DNA of 64,000 bases from Pseudoalteromonas shioyasakiensis (GTDB lineage: Bacteria; Pseudomonadota; Gammaproteobacteria; Enterobacterales; Alteromonadaceae). Below are positions 1 to 64,000 of this stretch, piece by piece. How positions within the stretch are numbered: position 1 is the stretch's first letter; each line of letters opens with the position of its first letter. Made by a program: the position numbers and the translations under genes. Below the pieces are notes generated by a model that saw only the letters and a program-made list of their open reading frames with translations, was not told the DNA's origin and searched no databases. The stretch is from the NCBI RefSeq assembly GCF_001550135.1, contig NZ_LRUE01000016.1, positions 62,001 through 126,000 of the forward strand, given 5' to 3'.

Positions 1-176
1 AAATCAACATGAATAGCACCAAGCTTTGGCTCGTCCTTTTTCTTCAGGCTAAGACCTTGGTCGTCATAATGAAGCGAAAATCCCGCATTTTGCTCAGCCC
101 ACTTAGCCAAACCAAAACGTTGCTCAATCGCATCTAAATAAGGACGCATTTCTTTAAAAGGACAATGAATTACCAC
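1..176 (-). CDS. rsmJ: 16S rRNA m2G1516 methyltransferase RsmJ, N-terminal part (cut by window edge)
   Basis: The reading frame runs off the left end of the window, so only about 58 N-terminal residues are visible. It contains LSLKKKDEPKLGAIHVDF, which matches the conserved N-terminal RsmJ block (LELRKRDEPKLGGIFVDF in E. coli as I remember it). RsmJ methylates G1516 of 16S rRNA using S-adenosylmethionine; the SAM-binding part lies outside the window. I chose the GTG at 176 because an in-frame stop lies shortly upstream and a GGAG sits about eight bases before it. In enterobacteria rsmJ lies next to prlC; here a response regulator gene separates them. Confidence 0.8.
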   Translation of the reverse strand, partial: MVIHCPFKEMRPYLDAIEQRFGLAKWAEQNAGFSLHYDDQGLSLKKKDEPKLGAIHVD

Positions 177-219
177 GTAAAACTCCGAGCTATATTATTC
201 GGCGCCAGTATAGCATGGC

Positions 220-1398
220 TTAAAATAGCTCGATATCCGTTTGTGAAGTCACATCTTCGGTCTCACTCGGTTCAGCCATTTTTTGTAAGCTCGCTAAAAG
301 TTCACTACGCGATTCGATAATATGCTTTAGCTGAAACTTTATAAACGATAAGTCTTCATTCAGTGAGGTAAATATTAGCTGGGTTTGTTTTAATTGCTGC
401 AAGTGAAATGCGACTTCGTCGCTGCCCGATAAACCACTTTGCTCAATAGACTTATTTAGCTCATCAAGTTGGGCGGCAAATTTCTCGACAGCATGTTCGC
501 GCGAATCACTGTTTTGGTACATTTGATCAGATAACTCATTAAACGAGTTACCAATTTGCTGCGCCTGAGTCAGTGCCCGCTCATTGTTTTCCATGTCTTG
601 TACTTTGGCGTTAGTCACCTCAAGAATATGCGGGAATAGATCTTTATAACGACCATAAAGCTGGGCATCATCAAGTGGCATGTTTTTGATCAGCATCGAC
701 ACTTTAGGGTAATTAATAATAGTGCGATGGCTAAAATCAACAAAGCGATTTGCATCACGGTGTTTTTCGAGCAGCTCTTGCTCAAGTGGACACACCCCGC
801 CCTCAGCACTACAAAATATGCCTACATCTTGATACCAAAACGCCAGTACGACATCGAGCTCCATCGGATTAAAAAACTCAAACATATGCTCAGATAACGC
901 TTTGATATCGTGTGCATGATAGCTTTGCCCAACGTAGCGCATTATACGACCCATATCCCCTGAATCTGTCATCGCGATTTCGGCAGTGATTTGCGCTCGC
1001 TCTACATCACTTTTAAGCTTTTTAGAGTGCTGACGATATTGATATAACACGCGAATACGTGCCATGAGTTCTTCAGCATTAAATGGTTTTACAATGTAGT
1101 CAGCAGCACCTGCGTTATAACCTTTTACACGGTCTGGTAGGTCAGCTTTACCCGATAAAAACATCACAGGCGTGTCTTTTGTTTGCGGGTTAGCTTTTAA
1201 TTCGTTACATACCTCAAAGCCCGTTTTACCCGGCATTTCGATATCTAGTAAGATGATATCAGGGTTGTACTTTAACGCCTGTCTTAATCCTTCGTCGCCA
1301 TTTTTAGCATGGATCAGTGTGCAAAAGCCCGATAGCGATTCCTCAATCACATGATGGATATATTTATCATCATCAATGGCTAATACAAGTTTTGACAT
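220..1398 (-). CDS. Response regulator with N-terminal receiver domain and uncharacterised C-terminal half
   Basis: Residues 1-125 form a canonical CheY-like receiver: the acidic pair at D9/D10, the phospho-acceptor D52 in LLDIEMPG, S82 in MFLSG and K104 in VKPF. There is no recognisable DNA-binding, GGDEF, EAL or histidine kinase domain after it. Residues about 135-270 look like a globular sensor-like region (with YQDVGIFCSAEGG), and residues about 265-375 are helical and probably coiled coil. Output is therefore unknown; protein-protein signalling is possible. No partner kinase gene is adjacent. It lies between rsmJ and prlC, genes that are otherwise neighbours, so it is probably an insertion in this lineage. 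It has its own upstream space, with the prlC terminator before it. Confidence 0.85.
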   Translation of the reverse strand: MSKLVLAIDDDKYIHHVIEESLSGFCTLIHAKNGDEGLRQALKYNPDIILLDIEMPGKTGFEVCNELKANPQTKDTPVMFLSGKADLPDRVKGYNAGAADYIVKPFNAEELMARIRVLYQYRQHSKKLKSDVERAQITAEIAMTDSGDMGRIMRYVGQSYHAHDIKALSEHMFEFFNPMELDVVLAFWYQDVGIFCSAEGGVCPLEQELLEKHRDANRFVDFSHRTIINYPKVSMLIKNMPLDDAQLYGRYKDLFPHILEVTNAKVQDMENNERALTQAQQIGNSFNELSDQMYQNSDSREHAVEKFAAQLDELNKSIEQSGLSGSDEVAFHLQQLKQTQLIFTSLNEDLSFIKFQLKHIIESRSELLASLQKMAEPSETEDVTSQTDIELF

Positions 1399-1461
1399 GC
1401 TTAATTCCTATAAACTCTTTTTTAAGAAGGATAGTACGAGAGCGTGATTTTGCGAAGAAAT

Positions 1462-1491
1462 ATTAATAAAAAAAGCGCCTTACGGCGCTTT
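1462..1491 (-). terminator. Rho-independent terminator after prlC
   Basis: An 8-bp stem (AAAGCGCC / GGCGCTTT) with a 4-base loop is followed, reading leftward, by a run of T. It lies just after the prlC stop codon. Confidence 0.85.
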
Positions 1492-1507
1492 AGATCAACA
1501 AACTTTA

Positions 1508-3559
1508 TTATGCAGCAATGCCGCTGTGTCTAAGTAGTGCATCAACTTGAGGTTCGCGTCCTCGGAACTTTTTAAATAGCTCCATCGGCTCTTCACTGCC
1601 CCCTTTCTCTAAAATGTTCTTTAAGAAAGCTTCGCCCGTTGCTGGGTTAAAGATGCCTTCTTCTTCAAATTTAGAAAACGCATCAGCCGAAAGTACTTCA
1701 GCCCACTTGTAAGAGTAATAACCTGCGCTGTAACCGCCCGCAAAAATGTGGCTAAAGCCATGCTGAAAGCGGTTAAATGCAGGCGCTTTAACAACGGCCG
1801 TTTTACTGCGCACATCATCAAGAGTTGCTTGAATGTTACATGGCTCACCCGCTTTGTAAGTATAGTGAATAGTAAAGTCAAACAACGAGAACTCAAGCTG
1901 ACGCAGCATTTGCATACCTGATTGGAAGTTCTTCGCAGCTAGGAGTTTATCTAATAACTCTTTTGGTAACGGCTCATCTGTTTCGTAATGGCCCGAAATA
2001 AAGCTCAGCGCTTCTTCTTCGTAGCACCAGTTTTCAAGGAACTGACTTGGTAACTCAACCGCATCCCATGCAACACCGTTAATACCTGCAACTGGCGCAG
2101 CATCAACTTGTGTCAACATATGGTGAATACCATGACCAAACTCATGGAATAACGTAGTCACTTCGTTATGCGTAAACAAAGCAGGCTTATCACCCACTGC
2201 TTTATTAAAGTTACACACTAAGTACGCAACAGGGGTTTGTAATTCGCCGTTTGCACGTACTTTTCGACCCATGCAGTCATCCATCCATGCGCCGCCACGC
2301 TTACGATCGCGAGCGTATAAATCTAGATAAAAACGGCCACGTAAAGTATTGCTACTATCGTAAATTTCGAAAAAACGTACATCGGGGTGGTAAGTATCAA
2401 ACTCTGTGACTTCTTTTACGCTAATACCAAATAAACGATTTACAGTAGTGAATAAGCCACTTAAAACTTTATTGGCAGGGAAATATGGGCGCAGTACTTC
2501 ATCAGAAATCGCGTATTTTTCTTGCTTAAGTTTTTCACCGTAATAAGCGTAGTCCCACGCGGCAAGCTCTGTCACACCGTGCTTATCTTTTGCGTAAGCA
2601 GTTAGCTCAGCAAGCTCTTGCTCAGCTTGTGGTTTAGACTTAGCTGCTAAATCTTCTAAGAATGAGAAAACTTGCTCTGGCGTTTCTGCCATTTTAGTCG
2701 CCAATGACATATCAGCGTAGCTGTTAAAGCCAAGTAACTCGGCAAGTTCATGACGAAGGGCAAGCTCTTCGCTCATAATGGCAGAGTTATCAAACTCACC
2801 GGCATTAGGGCCTTGATCAGAGGCACGCGTCACAAACGCAGTGTAAAACTCTTCACGTAACTCACGGTTATCAGCATAAGTCATGATTGGTAAGTAAGAT
2901 GGAAAATCTAACGTGAATACCCAGCCATCTAGCTCTTTACTTTTAGCTGTATCAGCACCAAGAGCTAACGCAGACTCTGGTAAACCAGCCAGTTCGCTTT
3001 CATCTGTAATGTGCTTTTGCCAAGCGAGTGTGGCATCCATGACATTGTTACCAAACTTAGAGGCCAGCTCAGATAAACGCGCACTGATTTCGCCATAACG
3101 CTTTTGTTGCTCTGGCTTTAAAGCAATACCAGATAGCTCAAAATCACGCAGTGCATTAGTAATGGTTTTTTGCTGGGCAATCGTTAGTGTTTTAAATTCG
3201 TCACTGTTGTGAAGCGCGTTGTAAGCATCGTATAAACCTTGATGCTGACCAACAAACGTTGAATACTCAGATAACAACGGCAAACATTGCTCATAGGCTT
3301 CACGTAGCTCGTCGTTATTAACGACAGAATTCATATGTGATACCGGTGAAAATAAGCGTGATAACTTGTCATCAGCTTCTTCAAGCGGAAGCACCAAATC
3401 ATTCCATGTGTATGATTTAGTTTCCAGTACCTCATCTATTTTGGTACGACACTCAGCAATCGCTGCTTTTAATGCTGGCACTACGTGTGCTGGTTTAATT
3501 TTAGAAAACGGCGGAAGCCCTTCTAAACCAATGAGTGGGTTATTTTCTGCAATTGTCAT
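1508..3559 (-). CDS. prlC: Oligopeptidase A (M3A zinc metallopeptidase)
   Basis: This cytoplasmic zinc endopeptidase degrades oligopeptides, including cleaved signal peptides. The 683-residue product matches the roughly 680-residue family length. The zinc motif HEFGH is at about residues 472-476, followed by the downstream glutamate region (AVELPSQ) and the conserved C-terminal block with HIFAGGYSAGYYSYKWAEV. I start it at the ATG at 3559 (MTIAENNP), which has a GAGAAC-like ribosome binding site; a TTG four codons further upstream is open but less likely. It is divergent from gorA across about 150 bases, echoing the prlC/gor neighbourhood of enterobacteria. Confidence 0.95.
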   Translation of the reverse strand: MTIAENNPLIGLEGLPPFSKIKPAHVVPALKAAIAECRTKIDEVLETKSYTWNDLVLPLEEADDKLSRLFSPVSHMNSVVNNDELREAYEQCLPLLSEYSTFVGQHQGLYDAYNALHNSDEFKTLTIAQQKTITNALRDFELSGIALKPEQQKRYGEISARLSELASKFGNNVMDATLAWQKHITDESELAGLPESALALGADTAKSKELDGWVFTLDFPSYLPIMTYADNRELREEFYTAFVTRASDQGPNAGEFDNSAIMSEELALRHELAELLGFNSYADMSLATKMAETPEQVFSFLEDLAAKSKPQAEQELAELTAYAKDKHGVTELAAWDYAYYGEKLKQEKYAISDEVLRPYFPANKVLSGLFTTVNRLFGISVKEVTEFDTYHPDVRFFEIYDSSNTLRGRFYLDLYARDRKRGGAWMDDCMGRKVRANGELQTPVAYLVCNFNKAVGDKPALFTHNEVTTLFHEFGHGIHHMLTQVDAAPVAGINGVAWDAVELPSQFLENWCYEEEALSFISGHYETDEPLPKELLDKLLAAKNFQSGMQMLRQLEFSLFDFTIHYTYKAGEPCNIQATLDDVRSKTAVVKAPAFNRFQHGFSHIFAGGYSAGYYSYKWAEVLSADAFSKFEEEGIFNPATGEAFLKNILEKGGSEEPMELFKKFRGREPQVDALLRHSGIAA

Positions 3560-3710
3560 TTTCGTTCTCAAATTTTATGCGAAGATGATTTTGAAGTTGG
3601 GGCGAATTGATGAAATACAAGGGGCTTAACCTTGGTCTTTATTATGCTATTATCAACTTATTACTAAATCGATTAATTAATAAAGAATTATCTATTTTTG
3701 AGGACAAACT

Positions 3711-5072
3711 ATGGCTCAGCATTTTGATTACATTGCAATTGGTGGTGGTAGTGGCGGTATTGCCTCTGCAAACCGTGCAGCAATGCGTGGCGCAAAAGTC
3801 GCTCTTATTGAAGCAAAACACATGGGTGGCACCTGTGTAAACGTGGGTTGTGTTCCAAAGAAAGTTATGTGGCACGGCGCACAAATTGCTGAAGCAATTA
3901 ACGCGTATGCACCTGACTACGGCTTTGATGTTGAATTAAAAAGCTTTAGCTGGGCTAAATTAGTTGAAAGCCGCGAAGCGTATATAGGCCGTATTCACCA
4001 AGGTTACAACAAGTACTTATCTAGCAATGGTGTAACTGTAATCAATGGCTTTGCTAAGTTTGTTGATAACAAAACAGTTGAAGTTAACGGTGAGCTATAC
4101 ACGGCAGACCATATCCTTGTTGCTGTTGGTGGTCGCCCTACTATTCCTAACATCCCAGGCGCTGAGCTTGGTATTGATTCAAATGGCTTCTTTGAGCTAG
4201 ACGCACAGCCTAAGCGTGTTGCTGTGGTTGGTGCTGGTTACATTGCCGTTGAAATCGCAGGTGTACTTCATAGCCTTGGTACAGAAACACATCTGTTTGT
4301 TCGTAAAAACAAACCACTACGTACTTTTGACCCATACATCGTTGATACGCTTGTCGATATTATGGCAAAAGAAGGCCCTACTCTTCACACTGAGTGCACA
4401 CCAAAAGAAGTGGTTAAAGAAAGCGATGGTAGCTTAACAATTCACTTTGAAAATGGTCACAGCCAAAACGTTGATGAAGTTATTTGGGCAATTGGCCGTA
4501 CACCAACAACAGACAAGATCAACCTTGCAGCGGCAGGTGTTGAAGTAACTGAAGGTGGTTACGTTAAAGTAGACGAATTCCAAAACACTACAGCTGAAAA
4601 CGTATACGCAGTTGGCGATATCATCGAAAACGGTATTGAACTTACGCCAGTAGCCGTTAAAGCGGGCCGTACTCTATCAGAGCGTTTATTCAATAAAGAA
4701 TTGCCTGATGATTTAAAAATGGATTACGAGCTAGTACCTACAGTGGTATTCAGCCATCCACCAATCGGCACAATTGGTTTAACAGAGCAGCAAGCAATTG
4801 ATCAGTACGGCAGCGATAACGTTAAAGTATATAAATCAAGCTTTGCTGCAATGTACACAGCGGTTACTCAGCACCGCCAAGCATGTAACATGATGCTAGT
4901 GTGTGCAGGCGAAGACGAAAAAGTTGTTGGCTTACACGGCATTGGTTTTACCGTTGATGAAATGATCCAAGGTTTTGCCGTTGCAATGAAGATGGGCGCA
5001 ACCAAAGCAGACTTTGATGCTGTTGTGGCAATTCACCCGACTGGCTCTGAAGAGTTTGTTACCATGAGATAA
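3711..5072 (+). CDS. gorA: Glutathione-disulfide reductase
   Basis: A cytoplasmic FAD enzyme that reduces oxidised glutathione with NADPH. The 453 residues show the FAD dinucleotide fold ([16 protein letters not shown], residues 9-24), the redox-active disulfide C42/C47 in [16 protein letters not shown], the NADPH-binding [11 protein letters not shown] near residue 175, the second FAD motif YAVGDI, and the C-terminal catalytic H442/E447 in HPTGSEEF. Length and motifs distinguish it from lipoamide dehydrogenase and mercuric reductase. A TTGAGGA ribosome binding site precedes the ATG. It is a single-gene unit ended by a strong terminator. Confidence 0.97.
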
Positions 5073-5094
5073 ACTCGCGTTACGAGTCAATTTT

Positions 5095-5126
5095 AAAACC
5101 TTGTGGTGCTGCCACAAGGTTTTTTT
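5095..5126 (+). terminator. Rho-independent terminator after gorA
   Basis: A perfect 11-bp stem (AAACCTTGTGG / CCACAAGGTTT) with a 5-base loop runs into T residues directly after the gorA stop. Confidence 0.92.
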
Positions 5127-5193
5127 ATGCCTATGATTACAAAGAGAGGGTGAGTTGTTAAACTCAGTTAAAAGAATAAAAACGTAAACTACT

Positions 5194-6234
5194 TTGCAAT
5201 CAATCACTTTATTTCCTGTACACCTTGTACAGTGCATCTTTCTGTTTCAAATGTTATTTGGTGCATTATTAATTAATAGCCAAAAACAAAGTCGTTCCTT
5301 GGTGCTGCTGTTTGCGTTTCAAGGCTGTGTATGTGCCTTTAACCTGCTAGAAGGGTTAGGGTTTTCTAGTTACTTAATCACCCCTGCATTTACATTACTG
5401 TATGGGCCTATGATTTACTTTTTTACCTTGTCGATTACAGGTAAACAGCCCTTTAAAACATCACACTACGCGGTTCACTTAATTCCTGCGGCTATTTCCT
5501 TAGCCTTTACCCATTACACGCAAGCGATTATTTTACTTGGTTCGCTCAGTCAACTTGGCTACTTTTACTTTGCTTATGGCATTTTAAAGCGCTATCACAA
5601 ACAACTTATGCATGCGCGATCAGATGCTGAGAGCCTTAAATTAAAGTGGCTGATCAAAGCATTATTTATTTTTGCCATTATTGTCATATTCGATTTGCTG
5701 CGCATGAATGCGCAACCAATTACGCCGCTCGATTTAAAGATGCACTGGTATTTATTAAACGAAATACTGTTACTGCTAATGTTTAGCTTTTTGTTGTTTC
5801 ACACCATCAAAAATAGCTTTCAATTCGAGCCAGTCACATTCTCTGAAGAACCCGAAGCTGAACAAACTGATTCGTCTGACGAGCAACTTGCACAGCAAAT
5901 TTTCTCAACCATTGATGACTTGATTATTAACGAATCGCTTTATCGACAACCTAGGCTCTCACTGAACGACTTAGCAAATCAAACTGGACTCTGTAGTAAA
6001 GAAATATCTTGGGCTATTAACAGCACAACGGGAAACAACTTTTGTGAGTACATCAACCAGCATAGAGTGAATGATGTTAAACGCGAAATAGAGCAAGACT
6101 CACCTCAAAAACTCAGCCTGATAGAGCTGGCATTTCAAGCTGGCTTTAATTCTAAATCGACGTTTAATGCCGTGTTTAAAAAAGAAACGGGATTAACACC
6201 GAGTCAATTTAAGAAGCAAACGCAAAATAATTAG
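5194..6234 (+). CDS. AraC-family regulator with N-terminal multi-helix membrane domain
   Basis: Residues about 5-210 are a run of hydrophobic segments consistent with six or seven membrane helices. The C-terminal 100 residues (about 245-345) are an AraC-type double helix-turn-helix, with the family signature near IELAFQAGFNSKSTFNAVFK and the ending ETGLTPSQFKK. This layout is a known class of membrane-tethered AraC regulators; the signal sensed and the target genes cannot be inferred. The start is a TTG at 5194: a stop codon lies three codons upstream and the next in-frame ATG would cut into the first membrane segment. The Shine-Dalgarno is weak. A terminator follows. Confidence 0.85.
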   Translation: MQSITLFPVHLVQCIFLFQMLFGALLINSQKQSRSLVLLFAFQGCVCAFNLLEGLGFSSYLITPAFTLLYGPMIYFFTLSITGKQPFKTSHYAVHLIPAAISLAFTHYTQAIILLGSLSQLGYFYFAYGILKRYHKQLMHARSDAESLKLKWLIKALFIFAIIVIFDLLRMNAQPITPLDLKMHWYLLNEILLLLMFSFLLFHTIKNSFQFEPVTFSEEPEAEQTDSSDEQLAQQIFSTIDDLIINESLYRQPRLSLNDLANQTGLCSKEISWAINSTTGNNFCEYINQHRVNDVKREIEQDSPQKLSLIELAFQAGFNSKSTFNAVFKKETGLTPSQFKKQTQNN

Positions 6235-6251
6235 CTCATAAAACAGACAAA

Positions 6252-6285
6252 AAACGTCCTAAATCCTATTTTAGGACGCTTTTTT
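6252..6285 (+). terminator. Rho-independent terminator after the AraC-type gene
   Basis: A 9-bp stem (CGTCCTAAA / TTTAGGACG) followed by CTTTTTT. Confidence 0.9.
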
Positions 6286-6331
6286 ACAACCCAAACGCTA
6301 ATTTAAACAAAAAACAGCTTTGAGACTCCTG

Positions 6332-8099
6332 ATGAACAAGTCCTATTTTTTACTACTCACATTGTGCCTATTAATAAACTTTTCGGGTTTTGCGTTTGCA
6401 ACGAATCACTCTTTAGAAGTAACGAATCAAGCCTTAAAAGTACAACCAAGTCGTGTTGGTGCAAGCGACCCAATCGCTTACTTTCAATCGAAAACAGCAG
6501 CAATAGAGTTTGCTAAACAACAAAACTGGGCTCAGGTGAATAAACTCACAGAAAAGCTCATTAATGAATATCAACATGATGGCGATACTTGGTATTTACT
6601 TGGTCTCAGTTATTTTCAATTGGCCGATTATCAAAATGCCAGCAATGCTTTGAAACGCGCACTTGCAATTGGAACTAGCTTAAAAGGCATTCCTAATGGG
6701 GCCAGTAACCCTAACGATTTAATGGTGAAAATTGCAGAGGCATATGCAGAGCTTAATAACCAACAGCAAGCCGAGTATTGGCTTAAAGAAGCACTGGCAG
6801 CAAGATGGGATGACCGCCCAACACTTGCTGGCACCAGCTTATTTAAATCTGGTATTAACCCTCACTTTCAAGGCTTTGCGCAATCAGCCAGTTATAAATC
6901 ACTTGCAGGTAATGATTTAGATACTGAGCTCAATCGAGATCAAAAATGGCGCGCCGATTTAGCGTTTTTAGTCGCAGAGATTAAACGTTTACACGTGGCA
7001 ATGTATCAAAACATGAGCTCACAACAGTTTGCAGAAAAAGTAGCTGAGATTGATAAATCGATTCCTGATCTGACTGATCAGCAAATTGTTTTTCAGTTTA
7101 TGGAGCTAATTGCATTGCTTGGCAATGGCCATAATTTATTGATTCCAGCATGGGGTAAAAAAGGCAACTTTCAGCAACTACCATTTCAGTTTTATCAATT
7201 TAGTGACGGTTTATATATCACCAAAGCTAGTAGCGATTACCAACAATATGTTGGCTATAAAGTTGAGGCATTTGCCGATACACCAGCCCAGCAAGCTCTT
7301 GAGTTAACTAAGCGTGTTAATGCTCGCGATAATGAAATGCAAACCCTTTGGCTAGGCCCATATTATTTAAGTTTGCTTAATGTGCTAAACGGGCTTGGCA
7401 TTAGCAAAGGTAACGAGGTAACACTCACGCTCAGCTCACCAAAAGGCGCTATCACCACAATTACACCAGCGCTCAAATCAATGCAATTTGCAGGCTTTCC
7501 TAAGTTACCAAAACTTGCTGAACACCCTACGCTTAGATACTTAGCAAAAAACAAGATGCCAATTTGGAGCGAATAAATTACTGTATGTGCAATTCAATGA
7601 TGTGCGTAATAGCAAAGATCTCACTCTTGTTGAATTTGCCATGCAGCTACAAGAACAGATCAAACACGATGACATTGAACATATGGTGCTAGACCTTCGC
7701 CATAACAGTGGTGGTAATGGCTCGCTCACCCCGCCTTTGGTGGCAACGGCCGCATTTTTTAAAGTATTAAAGCCACAAGGAAAGTTATTTATATTAATTG
7801 GCCGCAATACGTTTTCGGCAGGTCATGATGTAGCTGTTAAGATTGCCAATATAGTGCCTGCTATTTTTGTAGGTGAATCATCAGGCACCCGCCCTAATGT
7901 GGTAGGTGAAGCAGGCTGGTTTAACCTGCCATACAGTAAGCAAACAGGCCTTATTTCGAGCCAATTCCACCAGCAAAGCCGCGCAGAAGATCATCGTATT
8001 TGGTTAGCACCGGATATGCCAATTACGCTTTCTGCAAAAGACTACTTTGCAGGTGTCGACCCGGTAATGGATGCCGTTTTAACTATAACTAAGCAATAA
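6332..8099 (+). pseudogene. S41-family peptidase-like protein with TPR-like region, interrupted by a +1 frameshift
   Basis: Two reading frames make one protein. The first (6332-7576) has a signal peptide (NKSYFLLLTLCLLINFSGFAFA), TPR-like helices at about residues 50-160 (WYLLGLSYFQLADYQNASNA) and the N-terminal part of an S41/tail-specific-protease-like domain. It stops at TAA 7574-7576. The second frame continues at once with LLYVQFNDVRNSKD, DLRHNSGGNGS and GRNTFSAGHD (the likely serine region) and ends at 8099. Skipping a single base near 7574 joins them as MPIWSE-KLLYVQFNDV, matching the usual continuity of this family. The defect could be a genuine one-base insertion or a sequencing error; either half alone lacks part of the domain. 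I start at the ATG at 6332; an upstream TTG is open. Confidence 0.8.
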
Positions 8100-8159
8100 A
8101 CAGTGCTGGCACAAACCTTGTAACTGTTAATAAAGTAATCAGTTATAGCAAGAATTTGC

Positions 8160-8210
8160 CCTTGTTTACTGTGTAATTAAGCAATTATTACGCAGTAAAC
8201 AAGGCATTTT
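8160..8210 (+). terminator. Long hairpin between the S41 gene and the glutaredoxin-like gene, probable terminator
   Basis: Arms at 8160-8171 (CCTTGTTTACTG) and 8193-8204 are perfect inverted repeats. The stem continues inward through one T:G pair to GTAAT/ATTAC, giving about 18 bp around a 9-base loop. CATTTTT follows, so it probably terminates the upstream gene. It could also be a regulator binding site, as it ends only about 10 bases before the next ribosome binding site. Confidence 0.65.
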
Positions 8211-8224
8211 TACAAGGAGGCACT

Positions 8225-8956
8225 GTGTCTAAGTCTGCAATTTTATATCGCATGGTGACCGATGAGCATATTTGCCCATTCGGTTTAAAATCAAAAGATT
8301 TATTAGAGCGTCATGGCTACGATGTTGATGATCGTCATTTAACCAGCCGTGAGCAAACTGACGAATTCAAACAGCAGCATGATGTAAAAACCACACCACA
8401 AACCTTTATCAATGATAAACGCATTGGCGGTTACGATGATTTGCGCGACTTTTTTAATCTACCTGAGGCAGGTCAGCAAGGCACCAGTTACACCCCTGTA
8501 TTAGCGATTTTTGCAATGACCATGTTACTAAGCTGCGGTTTTACTTATGCCAGCGGTGAAGCTTTATTTTCTATGCAAAATCTGATGCTGTTCGTGGCAT
8601 TATCAATGGCGGTATTAGCGATACAAAAGCTGCAAGATTTATTCAGCTTTTCTAACTCATTTATTACCTATGACCTATTGGCCATGCGTGTCGTGCCCTA
8701 CGCCTATGTTTATCCATTTATCGAGGCGTATGTAGCGATAGGTATGGTGGCTAAATTACCCGCCTTAGCTGTTGCACCATTTTCATTTTTTATTGGTGGT
8801 ATAGGTGCGGTATCGGTTATTAAAGCTGTGTATATCGATAAACGAGAGCTGAAATGCGCCTGTGTTGGTGGCGACAGTAATGTGCCGCTCGGCTTTATAT
8901 CACTGAGTGAAAACTTATTTATGATAGCCGCGGGTATATGGATGCTATTTAGCTAA
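8225..8956 (+). CDS. Glutaredoxin-like domain fused to a MauE-like membrane domain
   Basis: The first 80 residues form a glutaredoxin-type fold with a CPFG active site (one cysteine) and the cis-proline region TTPQTFI followed by GGYDDL. Residues about 90-243 hold four or five membrane helices resembling the MauE/DoxX-like group, ending with a CAC motif (KCACVGG) near the last helix. MauE-like proteins are associated with disulfide chemistry or electron transfer, so a redox function in the inner membrane is the natural inference; the substrate is unknown. The GTG start at 8225 is supported by a strong AAGGAGG ten bases upstream. A terminator follows, so it is probably a single-gene unit. Confidence 0.82.
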   Translation: MSKSAILYRMVTDEHICPFGLKSKDLLERHGYDVDDRHLTSREQTDEFKQQHDVKTTPQTFINDKRIGGYDDLRDFFNLPEAGQQGTSYTPVLAIFAMTMLLSCGFTYASGEALFSMQNLMLFVALSMAVLAIQKLQDLFSFSNSFITYDLLAMRVVPYAYVYPFIEAYVAIGMVAKLPALAVAPFSFFIGGIGAVSVIKAVYIDKRELKCACVGGDSNVPLGFISLSENLFMIAAGIWMLFS

Positions 8957-8962
8957 TACAAA

Positions 8963-8990
8963 AACGCGAGGGATTACCCTCGCGTTCATT
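8963..8990. terminator. Bidirectional terminator between the Grx/MauE gene and tldD
   Basis: A perfect 10-bp stem (AACGCGAGGG / CCCTCGCGTT) with loop ATTA is flanked by A-rich and T-rich sequence on opposite sides. It sits between two converging genes. Confidence 0.85.
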
Positions 8991-9010
8991 TTCACTATTA
9001 GTGAGGATTA

Positions 9011-10450
9011 TTAAGCCGTACCACCCACGGTTAGGTTATCAATTTTAAGGCTTGGTTGACCCACACCAACGGGTACGCTTTGGCCATCTTTACCACACAC
9101 GCCAACACCTTTATCAAGGGCTAAGTCGTTACCTACCATCGAAATTTGCTGCATCACTTCAGGGCCATTGCCAATCAGTGTTGCACCTTTGATAGGTTGT
9201 GTGATTTTACCGTTTTCAATTAAGTAGGCTTCAGAGGCACTAAATACAAACTTACCTGACGTAATATCCACTTGGCCACCACCGAAGTTAGGAGCAAAGA
9301 TACCTTTTTTCACTGAGCTGATAATATCGGCTTGGCTGTGCTCGCCACCTAACATATAGGTGTTGGTCATACGTGGCATAGGTAAATGAGCGTAGGATTC
9401 GCGGCGCGCATTACCAGTAGGGTTAACACCCATCAAACGGGCATTTAGCTTATCTTGCATGTAGCCTTTTAGAATACCGTTTTCAATAAGCACGTTATAC
9501 GCAGCTGGTGTCCCTTCATCATCCACGTTCAATGAACCACGGCGATCAGCAATAGTGCCATCATCCACGACTGTACACAGCTCAGATGCCACCTTTTGAC
9601 CTACTTTACCGCTAAACGCTGATGCGCCTTTACGGTTAAAGTCACCTTCTAGACCATGGCCTACCGCTTCGTGTAGTAACACACCCGGCCAACCTGCGCC
9701 TAGCACGACTTCCATGCTACCAGCAGGCGCATCGATTGCTTCTAGGTTTACTTTTGCTTGGCGAACAGCTTCTTCGGCGTACTCCATCCAACGCGGTTTG
9801 CCATCAACTAATTCTTTAAAATAGCCATAATCTAAACGCGCACCGCCCCCTGCACCACCGCGCTCACGACGGCCGTTCTTCTCTAGTAACACTGAGCAGT
9901 TTAAGCGAATAAGCGGGCGAATATCGGTAGCAAAGGTGCCATCACTTGCAGCAATTAACACTTCTTCATAAACCGCCGACATTGAACTGATCACTTGCTC
10001 AGCATCCGGCGCTAATTGACGAATATAGTTTTCAAGTTCACGTAGCAGGCTTACTTTGTCATCGTTGCTCATGCTCTGAATTGGTTGATGCGGCGCATAC
10101 TGCTCTTTAGCAGCAACATCACTGAATACTTGAATCGTTTTGTTTTCGCCAGCATTGGCAATGCTGCGCGCTGCCGTTGCGGCTTTGTTTAACGCTTCAA
10201 GGTTAATCGCATCTGAGTATGAAAAACCGGTTTTTTCACCGCTAACAGCACGCACACCCACACCACGTTCAACGTTGTATGAGCCTTCTTTTACTAAGCC
10301 ATCTTCAAGCACCCAAGATTCGTGGTGGCTCGATTGAAAATACAGGTCGGCATAGTCAACTTGATGTTGATGAATAAAAGCGAGCGTTTTTTCTAATTCT
10401 TCTCTCGTTAGTTGGCTGTCATGTAATAAATGCTGTTCAACCGTGTTCAT
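9011..10450 (-). CDS. tldD: Metalloprotease TldD
   Basis: TldD is the partner of TldE/PmbA in a cytoplasmic metalloprotease that degrades unfolded peptides and is known for processing microcin B17 and aiding CcdA turnover. The 479-residue product carries the zinc motif HEAVGH at residues 260-265 inside the conserved [18 protein letters not shown] block, and the C-terminal GVCGKDGQ region containing the expected metal-ligand cysteine. Its start overlaps the stop of the nitrilase gene by four bases, so it is translationally coupled as the last gene of the mreB-to-tldD cluster. No tldE/pmbA is in the window. Confidence 0.96.
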
Positions 10451-11277
10451 AATAAATGCTCTCTAAATCGTTGCTGAGACTGCACAGGCATGTCTTGGCG
10501 AATTGTATTCAAGCGGTTTAAATCAAGCTCATGGCTGATAAACCCGGTACCAGAGGCAAGCTCACTGAGCGTTTCTCCCCATGGTGAAATAATAATGCTG
10601 TGACCATAAGTGTGGCGGCCATTCTCGTGCTCGCCCCACTGCGCTGCGGCAACCACATAACATTGTGTTTCGATTGCCCGCGCAGCTAATAAAATATGCC
10701 AATGAGCAGCGCCGGTGACAGTAGTAAAGGCACTTGGCACTAAAATAAGCTCAGCCCCTTGGCGCTGCATGGCGGTGAATAAGCCACTAAAACGTAGATC
10801 ATAACATACTGCTAAACCAATTTTACCAAATGGCGAGTCGACCACCACAATATCCTTGCCTGCTTGCGTCGCATCAGACTCTCGGTAACTGCGCGTAGTG
10901 TCGGCAACATCTACATCAAATAAATGAATTTTATTGTACTGCGCAACCACATCGCCTTGGTTATTAAATAAAAACGAGGCAGCTAAATACTTACCATTTT
11001 GCTGTGAAACAGGCAGGGTGCCAGCAGCTAACCAAATATCATGTTGCTTACATAAATCGGCAAGTTTCGTTTTATATGCCTCACTTTGCAGACCTAATTC
11101 ATAACTTGCTTGGCTTTGCTTACTAAAGATCAAAAAGCTTTCGGGTAAACACACTAGCAATGGCCGAGTTGCAGGAAGGGTTGATAATGTCTGTGCTAAA
11201 AAAGCGAGGTTTTGCTCAGCATTCATGCTTGAGCACATTTGCACTGCAACAACCTGTGGGTGAGGGTTAGCCTTCAT
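10447..11277 (-). CDS. Carbon-nitrogen hydrolase (nitrilase superfamily, Nit1/YbeM-like)
   Basis: The 276 residues show the nitrilase catalytic triad in order: E46 (LPESF), K116 ([10 protein letters not shown]) and C158 (AVCYDLRF). The sequence around the cysteine and the IHLFDVD block fit the Nit1/deaminated-glutathione amidase branch, so repair of deaminated glutathione is a reasonable inference, though the substrate is not proven. It lies between yhdP and tldD, overlapping yhdP by 11 bases and tldD by four, hence part of the same transcript. In E. coli tldD follows yhdP directly. Confidence 0.88.
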
Positions 11278-14200
11278 TGTTATCTAAACTCGCTGAAGAT
11301 GCGGCATCTTTTAATTTTAGTTGCGTCGACGACTGCGGCTGGCTTTGCGCGGCTTGCGGTAACGTCACTTCACGGCTCTTACGATCCACTTCTTTCACAA
11401 CAGGATCGTTCATACTACCTGTTACTTTAAAGTTGATCTCTGAAATCACCCGCGCCGAGTGAATCACCTTATCGATTGCCAGCGCTGCCAGACCACTTAC
11501 AGGGTTAACCATCCATGCCACAATCACTGGAATACTCGACGTCACCTGTGGTGCAACCGCTAGGTCGTAATCAATTTCAAAGGTGTTTAAATTAGTATGG
11601 CCTTTAATCGTTAGATCGGCAGGCACACCATCAAGCTTGGTATCTTGAGTGTAAGCTATGCCCTTTTCTAGCTGCATGGTGCCTTGCATGCTGTTATAGA
11701 AAAAGCCTTTCGAGAATACATCTCTAAAATCCAGTTTCAGCTTACGCACTAACGAATCTAAACTCAGTAAAGAGAATACTCGCGCACCACCATCACTTAT
11801 TTCTGCAAGGTGCCCTTCACCTAAACGCCAATCTAATTCACCAGCTAAACTTGGTACATCAAAGCTATAAGGTGCGCCTTGCCAAGCAAGATCAAACTTA
11901 ATATTGGCATCTGAATCTTTGACTGTGGTGGTGATATCAAACTCGTCAAATAACTCGCCAATGTCGTCACTTTGTAAGTTACCGCTAAAGCGTGTTTGCC
12001 CATCAGCAAATTGCCCTTTACCACGTAATACGTGATCGCCTTTGTCGATGACCAGCTCAGTGAACAAGAGTTTATCGTTCTCCCCAACTAAGCTGCTTTT
12101 AATTTTATCGAGCTGATACTCAGCCACTTTACAATCTTCACAGTTAAACTCGATGGCTGGGACTCGGGTTAACCAGCTTAAATCTTCTGGTTCTGAATCT
12201 TGCTCTGTTTGCTCTGTGGCTTCGTTAAAATTAATACGCAGGTAGTCTGTAAAAATTTGAATTGGTCTGCGTGTCTCACCTGTTGGAATAAGCGCATCGG
12301 CACGTAATTCTTTAGCATTTAGCTTTAACTCTAAATCTGATTGCTTTGGTGCTAAGCGAAATTCAAAATCATTAAAGTCGATATTGTGTAGTGCCAGTTT
12401 ATTAAATTTACCCGTTACGTTGTTGAATGCAGGCATCACACTTGGCGCATCAGACTTAACTTTGGTAAGCGCAATAATTTGATCAATTAAGCCAAACCAA
12501 GGCACTATTTCGGTTTCTGGTAAATCGATAGATACCGCAAAACCTTCACGATTAAGCCCTAAATCTTGTGCACCTAAAATTAAATGGGCGTTACTAAATT
12601 TCTTTTCGCCGTTATCTAAGATCGCATTAAAAAATAACTGCTCATCGATATTCGCGGTGATCAAGTTAGAAATACGGTCGCCCTGTACCACTGCGGTTAA
12701 TGGCCATTTCTGCTCTGCGCTTTTGCTATAAGGTGCAGGTAGCTGGCTAGTCACACCGATTAAATTACCACTCACATCGGCGCGGTAATTAAAGTCATTC
12801 GGTAAAAAGTTAAGCGACACATTAATATCTACATCACTTTGGCCGCTTAAGTAACCGGCCAATAAACCATGAGCTTGTTCAATTAAAGGCTCAGCTTCAA
12901 GGCCCAGCTTTACCGCAATTTCGGCGCGATAGGTATCAGCCACATTTTCACTGTTGTAGTTGGCTGTAAGTGGCATGCCCATCCAATCTGCTTTGGCATT
13001 TTTTAAGTCGATTTTATCGTTATTAAACTTAACAATACCGGTCATGTGGTTAAGGGTGATACCAGGCTGTGCAAGGTAAACCGGAATATTAGCTAATTCA
13101 ACTTCACCAATCGCATCAACATGACCCGAACGTAAATTTACTAACAGCTCAATATCGGCTGTCGCTTCGCCTTGCGGTTGCACAACTTCAAAAACACTCG
13201 CCAAAGGCTTGGCAAGCGGAGTTGCCGTAAAGAACGGGTTAAGCTTATCGCCATGAGCACGTTTATTAATGGCAACTTTTAGGATTTCTGCATTCATTAA
13301 ATCAGCAATACTGACATGAACACTCTCCCCCAAAGCGAGGTTAACCAGCTTGCCCGACTTACTATAGATATCCATGCGCTCATTTTCGAAATGTAAAATG
13401 ACGTTGGCATCTTCAACTTCTGGCCAGCTTGGTGAAAACTTATATTTAGCGTTTTCAACATTCGCTAACACTTCAAATTGACCTTGCTGCTCTTTAAACG
13501 GAAAACCTTTAAATGGCCCCGAGAACAGCACTTGAGCTTTATTAACTTCACCGCCCTTAATTGCACCATTTAGGTAATTAACTAGCTTTTCGCTCATTAC
13601 AGGTAACGGGAAATAATGCCCAGCGACTTTGGCATCAGGGGCATAGGCTTCGGCATATAAATCTAACCGCGGTTCATCGGTCAGGCTTAGCATCATCTCT
13701 GCAGCCACAGTAACTTCGTCGTTATCAAGCCAGATATTATTGCTACTAATGCGCCAGCCATCATCGTAATGGTGAAGGTCGAGTTCTACATTTAATTGGT
13801 TATAGGCAATATCTTGGCTAAAGCTGCCGTTCGTTAGCAGTTGATTGTTCTCGCCATATAGCTGAATTCGCCCAGCTGATTGATTAATTAAGCCATCAAC
13901 ACGAATCGCCTGACCGCCAGGAATGCCCTGCAGTGACAGCCAATTAATTTGTTCGCCCTGAAACCAAAGTTGCCAGTTATCTTGCTGACCCAACTCAAGA
14001 TAGGCATCACTTAACTGACCATTGGGTTGACGGGCTAAAAACGGGGCAAGTACTTCAAAGTTACTTAACTGCGATAACTTTGCCAGCAATGCAAAATCAA
14101 ATTGCTTTAACCAAATTTGGCTTTTATCGCCAAGTTGAGCTTCAAACTGTAAGGTTGGCCATTGTTTTAAGTCACTTTCAAAGGTGAGTCCGGTGCTTTT

Positions 14201-15124
14201 TAAGCGCCAGCCATTTTGCTTTGGAAATAAATGAAAACCACCTTCACTTAAACTAATTTGGTGCGCTTCTTGGTTTTGTTGCCAGTTAATGAAACTCGGT
14301 AGCCACTGCACTTTTACATCGCTGATCAGGCCTTTTTCAAGACTAAACCAGGTTTGTAAATTGATGTCTGAAGTAAGTTGCTGCTTGTCGGTATTAATAT
14401 ATTGCGCCAGCCACTTAGATACATCAACGTTAGCTGCTTGCACATAGATATCGCCAGCCATGGTTTCAAGAGTCGAACCATTCAGCGCCATGCGGGCGTC
14501 AAAACTACCAACCGAAATTCCTGGTAACGCTAATGTGCCCGAGCCTTGATGTTGCTCTGGGGTATTTTGCCAGACAATGTTTTCGAGGATCAGCTTGCGC
14601 TCTTTACCATCATTGAGGGTAAAATTAAGGCTACTGTCTTGCACCGCAAAGTGACCCGTTTCACCAAGGAATAAGCCTTCAATTAGTTCTTTTTGCTCAA
14701 AGTTGCTGGTTTGCTGGTTATTCCCCAAATCAAGCATAGTGGGTAAATCAACATCAGCATGAAAACCATTGATCACAAAATAGTTCGATTTAAGCTGACG
14801 GGTTTTTACTGATTCCCATAAGTTAACTTCAAGGCTCGCTTTATCAATGGTGAGTGCAATCGGTGAGGTCTGGTTATCTTCAAAAGAAATATCTTCGATG
14901 ACTAAGGCAGGGCCTTGGCCATGCCAACTGGCTGAGATTGAGCCAATCGCTAAATTTACATCAAAGCGTTCATACAAAAACGCTTCAATGTCATCTTTAT
15001 AATCATTTGCGTATGGCAGTGAATACTTTACCACAGAGACAATAACGGCCAGCAGTACGAGAGTAATAGCAAATACTTGCCATAACTTACGTAAACAATA
15101 AAAGCAGACCGTTTTTGCCTTCAT
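11267..15124 (-). CDS. yhdP: YhdP family AsmA-like envelope protein
   Basis: A large protein (1285 residues; E. coli YhdP is about 1266) with one N-terminal membrane segment (about residues 13-35) followed by a very long beta-rich periplasmic region. YhdP belongs to the AsmA-like group with TamB and YdbH, thought to form bridge-like channels moving phospholipids from the inner to the outer membrane. The C-terminal AsmA-like part with MQGTMQLEKG and MVNPVSGLAALAIDKVI fits the family. The gene abuts rng (shared base at 15124) and overlaps the nitrilase gene. Position directly after rng is the conserved order. Confidence 0.93.
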   Translation of the reverse strand: MKAKTVCFYCLRKLWQVFAITLVLLAVIVSVVKYSLPYANDYKDDIEAFLYERFDVNLAIGSISASWHGQGPALVIEDISFEDNQTSPIALTIDKASLEVNLWESVKTRQLKSNYFVINGFHADVDLPTMLDLGNNQQTSNFEQKELIEGLFLGETGHFAVQDSSLNFTLNDGKERKLILENIVWQNTPEQHQGSGTLALPGISVGSFDARMALNGSTLETMAGDIYVQAANVDVSKWLAQYINTDKQQLTSDINLQTWFSLEKGLISDVKVQWLPSFINWQQNQEAHQISLSEGGFHLFPKQNGWRLKSTGLTFESDLKQWPTLQFEAQLGDKSQIWLKQFDFALLAKLSQLSNFEVLAPFLARQPNGQLSDAYLELGQQDNWQLWFQGEQINWLSLQGIPGGQAIRVDGLINQSAGRIQLYGENNQLLTNGSFSQDIAYNQLNVELDLHHYDDGWRISSNNIWLDNDEVTVAAEMMLSLTDEPRLDLYAEAYAPDAKVAGHYFPLPVMSEKLVNYLNGAIKGGEVNKAQVLFSGPFKGFPFKEQQGQFEVLANVENAKYKFSPSWPEVEDANVILHFENERMDIYSKSGKLVNLALGESVHVSIADLMNAEILKVAINKRAHGDKLNPFFTATPLAKPLASVFEVVQPQGEATADIELLVNLRSGHVDAIGEVELANIPVYLAQPGITLNHMTGIVKFNNDKIDLKNAKADWMGMPLTANYNSENVADTYRAEIAVKLGLEAEPLIEQAHGLLAGYLSGQSDVDINVSLNFLPNDFNYRADVSGNLIGVTSQLPAPYSKSAEQKWPLTAVVQGDRISNLITANIDEQLFFNAILDNGEKKFSNAHLILGAQDLGLNREGFAVSIDLPETEIVPWFGLIDQIIALTKVKSDAPSVMPAFNNVTGKFNKLALHNIDFNDFEFRLAPKQSDLELKLNAKELRADALIPTGETRRPIQIFTDYLRINFNEATEQTEQDSEPEDLSWLTRVPAIEFNCEDCKVAEYQLDKIKSSLVGENDKLLFTELVIDKGDHVLRGKGQFADGQTRFSGNLQSDDIGELFDEFDITTTVKDSDANIKFDLAWQGAPYSFDVPSLAGELDWRLGEGHLAEISDGGARVFSLLSLDSLVRKLKLDFRDVFSKGFFYNSMQGTMQLEKGIAYTQDTKLDGVPADLTIKGHTNLNTFEIDYDLAVAPQVTSSIPVIVAWMVNPVSGLAALAIDKVIHSARVISEINFKVTGSMNDPVVKEVDRKSREVTLPQAAQSQPQSSTQLKLKDAASSASLDNNEG

Positions 15125-16596
15125 TACATCATTACCACATCAAACTGTTCTTGGTTATATAAACTCTCTGTTTGAATACTGACTTGCTTACCGATAAATA
15201 GTTCCAGCTCAGCAAGGTTATGATACTCATCGTTGATCAATGCTTCGCTTACCGAAGGAGCTGCGTAAACCATAAACTTATCAGCTGCATAAGCACGGTT
15301 TACCCTAACGATTTCACGTAAGATTTCGTAGCAAACCGTTTCTACTGTTTTTTGCGAGCCGCGCCCTGAACACGCAGGACACACATCACAAAGAATGTGC
15401 TCTAAGCTTTCGCGGGTCCGTTTGCGGGTCATCTCTACTAAGCCTAGTGCAGATAAGCCGTTTATGTTGGCTTTTGCACGATCTTTTGCAAGCGCAGACT
15501 CAAGTGAATGCAAGACTCGGCGTTTATGCTCATCACTAACCATATCGATAAAGTCGATGATAATGATGCCGCCTAAATTACGTAAACGTAGCTGACGAGC
15601 AATTGCTGAGGTCGCTTCGATATTAGTATTAAAAATGGTTTCTTCTAGGTTACGATGGCCAACAAACGCACCGGTATTTACATCAACGGTTGTCATCGCT
15701 TCGGTTTGGTCGATAATTAAATAACCACCCGATTTGAGCTCAACTTTACGATGTAGCGCTTTTTGGATCTCAGTTTCAACATCGAATAAATCGAAAATAG
15801 GACGCTCACCCGGGTAGTATTCTAATGCTCCCGATAACAGCGGCACAAATTCTTCAGTAAACTCTTTAAGCTCTTGATAGGTTAGTTTTGAGTCAACACG
15901 AATACGCTCCATATCTTCACCTACGTAGTCACGTAGAGTACGAAACGCCAGTGTTAAATCTTCATGCAAGATGCTTTCTTTACTGGTTTTTTTGCGCTTG
16001 GTGACGATTTTTTGCCACAGTTTTTTCAAGAACTCAGCATCGTGACGTAGCTCAGCTTCCGACGCCCCTTCTGCTGCGGTACGAACAATAAAGCTGCCGT
16101 CATCATCACCATATTCGGCAACAATTTTCTTTAAACGCGAACGCTCTTCTTCCGTTTCAATGCGCTGGCTTACCCCTACGTGTGTTGCATCTGGCATAAA
16201 CACTAAATAACGAGAAGGAATAGTGATATCAGTTGTTAAGCGCGCGCCCTTGGTACCTAACGGGTCTTTAACCACTTGCACCATGATATGTTGGCCTTGG
16301 CGCACAAGCTCACGAATATCTTGTACTTTTTTGATTGGCTGCTCATCAACGCCTTCTACAATTGAGGCACTGTTTACAATGTCTGATGCATGTAAAAAGG
16401 CAGCTTTCTCTAAGCCAATATCGACAAACGCAGCCTGCATACCCGGTAGTACGCGACTGATTTTACCTAGGTAAATATTGCCCACGATCCCAAGGTTGCC
16501 AATTCGCTCTAGTTGGATTTCTTGCAGTACGCCATTTTCGATAAGCGCAACGCGACTTTCGCTCGGTGTAACGTTGATCAGTAATTCAGTGCTCAT
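15124..16596 (-). CDS. rng: Ribonuclease G
   Basis: This 490-residue endoribonuclease matures the 5' end of 16S rRNA and degrades some mRNAs. An S1 RNA-binding domain occupies about residues 35-125 (GNIYLGKISRVLPGMQAAFVD is its start). The RNase E/G catalytic domain includes TTVDVNTGAFVG and IIIIDFIDM with the metal-binding aspartates, and the zinc-link cysteines are in CDVCPACSGRG. Its length without a long C-terminal scaffold identifies RNase G rather than RNase E. It lies one base after maf and abuts yhdP, so the genes are co-transcribed. Confidence 0.97.
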   Translation of the reverse strand: MSTELLINVTPSESRVALIENGVLQEIQLERIGNLGIVGNIYLGKISRVLPGMQAAFVDIGLEKAAFLHASDIVNSASIVEGVDEQPIKKVQDIRELVRQGQHIMVQVVKDPLGTKGARLTTDITIPSRYLVFMPDATHVGVSQRIETEEERSRLKKIVAEYGDDDGSFIVRTAAEGASEAELRHDAEFLKKLWQKIVTKRKKTSKESILHEDLTLAFRTLRDYVGEDMERIRVDSKLTYQELKEFTEEFVPLLSGALEYYPGERPIFDLFDVETEIQKALHRKVELKSGGYLIIDQTEAMTTVDVNTGAFVGHRNLEETIFNTNIEATSAIARQLRLRNLGGIIIIDFIDMVSDEHKRRVLHSLESALAKDRAKANINGLSALGLVEMTRKRTRESLEHILCDVCPACSGRGSQKTVETVCYEILREIVRVNRAYAADKFMVYAAPSVSEALINDEYHNLAELELFIGKQVSIQTESLYNQEQFDVVMM

Positions 16597-16597
16597 G

Positions 16598-17167
16598 TTA
16601 CCCTCTTAAAAATTCGTTTAATAACTGCTCTGTCTCATATAAAGGTAAGCCGACAACCGCAAAATAGCTACCCGAAAGGTGACTAACAAAGCGACCACCT
16701 AAGCCTTGAATTCCATAACCACCGGCTTTATCTTGCGGCTCTCCACTATGCCAGTAAGCACCAATTTCAGCATCGCTGAGCGGTTTAAATGTAACATCGG
16801 TGACAACAAGGCAGCTTTTTACTTGCTCACTATCAGCAATTGCCACAGCCGTCATCACTTGATGAGTACGGCCAGATAAGCGCTTCATGGTGGCGGTAAA
16901 ATCAGCTTGGTCTAGCGGCTTACCGAGTGCGGTATCATCAATGACAACCACGGTATCGCTGCCAAGTACTGGGCGGTCAGTGTAACCCATAGCAACGCCC
17001 GATTGCGCCTTGAGTCTAGCAAGACGCTCTACATAGTCGCGCGGGGCTTCGTTTGGGAATTGGCTTTCATCAGCATCAACGCTAAATTGAGAAAACTCAA
17101 CGCCAAGTTGGCTGAGCAACTCTTTTCGGCGCGGTGATGCAGACGCCAAATAAATTGCGGTTTGCAT
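16598..17167 (-). CDS. maf: Maf-type nucleoside triphosphate pyrophosphatase (YhdE-like)
   Basis: At 189 residues this is a typical Maf/HAM1-fold pyrophosphatase. The N-terminal signature SASPRRKELLSQLG, the GSDTVV block and YGIQGLGGRF are all present. The position between mreD and rng matches yhdE of E. coli, whose product hydrolyses dTTP and UTP and so keeps non-canonical nucleotides low. Its start shares a base with the mreD stop. Confidence 0.93.
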   Translation of the reverse strand: MQTAIYLASASPRRKELLSQLGVEFSQFSVDADESQFPNEAPRDYVERLARLKAQSGVAMGYTDRPVLGSDTVVVIDDTALGKPLDQADFTATMKRLSGRTHQVMTAVAIADSEQVKSCLVVTDVTFKPLSDAEIGAYWHSGEPQDKAGGYGIQGLGGRFVSHLSGSYFAVVGLPLYETEQLLNEFLRG

Positions 17168-17646
17168 TATCTAATCCTGAAATGACGGCGATATTTACGC
17201 AAAATTAAGAATATCCACCACCAACAAAGCATGCCGGTTAGTACTGGCCACATATAATGCGGGCTAAAGTAAACGCCCATTAAAAAGTGGTTAAGCCAAA
17301 ACTGCATGAGGTGGTAAAGCGTTAAAAACAAAGCAATTAAAATGCTTTGCTGCCATAAAGAAAAGTTTCTAATTTTTTGGAAGTTACTCGCAGTGATAAA
17401 TATACACACAGAGTAAGTCAGTGAATTCACACCGAGTGGCGAGCCTGATGCAAGGTCCATTAATAAACCAACCACCCAAGCTGTGCCAATATTTAAACGG
17501 TGTGGCACCGCTAACGACCAATACATTAATACCATTAACACCCAGTCTGGGCGGTATGGTTCAAACGAAATCGGTAACGGCATTAATGCCATTACCAATG
17601 CAAAGAAGATACTGATAGCAATCAGCAAAAAGTGACGACTATTCAT
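17167..17646 (-). CDS. mreD: Rod shape-determining protein MreD
   Basis: A small integral membrane protein of the elongasome with about five hydrophobic segments (for example HFLLIAISIFFALVMALMPL and the WVVGLLMDLASGSPLG block typical of MreD). I start it at the ATG at 17646, giving 159 residues, the usual length. The frame is open further upstream, but that extension only repeats the mreC coding region in another frame. With this start it overlaps the end of mreC by eight bases, implying translational coupling. Confidence 0.92.
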   Translation of the reverse strand: MNSRHFLLIAISIFFALVMALMPLPISFEPYRPDWVLMVLMYWSLAVPHRLNIGTAWVVGLLMDLASGSPLGVNSLTYSVCIFITASNFQKIRNFSLWQQSILIALFLTLYHLMQFWLNHFLMGVYFSPHYMWPVLTGMLCWWWIFLILRKYRRHFRIR

Positions 17647-18480
17647 TGCTGATGCTCTCCTGCTGATTACGCCACAGCACAACCAATAAGCGAATACGGT
17701 CAAGTTGCGCAATTGGCTCAGCATAAACCTGCGCAAAAGGGCGCCCTTCATCACGGTTAATTTCGGTCACTACTGCAACCGGATATCCCTCTGGGAAGGT
17801 GCCACCAAGGCCTGACGTAACCAAGATATCGCCAATGCGAACATCAAGGCTATGTGGTACATGCGAAAGCTTTACCACGTTAATTTTACCAATGCCCTCA
17901 ACCACGGTACGTACATCGTTACGTAAAATACGTACAGGTGTGGCATGGGTTGTATCGGTCATCAGTAGTACGCGCGAGGTAGTTGAACCCACTTGAGTGA
18001 TTTGCCCTACTACACCCATTTCGTCAATCACAGCTTGGCCTTCGCTTAGGCCATCCGTTGTACCACGGTTAATAACCACTTGGTGGCTATACGGGTTTGA
18101 GTGAACAGAGAGGACTTGTGCAATAATTTTACGATTTGATTGTTTAGCCGATGAACCGAGTAAAGCGCGTAATTTATCGTTTTCACGAGATAAAAATGAC
18201 AGTTGTTGTAGTTGTTCGCTTTGTAGTAACTGCTTCTTTTTTAACGCTTCGTTTTCGGTTAATAGCTGTTCGCGGGTATGCAGGTTCTTCGCGCCAATAC
18301 TAAATAGCTCATAGGGCAAGTTGGCAAGGTAAATAAGTGGGCTAACTAAAGTGTTTAGGCTGGTGCGGATTGTTGTACCACCTTGAGTGTAGCGATCGCC
18401 CACGATCAGCACGACACTCAAAAGCACTGCGACAAAAAGTCGCAGTTGCAAAGAGATGGTACGACCAAAAAGTAACTTCA

Positions 18481-18481
<1 letters not shown>
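17639..18481 (-). CDS. mreC: Rod shape-determining protein MreC
   Basis: A bitopic inner-membrane protein with one N-terminal membrane helix (about residues 10-30), a periplasmic coiled coil (about 65-110) and two beta-barrel-like subdomains with the family blocks DEMGVVGQIT and GDILVTSGLGGTFPEGYPV. MreC links MreB filaments to PBP2 and RodA during lateral wall synthesis. The 280-residue length is lower than E. coli (367) but within the family range. Its ATG overlaps the mreB stop by one base (TAATG). Confidence 0.95.
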
Positions 18482-19581
<1,100 letters not shown>

Positions 19582-19619
19582 CTAATCATGAAAAAGCGCA
19601 ACTGCTTTAATTAAAATGC

Positions 19620-19652
19620 TAAAAAAGGAAGCATCCATTGCTTCCTTTTTAA
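19620..19652 (-). terminator. Terminator after the FGE-like gene
   Basis: A stem (GGAAGCA / TGCTTCC) extended by A and T runs, with loop TCCAT, just past the stop codon at 19657. It isolates the upstream gene from mreB. Confidence 0.85.
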
Positions 19653-19656
19653 ATTT

Positions 19657-21684
19657 TTATCGTTCGCGTACTAAACGGAAACCGATATAGTTTGCACGAA
19701 AATCTGGCGCTAAGATTAAGCGCGTTGATACGCGTGCTAGGCTAGGAGCAAAATTCCATGCACCGCCTCGAACAGCCACATCAGACTGTCCTGACTTTTT
19801 GTTTGTCCATTCCCACACATTACCTACTGTATCGTATAGGCCAAATGCGTTAGGAGAAAACGACCCTGTTGGTGCAGCGCTCTTGTTTGACCATTCGCTA
19901 CCACACCAGCCACAGTTCGCTAAATTTTTACCAATTTCGTTACCCCAAGGGTATTCAGTTTCTTTACCTGCACGTGCAGCGTATTCCCACTCAACCTCAT
20001 TTGGTAAACGAAACAGCTGGCCTGTTTGACCCGATAACCAATCAGCATACGCTTTGGCATCGTTATAAGTTAAACACACCGCCGGAAAATCACTTTCTTG
20101 ATCAAAGCCTGGGTTGCGCCAGTTTAAGGTTGCTTCCCACACTGGTTCGCCATTTAAGTAATACGCACAGCCGCGATCTTTTTCTGCTTCTGTTTTATAG
20201 CCGGTATTCGCAACGAATTGCTCATACTCACCAACGCTTACTTCTTTGCTTTGCATTGCAAATGAGTTAGCAATGGTTTTTTCTACCACTGGGCGCTCAT
20301 TCGCTAACCCATTGCCGTTAATGTCACCCATCTTAAATTTACCAGCGGGAATAACTACAATGCTGGCAGAACTGGTTTTATTAACAATACTTGCAACAGG
20401 TGCTGTTACAGGTTGCTCTGGTGCCGCAGTCACTTCAGCAACAACAGGCTCTGGCACTTTAACTAGGTTTGCATTAATGGTTTGTGCTTTACGCAGATCA
20501 ATTCGCGCTTTATAGCTTTTGTAGCCACGTTTGCGAATTTCAATATCATGAAAACCTTTTGGTAATGATGTCGTTAACCTAGTTGCACCATAGCTAACAC
20601 CATCAATAAACACTTCGTCGTCATAAACATTTGAACGCAGTGTTAATTCAACCATTTTAGATTTTTTTAGATCAGGTAATGGTTCAACCTTTATTGGCTT
20701 TTTTACAGAATAATCGCTTACTGGTTGCTCACTCATACGTGAAACCGATACCACCTGCCCATTATCCTGAGAGTCACTGAATGTTAACTGACTATCTGAA
20801 TAGGTAGTGCCGTAGCTTGGCTGAAAGTTACCAGCCAGTGGCGTGCCATAGTCAGCACAAAAACGATTATCTAAGTTAAGTAAGCTACATAAACGGCTGC
20901 TGTTTACATCACCGCGCATCGTCACACTTAAGTTAACGTTGTAGTTACCTTGACCACTGAACGCGCTGTTCACGACATGGCTACTTAAAATCTTAACTTG
21001 TGCACCGGCAAGGTTACGTTTTGGCTCAACTAAACGCTCTTCAGTTAAGTTAGCAAAAATCTGGTCTACAAAACGTTTAGTGGCTTTTTGTAAGCCCATT
21101 TGTTGGCCACGTTGTTCACAGGCAGCAAGTGTTTCGGTGCGCTTACAGTTAATCGTGTGATTAACCTCTAATGTGCCTTCACGAGTGAATTCGTTACGTA
21201 AACGCTCAACACGTGCCGTTGCTAACTGCTCTTTTAAACTTTCTAAGGTGTTTAACTGGGTGTGCTTTGATACACGAATTTGCTCAATGTCTTTTCTATG
21301 TGAAGCAATTGCCGCCAATTGCATCGAAATATCATCTTTGTTTTGTTTGTGATCAACCACAGCTTTTTGATAGCGCGACTGCGCATTGCTGATATCAAGA
21401 GTTGGGTCATCAATAAGTCGGCGGTACATCTCGTTCATTGCATCTAGCGCTTGGTTTTTTTCTTTATCTAGCTCAGTTGAGCGGGCGCGCAATAATTCGA
21501 GTTGTTTTTGTAACTGACTTTCTTCTTTTAGGTGTTTTTCGAGGATTAAGGTCGAGTTATCGTATTCGGCTTGTTTTTTACTGATCTCTGATTCAATGCC
21601 AGTTACCGTAGCAGTATCTTGTGCAAATGCACTAGTTGCTAGCAAACTAACTGAAATTAACAGAGATAAAGGAGCAATTCGCAT
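19657..21684 (-). CDS. Secreted protein with coiled coil, PEGA-like region and FGE-sulfatase-like domain
   Basis: A 675-residue exported protein. A signal peptide (RIAPLSLLISVSLLATSAFA) is followed by a long charged coiled coil (about residues 30-180), a cysteine-containing middle region, a PEGA-like beta repeat (about 350-420, with EVFIDGVSYGATRLTTSLPKG) and a C-terminal FGE-sulfatase/SUMF1-type fold (about 445-675, with VVIPAGKFKMG, FRLPNEVEWEYAARAG, GLYDTVGNVWEWT and VRGGAWNF). The cysteine pair used by true formylglycine-generating enzymes, which follows the RGGSW-type motif, is absent: the sequence there is RGGAWNFAPSLARVSTR. It is therefore unlikely to be a sulfatase activator; a structural, binding or other role is possible. 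I start at the ATG at 21684, which gives the best signal peptide; ATG 21693 is an alternative. Confidence 0.85.
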   Translation of the reverse strand: MRIAPLSLLISVSLLATSAFAQDTATVTGIESEISKKQAEYDNSTLILEKHLKEESQLQKQLELLRARSTELDKEKNQALDAMNEMYRRLIDDPTLDISNAQSRYQKAVVDHKQNKDDISMQLAAIASHRKDIEQIRVSKHTQLNTLESLKEQLATARVERLRNEFTREGTLEVNHTINCKRTETLAACEQRGQQMGLQKATKRFVDQIFANLTEERLVEPKRNLAGAQVKILSSHVVNSAFSGQGNYNVNLSVTMRGDVNSSRLCSLLNLDNRFCADYGTPLAGNFQPSYGTTYSDSQLTFSDSQDNGQVVSVSRMSEQPVSDYSVKKPIKVEPLPDLKKSKMVELTLRSNVYDDEVFIDGVSYGATRLTTSLPKGFHDIEIRKRGYKSYKARIDLRKAQTINANLVKVPEPVVAEVTAAPEQPVTAPVASIVNKTSSASIVVIPAGKFKMGDINGNGLANERPVVEKTIANSFAMQSKEVSVGEYEQFVANTGYKTEAEKDRGCAYYLNGEPVWEATLNWRNPGFDQESDFPAVCLTYNDAKAYADWLSGQTGQLFRLPNEVEWEYAARAGKETEYPWGNEIGKNLANCGWCGSEWSNKSAAPTGSFSPNAFGLYDTVGNVWEWTNKKSGQSDVAVRGGAWNFAPSLARVSTRLILAPDFRANYIGFRLVRER

Positions 21685-21922
21685 ATATTCCATTCCCAAA
21701 AAGCGGCAATTATTTGGTCATTATTATTTTTTTATAATTAAACTCTTATGCTATGTACTTGCAAGGCAAAACACAAGCTTTGTTCAATTATTATCTGAGT
21801 TTACATCTATTACCTTAGTTGATGCCAGTAAATAACAAAATCATTTGAGTTTAATTGACTAATTTCTATCTGTAAGACGACTTTGCTACAATAAGACGTG
21901 TTTTTTTACGAAAATTAATGCC

Positions 21923-22822
21923 GTGAATAGTTCTTTTGAATCACCAGTACAAACAATTCATCACCCCTTATTAGCTGCACGTAAAATTCAGCTGAGCATC
22001 AAGCGAGATGATCTTATTCATCCGCAAATTAGTGGCAACAAATGGCGTAAGCTAAAGTTTAACTTAGATGTTATGCAGCAACAGGGTAAATCTGAACTAC
22101 TCACTTTTGGTGGCGCGTTTTCAAATCATATTCATGCCACGGCAACTGCAGGTAAACTATTTGGCTTTAAAACCCACGGTATTATTCGCGGCCCTGAGCT
22201 AGACGAAGCAAATCCAACACTCAACTACGCAAAGCAATGCGGTATGAGCTTACACCCAGTAAATCGAATTACTTACCGCTTAAGGCACGACCAAACGTAT
22301 TTAGCACAGTTACAAGCGCAGTTTCCGAATGCCTACATATTGCCAGAAGGCGGCACTAACACAGCCGCACTTTTAGGCTGTAAAGAATTAGCGCAAAGCC
22401 TACCAAGCTCTGATGTGATTGTTTGCCCAACTGGTAGTGGCGGCACACTAGCAGGTTTAATCGAAGGTGCACCACAACACACAAAGCTGTTAGGTGTCGC
22501 AGTACTAAAGCAAGCGCACTACTTAATTGATGAGATAAAGCAGCTAAGTAATAAAGCAAATCAGCAACAAAACTGGCAGCTGCTTTGCGACTTTCATGAT
22601 GGTGGTTACGGAAAGTTTAGCGATGACTTGTGGCAATTTTGCCAAACCTTTAGTGAGCAGCACGTAATCCCGCTTGAGCCAATCTACAGCGGCAAAATGC
22701 TCTATGCCGTTTGGCAATTAATAGAGCAAGGTTACTTTAGTCAAGGAACGCATATCATTGCAGTTCATACTGGTGGGCTACAAGGTTTAGACGGCCTTAA
22801 GTACCGAGGGCTAATTGACTAG
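21923..22822 (+). CDS. PLP-dependent ACC deaminase / D-cysteine desulfhydrase family protein
   Basis: The 299 residues match the tryptophan-synthase-beta-like PLP fold, in the 1-aminocyclopropane-1-carboxylate deaminase / D-cysteine desulfhydrase family. The lysine expected to bind PLP is in SGNKWRKLK (about residue 42), the LTFGGAFSNHIHATA block follows, and the phosphate-binding loop is PTGSGGTLAGL. Substrate cannot be assigned; D-cysteine or another D-amino acid is plausible. The start is GTG at 21923, as ATG 21919 is out of frame. The gene converges with the CsrD-like gene and their stop codons overlap by four bases. It is the only plus-strand gene between mreB and the chemoreceptor. Confidence 0.87.
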   Translation: MNSSFESPVQTIHHPLLAARKIQLSIKRDDLIHPQISGNKWRKLKFNLDVMQQQGKSELLTFGGAFSNHIHATATAGKLFGFKTHGIIRGPELDEANPTLNYAKQCGMSLHPVNRITYRLRHDQTYLAQLQAQFPNAYILPEGGTNTAALLGCKELAQSLPSSDVIVCPTGSGGTLAGLIEGAPQHTKLLGVAVLKQAHYLIDEIKQLSNKANQQQNWQLLCDFHDGGYGKFSDDLWQFCQTFSEQHVIPLEPIYSGKMLYAVWQLIEQGYFSQGTHIIAVHTGGLQGLDGLKYRGLID

Positions 22823-24543
22823 CTGTAAGGTGTAATATCCGCCAGTTTTTGCAATGGCTCAGCAAAGTAAAAGCCTTGAGCCGCAATGATCCCTAGGTTT
22901 TTTAAGGTCGCAAGTTCGTTCTGTGTTTCTACTCCAACCGCATAAACAGGAAAGTTTAGCTCAGTACCCTTAGAAATTATTTGCTTTACAATTTTTTGCT
23001 GTTGGGTGTTGGTATCTATATTGTGTATCAGTTCAAATGCTAACTTAATACTGCATACATTTTTGATATTTCTATAAGTTGCTATATGTTCTGCGCTACG
23101 CACGTTATCAATAACAATACCAGCAGACAGTTTCTCTAAACATTCAAACTGTTCACTGAGCTTTTTATGCTGTTTTAGATAATCGTCTTCGCTTAGTTCA
23201 AATTGCAATTTGTCTGCGCTATTAAACCCTTCCATTTGCTGTTTAAACCACAGCCAAAACTCGTCATTAAACCAGTTCATTGCGTGTAAGTTTATACTCA
23301 CCGTTAATGAGCCCGTTTCGTTCAGCAGCATTTTCTTCACTTGAGAAATCACAGTTTGGTCCAATAACAAGACATCTTTTTTACTACTCATGTGAGGAAT
23401 AAAATGCCGAGCCGCAAGCAAGCCTAAACTCTTGTGGCGAATACGGATCAACGCCTCATGCTGTAAAATATCGCCTGTTTGTAAGTCGAACAGAGGCTGA
23501 AAAAACAACATAAAATGTTTTTTCTTTATGTACTCAAATAGGTGTTCTTTACTATCAGCAAGCATGCTTGACTGGGTATGGCCAAAGGGTAAGCGATGAA
23601 TGTGCTGCCAAGCACTTTGTTTCGCCAGCGCTAATGCTGATTTAGTAAGCTGATAAACCACAGCCTGATCAGCCCCTGTGCGGTAATTACACACACCAAT
23701 TTTTATATCTGCACGAGACAAGTCACTACGATAATTTAAACAAGCTTGATATATAACCTGATGTAATCGCTTAGTGTATTTATCAACTTCGGTGGCAGGC
23801 ACACTGTTTAAGGTCATGGCAATACCACCCGATGGCAATAATTTCACAGAGCGATTTACAAGTTCACCAAATCCTTTTGCTATGACTAACTTAAAGTAAT
23901 TATCAACGTCGAGGTTAGCAGGGAAAGGGTTCTTCCAAAAGAATAGCGCAAACAAATGGTTATAGTTTGTTGGTACACCATACAAAATATTTAAATCCTG
24001 ATGACCTAATGGTTTAGGTGATGCAACTTTCTTGGCTGTAACCTGAGTGCTTAATTGTTCAAATGGTTTGCTCAGCGGTTTTTCTGTAATTGCTAATTGC
24101 TTGAACATTTTTTTCCACCAGCGGAAGCCCCAATACCCAGTGCCAAGCAATATTAAATTTAGGAAAATAAATAAGTGACTTTCGACCAGCCAAGAAGGCC
24201 AATGAAATAAACGCAAATTAACCGTTTTATAGCTAAATACCTCTTGCTCTAAGTCGATAAAGTTTGCAAAGTTATGTGGTACATCACTAGCGCTCATTGC
24301 AAAGCCTTGGCTTTTAACTAAGGTAGCAATAATATCTTGCGAGGCAATCGGGTCGAGGTTTAATTCATACACTTGTTTGGCAAGCTCTGTACCCGTGCGA
24401 TGAACTTTGTCGTGCAACACATCACTTAAGAAAATATTAAAAACAACTAATAGCAAAAAAGCGGCCGCCACATAGATGACCACCGGTTGCTTTATTTGTG
24501 AAGCTAAGTCTCGTTTCATTTCACAGGTTAGTTGCTTAAACAT
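22819..24543 (-). CDS. CsrD-like membrane protein with degenerate GGDEF and EAL domains
   Basis: Two membrane segments (about residues 19-39 and 121-141 from this start) flank a roughly 80-residue periplasmic loop. A GGDEF-like region follows (about 190-320) in which the GGDEF motif is replaced (LLPSGGIAM). The C-terminal EAL-like domain keeps EAL (in QHEALIRIR), the asparagine of SINLH and the glutamate of FELSE, but DDFG has become DNVR, KID has become KLA and AEGVE has become AVGVE. It should not make or cleave c-di-GMP. In E. coli csrD, which encodes a degenerate GGDEF/EAL protein directing CsrB/C decay through RNase E, lies next to mreB; this gene is two genes from mreB, so orthology is likely but not proven. 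The start is uncertain: TTG 24561 and ATG 24519 are alternatives. Confidence 0.78.
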   Translation of the reverse strand: MFKQLTCEMKRDLASQIKQPVVIYVAAAFLLLVVFNIFLSDVLHDKVHRTGTELAKQVYELNLDPIASQDIIATLVKSQGFAMSASDVPHNFANFIDLEQEVFSYKTVNLRLFHWPSWLVESHLFIFLNLILLGTGYWGFRWWKKMFKQLAITEKPLSKPFEQLSTQVTAKKVASPKPLGHQDLNILYGVPTNYNHLFALFFWKNPFPANLDVDNYFKLVIAKGFGELVNRSVKLLPSGGIAMTLNSVPATEVDKYTKRLHQVIYQACLNYRSDLSRADIKIGVCNYRTGADQAVVYQLTKSALALAKQSAWQHIHRLPFGHTQSSMLADSKEHLFEYIKKKHFMLFFQPLFDLQTGDILQHEALIRIRHKSLGLLAARHFIPHMSSKKDVLLLDQTVISQVKKMLLNETGSLTVSINLHAMNWFNDEFWLWFKQQMEGFNSADKLQFELSEDDYLKQHKKLSEQFECLEKLSAGIVIDNVRSAEHIATYRNIKNVCSIKLAFELIHNIDTNTQQQKIVKQIISKGTELNFPVYAVGVETQNELATLKNLGIIAAQGFYFAEPLQKLADITPYS

Positions 24544-24760
24544 ATACAAAGTGTTGTTCAAGAACCCTATAAATACAAGGCTACAGGGCGATTTAAAGCA
24601 ATATCAGAAATATCCTAGAACCAGCGCTGTCAAAAGTTTTGTAATTTTAAACACCTAGCAAAAACAGTTAATGAGAATTATTTTGTAACCGACAAACTGC
24701 TACTTAAAGAGTAGTAAGAAAGTTTGCAGTGCTAAAGCTTCTCCAAAATCAACGCAGTTG

Positions 24761-26740
24761 CTAATCAACTTTAAACACATTTAGGGCATCGGATGTTCTT
24801 TGCTGTGCATTTTCTAAATCTGTAATTAACTTCTCAAGTAACGCTAATTCGTTTTGAACATCATGCATGTTTGAAGTGATATTTTGACTTGCTTTGCTCG
24901 CTTCTTCAGCAAGCTGACTTTGCGATTCAATCGCATCGGATACCGTATTTGTTTGACTGCTCACATCAGCAATATTCGCTGTTAACGTATCTATATTCGT
25001 TAACGCTTGTTCACTGTTATCACTAACCATTTGCGTTGAGTCAGAGGTATTTTCCATATACACCTGCAACTGCTGAACCTGCTGTTTTATATCATCTAGT
25101 ACTGAAGATATTTCAGATGTAGAGTCTTGGCTACGTGTAGCTAAACCACGAACCTCATCGGCTACAACAGCAAAGCCACGGCCTTGCTCCCCTGCCCGAG
25201 CAGCTTCTATTGCCGCATTCAATGCAAGTAAATTCGTTTGCTCTGCAATGCTCGAAATCGTATCGAGTACAGATTGAATACTGTTTGTTTTAGCACTTAG
25301 GGCATCTGATTGTTCATGGGCTTGCTGTATTAACTCTGACAACGAGCTAATACTTGCTTTATTCCTACCAATAATTTGTTTAGTACTTGCAGATAGATCA
25401 TTCGCCTTTATCGTATTTTTAGAGCTCTCTTCTGCAGATACTGCTATTTGCTCTATCTGGCTATATAGCCTAGTGAAGTTGTCATGCAATGTTGCGGTCG
25501 TTGAATTAATATTTTCAACACGCTCAGATAGCTCTTTTGCAAATGTGATCAATGATTGAACACTGGATTCGCTGGTGTTATTTGCTTGCTGAACTTGCCT
25601 AATTAAATCGGTAAGCGCATCGACGAGCTCATCAACGCTTCTGGAGATTGCACCAATTTCATCACTCGAATTATCGTTAATTCTCACCGCTAAATCATGG
25701 CTGGTAGCAATAGTGCTAATCACATCTCTAACCCTAGTTACTTTTCTCGCCAGCGACTTAATAACGAATAACCCAAAAGCAAAGAACAAACCTATAAGAA
25801 TAATGGCAAAGCCACTAGTGGCATAAACCTTAGTATTTGCACTACTACGACTTTGCTCAATCAGCGACTCTAAAGCTTGCTGCTTATTTAGAATATGCTT
25901 ACGGACCTTACCTATTAACTCAGTGGAGTGAGCAAACCAATCTGATGGTGTTGGGTAACTTAAAGATAACTCACCATTTTCTTGATTAAGCTTTTCAACA
26001 ATGCTCTTTACATCTTGGTAAGTTTGCGAGTTGGTCAATTCTGCTAACCACTTTTTATCAGCATCACCTGTGAGTGTTAAAGATAGCAAAAACAAGGTTT
26101 CTTCAATATTGTGAAAATAGCTACTGACTAAGACTTGATTACTCTCAGAAATAAACTTGGAAGATAAGACACCATTCACTTTACCTCGCACTTGCCCAAG
26201 CCTCTCCTTCAATAAAGACATTTCGACTATTGCAAGACCAGAGGCGATTGCCTCACTTTGTTTGACCTGTGAGACTCGTCTGTTGGCAACATCGAGCATA
26301 AACTTATTTGAATCAGAATAGACCACAAACGCTTGTTTACCTTGCTTCTTGTCGACACTTTCTCTCAGCTCAGTGATTTTCTTATGTTTTGCTAATACCG
26401 CATTGAATAGTGTTGATGAAACCTTATGCTGCTGAGTGTAACGGGCAAATTTATCAAATGCTTTATCGACCACTACACGCTGCTGTGCAACACGCTCTTT
26501 ATTTTGACTATAACCAGAGCCAATTAGGCCTGCCGTTAAGCCTCTTTCAACAGCCGTTTCGTGAGCTATCTCATCAATCATTAAAGCTTCACGTATATAT
26601 ACAGCATCTTTCTCAACTGTGCTTTTTCTAACAAGCGACTCATTGATAACAGTATAAGACGCTGCAAACATCACAACCAAAGCAAAAGCGATAACCGCTG
26701 CAAGCGCCTGTTGAAAACTAATCTTCCTTAAAAGCTGCAT
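24761..26740 (-). CDS. Methyl-accepting chemotaxis protein with NIT-type sensor domain
   Basis: A 659-residue chemoreceptor. There is an N-terminal membrane helix (about 13-33), a periplasmic helical domain (about 35-300) with the nitrate/nitrite-sensing (NIT) signature near [19 protein letters not shown], a second membrane helix (about 305-328), a HAMP region, and the cytoplasmic signalling domain with the invariant hairpin tip [20 protein letters not shown]. The NIT similarity suggests, but does not prove, nitrate or nitrite as ligand. It stands alone, with no che genes nearby. Confidence 0.93.
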
Positions 26741-26827
26741 AGTTAATAATAAAGTTGTGGAATTAAGGTTCTATAAACTTAGACCAGGTTTTGAATATAG
26801 CCAATTCGGCCTATCAAATTGCTTTTA

Positions 26828-26987
26828 TACCAATCCGCTTAATTAAGTAGTCTATTTTGAGGCAATAAAACCTCGTTGATAACAAGGCAAAAACTTCGTT
26901 ATTTAGTTGTTCTAAATGAGAAATTTTTAACGCAGTTAGCGACAGGTTTAATCCCTCAAAATGATTAAGTATTATTGCGGGTTGGTA
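26828..26987. repeat. Palindromic MITE-like repeat, copy 1
   Basis: A 160-bp element whose ends are imperfect inverted repeats (TACCAATCCGC at left, GCGGGTTGGTA at right). Both halves share further inverted sequence (TTTTGAGG...CCTCAAAA) and meet at a central palindrome TTTAG-TTGTT-CTAAA. TA borders both ends. Nearly the same sequence occurs at 55683-55844 and, inverted, at 61608-61814. It carries no gene and fits a non-autonomous, TA-targeting element. Confidence 0.85.
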
Positions 26988-27014
26988 TTAGGTTAAGCAT
27001 TAACTCTCGCACAT

Positions 27015-27040
27015 AAAAAAGCCCCGCTTATGCGGGGCTT
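27015..27040 (-). terminator. Terminator after ssb
   Basis: A GC-rich 9-bp stem (AAGCCCCGC / GCGGGGCTT) with a 4-base loop, followed leftward by a T run. Confidence 0.92.
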
Positions 27041-27077
27041 CTTAAAAACTAATTACATAGTTTTGCTATATCAGCAA

Positions 27078-27767
27078 TTAGAACGGAATATCGTCATCAA
27101 AGTCGATTGGTGGTTCCATTGGGTTTGATGCGCCGCCTTGTGGTGCATTTTGTGGTTTAGGAGCAAAACCGCCTTGTTGAGGTGCGCTGCTTTGCTGCTG
27201 ACCATAACCGCCACCATATTGGTTATTACTTTGTTGTTGTGGTGCAGATTGCTGTTGTGGACGCTGTTGCTGCTGTGCTGGCGCAGACTGTTGCTGTGGA
27301 GCATAGCTATTATTACTTTGTGATTGCTGTGCACCACCGCCGTAACCGCCACCTTGTTGTTGACCACCTTGGTAACCGCCTTGTGATTGACCACCTTGAT
27401 AGCCACCACCTTGCTGCTCACCACGACCGCCTAACATTTGCATTTGACCGCCCATGTCTACCACGATTTCTGTGGTGTATTTTTCTTGGCCTGATTGATC
27501 AGTCCATTTACGCGTTTGTAAACGACCTTCAATGTATACTTGTGAACCTTTACGAAGATACTCACCAGCAACTTCTGCTAGTTTGCCAAATAACACAACA
27601 CGGTGCCATTCAGTACGCTCTTGCATTTGCCCTGTGTTTTTATCTTTCCAGCTATCTGTCGTAGCAATGCTGATATTCGCTACGCCATTGCCATTAGGCA
27701 TATAACGTACTTCTGGATCTTGGCCTAAATTACCAACCAAGATAACTTTGTTCACACCGCGTGCCAT
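27078..27767 (-). CDS. ssb: Single-stranded DNA-binding protein
   Basis: SSB coats single-stranded DNA in replication, repair and recombination. The OB fold occupies residues 1-112 (start [20 protein letters not shown]). A long linker rich in glycine and glutamine (about 113-210) follows, with repeats of the QGGYQGGQ type. The acidic C-terminal tip DFDDDIPF recruits partner proteins. At 229 residues it is longer than E. coli SSB (178) because of the linker. It lies 20 bases after the MFS gene on the same strand and is near uvrA, as in many gammaproteobacteria. The frames opposite its linker are open only because of the repetitive codons. Confidence 0.97.
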
Positions 27768-27787
27768 GGAACTTCTCCTATAAAACG

Positions 27788-29155
27788 TTAGATTAAACCA
27801 GCCACTTTGCGTGCTTGGTCTAGGTCAAATTCTTTATCATTAATCTTTAAATAGCTGCGATTTTCATCACAGACAACCGTTGCTTCAATTACGCCCGGTA
27901 AAGCAACAAGACGAGAAGCAAGCGCTTGTGCCTGCTGCTCTGAACTTAATTCAGTCATTAAGCTAATTATTTTACTTCTTGGTGGGACTTGCATATTCCA
28001 AGCAAGGATAAGCCATATTACCCCAACAAGTGCCGCCGCCGCAAACACTGCTTGCGCACTTAATGCTTGAGCAACGTAACCCCCTAATAAACCACCTAAA
28101 AAGGCACCAAAAAACTGCGTAGATGAAAATACTCCCATCGCAGAACCTTTCTGGTTTGCAGGGGCAATACGCGAAACAAGTGCAGGCATGGTTGCTTCTA
28201 AAAAGTTAAAAGCAATAAAGTAAACCAACATACAAATACCGATGCCAATCACCGAATCAACCCATAACGACATCGCGAGCATACTTAAAACAAGCAGCGC
28301 GATTGAGCCAATAAAGGCTTGTTTTTCTTTTTCTTTACGAATAGCCACAATCATCATTGGTGCCATCAAGAAAAACGCTAAAAACAGTACAGGGATATAT
28401 AAATACCAATGGTGGTCTGCGACTAAGCCATCTTTTATCAGCTGGCCCGGTAAGGCTACAAATACGGTAGTTAATGTAAGATGAAGCAGCATCACACCAA
28501 AATCAAGGCGTGCTAATTGTGGATGTTTAATTAGTTGCTTAATATCATCAAGGGTAGCAAGTGTGTCACCTTTTGGCGCCTTATTGACAGCATTTGGCAC
28601 TAAAAACAACACAATTAAAATACCTAAAATGGCCAGTCCTGCAGTAAGCCAAAATACTCCAGCAACTCCCCACGATGCAGCAACAATTGGCCCTAGTAGC
28701 ATAGCAATGGCAAAGCTCATACCAATACACATACCAATAACGGCCATAACTTTCGGACGCTGTTCATCACGGCTTAAATCAGAAGCAAGCGCCAATAAGG
28801 CACTGGCAATTGCCCCCATGCCTTGTAGTGCACGCCCTAGCGTAACCATTTGCACAGACTCAGCGGTTGCCGCAATAACAGAGCCAAGTGCAAACACACA
28901 AAGGCCACCAATAATCACTTTTTTACGACCAATTTTATCAGACAACCAACCCATAGGAATTTGCAGCACGGCTTGCGTTAAACCATAAGCACCAATAGCA
29001 AAGCCAATCCAAAGCGGCGAAAACCCTTCTAATTGCTGACCATAAATCGCCAATACTGGCATCAGCATAAATAGGCCAAGCATACGGAATGCAAAGACGC
29101 TCGCCAACGAAACGGCAGCGCGTTTTTCTCGAGAGTTGAGTGAAGATGCTGTCAT
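27788..29155 (-). CDS. MFS transporter with C-terminal YAM-like domain (YajR-like)
   Basis: A 455-residue major facilitator protein with 12 predicted membrane helices; the motif-A region between helices 2 and 3 reads [13 protein letters not shown]. The last 65 or so residues form a soluble domain ([20 protein letters not shown]) resembling the ferredoxin-like YAM domain of E. coli YajR, a proton-driven exporter of the same length. Substrate unknown. It is upstream of ssb with a 20-base gap and divergent from uvrA. Confidence 0.88.
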
Positions 29156-29317
29156 GAATTACTGATCTTGCTGTCTATTAAAATTTGAGCGTGGATTCTA
29201 CCACAAGCGAAAACTAAATAATCACCTGTAAGTGATGATTTTTTCTTTGATCAAGGATTAATCTTATCGCGTATTATGAGATACTGAAAAAATAATTAGG
29301 TAATAAAACGAGATAGC

Positions 29318-32137
29318 ATGGAAAACATTGAAGTCCGAGGCGCCCGTACGCACAATTTAAAAGACATCAGCCTAACCATTCCCCGTGATAAGCTGATAGT
29401 TATCACTGGCCTATCTGGTTCAGGGAAATCGTCTTTAGCGTTTGATACTTTGTATGCAGAAGGGCAACGTCGTTATGTTGAATCACTGTCAGCGTATGCA
29501 AGACAGTTCTTATCGCTAATGGAAAAACCCGATGTTGATCACATCGAAGGTTTATCGCCAGCTATCTCTATCGAACAAAAATCAACGTCACATAACCCGC
29601 GTTCAACGGTCGGTACTATTACCGAGATTTACGATTACCTTCGTTTATTATTTGCCCGTGTAGGTGAGCCACGCTGCCCTACTCACGACTTGCCACTTGC
29701 CGCACAAACTATCAGCCAAATGGTCGATACGGTTTTAGCTCTGCCAGAAGGTAGTAAGCTAATGCTATTAGCACCAGTGGTAAAAGATCGTAAAGGTGAG
29801 CACGTTAAGCTGCTTGAGCAACTCGCAAGCCAAGGTTTTATTCGCGCCCGTATCGATGGCGAAGTCTGTGACTTATCAGATCCACCGACCCTTGAGCTTC
29901 ATAAAAAGCATACTATCGAGGTTGTCGTTGACCGCTTTAAAGTAAAAGATGGTCAGCAACAGCGTTTAGCTGAATCATTCGAAACGGCACTTGAGCTATC
30001 AAGTGGTATTGCCCATGTAGCGGCAATGGACGATTCACTCAGCGAAGACATGCTGTTTTCTGCTAATTTTGCCTGCCCAACGTGTGGCTATGCCATGAGT
30101 GAACTTGAGCCGCGTTTATTCTCGTTTAACAACCCTGCGGGTGCGTGTCAAAGCTGTGATGGTTTAGGTGTGCGTCAGTATTTTGATCCAAACCGTGTTG
30201 TGCAAAACCCTGAGCTAAGCTTATCGGGCGGTGCAATTAAAGGCTGGGACAAACGCAGCTTTTATTACTTCCAAATGCTGCAAGCAGTCGCAGAACATTA
30301 TAAGTTTGACCTAGAAGTGCCTTTCCAAGAGCTTGGAAAAGATGCGCAAAAGGTGATTCTTGAAGGTTCTGGCAAGACTAAAATTGCCTTTAACTATCGT
30401 AACGACCGTGGCGATTTAATTACGCGTAACCATGAGTTTGAAGGCGTTTTAAATAATATGAATCGCCGCTACCGTGAAACCGAGTCAAACTCAGTTCGCG
30501 AAGAGCTTGCTAAATACCAAACAAGCCAAGCGTGTCCGAGCTGTCATGGCTCTCGATTACGCGAAGAAGCTCGTCACGTATTTATTGGCCAAACAAACCT
30601 GCCAGCTATCACCACAATGAGTATTGGTGAAAGCATGGCATTTTTTGATGGTTTGAATCTAACTGGTCAGCGCGCCCAAATTGCCGAAAAAATCCTCAAA
30701 GAAATTCGTGACCGTTTATCTTTCTTAATTAATGTAGGCCTTAATTATTTATCACTTGAGCGAAGTGCCGATACCCTGTCGGGTGGTGAAGCGCAGCGTA
30801 TTCGTTTAGCGAGTCAAATCGGTGCAGGTCTTGTTGGTGTTATGTACGTATTGGATGAACCATCAATTGGTTTGCACCAACGCGATAACGACCGCCTACT
30901 AAAAACCCTTATTCACTTACGCGATTTAGGCAACACGGTCATTGTGGTTGAGCATGACGAAGATGCTATTCGCGCTGCGGATCATATTATCGATATCGGC
31001 CCGGGTGCCGGTGTTCATGGCGGCCATGTTATTGCACAAGGTACCCATGACGATATTCTAGCCAGTAAAGATTCAATCACGGGTCAGTACCTCTCTGGTG
31101 AGAAGAAAATTGAAGTGCCGGAGGCTCGCCATCAAACCAACGACAAATGGCTTGAGTTATTTGGTGCCACAGGTAACAACTTAAAGAACGTTGATTTACG
31201 CATTCCATTTGGCTTAATGACCTGTATCACCGGTGTGTCAGGCTCAGGTAAATCGACACTTATCAACGACACTTTATTTAAACTGGCTCATACCGAGTTA
31301 AATGGCGCAACGACCGCAGAAGCGGCACCGTATAAGTCAATCAAGGGTCTAGATCATTTTGATAAAGTGATTGATATTGACCAAAGCCCTATTGGCCGTA
31401 CTCCGCGTTCAAATCCTGCAACTTACACCGGTATTTTTACCGGTATTCGTGAGCTATTTGCGGGTACTCAAGAAGCCCGTTCACGTGGCTATAAGGTCGG
31501 TCGTTTTAGCTTTAACGTTAAAGGTGGTCGCTGTGAGGCCTGCCAAGGTGATGGCGTGATCAAGGTAGAAATGCACTTTTTACCTGATGTATATGTACCT
31601 TGTGATGTATGTAAAGGTCAGCGCTACAACCGTGAAACCCTTGAAGTACAGTACAAAGGTAAAAACATTCACCAAGTACTCGAAATGACCGTAGAAGATG
31701 CCCGTGACTACTTTGATAAAATTCCGGCTATTGCACGTAAACTGCAAACCTTAATGGATGTAGGCTTGTCGTATATTCGCTTAGGTCAAGCTGCTACGAC
31801 TCTCTCCGGTGGTGAAGCGCAGCGTGTGAAACTGGCTCGTGAACTTTCAAAACGCGATACCGGTAAAACCTTATATATCCTTGATGAACCAACTACGGGT
31901 TTACACTTTGCTGATATTCAGCAATTATTAGTAGTACTCCACCGCTTACGCGATCACGGTAATACCATTGTTGTTATTGAGCATAACCTTGATGTGATTA
32001 AAACTGCTGACTGGATTGTCGACTTAGGCCCAGAAGGTGGCTCTGGCGGTGGTGAAATTTTAATTTCTGGTACACCTGAAGACGTTGCCGAGTGTGAGCG
32101 TTCACACACAGGAAGGTACTTAAAACCACTACTATAA
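29318..32137 (+). CDS. uvrA: Excinuclease ABC subunit A
   Basis: UvrA is the damage-recognition ATPase of nucleotide excision repair, loading UvrB at lesions. The 939-residue protein has the first Walker A (GLSGSGKSS, residues 31-39), the second (GVSGSGKST, near 640), two LSGGEAQR signature motifs, and zinc-finger cysteine pairs in [18 protein letters not shown] and in [18 protein letters not shown]. It is divergent from the MFS-ssb pair. I see no LexA box in the 160-base upstream region, although uvrA is SOS-controlled in E. coli. Confidence 0.98.
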
Positions 32138-32149
32138 AAAGGATATTGC

Positions 32150-33205
32150 GTGCGTAGGTATTTAAAAATTGCAAAATGGCGCGCTAATAAACAGTTTCAA
32201 CAACAGCAACGTAGCTGGCAGCCTCATAAAACGAGGCTGGTTGAACGATTACAAGCCATTTGGTTTAACTTAAGTACCGCACAAAAGCTCTATCTTTTAG
32301 CATTAAGCAGCCTGATTGTTCTGCAATCGGGCTGGTTAAGTGCCACCATCACCATTATTGCGCTTGTTATTGAATTTTGGCCCAAGTTTAACCAACTTTG
32401 GCACTCTCTTGCCGGCAAAGCACTGATTTTAATCTTCTATGCCAGTATCGCTAATTTTGTATTAGCTGGTGCGAGCGGCATAGTTAATGATGTAACTCAT
32501 GTATCAGCTAGTCACTTTAATTACACCCATAACTTTGCCACCCTGTTATATTTACCACCTTGGGCAATGGGAATAACCCTAGGTACTTTATTGTTATTTC
32601 AACTTTTTTTACCCTTCTATATCTTTGTTTTATTGCTAATAAAGCCATTTGGCTCTGAGCGAGTTAAGTTTATTAGTCAAAGCTATTCACCACTGTTGAC
32701 TGCCATCGTGCGCTTTGTTTTAGCGTCAGTGGTCTTTATTAACCTAATTTCGTTCCTTGATGATAAGCCACCTGAAGAAGTACTCGATAATATGGTTAGC
32801 ACCTTTTTAGATAGCAAAGTTATTGCTAAAGAATCAGGTGAAGAGCAGCAAAAAGCAGTCGAACAACTCGGTGAAAAACTCGAACAACAACTTCCTGAAA
32901 GTACACAAAACTCAACCCCTAACCAAGACGTCAATATAGAAGGTGACAGTGAAACCGCCGAAAACCTTCGTCAGTTTCTAGATACCAAAGGTTACTTTGA
33001 GCGTAGCAAACGTTTAATTGCGATGTTTGCTTACAGCTTTGAAGCCGATAGCTATTCACGCTGTTTAAAAGCAGAAAACAGTAAAGCCGTTGAGCTGAAT
33101 GATTACGAAATAGTGCAAGTAACCCCTGATCACCATGCTGAGTATGGCTATCGATTTGAAGTCATTGCTTGTGACTCGCCAGGCGTTACCCCTGTAGAAA
33201 AATAG
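32150..33205 (+). CDS. Membrane protein of unknown function downstream of uvrA
   Basis: The 351-residue product starts at GTG 32150, preceded by AAAGGA, only 12 bases after uvrA, so it is probably co-transcribed. Residues 1-40 are basic. Four or five hydrophobic segments lie between about 45 and 205 (ALSSLIVLQSGWLSATITII is one). A soluble C-terminal half follows, with a charged glutamine/glutamate-rich stretch (about 230-265) and a globular end containing two cysteines. I do not recognise the family. Confidence 0.8.
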   Translation: MRRYLKIAKWRANKQFQQQQRSWQPHKTRLVERLQAIWFNLSTAQKLYLLALSSLIVLQSGWLSATITIIALVIEFWPKFNQLWHSLAGKALILIFYASIANFVLAGASGIVNDVTHVSASHFNYTHNFATLLYLPPWAMGITLGTLLLFQLFLPFYIFVLLLIKPFGSERVKFISQSYSPLLTAIVRFVLASVVFINLISFLDDKPPEEVLDNMVSTFLDSKVIAKESGEEQQKAVEQLGEKLEQQLPESTQNSTPNQDVNIEGDSETAENLRQFLDTKGYFERSKRLIAMFAYSFEADSYSRCLKAENSKAVELNDYEIVQVTPDHHAEYGYRFEVIACDSPGVTPVEK

Positions 33206-33219
33206 CGCAGCAATCAATA

Positions 33220-33465
33220 TTACTCGCTTGGCTTACTGCGTTTCTCTCTTATGAAATGAAATATCGAAAGCCCAATAAAACCAAAGCAAACTAAGGCGAT
33301 TACTAAATTAGGTATAAAAATAAGTAACATAGTAGCATCATAGCCGATCTTTGCGAATGCAGCACAAAGGCTACCAATGATAAGCTCAGTTAAGATTAGC
33401 TCCCATTCTAATGAGCTATTCGCAGCTACAGTTTTAGCCGCATAATGTTTTACTTTAAAACCCAT
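33220..33465 (-). CDS. Small two-helix membrane protein, unknown function
   Basis: An 81-residue protein with two hydrophobic segments (about 23-40 and 45-70) and a basic tail (REKRSKPSE). A near-perfect TTGGAGG lies seven bases before the ATG, which makes translation likely. It converges with the uvrA-linked gene, 14 bases away. Family not recognised. Confidence 0.7.
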   Translation of the reverse strand: MGFKVKHYAAKTVAANSSLEWELILTELIIGSLCAAFAKIGYDATMLLIFIPNLVIALVCFGFIGLSIFHFIREKRSKPSE

Positions 33466-33742
33466 ATCAAAACCTCCAAGCTCCTATTTGCTTCATTCAA
33501 ATTATCATCAATAGGCAAAAACACAAAAATAAAATGATTTAAAACCTTATTTCCCCTCATAAGAGTCACACCTAAACCATTGAAAATATTTAAGTTAATA
33601 TTTTAAAACCTTATATATAAATCGCTTAGAACTAGATAAGCGACTCAAGCAACTTTCCTCGCTATTGTAGTTTCCATCAACGGGCCACCAACCAACTTTG
33701 CTTCGCTGATAAAACTAATCAACCAATTAAGAGAATAAAGTT

Positions 33743-33934
33743 ATGAGCAACTCAGCTTTAAAAATAGTGTCGATACTCGCAGTAAGCACGCTTGTTGTTA
33801 CACTGCCAAACCCCTTATTTAATAGCCAAGATACTCAAAAATTAGAACAACATCTTGAGATATCTATCGAGGTTTCTATCGAGCAAATGAACAAAAAAGT
33901 TGACCATCAAATTGAGTTAAAACTCAACAAGTAA
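33743..33934 (+). CDS. Small exported or membrane-anchored peptide, unknown function
   Basis: A 63-residue product with an N-terminal hydrophobic segment (ALKIVSILAVSTLVVTLP) followed by a polar helical part (SIEVSIEQMNKKVDHQIE). A purine-rich AAGAGAATAAAG precedes the ATG and a clear terminator follows the stop, which together suggest a real gene. The last 35 residues are charged and probably an amphipathic helix. No family recognised. Confidence 0.6.
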   Translation: MSNSALKIVSILAVSTLVVTLPNPLFNSQDTQKLEQHLEISIEVSIEQMNKKVDHQIELKLNK

Positions 33935-33940
33935 TGCCCT

Positions 33941-33970
33941 GCTTGCCCAGAACATTGGGCAAGCTTTTTC
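33941..33970 (+). terminator. Terminator after the 63-codon gene
   Basis: A 9-bp stem (GCTTGCCCA / TGGGCAAGC) followed by TTTTTC, eight bases after the stop codon. Confidence 0.85.
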
Positions 33971-33988
33971 AATTAACAGGCTAAAAGA

Positions 33989-34879
33989 ATGAAACAACTA
34001 ACTCAATTACTGCTCTCAACAATTGCTGCATCATGCTTGTTAACAACGAGTATTTGTAATGCAAAAAGTGCCGTTTGGCAGGTAAGTAAAGGTGATGAAT
34101 TTATATACATTGCGGGGTCAATTCATGTTTTACCGCCCAAGGAACTACCGCTACCGGCTGAATTTAATCAAGCATATAAACAAGCCGATACCCTAGTACT
34201 TGAAGCCGATATGCCAGCGCCAAGTAATAGCTCAGCACAACTTACTATGCTTAAAGCACTGAGTTACGAAACCGGTGAAACATTAAGTAGTAAGCTCTCT
34301 GCAACAGTAAAAAAACAATTAGAAGCACAGCTTACTCAATACGATATGCAACTTAGCGAACTCGACAGCTTTCGCCCTTTTATGGTGAGCTTGCTGATGA
34401 TGTCGCTAGAACTACAAAAGCAACAGCTTTTCGGTGAAGGTGTTGATAGCTATTTCGCAAAGCGAGCCAAACAAGACAGCAAAGAATTAGCTTTCCTCGA
34501 AACCTTGGCATTTCAATTACACCTTTTTAAGCAATTAGGCAGCCAAGACGAAGATGCCTTTATTCAGTCACAGTTAGCTCAAGTATCAAGTTACCAAGCG
34601 CTTTACAGTGCAATGCTTGATGCATGGCGCAATGGCGATATGCACGCAATGAATGAGCTAACTATCATGCCATTAAAACAACATGATCCCCTCACCTACC
34701 AAATACTCATTAAGCAACGTAATTTGAATTGGCTTAATCATATTGAGGATTACTTTACTGATCAGCAAAAAGAGTTGGTACTTGTTGGCGCTGCTCATTT
34801 GGCCGGTGAAGATAGCCTATTAGCCTTGTTAGAAAGTAAAGGCTACGTGATTGCACAGTTGAGCGCTGATGAGGAGTAA
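33989..34879 (+). CDS. TraB/GumN family protein
   Basis: A 296-residue exported protein with a signal peptide (LTQLLLSTIAASCLLTTSICNA). The family hallmarks are present: the N-terminal GSIHV motif in YIAGSIHVLPP, the LVLEADM block and the C-terminal LVGAAHLAGEDSLLALLESKGY-type motif. TraB/GumN proteins resemble Tiki metalloproteases (GxxH at both ends), so a hydrolase role in the periplasm is possible but unproven. A 23-codon gene starts four bases after its stop. Confidence 0.88.
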   Translation: MKQLTQLLLSTIAASCLLTTSICNAKSAVWQVSKGDEFIYIAGSIHVLPPKELPLPAEFNQAYKQADTLVLEADMPAPSNSSAQLTMLKALSYETGETLSSKLSATVKKQLEAQLTQYDMQLSELDSFRPFMVSLLMMSLELQKQQLFGEGVDSYFAKRAKQDSKELAFLETLAFQLHLFKQLGSQDEDAFIQSQLAQVSSYQALYSAMLDAWRNGDMHAMNELTIMPLKQHDPLTYQILIKQRNLNWLNHIEDYFTDQQKELVLVGAAHLAGEDSLLALLESKGYVIAQLSADEE

Positions 34880-34883
34880 AAAA

Positions 34884-34955
34884 ATGGAAAAAACAGACAA
34901 AACCGCTGCCGCACTTATCTGCTTGTTTACTGTTTTAATTGTGCTGAGTTTTTAA
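34884..34955 (+). CDS. 23-residue single-helix membrane peptide
   Basis: The ATG at 34884 opens a 24-codon frame coding MEKTDKTAAALICLFTVLIV followed by LSF. The first seven residues are charged and the rest is one hydrophobic helix. GAGGAG, formed by the last codons of the TraB/GumN gene, lies seven bases upstream, an ideal ribosome binding site, and a strong terminator begins within ten bases of the stop. Gene position, ribosome site and composition support a translated micropeptide; function is unknown. Confidence 0.62.
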   Translation: MEKTDKTAAALICLFTVLIVLSF

Positions 34956-34958
34956 TAA

Positions 34959-34988
34959 AAAAATACCGCTTTATAGCGGTATTTTTTA
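34959..34988. terminator. Bidirectional terminator between the TraB/GumN unit and trpS
   Basis: A perfect 10-bp stem (AAATACCGCT / AGCGGTATTT) with loop TTAT and A/T runs on both sides, between converging units. Confidence 0.9.
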
Positions 34989-35008
34989 TTTCAATAATTT
35001 GTGCAAGC

Positions 35009-36013
35009 TTACGGGCGAGGAATAAAACCTACCGCATCGTAGACTGCTTTTAATGTTTTTTCAGCGCGAATACTCGCCTTTTCAGCACCTGACTTCATAA
35101 TGCTATCAAGTAGTGACTGATCTTCGCGAATTTCTTTAAAGCGCGCTTGGATTGGCTCAATCATATTAACGACCGCTGCTGCAGTGTCTTTTTTCAGGTG
35201 ACCATACATTTTGTCTTCATATTCAGGCACTAAGTCTTCAATTGAGCGCTTAGTTGCGACTGATAATAAAGTAAGTAGGTTTGATACACCTGGTTTTTCT
35301 TCACGATCAAAGTAGATACGAGCTTGCTCGTCTGAATCGGTTACTGCTTTCTTCAGTTTCTTTTCAATCTTCTTCGGCTCATCTAATAACATGATGTAAC
35401 CGTTTGGATTTTCATCTGATTTAGACATTTTCTTGAGCGGATCTTGTAAGCTCATTACACGCGCGCCAAACTCAGGAATGTAAGGCTCAGGTAATTTGAA
35501 CACGTCACCGTATAGGTTGTTAAAACGTGTTGCGATATCACGTGTCAATTCAAGGTGTTGCTTTTGATCTTCACCCACTGGCACTTGATCTGCTTGGTAT
35601 AACAAGATGTCTGCAGCTTGCAGTACAGGGTAAGAGAACAAGCCCACATTAACGTTATTCGCATGCTTAGAAGACTTATCTTTAAACTGCGTCATACGGT
35701 TAAGCTCACCCATTTGCGCGTAACAGTTTAAAACCCAACTAAGCTGTGCATGTTCTGGCACTTGAGATTGTACAAATAACGCCGCTTTTTCTGGGTCGAT
35801 ACCACATGCAGCATAAAGCGCAATACCGTCAAGCACGCGCGAGCGTAGCTGCTCAGGATCTTGGCGTACAGTAATGGCGTGTAAATCTACTAACATAAAG
35901 AAACTTTCGTGGTCTTCCTGTAGCTTAAGCCACTGGTTAATAGCGCCAACATAGTTGCCTATTGTCATACCACCGGTTGGCTGAATGCCACTTAACACTA
36001 CTGGTTTACTCAT
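35009..36013 (-). CDS. trpS: Tryptophanyl-tRNA synthetase
   Basis: This class Ic synthetase charges tRNA-Trp. The 334-residue protein has the HIGH-equivalent TIGN in [14 protein letters not shown] (near residue 18) and the KMSKS signature in [10 protein letters not shown] (near 195), at the usual family length. It is the last gene of the conserved dam-rpe-gph-trpS order, about 50 bases after gph. Confidence 0.98.
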
Positions 36014-36063
36014 GATGTTCCTTTATATTTTTACTAAACTAAAAAGACGAAATTAAAATGCAC

Positions 36064-36729
36064 TTACCTTTGGGTAAGAACGGGTATTATATCTAAGAAA
36101 TTCTCGCAGAGGTACTCTGGATTGAAATCAGCGAGGTTTTCACCTTGGTTATAGCCATAACTGAGTGCGACAACGTCAACCTTAGCAGCTTTTGCTGCCA
36201 AAATATCACTTTTTGAGTCGCCTATCATAACCGCTTTGGCTGGGCTGACATCTAATTGCTGACAAGCAAATAGTAAAGGCTCAGGTGATGGTTTCTTTGC
36301 CATATCATCACCACATACAATCAACTGAAAATGACTAGTCAGTGAAAGCTTATCAAGTAACTTTTCGGTAAAACGACGTGCCTTATTGGTGATCACCACT
36401 TTAGGAATACCAGCAAGTGCAGCAAGCCCAGTTTCTACATGTTGATAAAGCGCACTGTAGTCACCTACAACTTGGTCATAGTGCTGATAAAACAAATTAA
36501 TTGCACGCTCAGTAAGGGCTTCATCTAAATGCTCACTGATTTGCATATCGCCACTTAAACCACGCTTTACAAGTGTTTCTATGCCATTACCTACCCAGCT
36601 CTCAACTAGCTTTTGTGTAACAACCGGAAATGCGAGGTCAGTTAGAGTCAGATTCATCGCAATGTATAAATCATAAACACTGTCGACTAAGGTGCCATCT
36701 AAATCGAAAAATGCCGCATCGTATTTCAT
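36064..36729 (-). CDS. gph: Phosphoglycolate phosphatase
   Basis: A HAD-superfamily phosphatase of 221 residues that removes 2-phosphoglycolate, for example from DNA repair. HAD motif I is [11 protein letters not shown] (residues 7-17), motif II is [10 protein letters not shown], and motifs III/IV are KKPSPEP and [15 protein letters not shown]. The position between rpe and trpS is the conserved context. Its start overlaps the rpe stop by four bases (ATGA). Confidence 0.95.
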
Positions 36730-37409
36730 GACTCAACCTTTGCAAGCTCGCTGCGCATCGCATCGATAACCGCTTTGTAATCTGGTTGATTGAAAATCGC
36801 TGAGCCTGAAACAAACATATCAGCGCCCGCTTCTGCAATTTCAGCAATGTTATCAACACCAACGCCACCATCAACTTCTAAACGAATATTGCGACCTGAG
36901 TCATCAATAATTTTACGCGCTTGACGAAGCTTTTCGAGGGTATGAGGAATAAAGCTTTGGCCGCCAAAGCCAGGGTTAACCGACATTAATAGCACTACAT
37001 CAACTTTATCGAGCACGTGCTCAAGGTAGCTAAGGCTGGTTGCAGGATTAAATACAAGCCCTGCTTGGCAACCACTGTCTTTTATAAGTTGCAAGGTACG
37101 GTCAATATGCTCGCTAGCTTCTGGATGAAAGCTAATAATAGAAGCGCCTGCTTCAGCAAAGTCGGGAATTAAGCGATCGACAGGCTTAACCATAAGATGC
37201 ACATCTATCGGGGCTGTAATACCGTAATCGCGCAGTGCTTTACAAATCATTGGGCCAAAGGTTAGGTTTGGCACATAATGGTTATCCATCACATCAAAAT
37301 GTACAACATCTGCCCCACTTGCGAGTACACGATCAACATCTTCACCTAAACGGGCAAAGTCAGCTGATAAAATAGAAGGGGCTATTAAATACTTTTGTAA
37401 TGTTTCCAA
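36726..37409 (-). CDS. rpe: Ribulose-phosphate 3-epimerase
   Basis: This TIM-barrel enzyme interconverts ribulose-5-phosphate and xylulose-5-phosphate in the pentose phosphate pathway. It has the N-terminal [15 protein letters not shown], the metal-site block [17 protein letters not shown], the loop SVNPGFGGQ and the C-terminal EVDGGV. I start at ATG 37409 ([13 protein letters not shown]), giving 227 residues, close to E. coli Rpe (225); in-frame starts a few codons upstream are open but lie outside the conserved part. Confidence 0.96.
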
Positions 37410-37442
37410 CATGAGAGATTCCATCATAATTTGTGACTGCAA

Positions 37443-37745
37443 GAAGAGCGCATAATGTAACCCAATCGACAGCTGATTAAAACACCACAGCTAACTGTTA
37501 AAACGCTATTACTCAAGGCTAATCCTTTTAGCTTATTGAATTAATGTAAATTTAATCAAAAATTGAACAATCGTTCTATTCAGCTGCTTGCATAAATGCA
37601 TTTAAATGAAACAAAATATAAACATAAAATTTACTTTAAAAGACTAATTTTATTAAATTTTTATTTAATTCAGCCGTAATTAAGTTTGTTATTTGAGCAA
37701 TTGTTATGTATGCTTGTCTAAATAACACAAACAAGGGTTATTCTC
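37443..37745. other. AT-rich intergenic region, divergent promoters of rpe and the 98-codon gene
   Basis: About 300 bases with very high AT content and no reading frame I can support. There is a short palindrome TGCATAAATGCA near 37591-37602 and several TTGTTATT-like stretches close to the plus-strand gene. It probably holds the divergent promoters, but I cannot place them confidently. Confidence 0.4.
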
Positions 37746-38042
37746 ATGCGTGCTTTTAAAATAGGGATCTTAATCGCGTCCGCACTTACGGTTGCTGCGT
37801 TTGTATCTTTTTCATCTGCTGATGAAGACGACTTTTTAGCAGCGGCGTCTGGCTGCTCATGCAATACGCTTAACGTATCATCATCTTCTGCTCAATGTAT
37901 GAAAGCAGAACAAGAAACAGGATGGTTTTCTTGGTTAACGGGTGATAGCCGCAGCGCTCAGTTCCATTATCTTGATTTACTTGAGTTATTAACAAGTAGT
38001 GAAGAGTCAAAGAAAGTTAGCGGTTTAGGTTCTAAGTTCTAA
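37746..38042 (+). CDS. Small secreted cysteine-containing protein, unknown function
   Basis: A 98-residue product with an N-terminal signal-like segment (FKIGILIASALTVAAFVSFS), then DEDDF and a segment with three cysteines (SGCSCNTLNV and SAQCMK), followed by WFSWLTGDSRSAQFHYLDLLE. AAGGG precedes the ATG. It lies five bases before the DUF2970 gene, so the two are probably one transcript, and it is divergent from rpe. I do not recognise the family. The cysteine cluster could bind a metal or form a disulfide. Confidence 0.7.
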   Translation: MRAFKIGILIASALTVAAFVSFSSADEDDFLAAASGCSCNTLNVSSSSAQCMKAEQETGWFSWLTGDSRSAQFHYLDLLELLTSSEESKKVSGLGSKF

Positions 38043-38047
38043 ATCGC

Positions 38048-38233
38048 ATGAACAAATTCATTAGTGCATTACAAAGTGTCTTTGCGGCATTTTTTGGTGT
38101 GCAATCAGAAAATAAGCGTCAAGCTGACTTTAAAGAGCATTCGCTCAGTACTATTATCGTCATTGCCCTCGTTTTATTCAGCCTGTTTGTAGCAGCGATT
38201 TATTTCACCGTTTCTTTGGTGCTAAATACATAG
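38048..38233 (+). CDS. DUF2970 family small membrane protein
   Basis: A 61-residue protein with the arrangement typical of DUF2970: a short amphipathic N-terminus containing LQSVFAAFFGVQSE, a polar link (NKRQADFKEHS) and one C-terminal membrane helix (IIVIALVLFSLFVAAIYFTV). Function is unknown for the family. Its last 29 bases overlap the 3' end of dam on the other strand, and it follows the 98-codon gene by five bases. Confidence 0.8.
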   Translation: MNKFISALQSVFAAFFGVQSENKRQADFKEHSLSTIIVIALVLFSLFVAAIYFTVSLVLNT

Positions 38234-39047
38234 CCATTAGCTCATTCACTTTATTGCGTGAACCGCCCTTCGGGCTAATCGTGCGCTTTACCTGAATTTC
38301 ATCCAGTGATGCTTGGCTGTAGATCTTACGAGTCCACACCGTATCGTGGTTAGAAATAAGTACCGGCGTGTTATTTTCGAATGCAGCCTGCTCAGCTAAA
38401 TTCGCCAAGTTAGCTTGATCATCTAAATTGAAACCGCCTTTAGCGTAAGAAGTAAATGAAGCTGTTTTACTCAACGGCACATAAGGTGGATCGCAATACA
38501 CTACCGCATTATTAGGAATAAGCTTAAAGACTTCATCATAGCCTAAACACGTAAAGGTGGCTTGCTGGGCTTTTTCAGCAAAGAAGTGCATTTCTTTTTC
38601 AGGAAAATACGGGCGCTTATATTTACCAAAAGGAACGTTAAAAATACCTTTAAGATTGTAGCGGCACAGACCGTTATAACCATGACGATTCATGTATAAG
38701 AATAAAATTGCGCGCTCATACACATCGCTGCTCTGATTAAACTGAACACGGTACTCATAATAGGCTTCAGGATGGTTATTGAGCTCTACAAATAGTTTTT
38801 TTGCATCGCTAATAAATTCGTCAGGCGTTCGCTTTAGCTCGGTGTACAGGTTGATCAGATCCGCATTAATATCATTTAAAATATAATGCTTAAAATCAGT
38901 ATTGAGGAATACAGAGCCAGCACCAACGAAAGGTTCAACTAAGGTGTCAGCATCCATACTCGCTTGCTTTAAGCGGGTACGAATATCTTCAACTAGGCTG
39001 TATTTTCCACCCGCCCATTTAAGGAAGGCTCTGGTCTTTTGCTGCAT
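38205..39047 (-). CDS. dam: DNA adenine methylase (GATC), Dam
   Basis: An orphan N6-adenine methyltransferase that marks GATC for mismatch repair and replication timing. The 280-residue protein has the SAM-binding FLKWAGGKYSLV (residues 8-19), the VEPFVGAGSVF block (about 37-47), the catalytic DPPY at 186-189 and the C-terminal RNKVNELMAMY. It lies between damX and rpe, as in enterobacteria, but is separated from rpe by two plus-strand small genes, and its 3' end overlaps one of them. Confidence 0.97.
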   Translation of the reverse strand: MQQKTRAFLKWAGGKYSLVEDIRTRLKQASMDADTLVEPFVGAGSVFLNTDFKHYILNDINADLINLYTELKRTPDEFISDAKKLFVELNNHPEAYYEYRVQFNQSSDVYERAILFLYMNRHGYNGLCRYNLKGIFNVPFGKYKRPYFPEKEMHFFAEKAQQATFTCLGYDEVFKLIPNNAVVYCDPPYVPLSKTASFTSYAKGGFNLDDQANLANLAEQAAFENNTPVLISNHDTVWTRKIYSQASLDEIQVKRTISPKGGSRNKVNELMAMYLAPKKR

Positions 39048-39100
39048 CTGCTCTTAACTTCAATTCGGTGTTGCGCGATTTTACACTAATCAGTTTTAAT

Positions 39101-40492
39101 TTACTGATTTAGTGAAGCGATTTCTTGTTTAATTTTACTTATTTTTTTATAAAACGGCTGATTTTTACGCACATTATCAGAAAGTGTTGTTACGCCCTTC
39201 TTAGCCTCATTCAGTGTGGCATAACTGCCATAAGTGACAATCCACCAAAGCTTACCGCTCCGTAAGCTTTGGTAAGTATTTACCTGCCCTTGCAAGCCAT
39301 TTTCATTAATAAACTTATCACTGATCTCTTGCTTAGTGACCGCTAGTAATTGGATTACAAAATTGTCGTCTGGCTGAGACAAATACCATGCATTCCCAAC
39401 TAATGGCTGCTCTGGCTCAATTGCAGACTCAGCATCGCTGATGCTGGCTGCTACAACTTCATCTGCCATTGGTTGCTCAGTCTCTTGTGCTATTGGCTCT
39501 GCTGGCAAAAGGCTATCAACAATCGCAGCCACGTTATTGTTATGACTTTCATTGTTATGGTTTTTACTGTCAGAGCCATCAACTGGCAACTCGGTTTCCA
39601 GAGTCGTGTTGTTATCATCATTAGTAGCAACTGGCTGCTGGGCTTGAGACTCATCTTGAGCTTGTTCTAGAACAGGCTCTTTGCTTGCTTCTGGGCTATT
39701 TATTACTGCTTCTGCAGGCAGTGCTGTTGCCACAGAGCTTGTTGTATCTTGTTGGTAATGTGCTTTCCACCACTCGGTCATATCAGCTTTATATAAAAAG
39801 CCAATGATCAACAGCATGGTTGTGATTAAGAGCAAAATTAAATAAAGCAGTTTATAGCTTTTCTCGGGTGTACGAATATCCGCAGTTTGCTGTTCAGGCT
39901 GCCAAGCTAGCAATAAGGCAGGGTTACCATGCGCTTCTTGTAAAAATGTGCGAAAAACTGGGTCTTCTTCAACAGGTAGGTTATCGAAAAACCAACGCAT
40001 AAGTTGCTTACTTTCGCTCAAGTTAAGCGCTTCAAGGTGAATTTCGACCGCTTGGCTAAACTGGCCGACCGATTGTGATGCAATCAATATGTATAACGTG
40101 CTCGGGCTTTGCTTGGCAAGAATTTCTAATTGCTGAATTAACTCTTCAGATAAATGACGCCCTCCATCAATCACCCATAAACAATCACCACAAGGCTGTT
40201 GCTTATAGAGTTGATAGAAGTTTTCAGACAAACTTAAAGAATGATCAATTAGCGGATTGCTAAAGCTTTGTTCTAACAGTTCAGTCATAAACTGTTGGTC
40301 GGTCATTTTTCCAGACAACTGAACAAACGCTTTATTAAAGTCGAGGTATTTATCAGTAATGAAGGTTTCTAATAAATAGCTTTTACCAAGGCCTGACGGG
40401 CCAAGTAAGCAAATTAGATTTTGCCCATATTCAAACTGCAGAGCGATTCGATCAACTAGCGCAGCACGGCTAGGCAATATTTGCGATTGCAT
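39101..40492 (-). CDS. damX: DamX-like cell division protein: ATPase domain, membrane helix and SPOR domain
   Basis: The 463-residue protein has a cytoplasmic AAA/ExeA-like ATPase region (Walker A GPSGLGKS at 31-38; a Walker B-like CLWVIDGG near 105), one membrane helix (about 213-232), a low-complexity linker rich in glutamate, alanine and proline (about 245-370) and a C-terminal SPOR domain (about 375-455). SPOR domains bind denuded glycan strands at the septum. The order aroB-damX-dam is conserved. It shares a base with the aroB stop. A small inverted repeat (AATCAG / CTGATT) spans its stop codon. Confidence 0.9.
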   Translation of the reverse strand: MQSQILPSRAALVDRIALQFEYGQNLICLLGPSGLGKSYLLETFITDKYLDFNKAFVQLSGKMTDQQFMTELLEQSFSNPLIDHSLSLSENFYQLYKQQPCGDCLWVIDGGRHLSEELIQQLEILAKQSPSTLYILIASQSVGQFSQAVEIHLEALNLSESKQLMRWFFDNLPVEEDPVFRTFLQEAHGNPALLLAWQPEQQTADIRTPEKSYKLLYLILLLITTMLLIIGFLYKADMTEWWKAHYQQDTTSSVATALPAEAVINSPEASKEPVLEQAQDESQAQQPVATNDDNNTTLETELPVDGSDSKNHNNESHNNNVAAIVDSLLPAEPIAQETEQPMADEVVAASISDAESAIEPEQPLVGNAWYLSQPDDNFVIQLLAVTKQEISDKFINENGLQGQVNTYQSLRSGKLWWIVTYGSYATLNEAKKGVTTLSDNVRKNQPFYKKISKIKQEIASLNQ

Positions 40493-41562
40493 TAGCGCGC
40501 TATTAAATCACAAACCTGCTGATCAGTAACATCACTTACCAGCGCACATTGACCAAATTGAGTAGGTAGAATAAAGCGAATCGTACCTTTTTTGTTTTTC
40601 TTATCTTTACGCATGTGCGTTAAAAACTGCTCGCTTGTCATTTCTGCCGGAATATCGACTGGTAAATCATACTCAGCAATCAATTTAACAATGCGTTCAA
40701 CTTCTGCAGTAGTTAAGTCATCACGGGTATGTGCAAGGCGTGCTGCCAGCACCATACCTGCCGCAACGGCTTCGCCGTGTAGCCAGTTACCGTAACCCAT
40801 TTGTGCTTCAATAGCGTGGCCAAAGGTATGCCCAAGATTAAGTAATGCGCGTAAACCGGCTTCTTTTTCGTCCTGTGCAACTATCAAAGCTTTGATTTCA
40901 CAACAACGGTAAATCACATGCTGCAATGTTTGCTCATCAAGTGATTTAAGATTAGCGATATTTTGCTCTAGGTAAGAAAATAGCTCTGTGTCGTAAATAA
41001 GGCCGTATTTAATGACTTCTGCCATACCGGCTGCGAATTCACGCTCAGGTAAAGTATGCAACGATTGCGTATCGATAAACACGGCTTGCGGCTGATAAAA
41101 TGCACCAATCATGTTTTTACCAAGTGGATGGTTTACTGCCGTTTTGCCACCAACCGATGAATCCACTTGCGAAAGCAAGGTAGTTGGTACTTGAATAAAA
41201 GGCACGCCACGCTGATAACATGCAGCAACAAAACCAGTTAAGTCACCTACAACACCGCCACCTAAGGCAATAAGGCAAGTATCACGACCACAGTTATGTT
41301 CAAGTAAGAACGCCGATATCTTTTCAAACCACTCAAGTGATTTGTATTGCTCACCATCAGGGATAATAAAAGATAACGGGTTAAGATCAGCCAACGACGT
41401 CATTACATTGTCAAGATATAAAGGTGCAATGGTGTCGTTGGTGATAATGATAGGTCGACAATCGCCGATGTGCTCGCGTAGCCGACCAGTCTCTTTAAGA
41501 GCAGATTGACCAATATAAATAGGATAACTTCGCTCGTCCAAATTAACTGTTAATTCAAGCAT
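40492..41562 (-). CDS. aroB: 3-dehydroquinate synthase
   Basis: The second step of the shikimate pathway, converting DAHP to 3-dehydroquinate using NAD and a divalent metal. The 356-residue length is typical. Visible motifs are the NAD-binding GGGVVGDLTGFVA, PTTLLSQVDSSVGGKTAVNH and the metal-binding histidines in LNLGHTFGHA and LHGEAVAAGM. It lies about 28 bases after aroK, and damX follows without a gap. Confidence 0.98.
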   Translation of the reverse strand: MLELTVNLDERSYPIYIGQSALKETGRLREHIGDCRPIIITNDTIAPLYLDNVMTSLADLNPLSFIIPDGEQYKSLEWFEKISAFLLEHNCGRDTCLIALGGGVVGDLTGFVAACYQRGVPFIQVPTTLLSQVDSSVGGKTAVNHPLGKNMIGAFYQPQAVFIDTQSLHTLPEREFAAGMAEVIKYGLIYDTELFSYLEQNIANLKSLDEQTLQHVIYRCCEIKALIVAQDEKEAGLRALLNLGHTFGHAIEAQMGYGNWLHGEAVAAGMVLAARLAHTRDDLTTAEVERIVKLIAEYDLPVDIPAEMTSEQFLTHMRKDKKNKKGTIRFILPTQFGQCALVSDVTDQQVCDLIAR

Positions 41563-41589
41563 AGCTAGTTTCCTTTTTATTATTGGTTT

Positions 41590-42108
41590 TTAAAAATCTA
41601 ATTTCTCGATGATTTGATTAGCAACAACTTTCGCGCTTTGCTCATCAGTGCGGACAACAAAATCAGCAACTTCTTTGTATAACGGTTCGCGTTCTTCAGC
41701 TAAGCGTTCTAATACATCACGCGGTGCTTCTTCTGTTTGCAATAATGGGCGACGCTTGTCGCGCTGCGTGCGTGCAACTTGCTTTTCGATTGGTGTCTCT
41801 AGGTATACAACGATACCGCGAGCAGATAGCTTGTTACGCACTTCTTTACTGATCACAGAACCACCACCAGTAGCAAGAACAATACCTTGCATCTCAGTTA
41901 GGTCTGAAATTACAGTTTCTTCACGAAGTCGAAAGCCCTCTTCACCCTCAAGATCGAATACCCAAGCAATGTCTGCTCCAGTACGACGCTCGATCTCTTG
42001 ATCTGAATCGAAAAATTCAAGGTGTAATTGGTCAGCAATGTGACGACCAATTGTGCTTTTGCCAGCCCCCATAGGGCCCACTAGAAATATATTACGTTTC
42101 TCAGCCAT
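41590..42108 (-). CDS. aroK: Shikimate kinase I
   Basis: A 172-residue P-loop kinase phosphorylating shikimate. It shows Walker [10 protein letters not shown] (near residue 11), the shikimate-binding DSDQEIERR, the GGG motif in ATGGGSV and the lid arginines in [10 protein letters not shown]. The pilQ-aroK-aroB-damX-dam order is conserved in gammaproteobacteria. It lies about 180 bases after pilQ, an interval that contains a strong hairpin. Confidence 0.97.
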
Positions 42109-42239
42109 ATCTTTTTAGTACAAACGAACTCTAAAATTTGAAATAAAACCCCGCCTAACGACCTGGCCCCAAAATTAAGGAGGGGATTATCTCAGTAATT
42201 GCTTGGGTATTTCAAGTCAATTAGCATAAAAAGCTAGAT

Positions 42240-42270
42240 AACGAGCAATTAAACATGCTAATTGCTCGTT
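42240..42270. terminator. Hairpin between pilQ and aroK, possible terminator or attenuator
   Basis: Perfect 12-bp arms (AACGAGCAATTA / TAATTGCTCGTT) enclose a 7-base loop, 18 bases after the pilQ stop. On the minus strand a T run appears only about nine bases beyond the stem, so termination may be partial, letting some transcripts continue into aroK. Confidence 0.55.
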
Positions 42271-42287
42271 GCTTAAGAAAAAATCAC

Positions 42288-44381
42288 TTAATCGATTTGA
42301 ATTTTTGGTGTTACAAAGATTAACAGCTCTTTCTTCTCGTTAAATTCACTCGTACTTTTGAACAATACGCCTAAGTAAGGAATATCGCCTAACAGAGGTA
42401 CTTTCTTAGTTGAGTTAACGATTTGCTGTTGGAAGATACCACCAAGCACCACAGTTTGGCCGTTTTCTACTAATACCTGAGTTTGAATTTCTTGGGTATT
42501 AATTGCTACAGCAGAACCTGTTGGTGTTTGTACTGTATCACCACGCGTGTCTTGCGTGATAACGAGATCTAAAATCACTTTGTTATCAGGGGTGATATGT
42601 GGCGTTACTTCTAAGCTCAATACTGCTTTTTTGAAGGTTACTGTCGTTGCACCACTTGATGCTGCTTCAACGTAAGGGATCTCAGTACCTTGCTCAATAC
42701 GGGCTTTTTGTTGGTTAGCCGTCGTAATACGAGGACTTGCGATAATCTCACCACGGTTCTCTTCTTCAAGGGCACTTAACTCTAAATCTAATATTGTGCC
42801 GTTAGCTAATTTAGCTACTTGAACACCAATACTACCCGCAGGGCTAGAAACCGGTAAGTTAACATTTAAGCGGTCAGAAATACTTGGGATATTATCGTAA
42901 GAGCCAGCACCAAACATGCCACCAGCGCCCTCTAATGTGCCAGAGATAGCACCGTCGCTACCTACATCGCTGATACCCCAGCGCACACCTAAGTCTTCTT
43001 GCACATTATCATTCACTGTTACCATGCGTGATTCAATCACCACTTGCTTAACAGGAATATCTAAGGTTTCCACCATACGGCGCACGCTTTCGATGCTTTT
43101 CGCTGTATCTTTGATAAGTAAGGTATTAGTACGTTTATCAACAGACACACTGCCTCGCGCAGAAATAATGCTGTTGGTGTCTGTTTTCAATAAGTCAGCA
43201 AACTCTTCAGCTTTAGCATAGTTAAGGCGGATATATTCACTGTAAAGTGGCTCTAAATCCTCAACTTGCTGTTTTGCCTTAAGCTCTTTTGCTTCACGTG
43301 CGGCAAGCTCTTCTGATGGTGCAACCATCAAAATAGTACCGTCCATGCGCTTATCAAGACCTTTAATTTTAAGCACAACATCAAGTGCCTGATCCCAAGG
43401 AACACCATCTAAACGCAATGTGATATTGCCTGTAACTGAGTCACTGGTTACTAAATTAAACTCGTTATAGCCCGCAATAATCTGTAGCACAGAGCGAATT
43501 GGAATATCTTGGAAGTTAAGGCTCATTGGGCGACCTTGATATTCAATACCGCCTTCGAGGTAGGCGCGCTGTGTATCATCTTTTTCAACAGTTAGCGTAA
43601 AGATATTTTCAATTTGTTGATGAGTAAACTTAAACGCTGCATTTGGTTCAACCACAATGCGCGTCATATTACCTTCTTTGAAGGTTTCGATGTTACTTAC
43701 AACCGTACCAAAATCCATCACATCTAATTGATACAATAAGTCGTCTAAAATATCAGTGTGGTGGAACTCTGCAATAATTTTGCCGCCACTCTCATGAACA
43801 TCAATTGCTGCTTGCGTATCTTGTAAAAAAACTAACAGGCGAGCTTCGCCTTTCTCACCACGGCGAAAATCAATCGACTGTACTGTATTAATAAAGTTGC
43901 TAGACGCTGTCAGTCCATCCGCTGAATCATCCGTTGCGATTGGGTTATCTGAAACATGCAAAGTAACGATATTGTCTTTCGCCATTGTTTTATAAATTTT
44001 TAGCTTATCTAACGTTACAACAACTTTTAAACCGTCTGCGGTCAAGGTGCTGGTTACATGCTGGATACCTGCTTGGTTAACTGGCACATCACGCACTTCA
44101 TTATCAACACCTACATTGCTGAAAAGCATTTCAATACGAGCAGGGGCGTTATATACCTGAACTTTTGGTTCAAATGTTAGCGCTTCATCAAATACTAGCT
44201 GTAATTGTGTTTCACCTTTCATTAGCGGGTTATAACGTACGTCATACAGTAAAGGGGCAGCGATTGCTGTCTGCGTCAAAATTAAGGCTAATGCAGCTAA
44301 CATGAATTTATGCATGTGTTTTAACCAAGCCATTCCTTTATGCATCTTCTTTTTACCTTTCATAAGATTAACTTGCACCAT
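42288..44381 (-). CDS. pilQ: Type IV pilus secretin PilQ
   Basis: This outer-membrane secretin is the pore through which the type IV pilus passes. After a signal peptide ending AALALILTQTAIA, two AMIN-type beta domains (about 45-260) bind peptidoglycan. An STN/N0 domain (about 295-345, RPMSLNFQDIPIRSVLQIIA) and an N1 repeat (about 385-450) follow. The C-terminal secretin domain contains VTPHITPDNKVILDLVI and the VPLLGDIPYLGVLFKS signature. The start is uncertain: 44381 overlaps pilP by 14 bases, while ATG 44363 or 44345 would give a more conventional signal peptide. It is the last gene of the pilMNOPQ operon. Confidence 0.95.
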   Translation of the reverse strand: MVQVNLMKGKKKMHKGMAWLKHMHKFMLAALALILTQTAIAAPLLYDVRYNPLMKGETQLQLVFDEALTFEPKVQVYNAPARIEMLFSNVGVDNEVRDVPVNQAGIQHVTSTLTADGLKVVVTLDKLKIYKTMAKDNIVTLHVSDNPIATDDSADGLTASSNFINTVQSIDFRRGEKGEARLLVFLQDTQAAIDVHESGGKIIAEFHHTDILDDLLYQLDVMDFGTVVSNIETFKEGNMTRIVVEPNAAFKFTHQQIENIFTLTVEKDDTQRAYLEGGIEYQGRPMSLNFQDIPIRSVLQIIAGYNEFNLVTSDSVTGNITLRLDGVPWDQALDVVLKIKGLDKRMDGTILMVAPSEELAAREAKELKAKQQVEDLEPLYSEYIRLNYAKAEEFADLLKTDTNSIISARGSVSVDKRTNTLLIKDTAKSIESVRRMVETLDIPVKQVVIESRMVTVNDNVQEDLGVRWGISDVGSDGAISGTLEGAGGMFGAGSYDNIPSISDRLNVNLPVSSPAGSIGVQVAKLANGTILDLELSALEEENRGEIIASPRITTANQQKARIEQGTEIPYVEAASSGATTVTFKKAVLSLEVTPHITPDNKVILDLVITQDTRGDTVQTPTGSAVAINTQEIQTQVLVENGQTVVLGGIFQQQIVNSTKKVPLLGDIPYLGVLFKSTSEFNEKKELLIFVTPKIQID

Positions 44382-44904
44382 TTGTTTCCGCCTCTAACAT
44401 TTCTAGCTTAGTCAGGCGCTCTTTCCAACAACCAGCCCCATCCGGGATTAATTCTAATAATTCTATATAATTGTCGTGCACTTGTTTAATTTCACCATGA
44501 TACAAACCAATATAATTACCTACAGTAACTCGATAAAGCGTATCGTCTGCAGCTTTTATTAGCGCCCACGTATTACCAACACGGCCAATAGTTCCTTGCA
44601 TAACAAGGTTATCTAGCGGGTACTTTTCAAGTGGTTGACGAACACGATCAGGGTCTGGGTGTAAGCAGTTTTTAACTTGCACTAAATTGCTCTGAATAAT
44701 TTCCGGTTTAGGCGCCACAAATGGACTACGTAATTTTCCGGCATTATAAGCAAAGTGCTCGAACTTAGTGATCTCAGGAATCGGCTCAACTTTAGGTGTT
44801 GTACTTGCTTTAACTTGATCAATAAACTCTTTTTGTTCTGAAGTATCATCATTACACGCGCTAAGTACAAGTGTCATGGCAATAATTAAGGGAAGCTTTT
44901 TCAT
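44368..44904 (-). CDS. pilP: Type IV pilus lipoprotein PilP
   Basis: The 178-residue protein has a lipoprotein signal peptide with lipobox LSAC (cysteine at residue 17) and the C-terminal PilP beta domain (about 75-170, PLEKYPLDNLVMQGTIGR and ADDTLYRVTVGNYIG). PilP joins the inner-membrane PilMNO complex to the secretin PilQ. It overlaps pilO by four bases and pilQ by up to 14. Confidence 0.95.
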   Translation of the reverse strand: MKKLPLIIAMTLVLSACNDDTSEQKEFIDQVKASTTPKVEPIPEITKFEHFAYNAGKLRSPFVAPKPEIIQSNLVQVKNCLHPDPDRVRQPLEKYPLDNLVMQGTIGRVGNTWALIKAADDTLYRVTVGNYIGLYHGEIKQVHDNYIELLELIPDGAGCWKERLTKLEMLEAETNGAS

Positions 44905-45506
44905 TTTTTAGTGCCCCCTTCATAACGATAAGTCTTAGCAACAACACTAAAAGTGAGTTCATTATTGCCGAGAGTTTGGATTGTAAAGTCATGCAAACTT
45001 ACAATTCGCGGTAACTGAGCAACTTTACCAACAAATTCACCAAATTCATGGTACGTCCCGACGACTTCTATTTTAATTGGCAGCTCTGTATAAAACTCTT
45101 TTTCCACTTCAGGTAACCAGCCAATTTTCAAAAACGTCAAACCACTAGTAGTGCCAACGTAAGATAAGTCGTCTAACAAACCAGGTGTCTCGTTCGAGGT
45201 TGGTAAGCGCTTTAATAGCTGCGAGAACTTATCTTCCATCTCAACCATTTGCTGGCGATAAATCTCTAAATTACTCGCAATAGCATATTTTGCTTTATAT
45301 GTTTGGCGTAGCTCGGTTTCTTTGGCTACAGCACTGTGATAACTGGCGATTTCGTCAGAAACTAATAAGCTGTAACTAAAGTATAAAACCAGCGCAGCCA
45401 CAAACGCACAGCACAGAGCTTTAACAGCAATAGGCCAATCGCCCATGTTTTCAAGCTCAATTTCATTCCAATCTATGTCTGTTAACGCTTTGATATCAAG
45501 GTTCAT
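44901..45506 (-). CDS. pilO: Type IV pilus assembly protein PilO
   Basis: A 201-residue inner-membrane protein with one membrane helix (about 33-53) and a periplasmic coiled coil plus ferredoxin-like domain (PGLLDDLSYVGTTSGLTFLK and VGTYHEFGEFVGKVAQLPRI are characteristic). It pairs with PilN to form the alignment subcomplex. I start at ATG 45506 (MNLDIKALTDID) because GAGG lies seven bases upstream; an earlier start four codons away is open. It overlaps pilN by 11 bases. Confidence 0.94.
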   Translation of the reverse strand: MNLDIKALTDIDWNEIELENMGDWPIAVKALCCAFVAALVLYFSYSLLVSDEIASYHSAVAKETELRQTYKAKYAIASNLEIYRQQMVEMEDKFSQLLKRLPTSNETPGLLDDLSYVGTTSGLTFLKIGWLPEVEKEFYTELPIKIEVVGTYHEFGEFVGKVAQLPRIVSLHDFTIQTLGNNELTFSVVAKTYRYEGGTKK

Positions 45507-46068
45507 TGCGTGCCTCACCTATCTGATCAAATGGTTTAACGTAAAAATCCATATTAAAGTCACTCAATAATCTTGAGGTTTGTTCACCTGCGACAATACC
45601 TTGCATAATAGGTCGTTCTAATAAATATGAGCTCTGAACTTGACGCAGCATGGTAGATAAACGGTTATTTGATTCACTGCGACCAATTACATGAATGCGG
45701 TCATCACGACGTTCAAGTTTCGTTAAATAAACCCCAGCAGGAACAATCTTGGCGACTTCATCCATGATTTGTGTACCTAGGTTACGGTTACTTTGTAGCT
45801 CTTCGATTAGACGCATACGCTGTTGTAAGTTTTCTTTTTTCTTATCAAGTTCGTTAATTTCACGAATACGTTGGTTCAATAAAGCGATTTCTGTATTCAA
45901 AAAGTTATTTTTTACATTTTGCCCATCGCGTAATCCGCCATAAAAAGAACTTAGTAAATACATACTTAAGAAGCTAATAACAACAACACCAAACAACACA
46001 GTGACGAACTTATTTTGTGAGTCTTTTCTTTGTTGTTCGCGCCAAGGCAGCAGATTTATATGTGGCAT
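45496..46068 (-). CDS. pilN: Type IV pilus assembly protein PilN
   Basis: A 190-residue inner-membrane protein. The cytoplasmic N-terminal motif INLLPWRE, which binds PilM, is at residues 4-11. A membrane helix (about 22-42), a coiled coil and a periplasmic ferredoxin-like fold follow. It overlaps pilM by 13 bases and pilO by 11, indicating tight translational coupling. Confidence 0.95.
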   Translation of the reverse strand: MPHINLLPWREQQRKDSQNKFVTVLFGVVVISFLSMYLLSSFYGGLRDGQNVKNNFLNTEIALLNQRIREINELDKKKENLQQRMRLIEELQSNRNLGTQIMDEVAKIVPAGVYLTKLERRDDRIHVIGRSESNNRLSTMLRQVQSSYLLERPIMQGIVAGEQTSRLLSDFNMDFYVKPFDQIGEARNEP

Positions 46069-47135
46069 GATGAAAAGCTCCTTAATGCCAATCCTGTGGC
46101 TATCGCAAATTGAGTGCGGTGACGCTGCAACATATTGCGATCAATCTTTGGCGAAATTTCAATGTTAGCAAATGGCTCTGCAACAACAGTGTGAATGCCT
46201 AGCTCTTCAATTAGGAGCCTGTCTAAGCCTTCGATCATAGCAGTGCCGCCAGTCAGGACAATGTAATCAACTTGATCTTTACCACTGGTTGTTAAGAACA
46301 TCTGCACTGCACGACGAACTTGTTGCAATAATGAAGTTTGGAATGGGGCTAAAACTTCGAAGGTATAATTTGGTGGTAAATCACCTGTAGTTTTACCAAT
46401 TTCAGCTTCATCAAAGCTTTTGTTGTAATACGCAACAATGCTATTGGTATACTGGTCGCCACCAAATACTTGGTCACGGGTGTAAATTGTTTCACCTTCT
46501 TGTACAACGCTAACAAGCATCAGCACAGCACCAATATCAACCACAGCGACACATTTATTGTATGCATCACTAGGTAATTGTTGATAATACACATCCATTG
46601 CTCGACTTAGCGCATAAGTTTCTACATCGACAACCGCAGCTTTTAAGTTGGCTGTTTCAAGAGCACCAACTCGCGCTTGCACACTTTCAGTTCGCGCAGC
46701 AGAGAGAAGAACATTCACTTTACTTGGATCAGCTTCATTGATGGCAAGTTTTTCAAAATCGATATTTACTTCATCAAGTGGATATGGGATTAAACTATCA
46801 GCTTCGATGGCAATTTGTGACTCTAATTCAGCATCTGTTAATGATACATCCATAAAAATCACTTTCGTAATTACAGTTTGACCTGAAACAGCTACTGCTG
46901 CGGTTTGCACTGATTTAGGAATTTTTCTTTTTAGTTTAGCGATAACATTACCTATCGCTTCTATGTCTTGAATAGAACGCTCAGACATAGCGCCTTTAGG
47001 CATAGGTTCAATAGCTAACGCTTCAAGCCGCAAACCTGCGTCTGTCTCTTGCAACAACACTGCTTTTATACAGTGCGATCCGATGTCGATTCCTACCATC
47101 ATAGATGAAGGCTTTTTAAATAGCTGACTTAGCAT
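46056..47135 (-). CDS. pilM: Type IV pilus assembly ATPase-like protein PilM
   Basis: A cytoplasmic actin/FtsA-fold protein of 359 residues with the phosphate-1 motif VGIDIGSHCIKAV, phosphate-2 VVDIGAVLMLVS and adenosine-binding LTGGTAMIEGL. PilM binds the PilN N-terminus and anchors the pilus machine. It is the first gene of pilMNOPQ and divergent from the penicillin-binding protein gene across 132 bases, a widespread arrangement. Confidence 0.95.
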   Translation of the reverse strand: MLSQLFKKPSSMMVGIDIGSHCIKAVLLQETDAGLRLEALAIEPMPKGAMSERSIQDIEAIGNVIAKLKRKIPKSVQTAAVAVSGQTVITKVIFMDVSLTDAELESQIAIEADSLIPYPLDEVNIDFEKLAINEADPSKVNVLLSAARTESVQARVGALETANLKAAVVDVETYALSRAMDVYYQQLPSDAYNKCVAVVDIGAVLMLVSVVQEGETIYTRDQVFGGDQYTNSIVAYYNKSFDEAEIGKTTGDLPPNYTFEVLAPFQTSLLQQVRRAVQMFLTTSGKDQVDYIVLTGGTAMIEGLDRLLIEELGIHTVVAEPFANIEISPKIDRNMLQRHRTQFAIATGLALRSFSSCHI

Positions 47136-47267
47136 GTTTGCAACTTGGCCTTTGTTTTAATAATAAACAAGTTATAATTTTTATCTGAAAAAATATTATT
47201 CATTTTTTAATCAATATATACTAGCAGTCTCCGATTCTAATTGGGAGTCCATTTAGGGAAAATATAA

Positions 47268-49772
47268 GTGATTTTATTAAAGCGAACTTTACAATTTATT
47301 ATCATCTGCTCATTTTTAGGACTAATCACTTTAGTTGGTCTATACTATTACGTTAAACCTGATATTCCTAGCGTACAGGTTCTAAAAGACGTTCAATTAC
47401 AGACACCTATGCAGGTATTCTCACGTGATGGATTATTGATTAACCAATTCGGTGAAAAACGCCGCATTCCCGTTACAATAGACCAAATCCCCCAACCATT
47501 AATCGATGCAATTTTAGCAACAGAAGATAACCGTTTTTACGAGCATATTGGTATCGATCCAATTGGTATCGTACGTTCAGCCATTGTACTCATATCTACA
47601 GGCGAAAAGAAACAAGGCGCAAGTACTATAACCATGCAGCTTGCCCGTAACTTCTTCTTAACTAGAGAAAAAGCATACATTCGTAAGGTCAAAGAGATCT
47701 TCATTGCTTTACATATCGAAAGTATATTAACTAAAGACGAAATCCTCGAATTATATTTAAATAAAATTGAATTAGGTAACCGCGCTTTTGGTATTGGTGC
47801 AGCAGCACAAGTTTACTACGGCAAAGACCTCAATGAGCTTACTTTAGCGCAAATGGCGATGATCGCTGGCTTACCTAAGGCTCCTTCAGCCCTTAACCCT
47901 ATTCGCAACCCTGTACGCGCAAAGGCACGTCGCAACGTTGTACTAGGCCGTATGTATACCGAAAAGTATATTACACAGAGTGAATACGAAGAGGCTATCA
48001 ATGCACCAATTACAGCTAAATTCCATGGTGCAGAAATTGAAGTGTACGCCCCTTATATCTCTGAGATGGTGCGTGCTGAAATGGTTGAACGCTATGGTCA
48101 TGAGCGTGCTTACAATACTGGTTTTAAAGTTTACACCAGTGTTGATTCAAATATTCAGCAAGCTGCACAAGATGCCATTGTTGATAATCTACACGCTTAC
48201 GACATGCGTCATGGCTACCGTGGTGCTACGGCTCAGTTATGGGACAGTGAAAACGAAAGTCCACTTAACCAAGAAGAGATCTTATCTAAATTAAAAGATG
48301 TCAAAGAGTTTGGTCCACTATTAGCTGGTGTTGTCACTAATGTCGCTGAGCAATCAATTGATGTGCTATTAAAAAGCGGCGAACAAGTGACGGTTGAGTG
48401 GGATGGTCTAAAATGGGCACGCAAATATATTACCCGTTACCGTCAAAGTTTCGCACCAAAAACGGCTACTGAAATTTTATCAGCGGGAGCGCAAATTTGG
48501 CTGCGTAAAAATGCAGATGAAAGCTACATTCTTAGCCAAGTGCCAGAAGCATCGAGCGCACTTGTTTCACTTGACCCACAAGATGGTCGTATTAAAGCCA
48601 TTGTCGGTGGTTACAGCTTTGAACAAAGCCAATACAATCGCGCAGTTCAAGCAAAACGCCAGGTTGGTTCAAACATCAAGCCATTTATTTATTCAGCAGC
48701 ACTTGAAAACGGCTACACACTCGCTTCAATTCTTAACGATGCACCAATTAATCAATGGGATAAAAGCCAAGGTGTAGCATGGCGCCCTAAGAATAGCCCG
48801 GCGGTTTATAATGGCCCTATCCGAATTCGCCGTGCACTCGCTCAATCGAAAAACGTAATTTCTGTGCGTCTGTTACGTGGTGTTGGCCTTGAACGTACTG
48901 CAGATCACTTACTAAAGTTTGGTTTTTTAAATAGTGATATTAATCGTAGCGAGTCATTGGCCCTAGGTAGTGCCTCAATCACTCCTCTTGAACTAGCTCG
49001 CGGGATGAGTACTTTCGCCAATGGCGGCCACTTAATTACCCCTTACTTTATTTCTGAAATTCAGGATTCTGCTGGTAATGTGTTATTCAAAACAGAGCCA
49101 GAACTGGCCTGTGATGAACCAGAGCAAGTTGTTACACCAGAGTTTGCATCATTAGATGATAACCAATTGGATCAAGCACAAAGTGTGAGCACGCCACGTT
49201 GTGCTCCGCGTATCATTTCAAAGCAAAATGCATTCTTAATTTCGCAAGCTATGCACAGCGCAATTTGGGGTGGTGGTAGCTGGACTCACAAAACAGGCTG
49301 GAGTGGTACAGGTTGGCGTGCACAGGCCCTTGACCGCCGTGATCTAGCAGGTAAAACAGGTACCACCAATGACTCGGTTGATACCTGGTTCAGTGGCTTT
49401 AACCGCAATGTGATGACCTCGGTATGGGTTGGTTTTGATAACCCAGGAAAAGCCCTTGGCCGTTCGACCTACAATAGTAACCTCGATAAGTCACAAATCT
49501 CTGGTGCAGAATCGGGTGCTAAAACCGCGCAACCTGCATGGGTCGACTTTATGCGTGCTGCCCTCGATGGCATGCCAGAAGCACCTATTGAGTTTCCTGA
49601 AGGTTTGGTATCGGTTCGTATCGACTTAGCAACAGGTCTTTTAAGCCATAAGAATGACTATACCAGTCGTTTTGAATACTTTATCAAAGGAACAGCACCA
49701 ACCAAGTACGTACTTGATCAACCAACAGACGTATTTGAAGAAAAGCTCACCACAGAGGAAGAGTTGTTCTAA
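47268..49772 (+). CDS. mrcA: Class A penicillin-binding protein 1a
   Basis: A bifunctional peptidoglycan glycosyltransferase/transpeptidase of 834 residues. An N-terminal membrane helix (about 8-28) precedes the GT51 domain (catalytic ATEDNRFYEHIGID near residue 84; QGASTITMQLARNFF). An OB-like insert follows, then the transpeptidase domain with SxxK in GSNIKPF, SKN in AQSKNVIS and KTG in LAGKTGTTND. The start is GTG 47268 with AGGGA nine bases upstream. It is also called ponA in this context and lies opposite pilM. Confidence 0.97.
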   Translation: MILLKRTLQFIIICSFLGLITLVGLYYYVKPDIPSVQVLKDVQLQTPMQVFSRDGLLINQFGEKRRIPVTIDQIPQPLIDAILATEDNRFYEHIGIDPIGIVRSAIVLISTGEKKQGASTITMQLARNFFLTREKAYIRKVKEIFIALHIESILTKDEILELYLNKIELGNRAFGIGAAAQVYYGKDLNELTLAQMAMIAGLPKAPSALNPIRNPVRAKARRNVVLGRMYTEKYITQSEYEEAINAPITAKFHGAEIEVYAPYISEMVRAEMVERYGHERAYNTGFKVYTSVDSNIQQAAQDAIVDNLHAYDMRHGYRGATAQLWDSENESPLNQEEILSKLKDVKEFGPLLAGVVTNVAEQSIDVLLKSGEQVTVEWDGLKWARKYITRYRQSFAPKTATEILSAGAQIWLRKNADESYILSQVPEASSALVSLDPQDGRIKAIVGGYSFEQSQYNRAVQAKRQVGSNIKPFIYSAALENGYTLASILNDAPINQWDKSQGVAWRPKNSPAVYNGPIRIRRALAQSKNVISVRLLRGVGLERTADHLLKFGFLNSDINRSESLALGSASITPLELARGMSTFANGGHLITPYFISEIQDSAGNVLFKTEPELACDEPEQVVTPEFASLDDNQLDQAQSVSTPRCAPRIISKQNAFLISQAMHSAIWGGGSWTHKTGWSGTGWRAQALDRRDLAGKTGTTNDSVDTWFSGFNRNVMTSVWVGFDNPGKALGRSTYNSNLDKSQISGAESGAKTAQPAWVDFMRAALDGMPEAPIEFPEGLVSVRIDLATGLLSHKNDYTSRFEYFIKGTAPTKYVLDQPTDVFEEKLTTEEELF

Positions 49773-49795
49773 ATAACTAAGTTGCTATAAGACAT

Positions 49796-49822
49796 AAAAA
49801 AGCGCCCTTCTGGGCGCTTTTT
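49796..49822. terminator. Bidirectional terminator between mrcA and metL
   Basis: An 11-bp stem (AAAAAGCGCCC / GGGCGCTTTTT) with loop TTCT between converging genes. Confidence 0.93.
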
Positions 49823-49852
49823 GCTTAGCTATTTAAACTAAGATCAGCAAAA

Positions 49853-52198
49853 TTATTTTAGGTTATTTACCAGCCAATATAGGTCTGAATGAACCCCAGC
49901 GGCAGTGACTTCTTTACCCGCTCCAGGGCCTTGGATCACCAACGCATTATCTGTATACCACTGTGAATTGATCACAAAAATGTTATCGCCCGGTTTAAGG
50001 CTGGCTAATACATCATCTTTACCAACATTGACTAAACCAACCTGAGCCTGAACCTTACCATCAACGAGTGTAATAGCACCGGTGTAGCGCACCACTTTGT
50101 CTTCTGCCGCAGCTTGGGCTGCTTTTTCTGTCATGAATTCATCGAGTAGCTGTTTGTTTGCAAGAAAATCTTGCCAGCTACCTGCAGCAAGCTGTTCAGG
50201 CATTAGTGGTGTCAAAGCAATATCATCTAGCTCTAAATCAAGGCCTAGATCACGCGCTAAAATCAGTAGTTTACGCTGCATATCACGGCCAGATAAGTCT
50301 TCACGAGGATCTGGCTCTGTATAGCCCATTTGCTGAGCTTGAAGCACTAAATCTGAAAACGGCACGCTGCCATCATAACTGCTACATAACCACGATAAAG
50401 TACCCGAGAATACCCCTTCAATACGGTTAATGCTGTCTCCGCTATTTTGCAAATCAGCTAAAGCAAAGTTAATCGGTAAACCTGCGCCCACACTGGTGTT
50501 ATAACGCCACAACAAGTTTCGCTCAGCCAAATTAGTGCGTAGGTTTTGATACCAGCTATTTTCTGCGGTACCCGCATATTTGTTTGCACTGATCAAATGA
50601 CAGTTAAGCTCTACAAAATCAGGATACAACTGACTAAAAGCCTCACTGGCAGTGATATCAATCACCACTTTGTGCTCATAATCTAGCTCATTGATACGTG
50701 CTAATAACTCAGCTTTGTCGTAGCTTTGCGCTTCATTATGCCACTGCTCTTGCCATGTTTCGGTATTTAAACCACTAGCACTAAAAAGCATTTGCTTAGA
50801 GCGTAAAAGAGCTACTACTTTTACTTTGTACTGAGCAGATAAACGAGCAAACTGAGTTTGTAGTTGCGATAAAAACACTTCGCCTACATTACCAAGGCCA
50901 GCAACAATAATAGCAAGCTCTTGACCTTTGTTTACCAGCTTGTCATGTAGAAGAGTTAAAACATCACTATCAATTGCCTGATCGTTTAAGATCAACACAT
51001 AGTTATCGTCTTGTTGTACAAAACGAGGATGAATGCTTTGCTCTTTTAAAAGCGCTGTTGCTTGCTCTGTCAGCGCAATTACATCAGCCGTTGGTGCAAC
51101 CACTGCACAACCACTTAAATTTGACTCGACAATATTGGCACGGCCCGCTAAGTGGCTGACAACTTGGTGAGTGCTTTGACCTGGCACTAATAAGTAAGTA
51201 TCTCCATCTTTAGTAAAGTGGTGCAGGCTGTGTTGAATTAATTGACTAAGCTCACCGACTTCACCACTGCTTAGTTTATCAACCCGTAATAAATCTATGT
51301 TATCTAAGGTAGTAATAAAACGCTTTGCTTTACTATAACCTTCTTTGACTACTTCGGTTGGCGTTGCATCACAATCAAAACTACTTCTTACCACCAATTT
51401 AATTTCTGTGTCTTTTAAAGGCGACAAGGTTTTTGCATGCAATACTGGGTTACCTAAACGCGCTAATAAGTTAGCTTGCTCGCGGCACACCTTGGCATAC
51501 TTAACTGCATTTTTAACTTTACGAGGGTCAGTACTAAATACCCCTTGTGTGTCTGTCCAGATAGACACTTGCTTAGCAAAAGTATAACTCGCTAACAAAG
51601 TGGCACTGTAATCACTACCATTGCGGCCTAATGTCACCGTATTACCTTGGCAATCTGCAGCTATAAAACCCGTTACTACGTTGATATGTGTTCTGCTAAT
51701 CGCATCACTGCATTGCTGTTGGTTTTTTTGATGTAAAAGCTGACCATCATTTAGAGTAAATAGCTGCCTTGCATCAACATCTTGCGCATCAACACCTAAC
51801 TGATTTAGGTAAGCGGCCAATAACCGCGCCGACCACACTTCACCATGAGCAAGTAAAGGTGCTTCAAGTAACTGCTGCTGACTAATTAATTCATTTAATA
51901 CGGCAAGTTCATCTTTTAACTGTGCCAAAGCCTGTTGTTTATTCTGACCTGTAAGTAGCTGCTCAATTAAAGCCCGTTGATTGTTATCAATAAGCAATAG
52001 AATATCGCTAACAGCCTGGCTATCTTGCTGCTGGTAACTTTGCCAAAGCTTTACCAGAGTATCGGTTGTTTTACCCGATGCCGACACAACGATGCAATCG
52101 CCCTGCTCAGTATTCGCAAGAACAATGTTCGCTACCGCATGGTAACGATCTGCCGAGCTTAAGCTTGAGCCACCAAATTTATGAACAATATTTACCAT
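49853..52198 (-). CDS. metL: Bifunctional aspartate kinase II / homoserine dehydrogenase II
   Basis: Catalyses the first and third steps of the aspartate pathway towards methionine. The aspartokinase domain begins VNIVHKFGGSSL and includes GRNGSDYSATLLA and the WTDTQGVFSTDPRKV block. A regulatory-type linker (about 290-430) follows. The homoserine dehydrogenase domain (about 435-780) has the NAD(P)-binding VAGLGNVGEVFL and the catalytic NTSVGAGLPI and SGTLSWL blocks. I start at ATG 52198, as the open frame four codons upstream (GTG 52210) overlaps metB and has no ribosome site. It lies directly after metB, forming metBL as in E. coli, under MetJ control. Confidence 0.95.
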   Translation of the reverse strand: MVNIVHKFGGSSLSSADRYHAVANIVLANTEQGDCIVVSASGKTTDTLVKLWQSYQQQDSQAVSDILLLIDNNQRALIEQLLTGQNKQQALAQLKDELAVLNELISQQQLLEAPLLAHGEVWSARLLAAYLNQLGVDAQDVDARQLFTLNDGQLLHQKNQQQCSDAISRTHINVVTGFIAADCQGNTVTLGRNGSDYSATLLASYTFAKQVSIWTDTQGVFSTDPRKVKNAVKYAKVCREQANLLARLGNPVLHAKTLSPLKDTEIKLVVRSSFDCDATPTEVVKEGYSKAKRFITTLDNIDLLRVDKLSSGEVGELSQLIQHSLHHFTKDGDTYLLVPGQSTHQVVSHLAGRANIVESNLSGCAVVAPTADVIALTEQATALLKEQSIHPRFVQQDDNYVLILNDQAIDSDVLTLLHDKLVNKGQELAIIVAGLGNVGEVFLSQLQTQFARLSAQYKVKVVALLRSKQMLFSASGLNTETWQEQWHNEAQSYDKAELLARINELDYEHKVVIDITASEAFSQLYPDFVELNCHLISANKYAGTAENSWYQNLRTNLAERNLLWRYNTSVGAGLPINFALADLQNSGDSINRIEGVFSGTLSWLCSSYDGSVPFSDLVLQAQQMGYTEPDPREDLSGRDMQRKLLILARDLGLDLELDDIALTPLMPEQLAAGSWQDFLANKQLLDEFMTEKAAQAAAEDKVVRYTGAITLVDGKVQAQVGLVNVGKDDVLASLKPGDNIFVINSQWYTDNALVIQGPGAGKEVTAAGVHSDLYWLVNNLK

Positions 52199-52203
52199 TT
52201 CTT

Positions 52204-53463
52204 CTACCACAATGCCGTATGTGCTGGCGTTAACTTAAATGACGAGTTTTGCTGTGTATCTTGCTGTGTTAGCTTAGCTTCAGCTTTTGTAACTTGTTGG
52301 CCTTGACCTGGTTTTACTAAATTGAAAACACGGTCTAAATCTGCAATGAGATCTTTTACGTCTTCAATGCCTACAGAAATACGGATCAACGTATCGCCCA
52401 CACCAGCTTCAAGGCGCGCTTTAGGCTCCATGCCTGCGTGGGTCATTGTTGCAGGGTGACAAATCAAGCTTTCTACCCCACCTAGCGACTCAGCAAGGCT
52501 AAAATCTTTAAGGCTAGTTAAAAACGCTGCTGCATCGTTAATGTCGCCTTTAATATCAAAGCTCACCATGCCACCAAAACCACGTTGCTGTGCTTTAGCA
52601 AGCTCATGTTGTGGGTGAGAAGCAAGGCCTGGGTAGTAAACTTGGCTTACATAAGGTGAATTATCTAAATACTCAGCAATGGCAAAGGCATTTTCTTGGT
52701 GCTGCTTTAAACGTACATTTAAAGTACGTAAACCACGAAGCGTTAAGTAGCTGTCAAATGGTGCACCAGTAATACCGATATTATTCGCCCACCAAGCAAG
52801 TTCATCGCCTAGCTCTTGCGTTGCAGCAATCACTGCACCGCCCACTACATCAGAGTGACCATTGATGTATTTAGTGGTTGAGTGCACAACAATATCAACA
52901 CCAAACTCAATTGGGTTTTGTAATGCAGGTGATAAGAAGGTGTTGTCAGCCGCAACCAAAGCACCGCACTGCTTAGCAATGCTAGTGATTGCTTTAATAT
53001 CTGTTAAACGCAAGATTGGGTTACTTGGCGTTTCAATCCAAATCAACTTAGGTTTAATCGCTAAAATTTCTTGGAGATTTTCAGATTTAGTTAAATCCAA
53101 AACTTTTAGTTTTAACAGGCCACGTTTTTCAAGCGAGGTGAATAAACGGTAACTACCGCCATAACAGTCATGTGGGATCACTAACGTGTCGTCACTGTTT
53201 AATAGCTGAGTTGCTAAATGCACAGCAGACATACCTGTTGCAGTGATAATACCTCTAGCACCACCTTCAAGCTCAGCTAAGGTTTCAGCTAAGATATCGC
53301 GATTTGGGTTACCACTGCGACCATAGTCATACTGGCGCTTAGTATCAAAATCAGCAAATGAATAGGTGGTTGATAAGTAAATTGGTGGTACAACCGCACC
53401 ATGATGTTTATCGGCTTCGATGCCGTGACGAACAGCAATCGTCGCTTTATTTTTTTCGCTCAT
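52204..53463 (-). CDS. metB: Cystathionine gamma-synthase
   Basis: A PLP enzyme joining an acylated homoserine and cysteine to cystathionine. The PLP lysine is K198 in HSTTKYINGHSDVVGG, and the GRSGNPNRD and ATGMSAVH blocks belong to the Cys/Met metabolism PLP family. The 419 residues exceed E. coli MetB (386) because of a low-complexity C-terminal tail of about 35 residues (KAEAKLTQQDTQQNSS). Family members are hard to separate by sequence, but position with metL and metJ supports MetB. The MetJ operator lies just upstream. Confidence 0.93.
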   Translation of the reverse strand: MSEKNKATIAVRHGIEADKHHGAVVPPIYLSTTYSFADFDTKRQYDYGRSGNPNRDILAETLAELEGGARGIITATGMSAVHLATQLLNSDDTLVIPHDCYGGSYRLFTSLEKRGLLKLKVLDLTKSENLQEILAIKPKLIWIETPSNPILRLTDIKAITSIAKQCGALVAADNTFLSPALQNPIEFGVDIVVHSTTKYINGHSDVVGGAVIAATQELGDELAWWANNIGITGAPFDSYLTLRGLRTLNVRLKQHQENAFAIAEYLDNSPYVSQVYYPGLASHPQHELAKAQQRGFGGMVSFDIKGDINDAAAFLTSLKDFSLAESLGGVESLICHPATMTHAGMEPKARLEAGVGDTLIRISVGIEDVKDLIADLDRVFNLVKPGQGQQVTKAEAKLTQQDTQQNSSFKLTPAHTALW

Positions 53464-53484
53464 TTCATCACCTATTCTTAAATT

Positions 53485-53516
53485 GGATGTTTAGACGTCT
53501 AAAAGGTTAGATGATC
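53485..53516. promoter_or_regulatory. MetJ operator (met boxes) between metB and metJ
   Basis: A perfect met box AGACGTCT lies at 53493-53500, flanked in 8-base register by GGATGTTT (5 of 8 matches to consensus), AAAAGGTT (4 of 8) and AGATGATC (4 of 8). Tandem 8-base boxes upstream of met genes are the known MetJ binding architecture. It lies about 25 bases before metB and 170 before metJ, so repression of metBL is the main inference. Confidence 0.85.
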
Positions 53517-53687
53517 AAATATGAGAAGTCAAAGCATTTATGGCTTACACATAGAAGTTTATACATTTACACCACTAGATGGCTAAATAACTAGTATTTG
53601 ACTATCTTTTTTAAAGAGATAGAATTTCCGCATCTTGCGCTGTGAATAAGGCGTAAATCACTGACAACCGAGGCAACGAAACAACTT

Positions 53688-54008
53688 ATGGCTAAATGGA
53701 ACGGTGAATACATTCACCCATATGCAGAACACGGTAAAAAATCAGAACAAGTAAAAAAGATTACCGTATCGATCCCACTTAACGTATTAAAAGTATTAAC
53801 TGACGAGCGTACACGCCGCCAGATCAATAACTTGCGTCATGCGACGAATAGTGAGTTATTGTGTGAAGCTTTCTTACATGCTTTTACAGGTCAACCATTA
53901 CCAAATGATGACGACCTACGTAAAGACAACCCTGAAAAGGTACCTGAAGAAGTTAAAAGAATTATGCAAGAAATGGGATTAGATATCCCAGTGCTTGATT
54001 CAGAATAA
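53688..54008 (+). CDS. metJ: Methionine repressor MetJ
   Basis: A 106-residue ribbon-helix-helix repressor that uses S-adenosylmethionine as corepressor. It is close to E. coli MetJ along its length ([20 protein letters not shown], the DNA-contacting strand [13 protein letters not shown], and [20 protein letters not shown]). The C-terminal ten or so residues are less conserved. It is divergent from metBL with met boxes in between and ends at a strong palindromic terminator. Confidence 0.98.
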
Positions 54009-54050
54009 GTATTTCGGCCATCGGATCACCGCCGATAATCGCAGATATAA

Positions 54051-54078
54051 AAAAACTCAGCCTAGGCTGAGTTTTTTA
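54051..54078. terminator. Bidirectional terminator between metJ and maeB
   Basis: A perfect 28-base palindrome centred on CCTAGG, with six A at one end and six T at the other, between converging genes. Confidence 0.92.
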
Positions 54079-54108
54079 TTGCGCGATATACCTAATAGCT
54101 AATTAAGC

Positions 54109-55350
54109 TTAACGCATGTAATCTTCTGGCATGTCGATTTGCGCCACACCCGACTCTACTGCTGCTTCAGCAACAGCACGTGCAATACGTGGTAATAAAC
54201 GCGGATCCATAGGCTTAGGAATGATGTACTCGGCACCAAACTCAAGTGACTCAACGCCAGCTGCTTTTAATACTTCACTTGGTACAGGCTCTTTCGCGAT
54301 GCCGCGAATAGCATGAACTGCAGCAATTTTCATTTCATCATTAATTGCCGTTGCACGAACATCTAACGCACCACGGAAAATGAATGGGAAACAAAGCACG
54401 TTATTTACTTGGTTAGGGAAATCTGAACGACCCGTTGCCATAATTAAATCGTTACGCGCACTGTGTGCAACTTCTGGAGCAATCTCAGGATCTGGGTTTG
54501 AGCATGCAAACACGACTGGCTTATCAGCCATCAGCTTAAGATCATCTGCTGTTAACAGGTTAGGACCTGATACACCAACGAATACGTCAGCATCAGCAAT
54601 AACATCTTGTAATGTACGCTTATCGGTATTGTTAGCAAATAATTGCTTATACTCGTTTAAGTCATCACGACGTGTATGGATCACACCTTTACGGTCAAGC
54701 ATATAAATGTGTTCACGCAGTGCGCCACACTTAATTAAAAGCTCCATACAAGCCACAGCAGCAGCACCGGCACCTAAACATACGATGATGGCATCTTCGA
54801 TGTCTTTACCTTGCACTTCAAGGGCGTTAAGCATACCAGCAGCAGTTACAATAGCTGTACCATGTTGGTCATCGTGGAAAACTGGAATATCACAGCGCTC
54901 GATAAGTGCTTTTTCGATTTCAAAACACTCAGGCGCTTTAATATCTTCAAGGTTGATACCACCAAACGTATCAGCGATGTTAGCAACCGTATTAATGAAA
55001 TCTTCTGTTGTGCGGTGTTTAACTTCAATATCAATTGAATCAAGACCAGCAAAACGTTTGAATAGTAACGCTTTACCTTCCATTACAGGTTTTGATGCAA
55101 GCGGACCTAAGTTACCTAAACCTAAAATTGCGGTACCGTTTGAAATAACTGCAACCATGTTGCCTTTGCCTGTGTATTTATAGGCATTTGCTGGATCAGC
55201 AGCAATTTCACGGACTGGTTCAGCCACACCTGGGCTATAAGCTAAAGCGAGATCGTTAACCGTTTCGGCTGGCTTGGTTAGTTCAACACTAATTTTACCT
55301 GGAACGGGGTGAGCGTGGTAATGTAATGCTTGTTCACGAAAATCTGACAT
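54109..55350 (-). CDS. maeB: Malic enzyme (decarboxylating), short form without phosphotransacetylase domain
   Basis: Converts malate to pyruvate and CO2 with reduction of NAD(P). The 413 residues contain the catalytic tyrosine region LALAYSPGVAEP, the GTAILGLGNLGPLASKPVMEGK block, the metal-binding FHDDQHGTAIV and the nucleotide-binding CLGAGAAAVA. E. coli MaeB is much longer (about 759) because it carries a C-terminal phosphotransacetylase-like domain, absent here. Cofactor preference, NADP or NAD, cannot be read with certainty. The gene is monocistronic, ending at the metJ-shared terminator. Confidence 0.92.
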   Translation of the reverse strand: MSDFREQALHYHAHPVPGKISVELTKPAETVNDLALAYSPGVAEPVREIAADPANAYKYTGKGNMVAVISNGTAILGLGNLGPLASKPVMEGKALLFKRFAGLDSIDIEVKHRTTEDFINTVANIADTFGGINLEDIKAPECFEIEKALIERCDIPVFHDDQHGTAIVTAAGMLNALEVQGKDIEDAIIVCLGAGAAAVACMELLIKCGALREHIYMLDRKGVIHTRRDDLNEYKQLFANNTDKRTLQDVIADADVFVGVSGPNLLTADDLKLMADKPVVFACSNPDPEIAPEVAHSARNDLIMATGRSDFPNQVNNVLCFPFIFRGALDVRATAINDEMKIAAVHAIRGIAKEPVPSEVLKAAGVESLEFGAEYIIPKPMDPRLLPRIARAVAEAAVESGVAQIDMPEDYMR

Positions 55351-55682
55351 AACGCGATAGTATCCTGCAAAAAGTTAAAAAGTGAGAGAGCTTGCATCAG
55401 TACGATACCTGTAATGTATAAAAATTCCAAGTATTATCAGGTCTATCCTGTTATATGCTATATCGCTTAATTTTAAAGGATTTCCCAACAATTTCTGTGC
55501 ATAGTTGCGATTAATCAGACATAAAAATTCACCTATTTATGACCTTTTAAGCACGTGTTTTTGTATTTTATACGCACGTACACTGCAATTAGCCGAAGTT
55601 AGCCCAAAACAGCCATTTCAACGAAGTTCACAGCATTTACTCACAAAGTTATTTAAATTTATTATTTCTAATAACTTTTAGA
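55351..55682. other. Intergenic region upstream of maeB
   Basis: About 330 AT-rich bases with no frame I can support. It presumably holds the maeB promoter, on the minus strand. A MITE-like repeat starts at its far end. Confidence 0.4.
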
Positions 55683-55844
55683 TACCAATACGCTTAATTA
55701 AGTAGTCTATTTTGAGGCAATGAAACCTTGTTGATAGCAAGGCAAAAATTTCGTTATTTAGTTGTGTTCTAAATCAGAAATTTTTAACGCAGGTAGCGAC
55801 AGGTTTAATCCCTCAAAATGATTAAGTATTATTGCGGATTGGTA
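55683..55844. repeat. Palindromic MITE-like repeat, copy 2
   Basis: A 162-bp copy of the element at 26828-26987, in the same orientation, with a few substitutions (TACCAATACGC at the left end, GCGGATTGGTA at the right) and two extra bases at the centre. TA borders are again present. It lies in the gap between maeB and rpmE. Confidence 0.85.
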
Positions 55845-56004
55845 TACTCATTTATACAAAAAAGAATATAGCCAAGGGGTGGCACTTTGTCTGCAAAATT
55901 AGCGACATAATGGGCATAACAGCCAGAAATAGTTATGCAAGATACATAAGTGAAGATGATAAGTAAGTGGCAGCGTTAATAATGAGTTTTGTGAATTTTA
56001 GGCA

Positions 56005-56033
56005 TAAAAAAAGCACCCTAAGGTGCTTTTTTT
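56005..56033 (-). terminator. Terminator after rpmE
   Basis: A stem (AAGCACC / GGTGCTT) extended by long A and T runs, with loop CTAA, 16 bases after the rpmE stop. Confidence 0.9.
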
Positions 56034-56049
56034 AACTAAACAGCAGAGA

Positions 56050-56265
56050 TTACTTCTTGCTGCTAAGTGCACCGAAGCGCTTGTTGAAACGATCAACACG
56101 GCCGCCAGTGTCTAAAATCTTTTGCTTACCAGTGTAAAACGGGTGACACTCAGAACATACGTCTAAGTGGATGTCTTTACAAAGAGTTGAGCTAGTTTCG
56201 AATTTGTTACCACATGAACAAGTTGCAGTGATAGCTTCGTACTTAGGGTGAATACCTTCTTTCAT
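56050..56265 (-). CDS. rpmE: 50S ribosomal protein L31, zinc-binding form
   Basis: A 71-residue ribosomal protein forming a bridge between subunits. The four zinc ligands are present: C16, C18, C37 and C40 (TCSCGN and [12 protein letters not shown]), identifying the C+ paralogue rather than the cysteine-free type B (YkgM). It is divergent from priA, as in E. coli. Confidence 0.98.
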
Positions 56266-56498
56266 AGGGAACCTCTAGTTAAGGCCGTATCGCTCTCCAA
56301 ACCCGAAGTCTGGCACCATACGCAGTTAATACAATTAATAGGCCGCGTATTTTATAGCTCAAGTGACCTTGCGACAAGCTTTAAATGCATATTTCGCTAA
56401 AAAAATAATCAAGTGGGCTGTTGTTCAGTATTTGTTGGTAGGTTTTTAACAGTAATTTTAGTACATTATCTTTCTATCTTTGTTTCAGTTGAGTTGTT

Positions 56499-58679
56499 AT
56501 GCACTTTGTAGAAGTTGCCATAAAAGTCCCTTTACAGCGTACCTTCGATTATAAAGTTGAACAGCTGCTGCATAGCCCTGAGTTAAAGCCTGGTATGCGC
56601 GTTCGTGTGCCATTTGGTAGTCAAAAAAAGGTTGCCGTGGTCTTGGCTCTTAAAACGTCAACCGATGTTCCTGCTGACAAAATCAAGTCGATTATTGATG
56701 TTATAGACGACACGCCAGTGTTATCTGAACAACATTTAGCGTTACTTAAATTCACAGCACGCTACTACTGTTACCCATTGGGCGAGACTATTCATACGGC
56801 ACTTCCGGCTGCATTAAGGCAAGGCGAATGCCCAGATAAAACCAGCATTAACATGGTTGAGCTAACCGATAAAGGTGCAAAGCTGCCGTCGCTGAAAGCA
56901 AAAACCCAGTTGAGTTTATTAAAACAGCTAGCCGAATCAGGCAAATCATCGGTTACAGAATTAAAAGCACTCGGATTTACCAAAAAAACCATCGACAGTC
57001 TGCTTGATAAAGAACTGATCACTCAGTTTATTGAACATGATAACCAATGGCAGCAACGCGCGCCGACTGTTGGTAGCAAGCCGGTGCTTAATAAAGAGCA
57101 AGCTGTTGCCTGCACTAGCATTAACCAAGCTCGTGGTTTTACCAGCTTTTTGCTTGAAGGGGTTACCGGAAGTGGTAAAACCGAAGTGTATTTGCAATGC
57201 CTAGAAGAAGTACTCAAAAAAGGTCAGCAAGCCTTAGTATTAGTGCCTGAAATTGGCTTAACACCACAAACAGTCAACCGTTTTCGTCGTCGCTTTCCTG
57301 ATACACCAATTATGCTATGGCATTCAGCCCTAACAGATAACGAACGTTTACAGACCTGGCGTTTTTGTGAAAAAGGCAGCTGCGCCATAGTGATCGGCAC
57401 ACGTTCGAGTATTTTCTTACCCTTTTTATCTCTTGGCATGATCATCGTTGATGAAGAGCACGACAGCTCGTTTAAGCAACAAGATACACTACGCTATCAT
57501 GCTAGAGACCTAGCCGCTTATAGAGCATACCAGCATAATATTCCGCTCGTTCTAGGTAGTGCCACACCAGCACTTGAGACCTTACATAAAGCAACTAATA
57601 ACAAATACCAGCTGTTGAGCCTCACTGAACGCGCCCAAACCAGCACCGATAACCAGTTTCAATTAATGGATATGAAAGGCCAGCCTGAGCAGGCGGGGAT
57701 TGCCCATGCTAGCCTTGCCTATATGCGTCAGCATTTAGAACGTGGCAAGCAAGTGATGGTATTTTTAAACCGTCGTGGTTTTTCGCCTACCCTCATATGC
57801 CATGAGTGTGGTTGGCTAAGTGAGTGCTCACGTTGTAGCACCAGTGCAACCTTTCATAAAGCCATTGGCCAGATGATTTGTCACCACTGTGGTGAACAAC
57901 ATCAGGTGCCCCACCAATGCCCTGATTGCGGCAGCACGCAGATTTTTCCAAATGGCAAAGGCACTGAACAAATCGAAGAGTTTTTAACACAAACCTTCCC
58001 TGACATTCCGATTAGTCGTATCGACCGAGATTCAACTCGGCGTAAAGGCAGCTTAGAAAAAGCGCTTGATGATATTAACCAAGGCGGTGCGCGCATCTTA
58101 GTTGGCACACAAATGTTGGCAAAAGGCCACCATTTTGCCGATGTTAGCCTTGTTTTAATCCTAGATGTCGACAGTGGATTATATTCGTGTGATTTTCGCG
58201 CTACAGAGCATTTAGCGCAACTTGTTACGCAAGTGGCAGGCCGTGCAGGTCGCAGTGGTGAACCTGGGCAAGTATTATTGCAAACTCACTTTCCTGAGCA
58301 CCCGCTACTGCAAGACTTAGTTAATAATGGTTACCAAGATTTTGCCCGTTACGCACTCACAGAGCGAGAAGACGCGCAGCTTCCGCCAATCACAAATATG
58401 GCTATGGTTCGTGCCGAAGGACATAACATAAATCAAGTGATGGATTTTTTAACTGATTTGGTTCCTGTCCAGAACGTATCTGGTATACAATTGCTCGGTC
58501 CGATACCTGCACCACTGGAACGTGTAGCAGGTAAATATCGCTTTCAGTTACATATTCAGGCGCAGGAACGCTCCCACTTACACCAATATTTAGCGCAAAT
58601 GGTCGACTATATAAGTACCAGTAAATTAGCGCAAAAGGTGCGTTGGAGCTTAGATGTTGATCCTATAGATATGATTTAA
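56499..58679 (+). CDS. priA: Primosomal protein N' (replication restart helicase PriA)
   Basis: A superfamily 2 helicase that reloads the replisome at stalled forks. The 726-residue protein has an N-terminal DNA-binding domain (about 1-195, with the start HFVEVAIKVPLQRTFDYKV), Walker A GVTGSGKTEVY (near 220), the DEEH box in IIVDEEHDSSFKQ, eight zinc-binding cysteines in CHECGWLSECSRC and CHHCGEQ...CPDCGS, and the helicase motifs VAGRAGRSGEPGQVLLQT. It is followed after 16 bases by ftsN. The E. coli cytR gene, normally between them, is absent. Confidence 0.98.
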   Translation: MHFVEVAIKVPLQRTFDYKVEQLLHSPELKPGMRVRVPFGSQKKVAVVLALKTSTDVPADKIKSIIDVIDDTPVLSEQHLALLKFTARYYCYPLGETIHTALPAALRQGECPDKTSINMVELTDKGAKLPSLKAKTQLSLLKQLAESGKSSVTELKALGFTKKTIDSLLDKELITQFIEHDNQWQQRAPTVGSKPVLNKEQAVACTSINQARGFTSFLLEGVTGSGKTEVYLQCLEEVLKKGQQALVLVPEIGLTPQTVNRFRRRFPDTPIMLWHSALTDNERLQTWRFCEKGSCAIVIGTRSSIFLPFLSLGMIIVDEEHDSSFKQQDTLRYHARDLAAYRAYQHNIPLVLGSATPALETLHKATNNKYQLLSLTERAQTSTDNQFQLMDMKGQPEQAGIAHASLAYMRQHLERGKQVMVFLNRRGFSPTLICHECGWLSECSRCSTSATFHKAIGQMICHHCGEQHQVPHQCPDCGSTQIFPNGKGTEQIEEFLTQTFPDIPISRIDRDSTRRKGSLEKALDDINQGGARILVGTQMLAKGHHFADVSLVLILDVDSGLYSCDFRATEHLAQLVTQVAGRAGRSGEPGQVLLQTHFPEHPLLQDLVNNGYQDFARYALTEREDAQLPPITNMAMVRAEGHNINQVMDFLTDLVPVQNVSGIQLLGPIPAPLERVAGKYRFQLHIQAQERSHLHQYLAQMVDYISTSKLAQKVRWSLDVDPIDMI

Positions 58680-58695
58680 AGGCCAATTAAGAGTC

Positions 58696-59223
58696 ATGGC
58701 ACAACACGATTACATAAATAAAAAACCAGCAAATCGAAATAATAAAAAACAAGCCCCGGCGAAAAAGCCCTTCCCTATTATTCTTGTTTTAATTGCGCTT
58801 ATCTTAGTAGGCGGGTTTGGTTACGGCCTATGGTATATCAAACATAATGCTGATCCTGAGTTAGTAGAGCAGCAAGCAAACCCGACTAAAAAAGAAGAAG
58901 TAGTTATTCCACCACCTAAGACACCTGAATTTATCAAAGAGATTAAAGAGCACGAAGTTCAGGTTGAAGTAAAAGAGATTGAACAAAAAGGCCCATATGT
59001 AATGCAATGCGGCTCTTTTAGAACATTAGAGCAAGCACAAACATTAAAAGCTAAAATCGCTTTTGCCGGCTTAGTGGCCGAAGTTAAGAAAACACAAGGC
59101 AGCAATGGTGTTTGGTATAAAGTGCGCTTAGGCCCATACGAAACCAAACGTTTAGCCGAAAGTGACAAGAATAAACTTAAACGCATCAAAATAATGGGCT
59201 GCGGAATTTGGCTTTGGACTTGA
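58696..59223 (+). CDS. ftsN: Cell division protein FtsN-like SPOR-domain protein
   Basis: A 175-residue bitopic protein: a basic cytoplasmic N-terminus (NKKPANRNNKKQAPAKK), a membrane helix (about 27-47), a short proline- and glutamate-rich periplasmic linker and a C-terminal SPOR domain (about 98-172, YVMQCGSFRTLEQAQTLKAK and VRLGPYETKRLAES). FtsN triggers septal wall synthesis. It is much shorter than E. coli FtsN (319), mainly in the linker. Position between priA and hslV supports the name. Confidence 0.92.
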   Translation: MAQHDYINKKPANRNNKKQAPAKKPFPIILVLIALILVGGFGYGLWYIKHNADPELVEQQANPTKKEEVVIPPPKTPEFIKEIKEHEVQVEVKEIEQKGPYVMQCGSFRTLEQAQTLKAKIAFAGLVAEVKKTQGSNGVWYKVRLGPYETKRLAESDKNKLKRIKIMGCGIWLWT

Positions 59224-59244
59224 TTTTAGTTCATTCACCCATAT
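59219..59244 (+). promoter_or_regulatory. Putative heat-shock (sigma-32) promoter of hslVU
   Basis: CTTGAT at 59219-59224 and CCCATAT at 59238-59244 are separated by 13 bases. This closely fits the sigma-32 consensus (CTTGAA, 13-17 bases, CCCCATnT). hslVU is a sigma-32 operon in E. coli. The -35 element overlaps the ftsN stop codon. Confidence 0.8.
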
Positions 59245-59249
59245 AAACA

Positions 59250-59298
59250 CCTCATCAATCGCTTTTTACGAGCGGCCTTGCCGCTCGATGATGAGGAA
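59250..59298 (+). promoter_or_regulatory. hslVU 5' leader hairpin pairing with the ribosome binding site
   Basis: An inner perfect 7-bp stem, CGAGCGG (59269-59275) with CCGCTCG (59281-59287), sits inside an outer 8-bp pairing of CCTCATCA (59250-59257) with TGATGAGG (59289-59296). The outer strand includes GAGG of the Shine-Dalgarno GAGGA seven bases before the hslV ATG. Pairing would hide the ribosome site. E. coli hslVU is reported to have a conserved leader stem-loop; whether this one acts as a thermosensor is inference. Confidence 0.7.
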
Positions 59299-59303
59299 TA
59301 ATC

Positions 59304-59822
59304 ATGACCACTATTGTAAGTGTACGCCGCGACGACAAGGTCGTTATTGGTGGCGACGGCCAAGTTTCACTTGGTAACACCGTAATGAAGGGCAACGCCC
59401 GCAAAGTTCGACGTCTTTATAATGGCAAAGTAATCGCTGGTTTCGCTGGCGGTACTGCTGATGCCTTCACCCTTTTCGAACGATTTGAAAGCAAACTAGA
59501 AATGCACCAAGGCAACTTAACCAAAGCTGCCGTAGAAATGGCCAAAGATTGGCGTAGTGATCGTGCACTTAGAAAGCTCGAAGCACTATTAGCAGTTGCA
59601 GACGAAACTGCTTCATTAATTATCACAGGTAACGGTGATGTTGTGCAGCCAGAAAACGACCTAATTGCGATTGGCAGTGGTGGTAACTTCGCACAATCAG
59701 CAGCCACAGCGCTACTAGAAAACACCGACCTAAGTGCACGTGAAATTGTAGAGAAAAGCCTAACGATTGCAGGCAATATCTGCGTATTCACGAATAATTT
59801 CCAAACTATTGAAGAATTGTAA
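59304..59822 (+). CDS. hslV: ATP-dependent protease peptidase subunit HslV
   Basis: The proteasome-like peptidase of the HslVU protease. The 172-residue protein becomes active when the initiator methionine is removed to expose T2 ([20 protein letters not shown]). The [13 protein letters not shown] and [17 protein letters not shown] blocks are typical. It is followed 11 bases later by hslU, and is preceded by a heat-shock promoter and a leader hairpin. Confidence 0.98.
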
Positions 59823-59833
59823 TAGGAACTGCC

Positions 59834-61162
59834 ATGTCTGAGATGACGCCAAGAGAAATCGTTCACGAGCTTGATCAACATATTATTGGCCAAGCTAAAG
59901 CTAAAAAAGCAGTTTCAATCGCGCTACGTAACCGCTGGCGCCGTATGCAACTGAGCGATGATTTACGCGCAGAAGTAACGCCTAAAAACATTTTAATGAT
60001 TGGTCCAACTGGTGTGGGTAAAACTGAAATTGCACGCCGCTTAGCTAAACTTGCTAATGCGCCTTTCATTAAAGTTGAAGCAACAAAGTTCACCGAAGTG
60101 GGCTATGTTGGTAAAGAAGTAGAAACGATCATCCGCGATTTAGTTGATATCTCAATTAAAATGACGCGTGAACAGCAAACCAAAAAATTCAAACATCGCG
60201 CTGAAGAAGCGGCAGAAGAGCGTATTTTAGATGCTCTTTTACCACCAGCACGCGATACCTTTGGTGAGTCAAAAACAGAAGAGAACTCTTCTACTCGTCA
60301 ATCTTTCCGTAAAAAATTACGAGAAGGTCAGTTAGACGATAAAGAAATTGATATCGATGTTGCACAAGCTCAGCCAAATGTTGAGATCATGGCTCCTCCT
60401 GGTATGGAAGAAATGACCAACCAGCTTCAGAGCATGTTCCAAAACATGGGTGGCGATAAGCGCAGCAAGCGTAAGCTAAAAATCAAAGAAGCGTTTAAGC
60501 TATTGGTTGAAGAAGAAGCAGCAAAACTTGTTAACCCTGAAGAGTTAAAAGAGCAAGCTATCTTCGCAGTAGAGCAAAACGGTATCGTGTTTATCGATGA
60601 GATCGATAAAATCTGTAAACGTGGTGAAGCATCAGGCCCAGATGTTAGCCGTGAAGGTGTACAGCGCGACTTACTTCCTCTAATCGAAGGTTCAACAGTA
60701 AGCACTAAACATGGCATGGTTAAAACTGACCACATGTTATTTATCGCATCTGGCGCATTCCAAATGTCTAAACCATCAGACATGATCCCAGAGCTACAAG
60801 GTCGTTTACCAATTCGCGTTGAGCTTGAAGCACTAAGTGCTGATGACTTTAAACGTATCTTAACTGAGCCTCATGCTTCATTAACTGAGCAACAACGTGA
60901 GCTGTTAAAAACAGAGCAAGTTGACGTTGAGTTTACTGATGATGCCATTGAACGTATCGCGAAAGCGGCTTGGCAAGTAAATGAGAAAACCGAAAACATC
61001 GGTGCCCGTCGCTTGCACACAGTGATGGAAAAACTAATGGAAGAAATTTCATTTGATGCCTCAGAAAAAGCAGGTTCAACACTAACAATTGATGCCAATT
61101 ACGTTGAGCAGCATTTAGGTGCACTCGTTGAAGATGAAGACTTAAGTCGCTTCATTCTTTAA
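59834..61162 (+). CDS. hslU: ATP-dependent protease ATPase subunit HslU
   Basis: The AAA+ unfoldase that feeds substrates to HslV. The 442 residues include the Walker [13 protein letters not shown] (near 57), the pore motif in [11 protein letters not shown], the intermediate I-domain (about 110-240), Walker [12 protein letters not shown], the sensor region and the C-terminal tail LSRFIL that inserts into HslV. Length matches E. coli HslU (443). Confidence 0.98.
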
Positions 61163-61185
61163 TCAACAAATTAGCGTTATAATCT

Positions 61186-61212
61186 AAAGCCTCCTGTTGG
61201 AGGCTTTTTAGT
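61186..61212 (+). terminator. Terminator after hslU
   Basis: A perfect 9-bp stem (AAAGCCTCC / GGAGGCTTT) with loop TGTT, then TTT. It precedes the DUF971 gene, so that gene may have its own promoter or depend on read-through. Confidence 0.88.
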
Positions 61213-61232
61213 TTTTATAAGGTAAGGCTCAC

Positions 61233-61607
61233 ATGAAAGAAGTCACTAGAGTGCATTATCACAGCGTTAGCAAAGTATTAGATGTTCATTTTGATGATCA
61301 GACTATTGCTCAATTTAGTGCTGAATTTTTGCGTGTTCACTCACCGTCTGCTGAAGTGCAAGGTCATGGCAATGAACCTATGAAACTCGTACTTGGTAAG
61401 CAACACGTAGGAATTAGCAAGATTGAGCCGGTTGGTCATTATGCAATTCGATTAGTGTTTAGCGATAATCATAATAGTGGCTTATTCAGCTGGCACTATT
61501 TAAGTGAGCTGCAAGCTAACCATGATGAGCTTTGGCAGCAATACCAAACAAGAGTCTCAGAGCACGAAGCAAGCAAAGACAGCGTGCCTATTAAGTTTGT
61601 GCCTTAA
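61233..61607 (+). CDS. DUF971 / gamma-butyrobetaine hydroxylase-like N-terminal domain protein
   Basis: A 124-residue protein consisting of one DUF971-type domain (LDVHFDDQTIAQFSAEFLRVHSPS; LVLGKQHVGISKIEPVGHYAIRLVFSDNHNSGLFSW). Similar domains occur at the N-terminus of gamma-butyrobetaine hydroxylase and in proteins linked to Fe-S cluster handling. The biochemical role here is unknown. Genes of this family often follow hslVU. A MITE-like repeat begins at the base after its stop codon. Confidence 0.85.
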   Translation: MKEVTRVHYHSVSKVLDVHFDDQTIAQFSAEFLRVHSPSAEVQGHGNEPMKLVLGKQHVGISKIEPVGHYAIRLVFSDNHNSGLFSWHYLSELQANHDELWQQYQTRVSEHEASKDSVPIKFVP

Positions 61608-61814
61608 TACCAACCCACAATAATACTTAATCATTTTGAGGGATTAAACCTGTCGCTAACTGCGTTAAAAATTTCTCATTTACGACTGCATGGATGCAGA
61701 AGGTAGAGCAATGCAGGAGCAATTGCCGAGCACAACTAAATAACGAAATTTTTGCCTTGTTATCAACGAGGTTTTATTGCCTCAAAATAGACTACTTAAT
61801 TAAGCGGATTGGTA
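61608..61814. repeat. Palindromic MITE-like repeat, copy 3 (inverted, with 49-base central segment)
   Basis: A 207-bp copy in the opposite orientation to copies 1 and 2. Both arms are nearly identical to copy 1, but at the centre the two bases GA are replaced by 49 bases (61683-61731) containing the palindrome CTGCAT-GG-ATGCAG. The element starts directly after the stop codon TAA of the DUF971 gene. Confidence 0.85.
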
Positions 61815-61849
61815 TTAAAATCTTGTCGCGGTATACACCCCCAAACAAC

Positions 61850-61890
61850 AAAAAAGCGCGATGACGACACCGTCACCGCGCTTTTGTTTT
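61850..61890 (-). terminator. Terminator after the HBM-like chemoreceptor
   Basis: GCGCG and CGCGC arms with an inner TGACG/CGTCA stem separated by one mismatch, flanked by A-rich and T-rich runs, 16 bases beyond the chemoreceptor stop. Confidence 0.85.
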
Positions 61891-61905
61891 TCATCAGACT
61901 AATTC

Positions 61906-63786
61906 TTAAACTTTAAACTTATCGATTGCCTGGTAGAGCACACGTGCTTGCTCAGACACCTCTTCGCTGGTTTGCGCATTAGTCGCCGCATGGCCCGATG
62001 CTTCTTGGGCGATATCACGAATACGTACCACGTTTTTATTCACCTCAGAAGCCACTTGGCTTTGCTCATCAATTGCGGTGGCAATGTGAGTACTCATATC
62101 CATAATGGTTTGTACATCTTCGGTGATTGAGCGAAGTAACTCACCGGCTTTACTTGCCTGTGCTGCACTTTCACCACCTTGCGTACGACATTGCTGCATA
62201 ATGCTCACCACTTCTTGCGTACGCCCTTGCAAGGTCGAAATAATACTCTCGATCTCTTGCGTTGAATCTTGGGTACGCTGCGCAAGTGAGCGAACTTCAT
62301 CTGCTACTACCGCAAAGCCACGACCTTGCTCACCAGCACGTGCTGCTTCAATAGCCGCATTGAGTGCCAGTAAGTTTGTTTGCTCAGCAATGCCACGAAT
62401 AACATCAAGGACAGAGCCAATGGTTTCAGCGTCTTTTTCTAACTGCGACACCACGCTTGACGCATTACCGAGTGAATCTGATAAGTGATTAATTTGTACC
62501 ACCGTCGATTCAACCTCAGAACGACCTTGCTGCGCACTTAAGTTAGTTGACTCAGCTTTTTTCGCTGCGGCTTCTGTGTTGTGTGAAATATCTTGAATCG
62601 TCGCCTGCATTTCAGTGGCAGCTGTAGCAACCATATCTGCTTCGTGAAGCTGCTCTTGCATACCTGAGCTTGTTGCTGCTGTCGTTTCTGATAAATGCTC
62701 AGTTGCCACGTTAAGGGTACTTAGCGCGGTATTAACTTCATAAATTAGCTTTTTGAAATCACTGATCAAGCTATTAAAATCAACCGTCATTGTGGTGATT
62801 TCATCTTTACCCGATTGAGTAATCGACATGCTTAAGTCGTTATTACGACGAATTTCGTTAATCGTATGGTACACACGTTCGATAGGCTGAATAATTGAGC
62901 GGCTAGTAAAGTAAACTAATAGCATCACTAAAATGCTCGCAATAATAAATACAAGAATGGCAATCAACTGCGCACTAGCAGCACTCGATTCTACAAACGC
63001 TTTTGTTTGATCTGTAAGCTCTGTAACAATAGCATCACTAAGCTCAACACTGCGTTTCATCTCACCGAGCGCCCCTGATTCTAAATCAAGGCCTAAGGCA
63101 ACTTGTGCATCAACTAAGGCTTTAAATTTACTTTGATAAGTCGCAAGCAAACTAAGTAACTGGTTTTCATAATTTGTATCGAACCCAGCGCTTTTAATCT
63201 CTGATCTAAAACTAGCAACTAAATCATCAAACTTGCCCATATACTTTAAATCAAAGCGCAGCATAAAGTCTTTTTCTGCACGGCGAAGCTGTAGCATTAA
63301 AGTGAGTAACTTATAGTTTTCGCGCTCGCTTAATAATGTTTCTACTTGATGCACCGCACCACGTAAATCACCATAAAGAGCATCTTTAGGGTGTAAACCT
63401 ATTTTCTTTTGTAGTACCACAACCTCATTGAAGTCATCGTAATAAGTTTTCGCAAGGCGTCTAAATTCATTTAGCTTAGATGAGTCCATCGACAAATCTT
63501 TCACTAACTCGTCTAGTCGCGCCATTTTATTTTTTAGCTGCGAATACTCTTTTTCAAAAAGCTCAAGGCTATCGACATCTTTGTAAAACAAAAAGTTTTT
63601 TTCATGTTTACGCATCGCAAGTTCATGAATGTCGAGCTCCTCCGCATTTTGAATTGTTTCGTTGAGCTTTAGCATCATGCGCGACTCAAAGATAATTACA
63701 CACAGCATCACAATCATTGCAAGACCAACAACGAGCGCGTTTAACTGTAAACGACGCTTAATAGTTAAGTTTTGTAATACATTCAT
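61906..63786 (-). CDS. Methyl-accepting chemotaxis protein with helical bimodular-like sensor domain
   Basis: A 626-residue receptor: membrane helix at about 14-34, a roughly 240-residue periplasmic helical domain containing [14 protein letters not shown] and [13 protein letters not shown] (repeated motifs typical of HBM sensors), a second membrane helix (about 275-297), HAMP, and the signalling domain with tip [23 protein letters not shown] domains of other receptors bind TCA intermediates or quinate; the ligand here is unknown. It stands alone, ending at a terminator. Confidence 0.93.
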
Positions 63787-63891
63787 TCAAAGTGCCTTAT
63801 AGAAACATGCATTTAAAGTATAGCTAAACTATTTAAAGCAGCTAATAAAAAGTGGTTAAACTTGCCGCGCATTTTCCAATATAAGGTACTT

Positions 63892-64000
63892 TTAAACAAT
63901 CAGTTTTTCTTCTAAATCAACCTGTTGCCATAGGTGTTTATGCAATTTATCCAGCTTTTCCCATTGTTTTTTTTGCAACCAATCAACCAAAGGTGCTGGA
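63892..64000 (-). CDS. C-terminal end of an unidentified protein (cut by window edge)
   Basis: An open frame enters from the right edge and ends at TAA 63892-63894. The 35 visible residues are hydrophilic and helical, ending QQVDLEEKLIV, with WLQKKQWEKLDKLHKHLW before. Nothing in them identifies a family. The next gene on the strand (the chemoreceptor) starts 105 bases further left. Confidence 0.5.
   Translation of the reverse strand, partial: PAPLVDWLQKKQWEKLDKLHKHLWQQVDLEEKLIV

Follow-up and report, generated by a model that had tools for sequence, protein, structure and literature searches.

A heat-shock promoter of hslV that may also provide the 5' strand for a helix hiding the Shine-Dalgarno sequence in read-through RNA of Pseudoalteromonas and its relatives

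INTRODUCTION

RNA thermometers such as ROSE and fourU keep the Shine-Dalgarno (SD) sequence base-paired in the leader of a heat-shock gene, and in the case of the IS10 and IS50 transposases, it is read-through RNA coming from outside that sequesters the ribosome binding site. The late promoters of phage T4 gene e are located within the 5' strand of an inhibitory helix, and the late transcripts escape this helix (PMC3014915). A lock on the SD in an hslVU leader or a sigma-32 promoter was not found in the titles and abstract beginnings of the open-license papers listed.

Here, the region upstream of hslV is analyzed in 64,000 nucleotides of Pseudoalteromonas shioyasakiensis DNA, and this whole stretch is called the window. 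In RNA entering from ftsN, and only there, the heat-shock promoter of hslV probably also serves as the 5' arm of an SD-hiding helix.

RESULTS

The hslV locus and its sigma-32-type promoter

In a profile search, the gene upstream of hslV stayed slightly below the cutoff of the ftsN profile TIGR02223 (105.2 bits, cutoff 107.65), with its SPOR domain matching the Pfam entry above the cutoff, and the HslV protein was identical to that of Pseudoalteromonas lipolytica, the nearest named genome (Table 1). Since the stop codon of the ftsN-like gene is inside the −35 element and no terminator was seen between both genes, read-through into hslV would be expected.

TABLE 1 Features of the ftsN-hslVU region, as positions of the window
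Feature	Position	Strand	Remark
ftsN-like gene, SPOR domain	58696..59223	+	Co-directional upstream neighbor of hslV
Stop codon TGA of the ftsN-like gene	59221-59223	+	Within the hslV −35 element
−35 element CTTGATT, sigma-32-type promoter	59219..59225	+	CTTGAT is 59219-59224
−10 element ACCCATAT	59237..59244	+	CCCATAT is 59238-59244, 13 nt after CTTGAT
Likely heat-shock RNA start (predicted)	59252..59254	+	8-10 nt past the last −10 base
5' (anti-SD) arm CCTCATCA	59250..59257	+	Overlaps the discriminator and the likely start
5' bulge ATCGCTTTTTA, unpaired, 11 nt	59258..59268	+	Separates outer from inner helix
Inner hairpin CGAGCGGC-CTT-GCCGCTCG, 8 bp	59269..59287	+	Covaries in the clade
3' arm TGATGAGG	59289..59296	+	Holds the SD GAGG, 59293-59296
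hslV	59304..59822	+	ATG at 59304; NF003964 and TIGR03692 above cutoff
hslU	59834..61162	+	TIGR00390 above cutoff

The initial annotation of this DNA had read CTTGAT-13-CCCATAT as a near-consensus heat-shock promoter, and this promoter is present. From 280 hslV loci, L032 (short flank) as well as L250 and L260 (start not found) were left out, and 274 of the resulting 277 leaders reached at least 13.5 on a sigma-32 matrix, the three leaders without the promoter being L035, L067, and L259. Both elements, a CTTGAAA-like −35 and a CCCCATNT-like −10 sequence, are conserved among the relatives. On the first version of the matrix, with weights based on the E. coli consensus, the window promoter scored 17.5 compared to 9.7 ± 1.7 for shuffled leaders, one of which reached 17.6. 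The spacer is short: CTTGAT and the complete 8-mer ACCCATAT are separated by 12 nt, 1 to 3 nt less than in the other genera scored and one nucleotide under the range of the consensus CTTGAA-N13-17-CCCCATNT (PMC4263515). Judged from its sequence and conservation, a sigma-32-type promoter at hslV is supported.

For E. coli, a promoter between ftsN and hslV is tabulated in a section on the stationary-phase sigma factor in PMC5493296. The same two-base deletion, in the C-run of the hslVU sigma-32 promoter, occurs in two heat-evolved E. coli strains, and the authors discuss its effects on the promoter and on the translation rate (PMC10044804).

Position of the transcription start

The 228 unique hslV leaders formed 82 clusters. 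A pyrimidine-A step was located at +8 past the −10 element in 26 of 29 dnaK leaders, at +8 (14 of 29) or +9 (15 of 29) in the groES leaders, and, among the 82 hslV clusters, at +8 in 43 and at +9 in 27. Position +8 of the window is T59252, and a C-A step at +9/+10, invariant in 33 aligned leaders of the clade, leads to A59254 at +10. The heat-shock RNA likely starts at 59252 to 59254, as indicated by these steps. Leaders of the lipolytica type possess a further C-A step at +4/+5, and several others possess one at +6/+7. The 5' arm straddles the likely start, so that a start at 59249 would include this arm in the transcript.

Folding of the window leader

A pairing of the leader with the SD had also been proposed and was recovered: CCTCATCA is the exact complement of TGATGAGG, which covers the SD of hslV, and the RNA from 59250 to 59310 folded with −24.2 kcal/mol compared to −11.8 on average for its shuffles (z −4.36, equaled by none of 200 shuffles). 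The inner stem, given initially as 7 bp, exists but comprises 8 bp (CGAGCGGC/GCCGCTCG).

With a start at 59248, pairing of the modeled SD bases never fell below 97% at the ten temperatures between 10 and 50°C, and the same was true for starts at 59249 and 59250 at 10, 28, 37, and 45°C. In foldings that included 30 nt of the gene, the SD was about 2 to 4% unpaired for starts up to 59250 and 94 to 97% unpaired at 28 to 37°C for starts from 59252 onward. When 20 nt of the gene were used, single SD bases were 21 to 62% unpaired for starts at 59253 and 59255, and a start at 59251 gave conflicting SD states in the 20-nt and the 30-nt foldings. The model predicts a shut SD for RNA beginning at or before 59250 and a mostly open one for starts from 59252 onward. 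In the absence of the outer arm, the model also predicts a small hairpin (59288 to 59305) with the SD in its loop, a fold that is favored by an extra T before CATG found in the lipolytica-type leaders.

The proposed dual control, by sigma-32 and by heat melting of the leader, is supported with respect to a sigma-32-type promoter and an SD-hiding pairing but not with respect to melting, because the fold remained closed from 10 to 50°C.

Covariation within the genus and the clade

The genus set contained 109 Pseudoalteromonas leaders from 108 genomes, of which 106 could be scored. A looser criterion for the arm was passed by 75 of the 106, and in 48 of the 106 a CCTCATC-type arm faced a GAGG SD. 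The outer helix did not covary in the genus, contrary to what the initial annotation would have required of relatives: compensatory changes were absent from all 48 arm-carrying leaders, 8 of the 48 had a T-T mismatch, and others had lost an end pair or gained a wobble pair. Depending on the sub-clade, the arm starts 3 or 6 nt past the −10 element, with the complementarity being kept. By its distribution among these leaders, the outer, SD-hiding helix is clade-specific within the genus. The inner hairpin was paired in 98.9% of the cells across 33 distinct leaders of the clade, and 30 cells had changed on both sides compared to 7.5 after shuffling, with none of 500 shuffles being as good.

Complementarity of promoter and SD across relatives

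In the wider family, the pairing between SD and promoter changes in step, and the 5' arm is located in promoter DNA. This was evaluated with a swap test, in which the duplex of the promoter region with the SD/start region was compared, per cluster, between own and permuted partners. The full promoter region of the 82 hslV clusters yielded a z of −7.3 (0 of 20,000 permutations). When the promoter was cut to −26 to +7 around the end of the −10 element, which leaves out everything from the footprinted start onward, own partners were still better than swapped ones (z −6.2, 0 of 20,000); these z values, like all those from the swap test, are not exact probabilities since the permutations treat the clusters as independent and ignore kinship. 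The cut promoter gave a z of −4.6 in 19 Idiomarinaceae-like clusters, −3.1 (31 of 20,000) in the remaining 63 clusters, −3.8 in the 51 clusters without Idiomarinaceae and Pseudoalteromonas, and −2.9 in 11 Vibrionaceae-like clusters. The 12 Pseudoalteromonas clusters alone gave no swap signal with the cut promoter (z +0.4). The median z of hslV subsamples of 28 was −4.3.

Windows covering the −10 element and the discriminator gave the strongest signal of the 5' arm, and a weaker one occurred at +19 to +23. Some signal was also present in the part of the hslV leader that follows the start (z −2.9, 42 of 20,000); the leader-segment value of groES was not used because empty segments had been scored. 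An earlier, unclustered swap test with 76 of 80 named loci had resulted in −7.9 for own and −6.9 for swapped partners, and an earlier clustered one with 72 of the 82 clusters had resulted in a z of −5.3, the ten short leaders being restored later.

In the genomes of the Idiomarina type (groups g28, presumably Idiomarina, and g11, which we take to be Aliidiomarina-like) and in group g26, which we place only near Idiomarina, the SD, at times plus the start codon, complements the −10 element or the spacer. A 15-bp helix of spacer and −10 element with SD and start codon was present in g26, counted on 18 of 22 unique leaders, with the unaligned L210, L223, L224, and L249 left out. In this helix, 83% of the cells were paired compared to 31 to 47% when the arms were slid; the covariation score was 0.154 versus 0.111 after shuffling and the number of cells changed on both sides 8 versus 3.0 (0 of 500 shuffles in both cases), and two of the five measures did not stand out from the shuffles (246 of 500 each). 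Because the 5' arm of g26 is in the spacer and −10 element, a sigma-32 transcript cannot contain it.

Single leaders showed other arrangements by eye. A perfect complement of 11 to 12 bp to the SD region is located at the −35 element in L241 and directly after the −10 element in L236. A compact, attenuator-like hairpin with a T-run between the heat-shock start and the SD was flagged by the terminator scan in the L007 cluster only, and similar ones were seen in L008-type leaders. Two hslV matches per assembly occurred in G049 (L111 and L120), which is 9% contaminated, and in G155.

Other heat-shock genes and their upstream neighbors

The swap test was also positive for clpB (19 leaders, z −4.3, 0 of 20,000) and htpG (28 leaders, z −3.9, 2 of 20,000), and the cut promoter gave no signal in 29 groES leaders (z +0.42) and 29 dnaK leaders (z −0.35). 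As controls for all five genes, an upstream segment against the SD was null (−0.6 to +1.3), and the promoter against the coding region ranged from −1.7 to +2.1, with −1.7 for hslV. Complementarity between promoter core and SD is family-wide in hslV, clpB, and htpG and does not extend to groES or dnaK. For these comparisons, 29 of 30 loci each were available for dnaK and groES (28 for groES in the accessibility count below). Starts of clpB were found in 22 of 30 loci and used in 20 at first, later found in 21 and used in 19; those of htpG were found in 1 of 30 with the first pattern and in 28 with a wider one, without the window genome's own locus, L378.

In the window genome, clpB is located 98 nt behind pgeF and dnaK has a divergent neighbor, which fits a lock against read-through. 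The gene groES is located 143 nt behind fxsA and has no lock despite this upstream gene and no detected terminator, and htpG (L378) has a divergent neighbor here and was unscored, so that this rationale is incomplete.

Accessibility of the SD

The energy needed to open the SD decreased by at least 3 kcal/mol from the long to the sigma-32 RNA in 32 of 82 hslV clusters, 6 of 19 clpB leaders, and 11 of 28 htpG leaders, compared to 0 of 28 groES and 2 of 29 dnaK leaders. When the assumed start was moved through −20, −12, −8, 0, +4, +6, +8, and +10, the number of hslV clusters with such a gain was 2, 6, 13, 22, 24, 28, 32, and 33 of 82, respectively, reaching a plateau at +8. For E. coli (L072), the difference between long and short RNA was not clear and no clear lock was predicted; for Kosakonia L070, the representative of the enterobacterial cluster that includes E. 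coli, the energy dropped by 4.8 kcal/mol.

Terminators as a replacement for the lock were rejected, since they were predicted in 4 of 33 locked and 5 of 34 unlocked clusters (Fisher p = 1, with 15 intermediate clusters left out). The terminator scan did not set the five genes apart either (clpB 0 of 19, htpG 2 of 27, groES 0 of 29, dnaK 1 of 29, hslV 9 of 72). An abutting ftsN tail tracked the hslV lock weakly (19 of 34 versus 14 of 48, p = 0.052), and upstream partner motifs as predictors of the lock failed at htpG (p = 0.26) and clpB (p = 0.49). An SD scoring, the IWxW tail, and the RecR and PgeF motifs were used in the analysis.

DISCUSSION

The position of the 5' arm in promoter DNA across the family favors a lock acting on read-through RNA over a thermometer. 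RNA polymerase would read from ftsN into hslV, and in this longer RNA, the copied promoter is predicted by the foldings to pair with the SD and to shut translation. The sigma-32 RNA would start within or after the arm and thus drop the part covering the SD, keep the inner hairpin, and leave the SD free. We infer that such read-through RNA is made, that its translation is blocked by the pairing, and that the protease is thereby tied to heat shock. In a more general form, for which we judge the chances to be even, internal sigma-32 promoters of Alteromonadales and some relatives would carry in their own −10 element, spacer, or discriminator a sequence antisense to the SD of the gene under their control, as a device shared by hslV, clpB, and htpG, with the choice of the promoter deciding about translation.

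An RNA thermometer would require that the sigma-32 transcript holds both arms and that heat melts the outer helix to expose the SD. This would suit a heat-shock gene such as hslV, the SD is indeed fully paired with a start at or before 59250, and the C-A step at +4/+5 of the lipolytica-type leaders could act as such a start. Nevertheless, the modeled fold with the arm does not melt between 10 and 50°C, the 5' arm of the relatives often falls on the spacer or the −10 element, neither of which can be part of a sigma-32 transcript, and no thermometer family of Rfam matches the region 58800 to 59900 up to an E value of 5. The folding results together with the position of the arm in the relatives led to the rejection of the thermometer, which we consider very improbable. 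A DNA inverted repeat, with the arms as half-sites of a dimeric regulator overlapping the promoter, appears slightly more improbable still. Half-sites of a dimer are also inverted copies of each other, so that both arms could change together, but the sequences of the arms differ widely among related genera, their spacing varies while one arm covers the SD, and the helix contains G-U pairs, which are accounted for by RNA pairing and not by a DNA site.

An ordinary leader hairpin deserves more weight, although it is still unlikely. Only the inner hairpin would count, for expression and mRNA stability, a role described for E. coli clpQY (RF02401), and the overlap with the SD in this clade would be incidental. 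The strong covariation of the inner hairpin, the match of the E. coli and Yersinia leaders to RF02401, the missing swap signal of the Pseudoalteromonas clusters taken alone, and the signal of the hslV leader past the start are all in agreement with this explanation. It leaves unexplained why the SD complements the promoter across families and also in clpB and htpG, and why this complementarity is absent from groES and dnaK. The lock on read-through RNA is the preferred reading.

If the lock exists, one promoter starts the heat-shock RNA and, when copied by a passing polymerase, silences the gene behind it. Stress genes behind housekeeping genes could stay quiet without a terminator, and comparing promoter and SD sequences would be a test usable on any internal promoter.

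Among the known systems, RNA thermometers of the ROSE and fourU type differ from the window, where the fold does not melt over the modeled temperatures and the heat-shock transcript does not clearly include the 5' arm. The protection of IS10 and IS50 serves mobile elements and not stress genes, different from the case of hslV. The ClpQY_promoter family RF02401 of E. coli clpQY/hslVU likewise describes a hairpin near the SD in the leader of this gene; different from the window, the E. coli SD is outside of the hairpin and no clear lock is predicted there. RF02401 did not match the window region 58800 to 59900 up to an E value of 5, and among seven loci scanned, it matched only E. coli L072 and Yersinia L047. 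Closest are the early-transcript hairpins of phage T4 gene e, and also of soc, 49, and I-TevI, where longer RNAs from upstream hide the ribosome binding site as proposed here. A promoter as the 5' strand of the SD helix, as in T4, was found family-wide by the swap test, and in the window, the arm is on the discriminator and the likely start and not on the −10 element itself; an SD hidden in the long RNA and free in the promoter-specific RNA was found in the folding model only. Unlike gene e, the lock proposed here would involve a cellular sigma-32-type promoter and heat-shock genes of Alteromonadales. The geometry of the lock was already known from T4 gene e, and the new part is the family-wide link of the promoter core with the SD.
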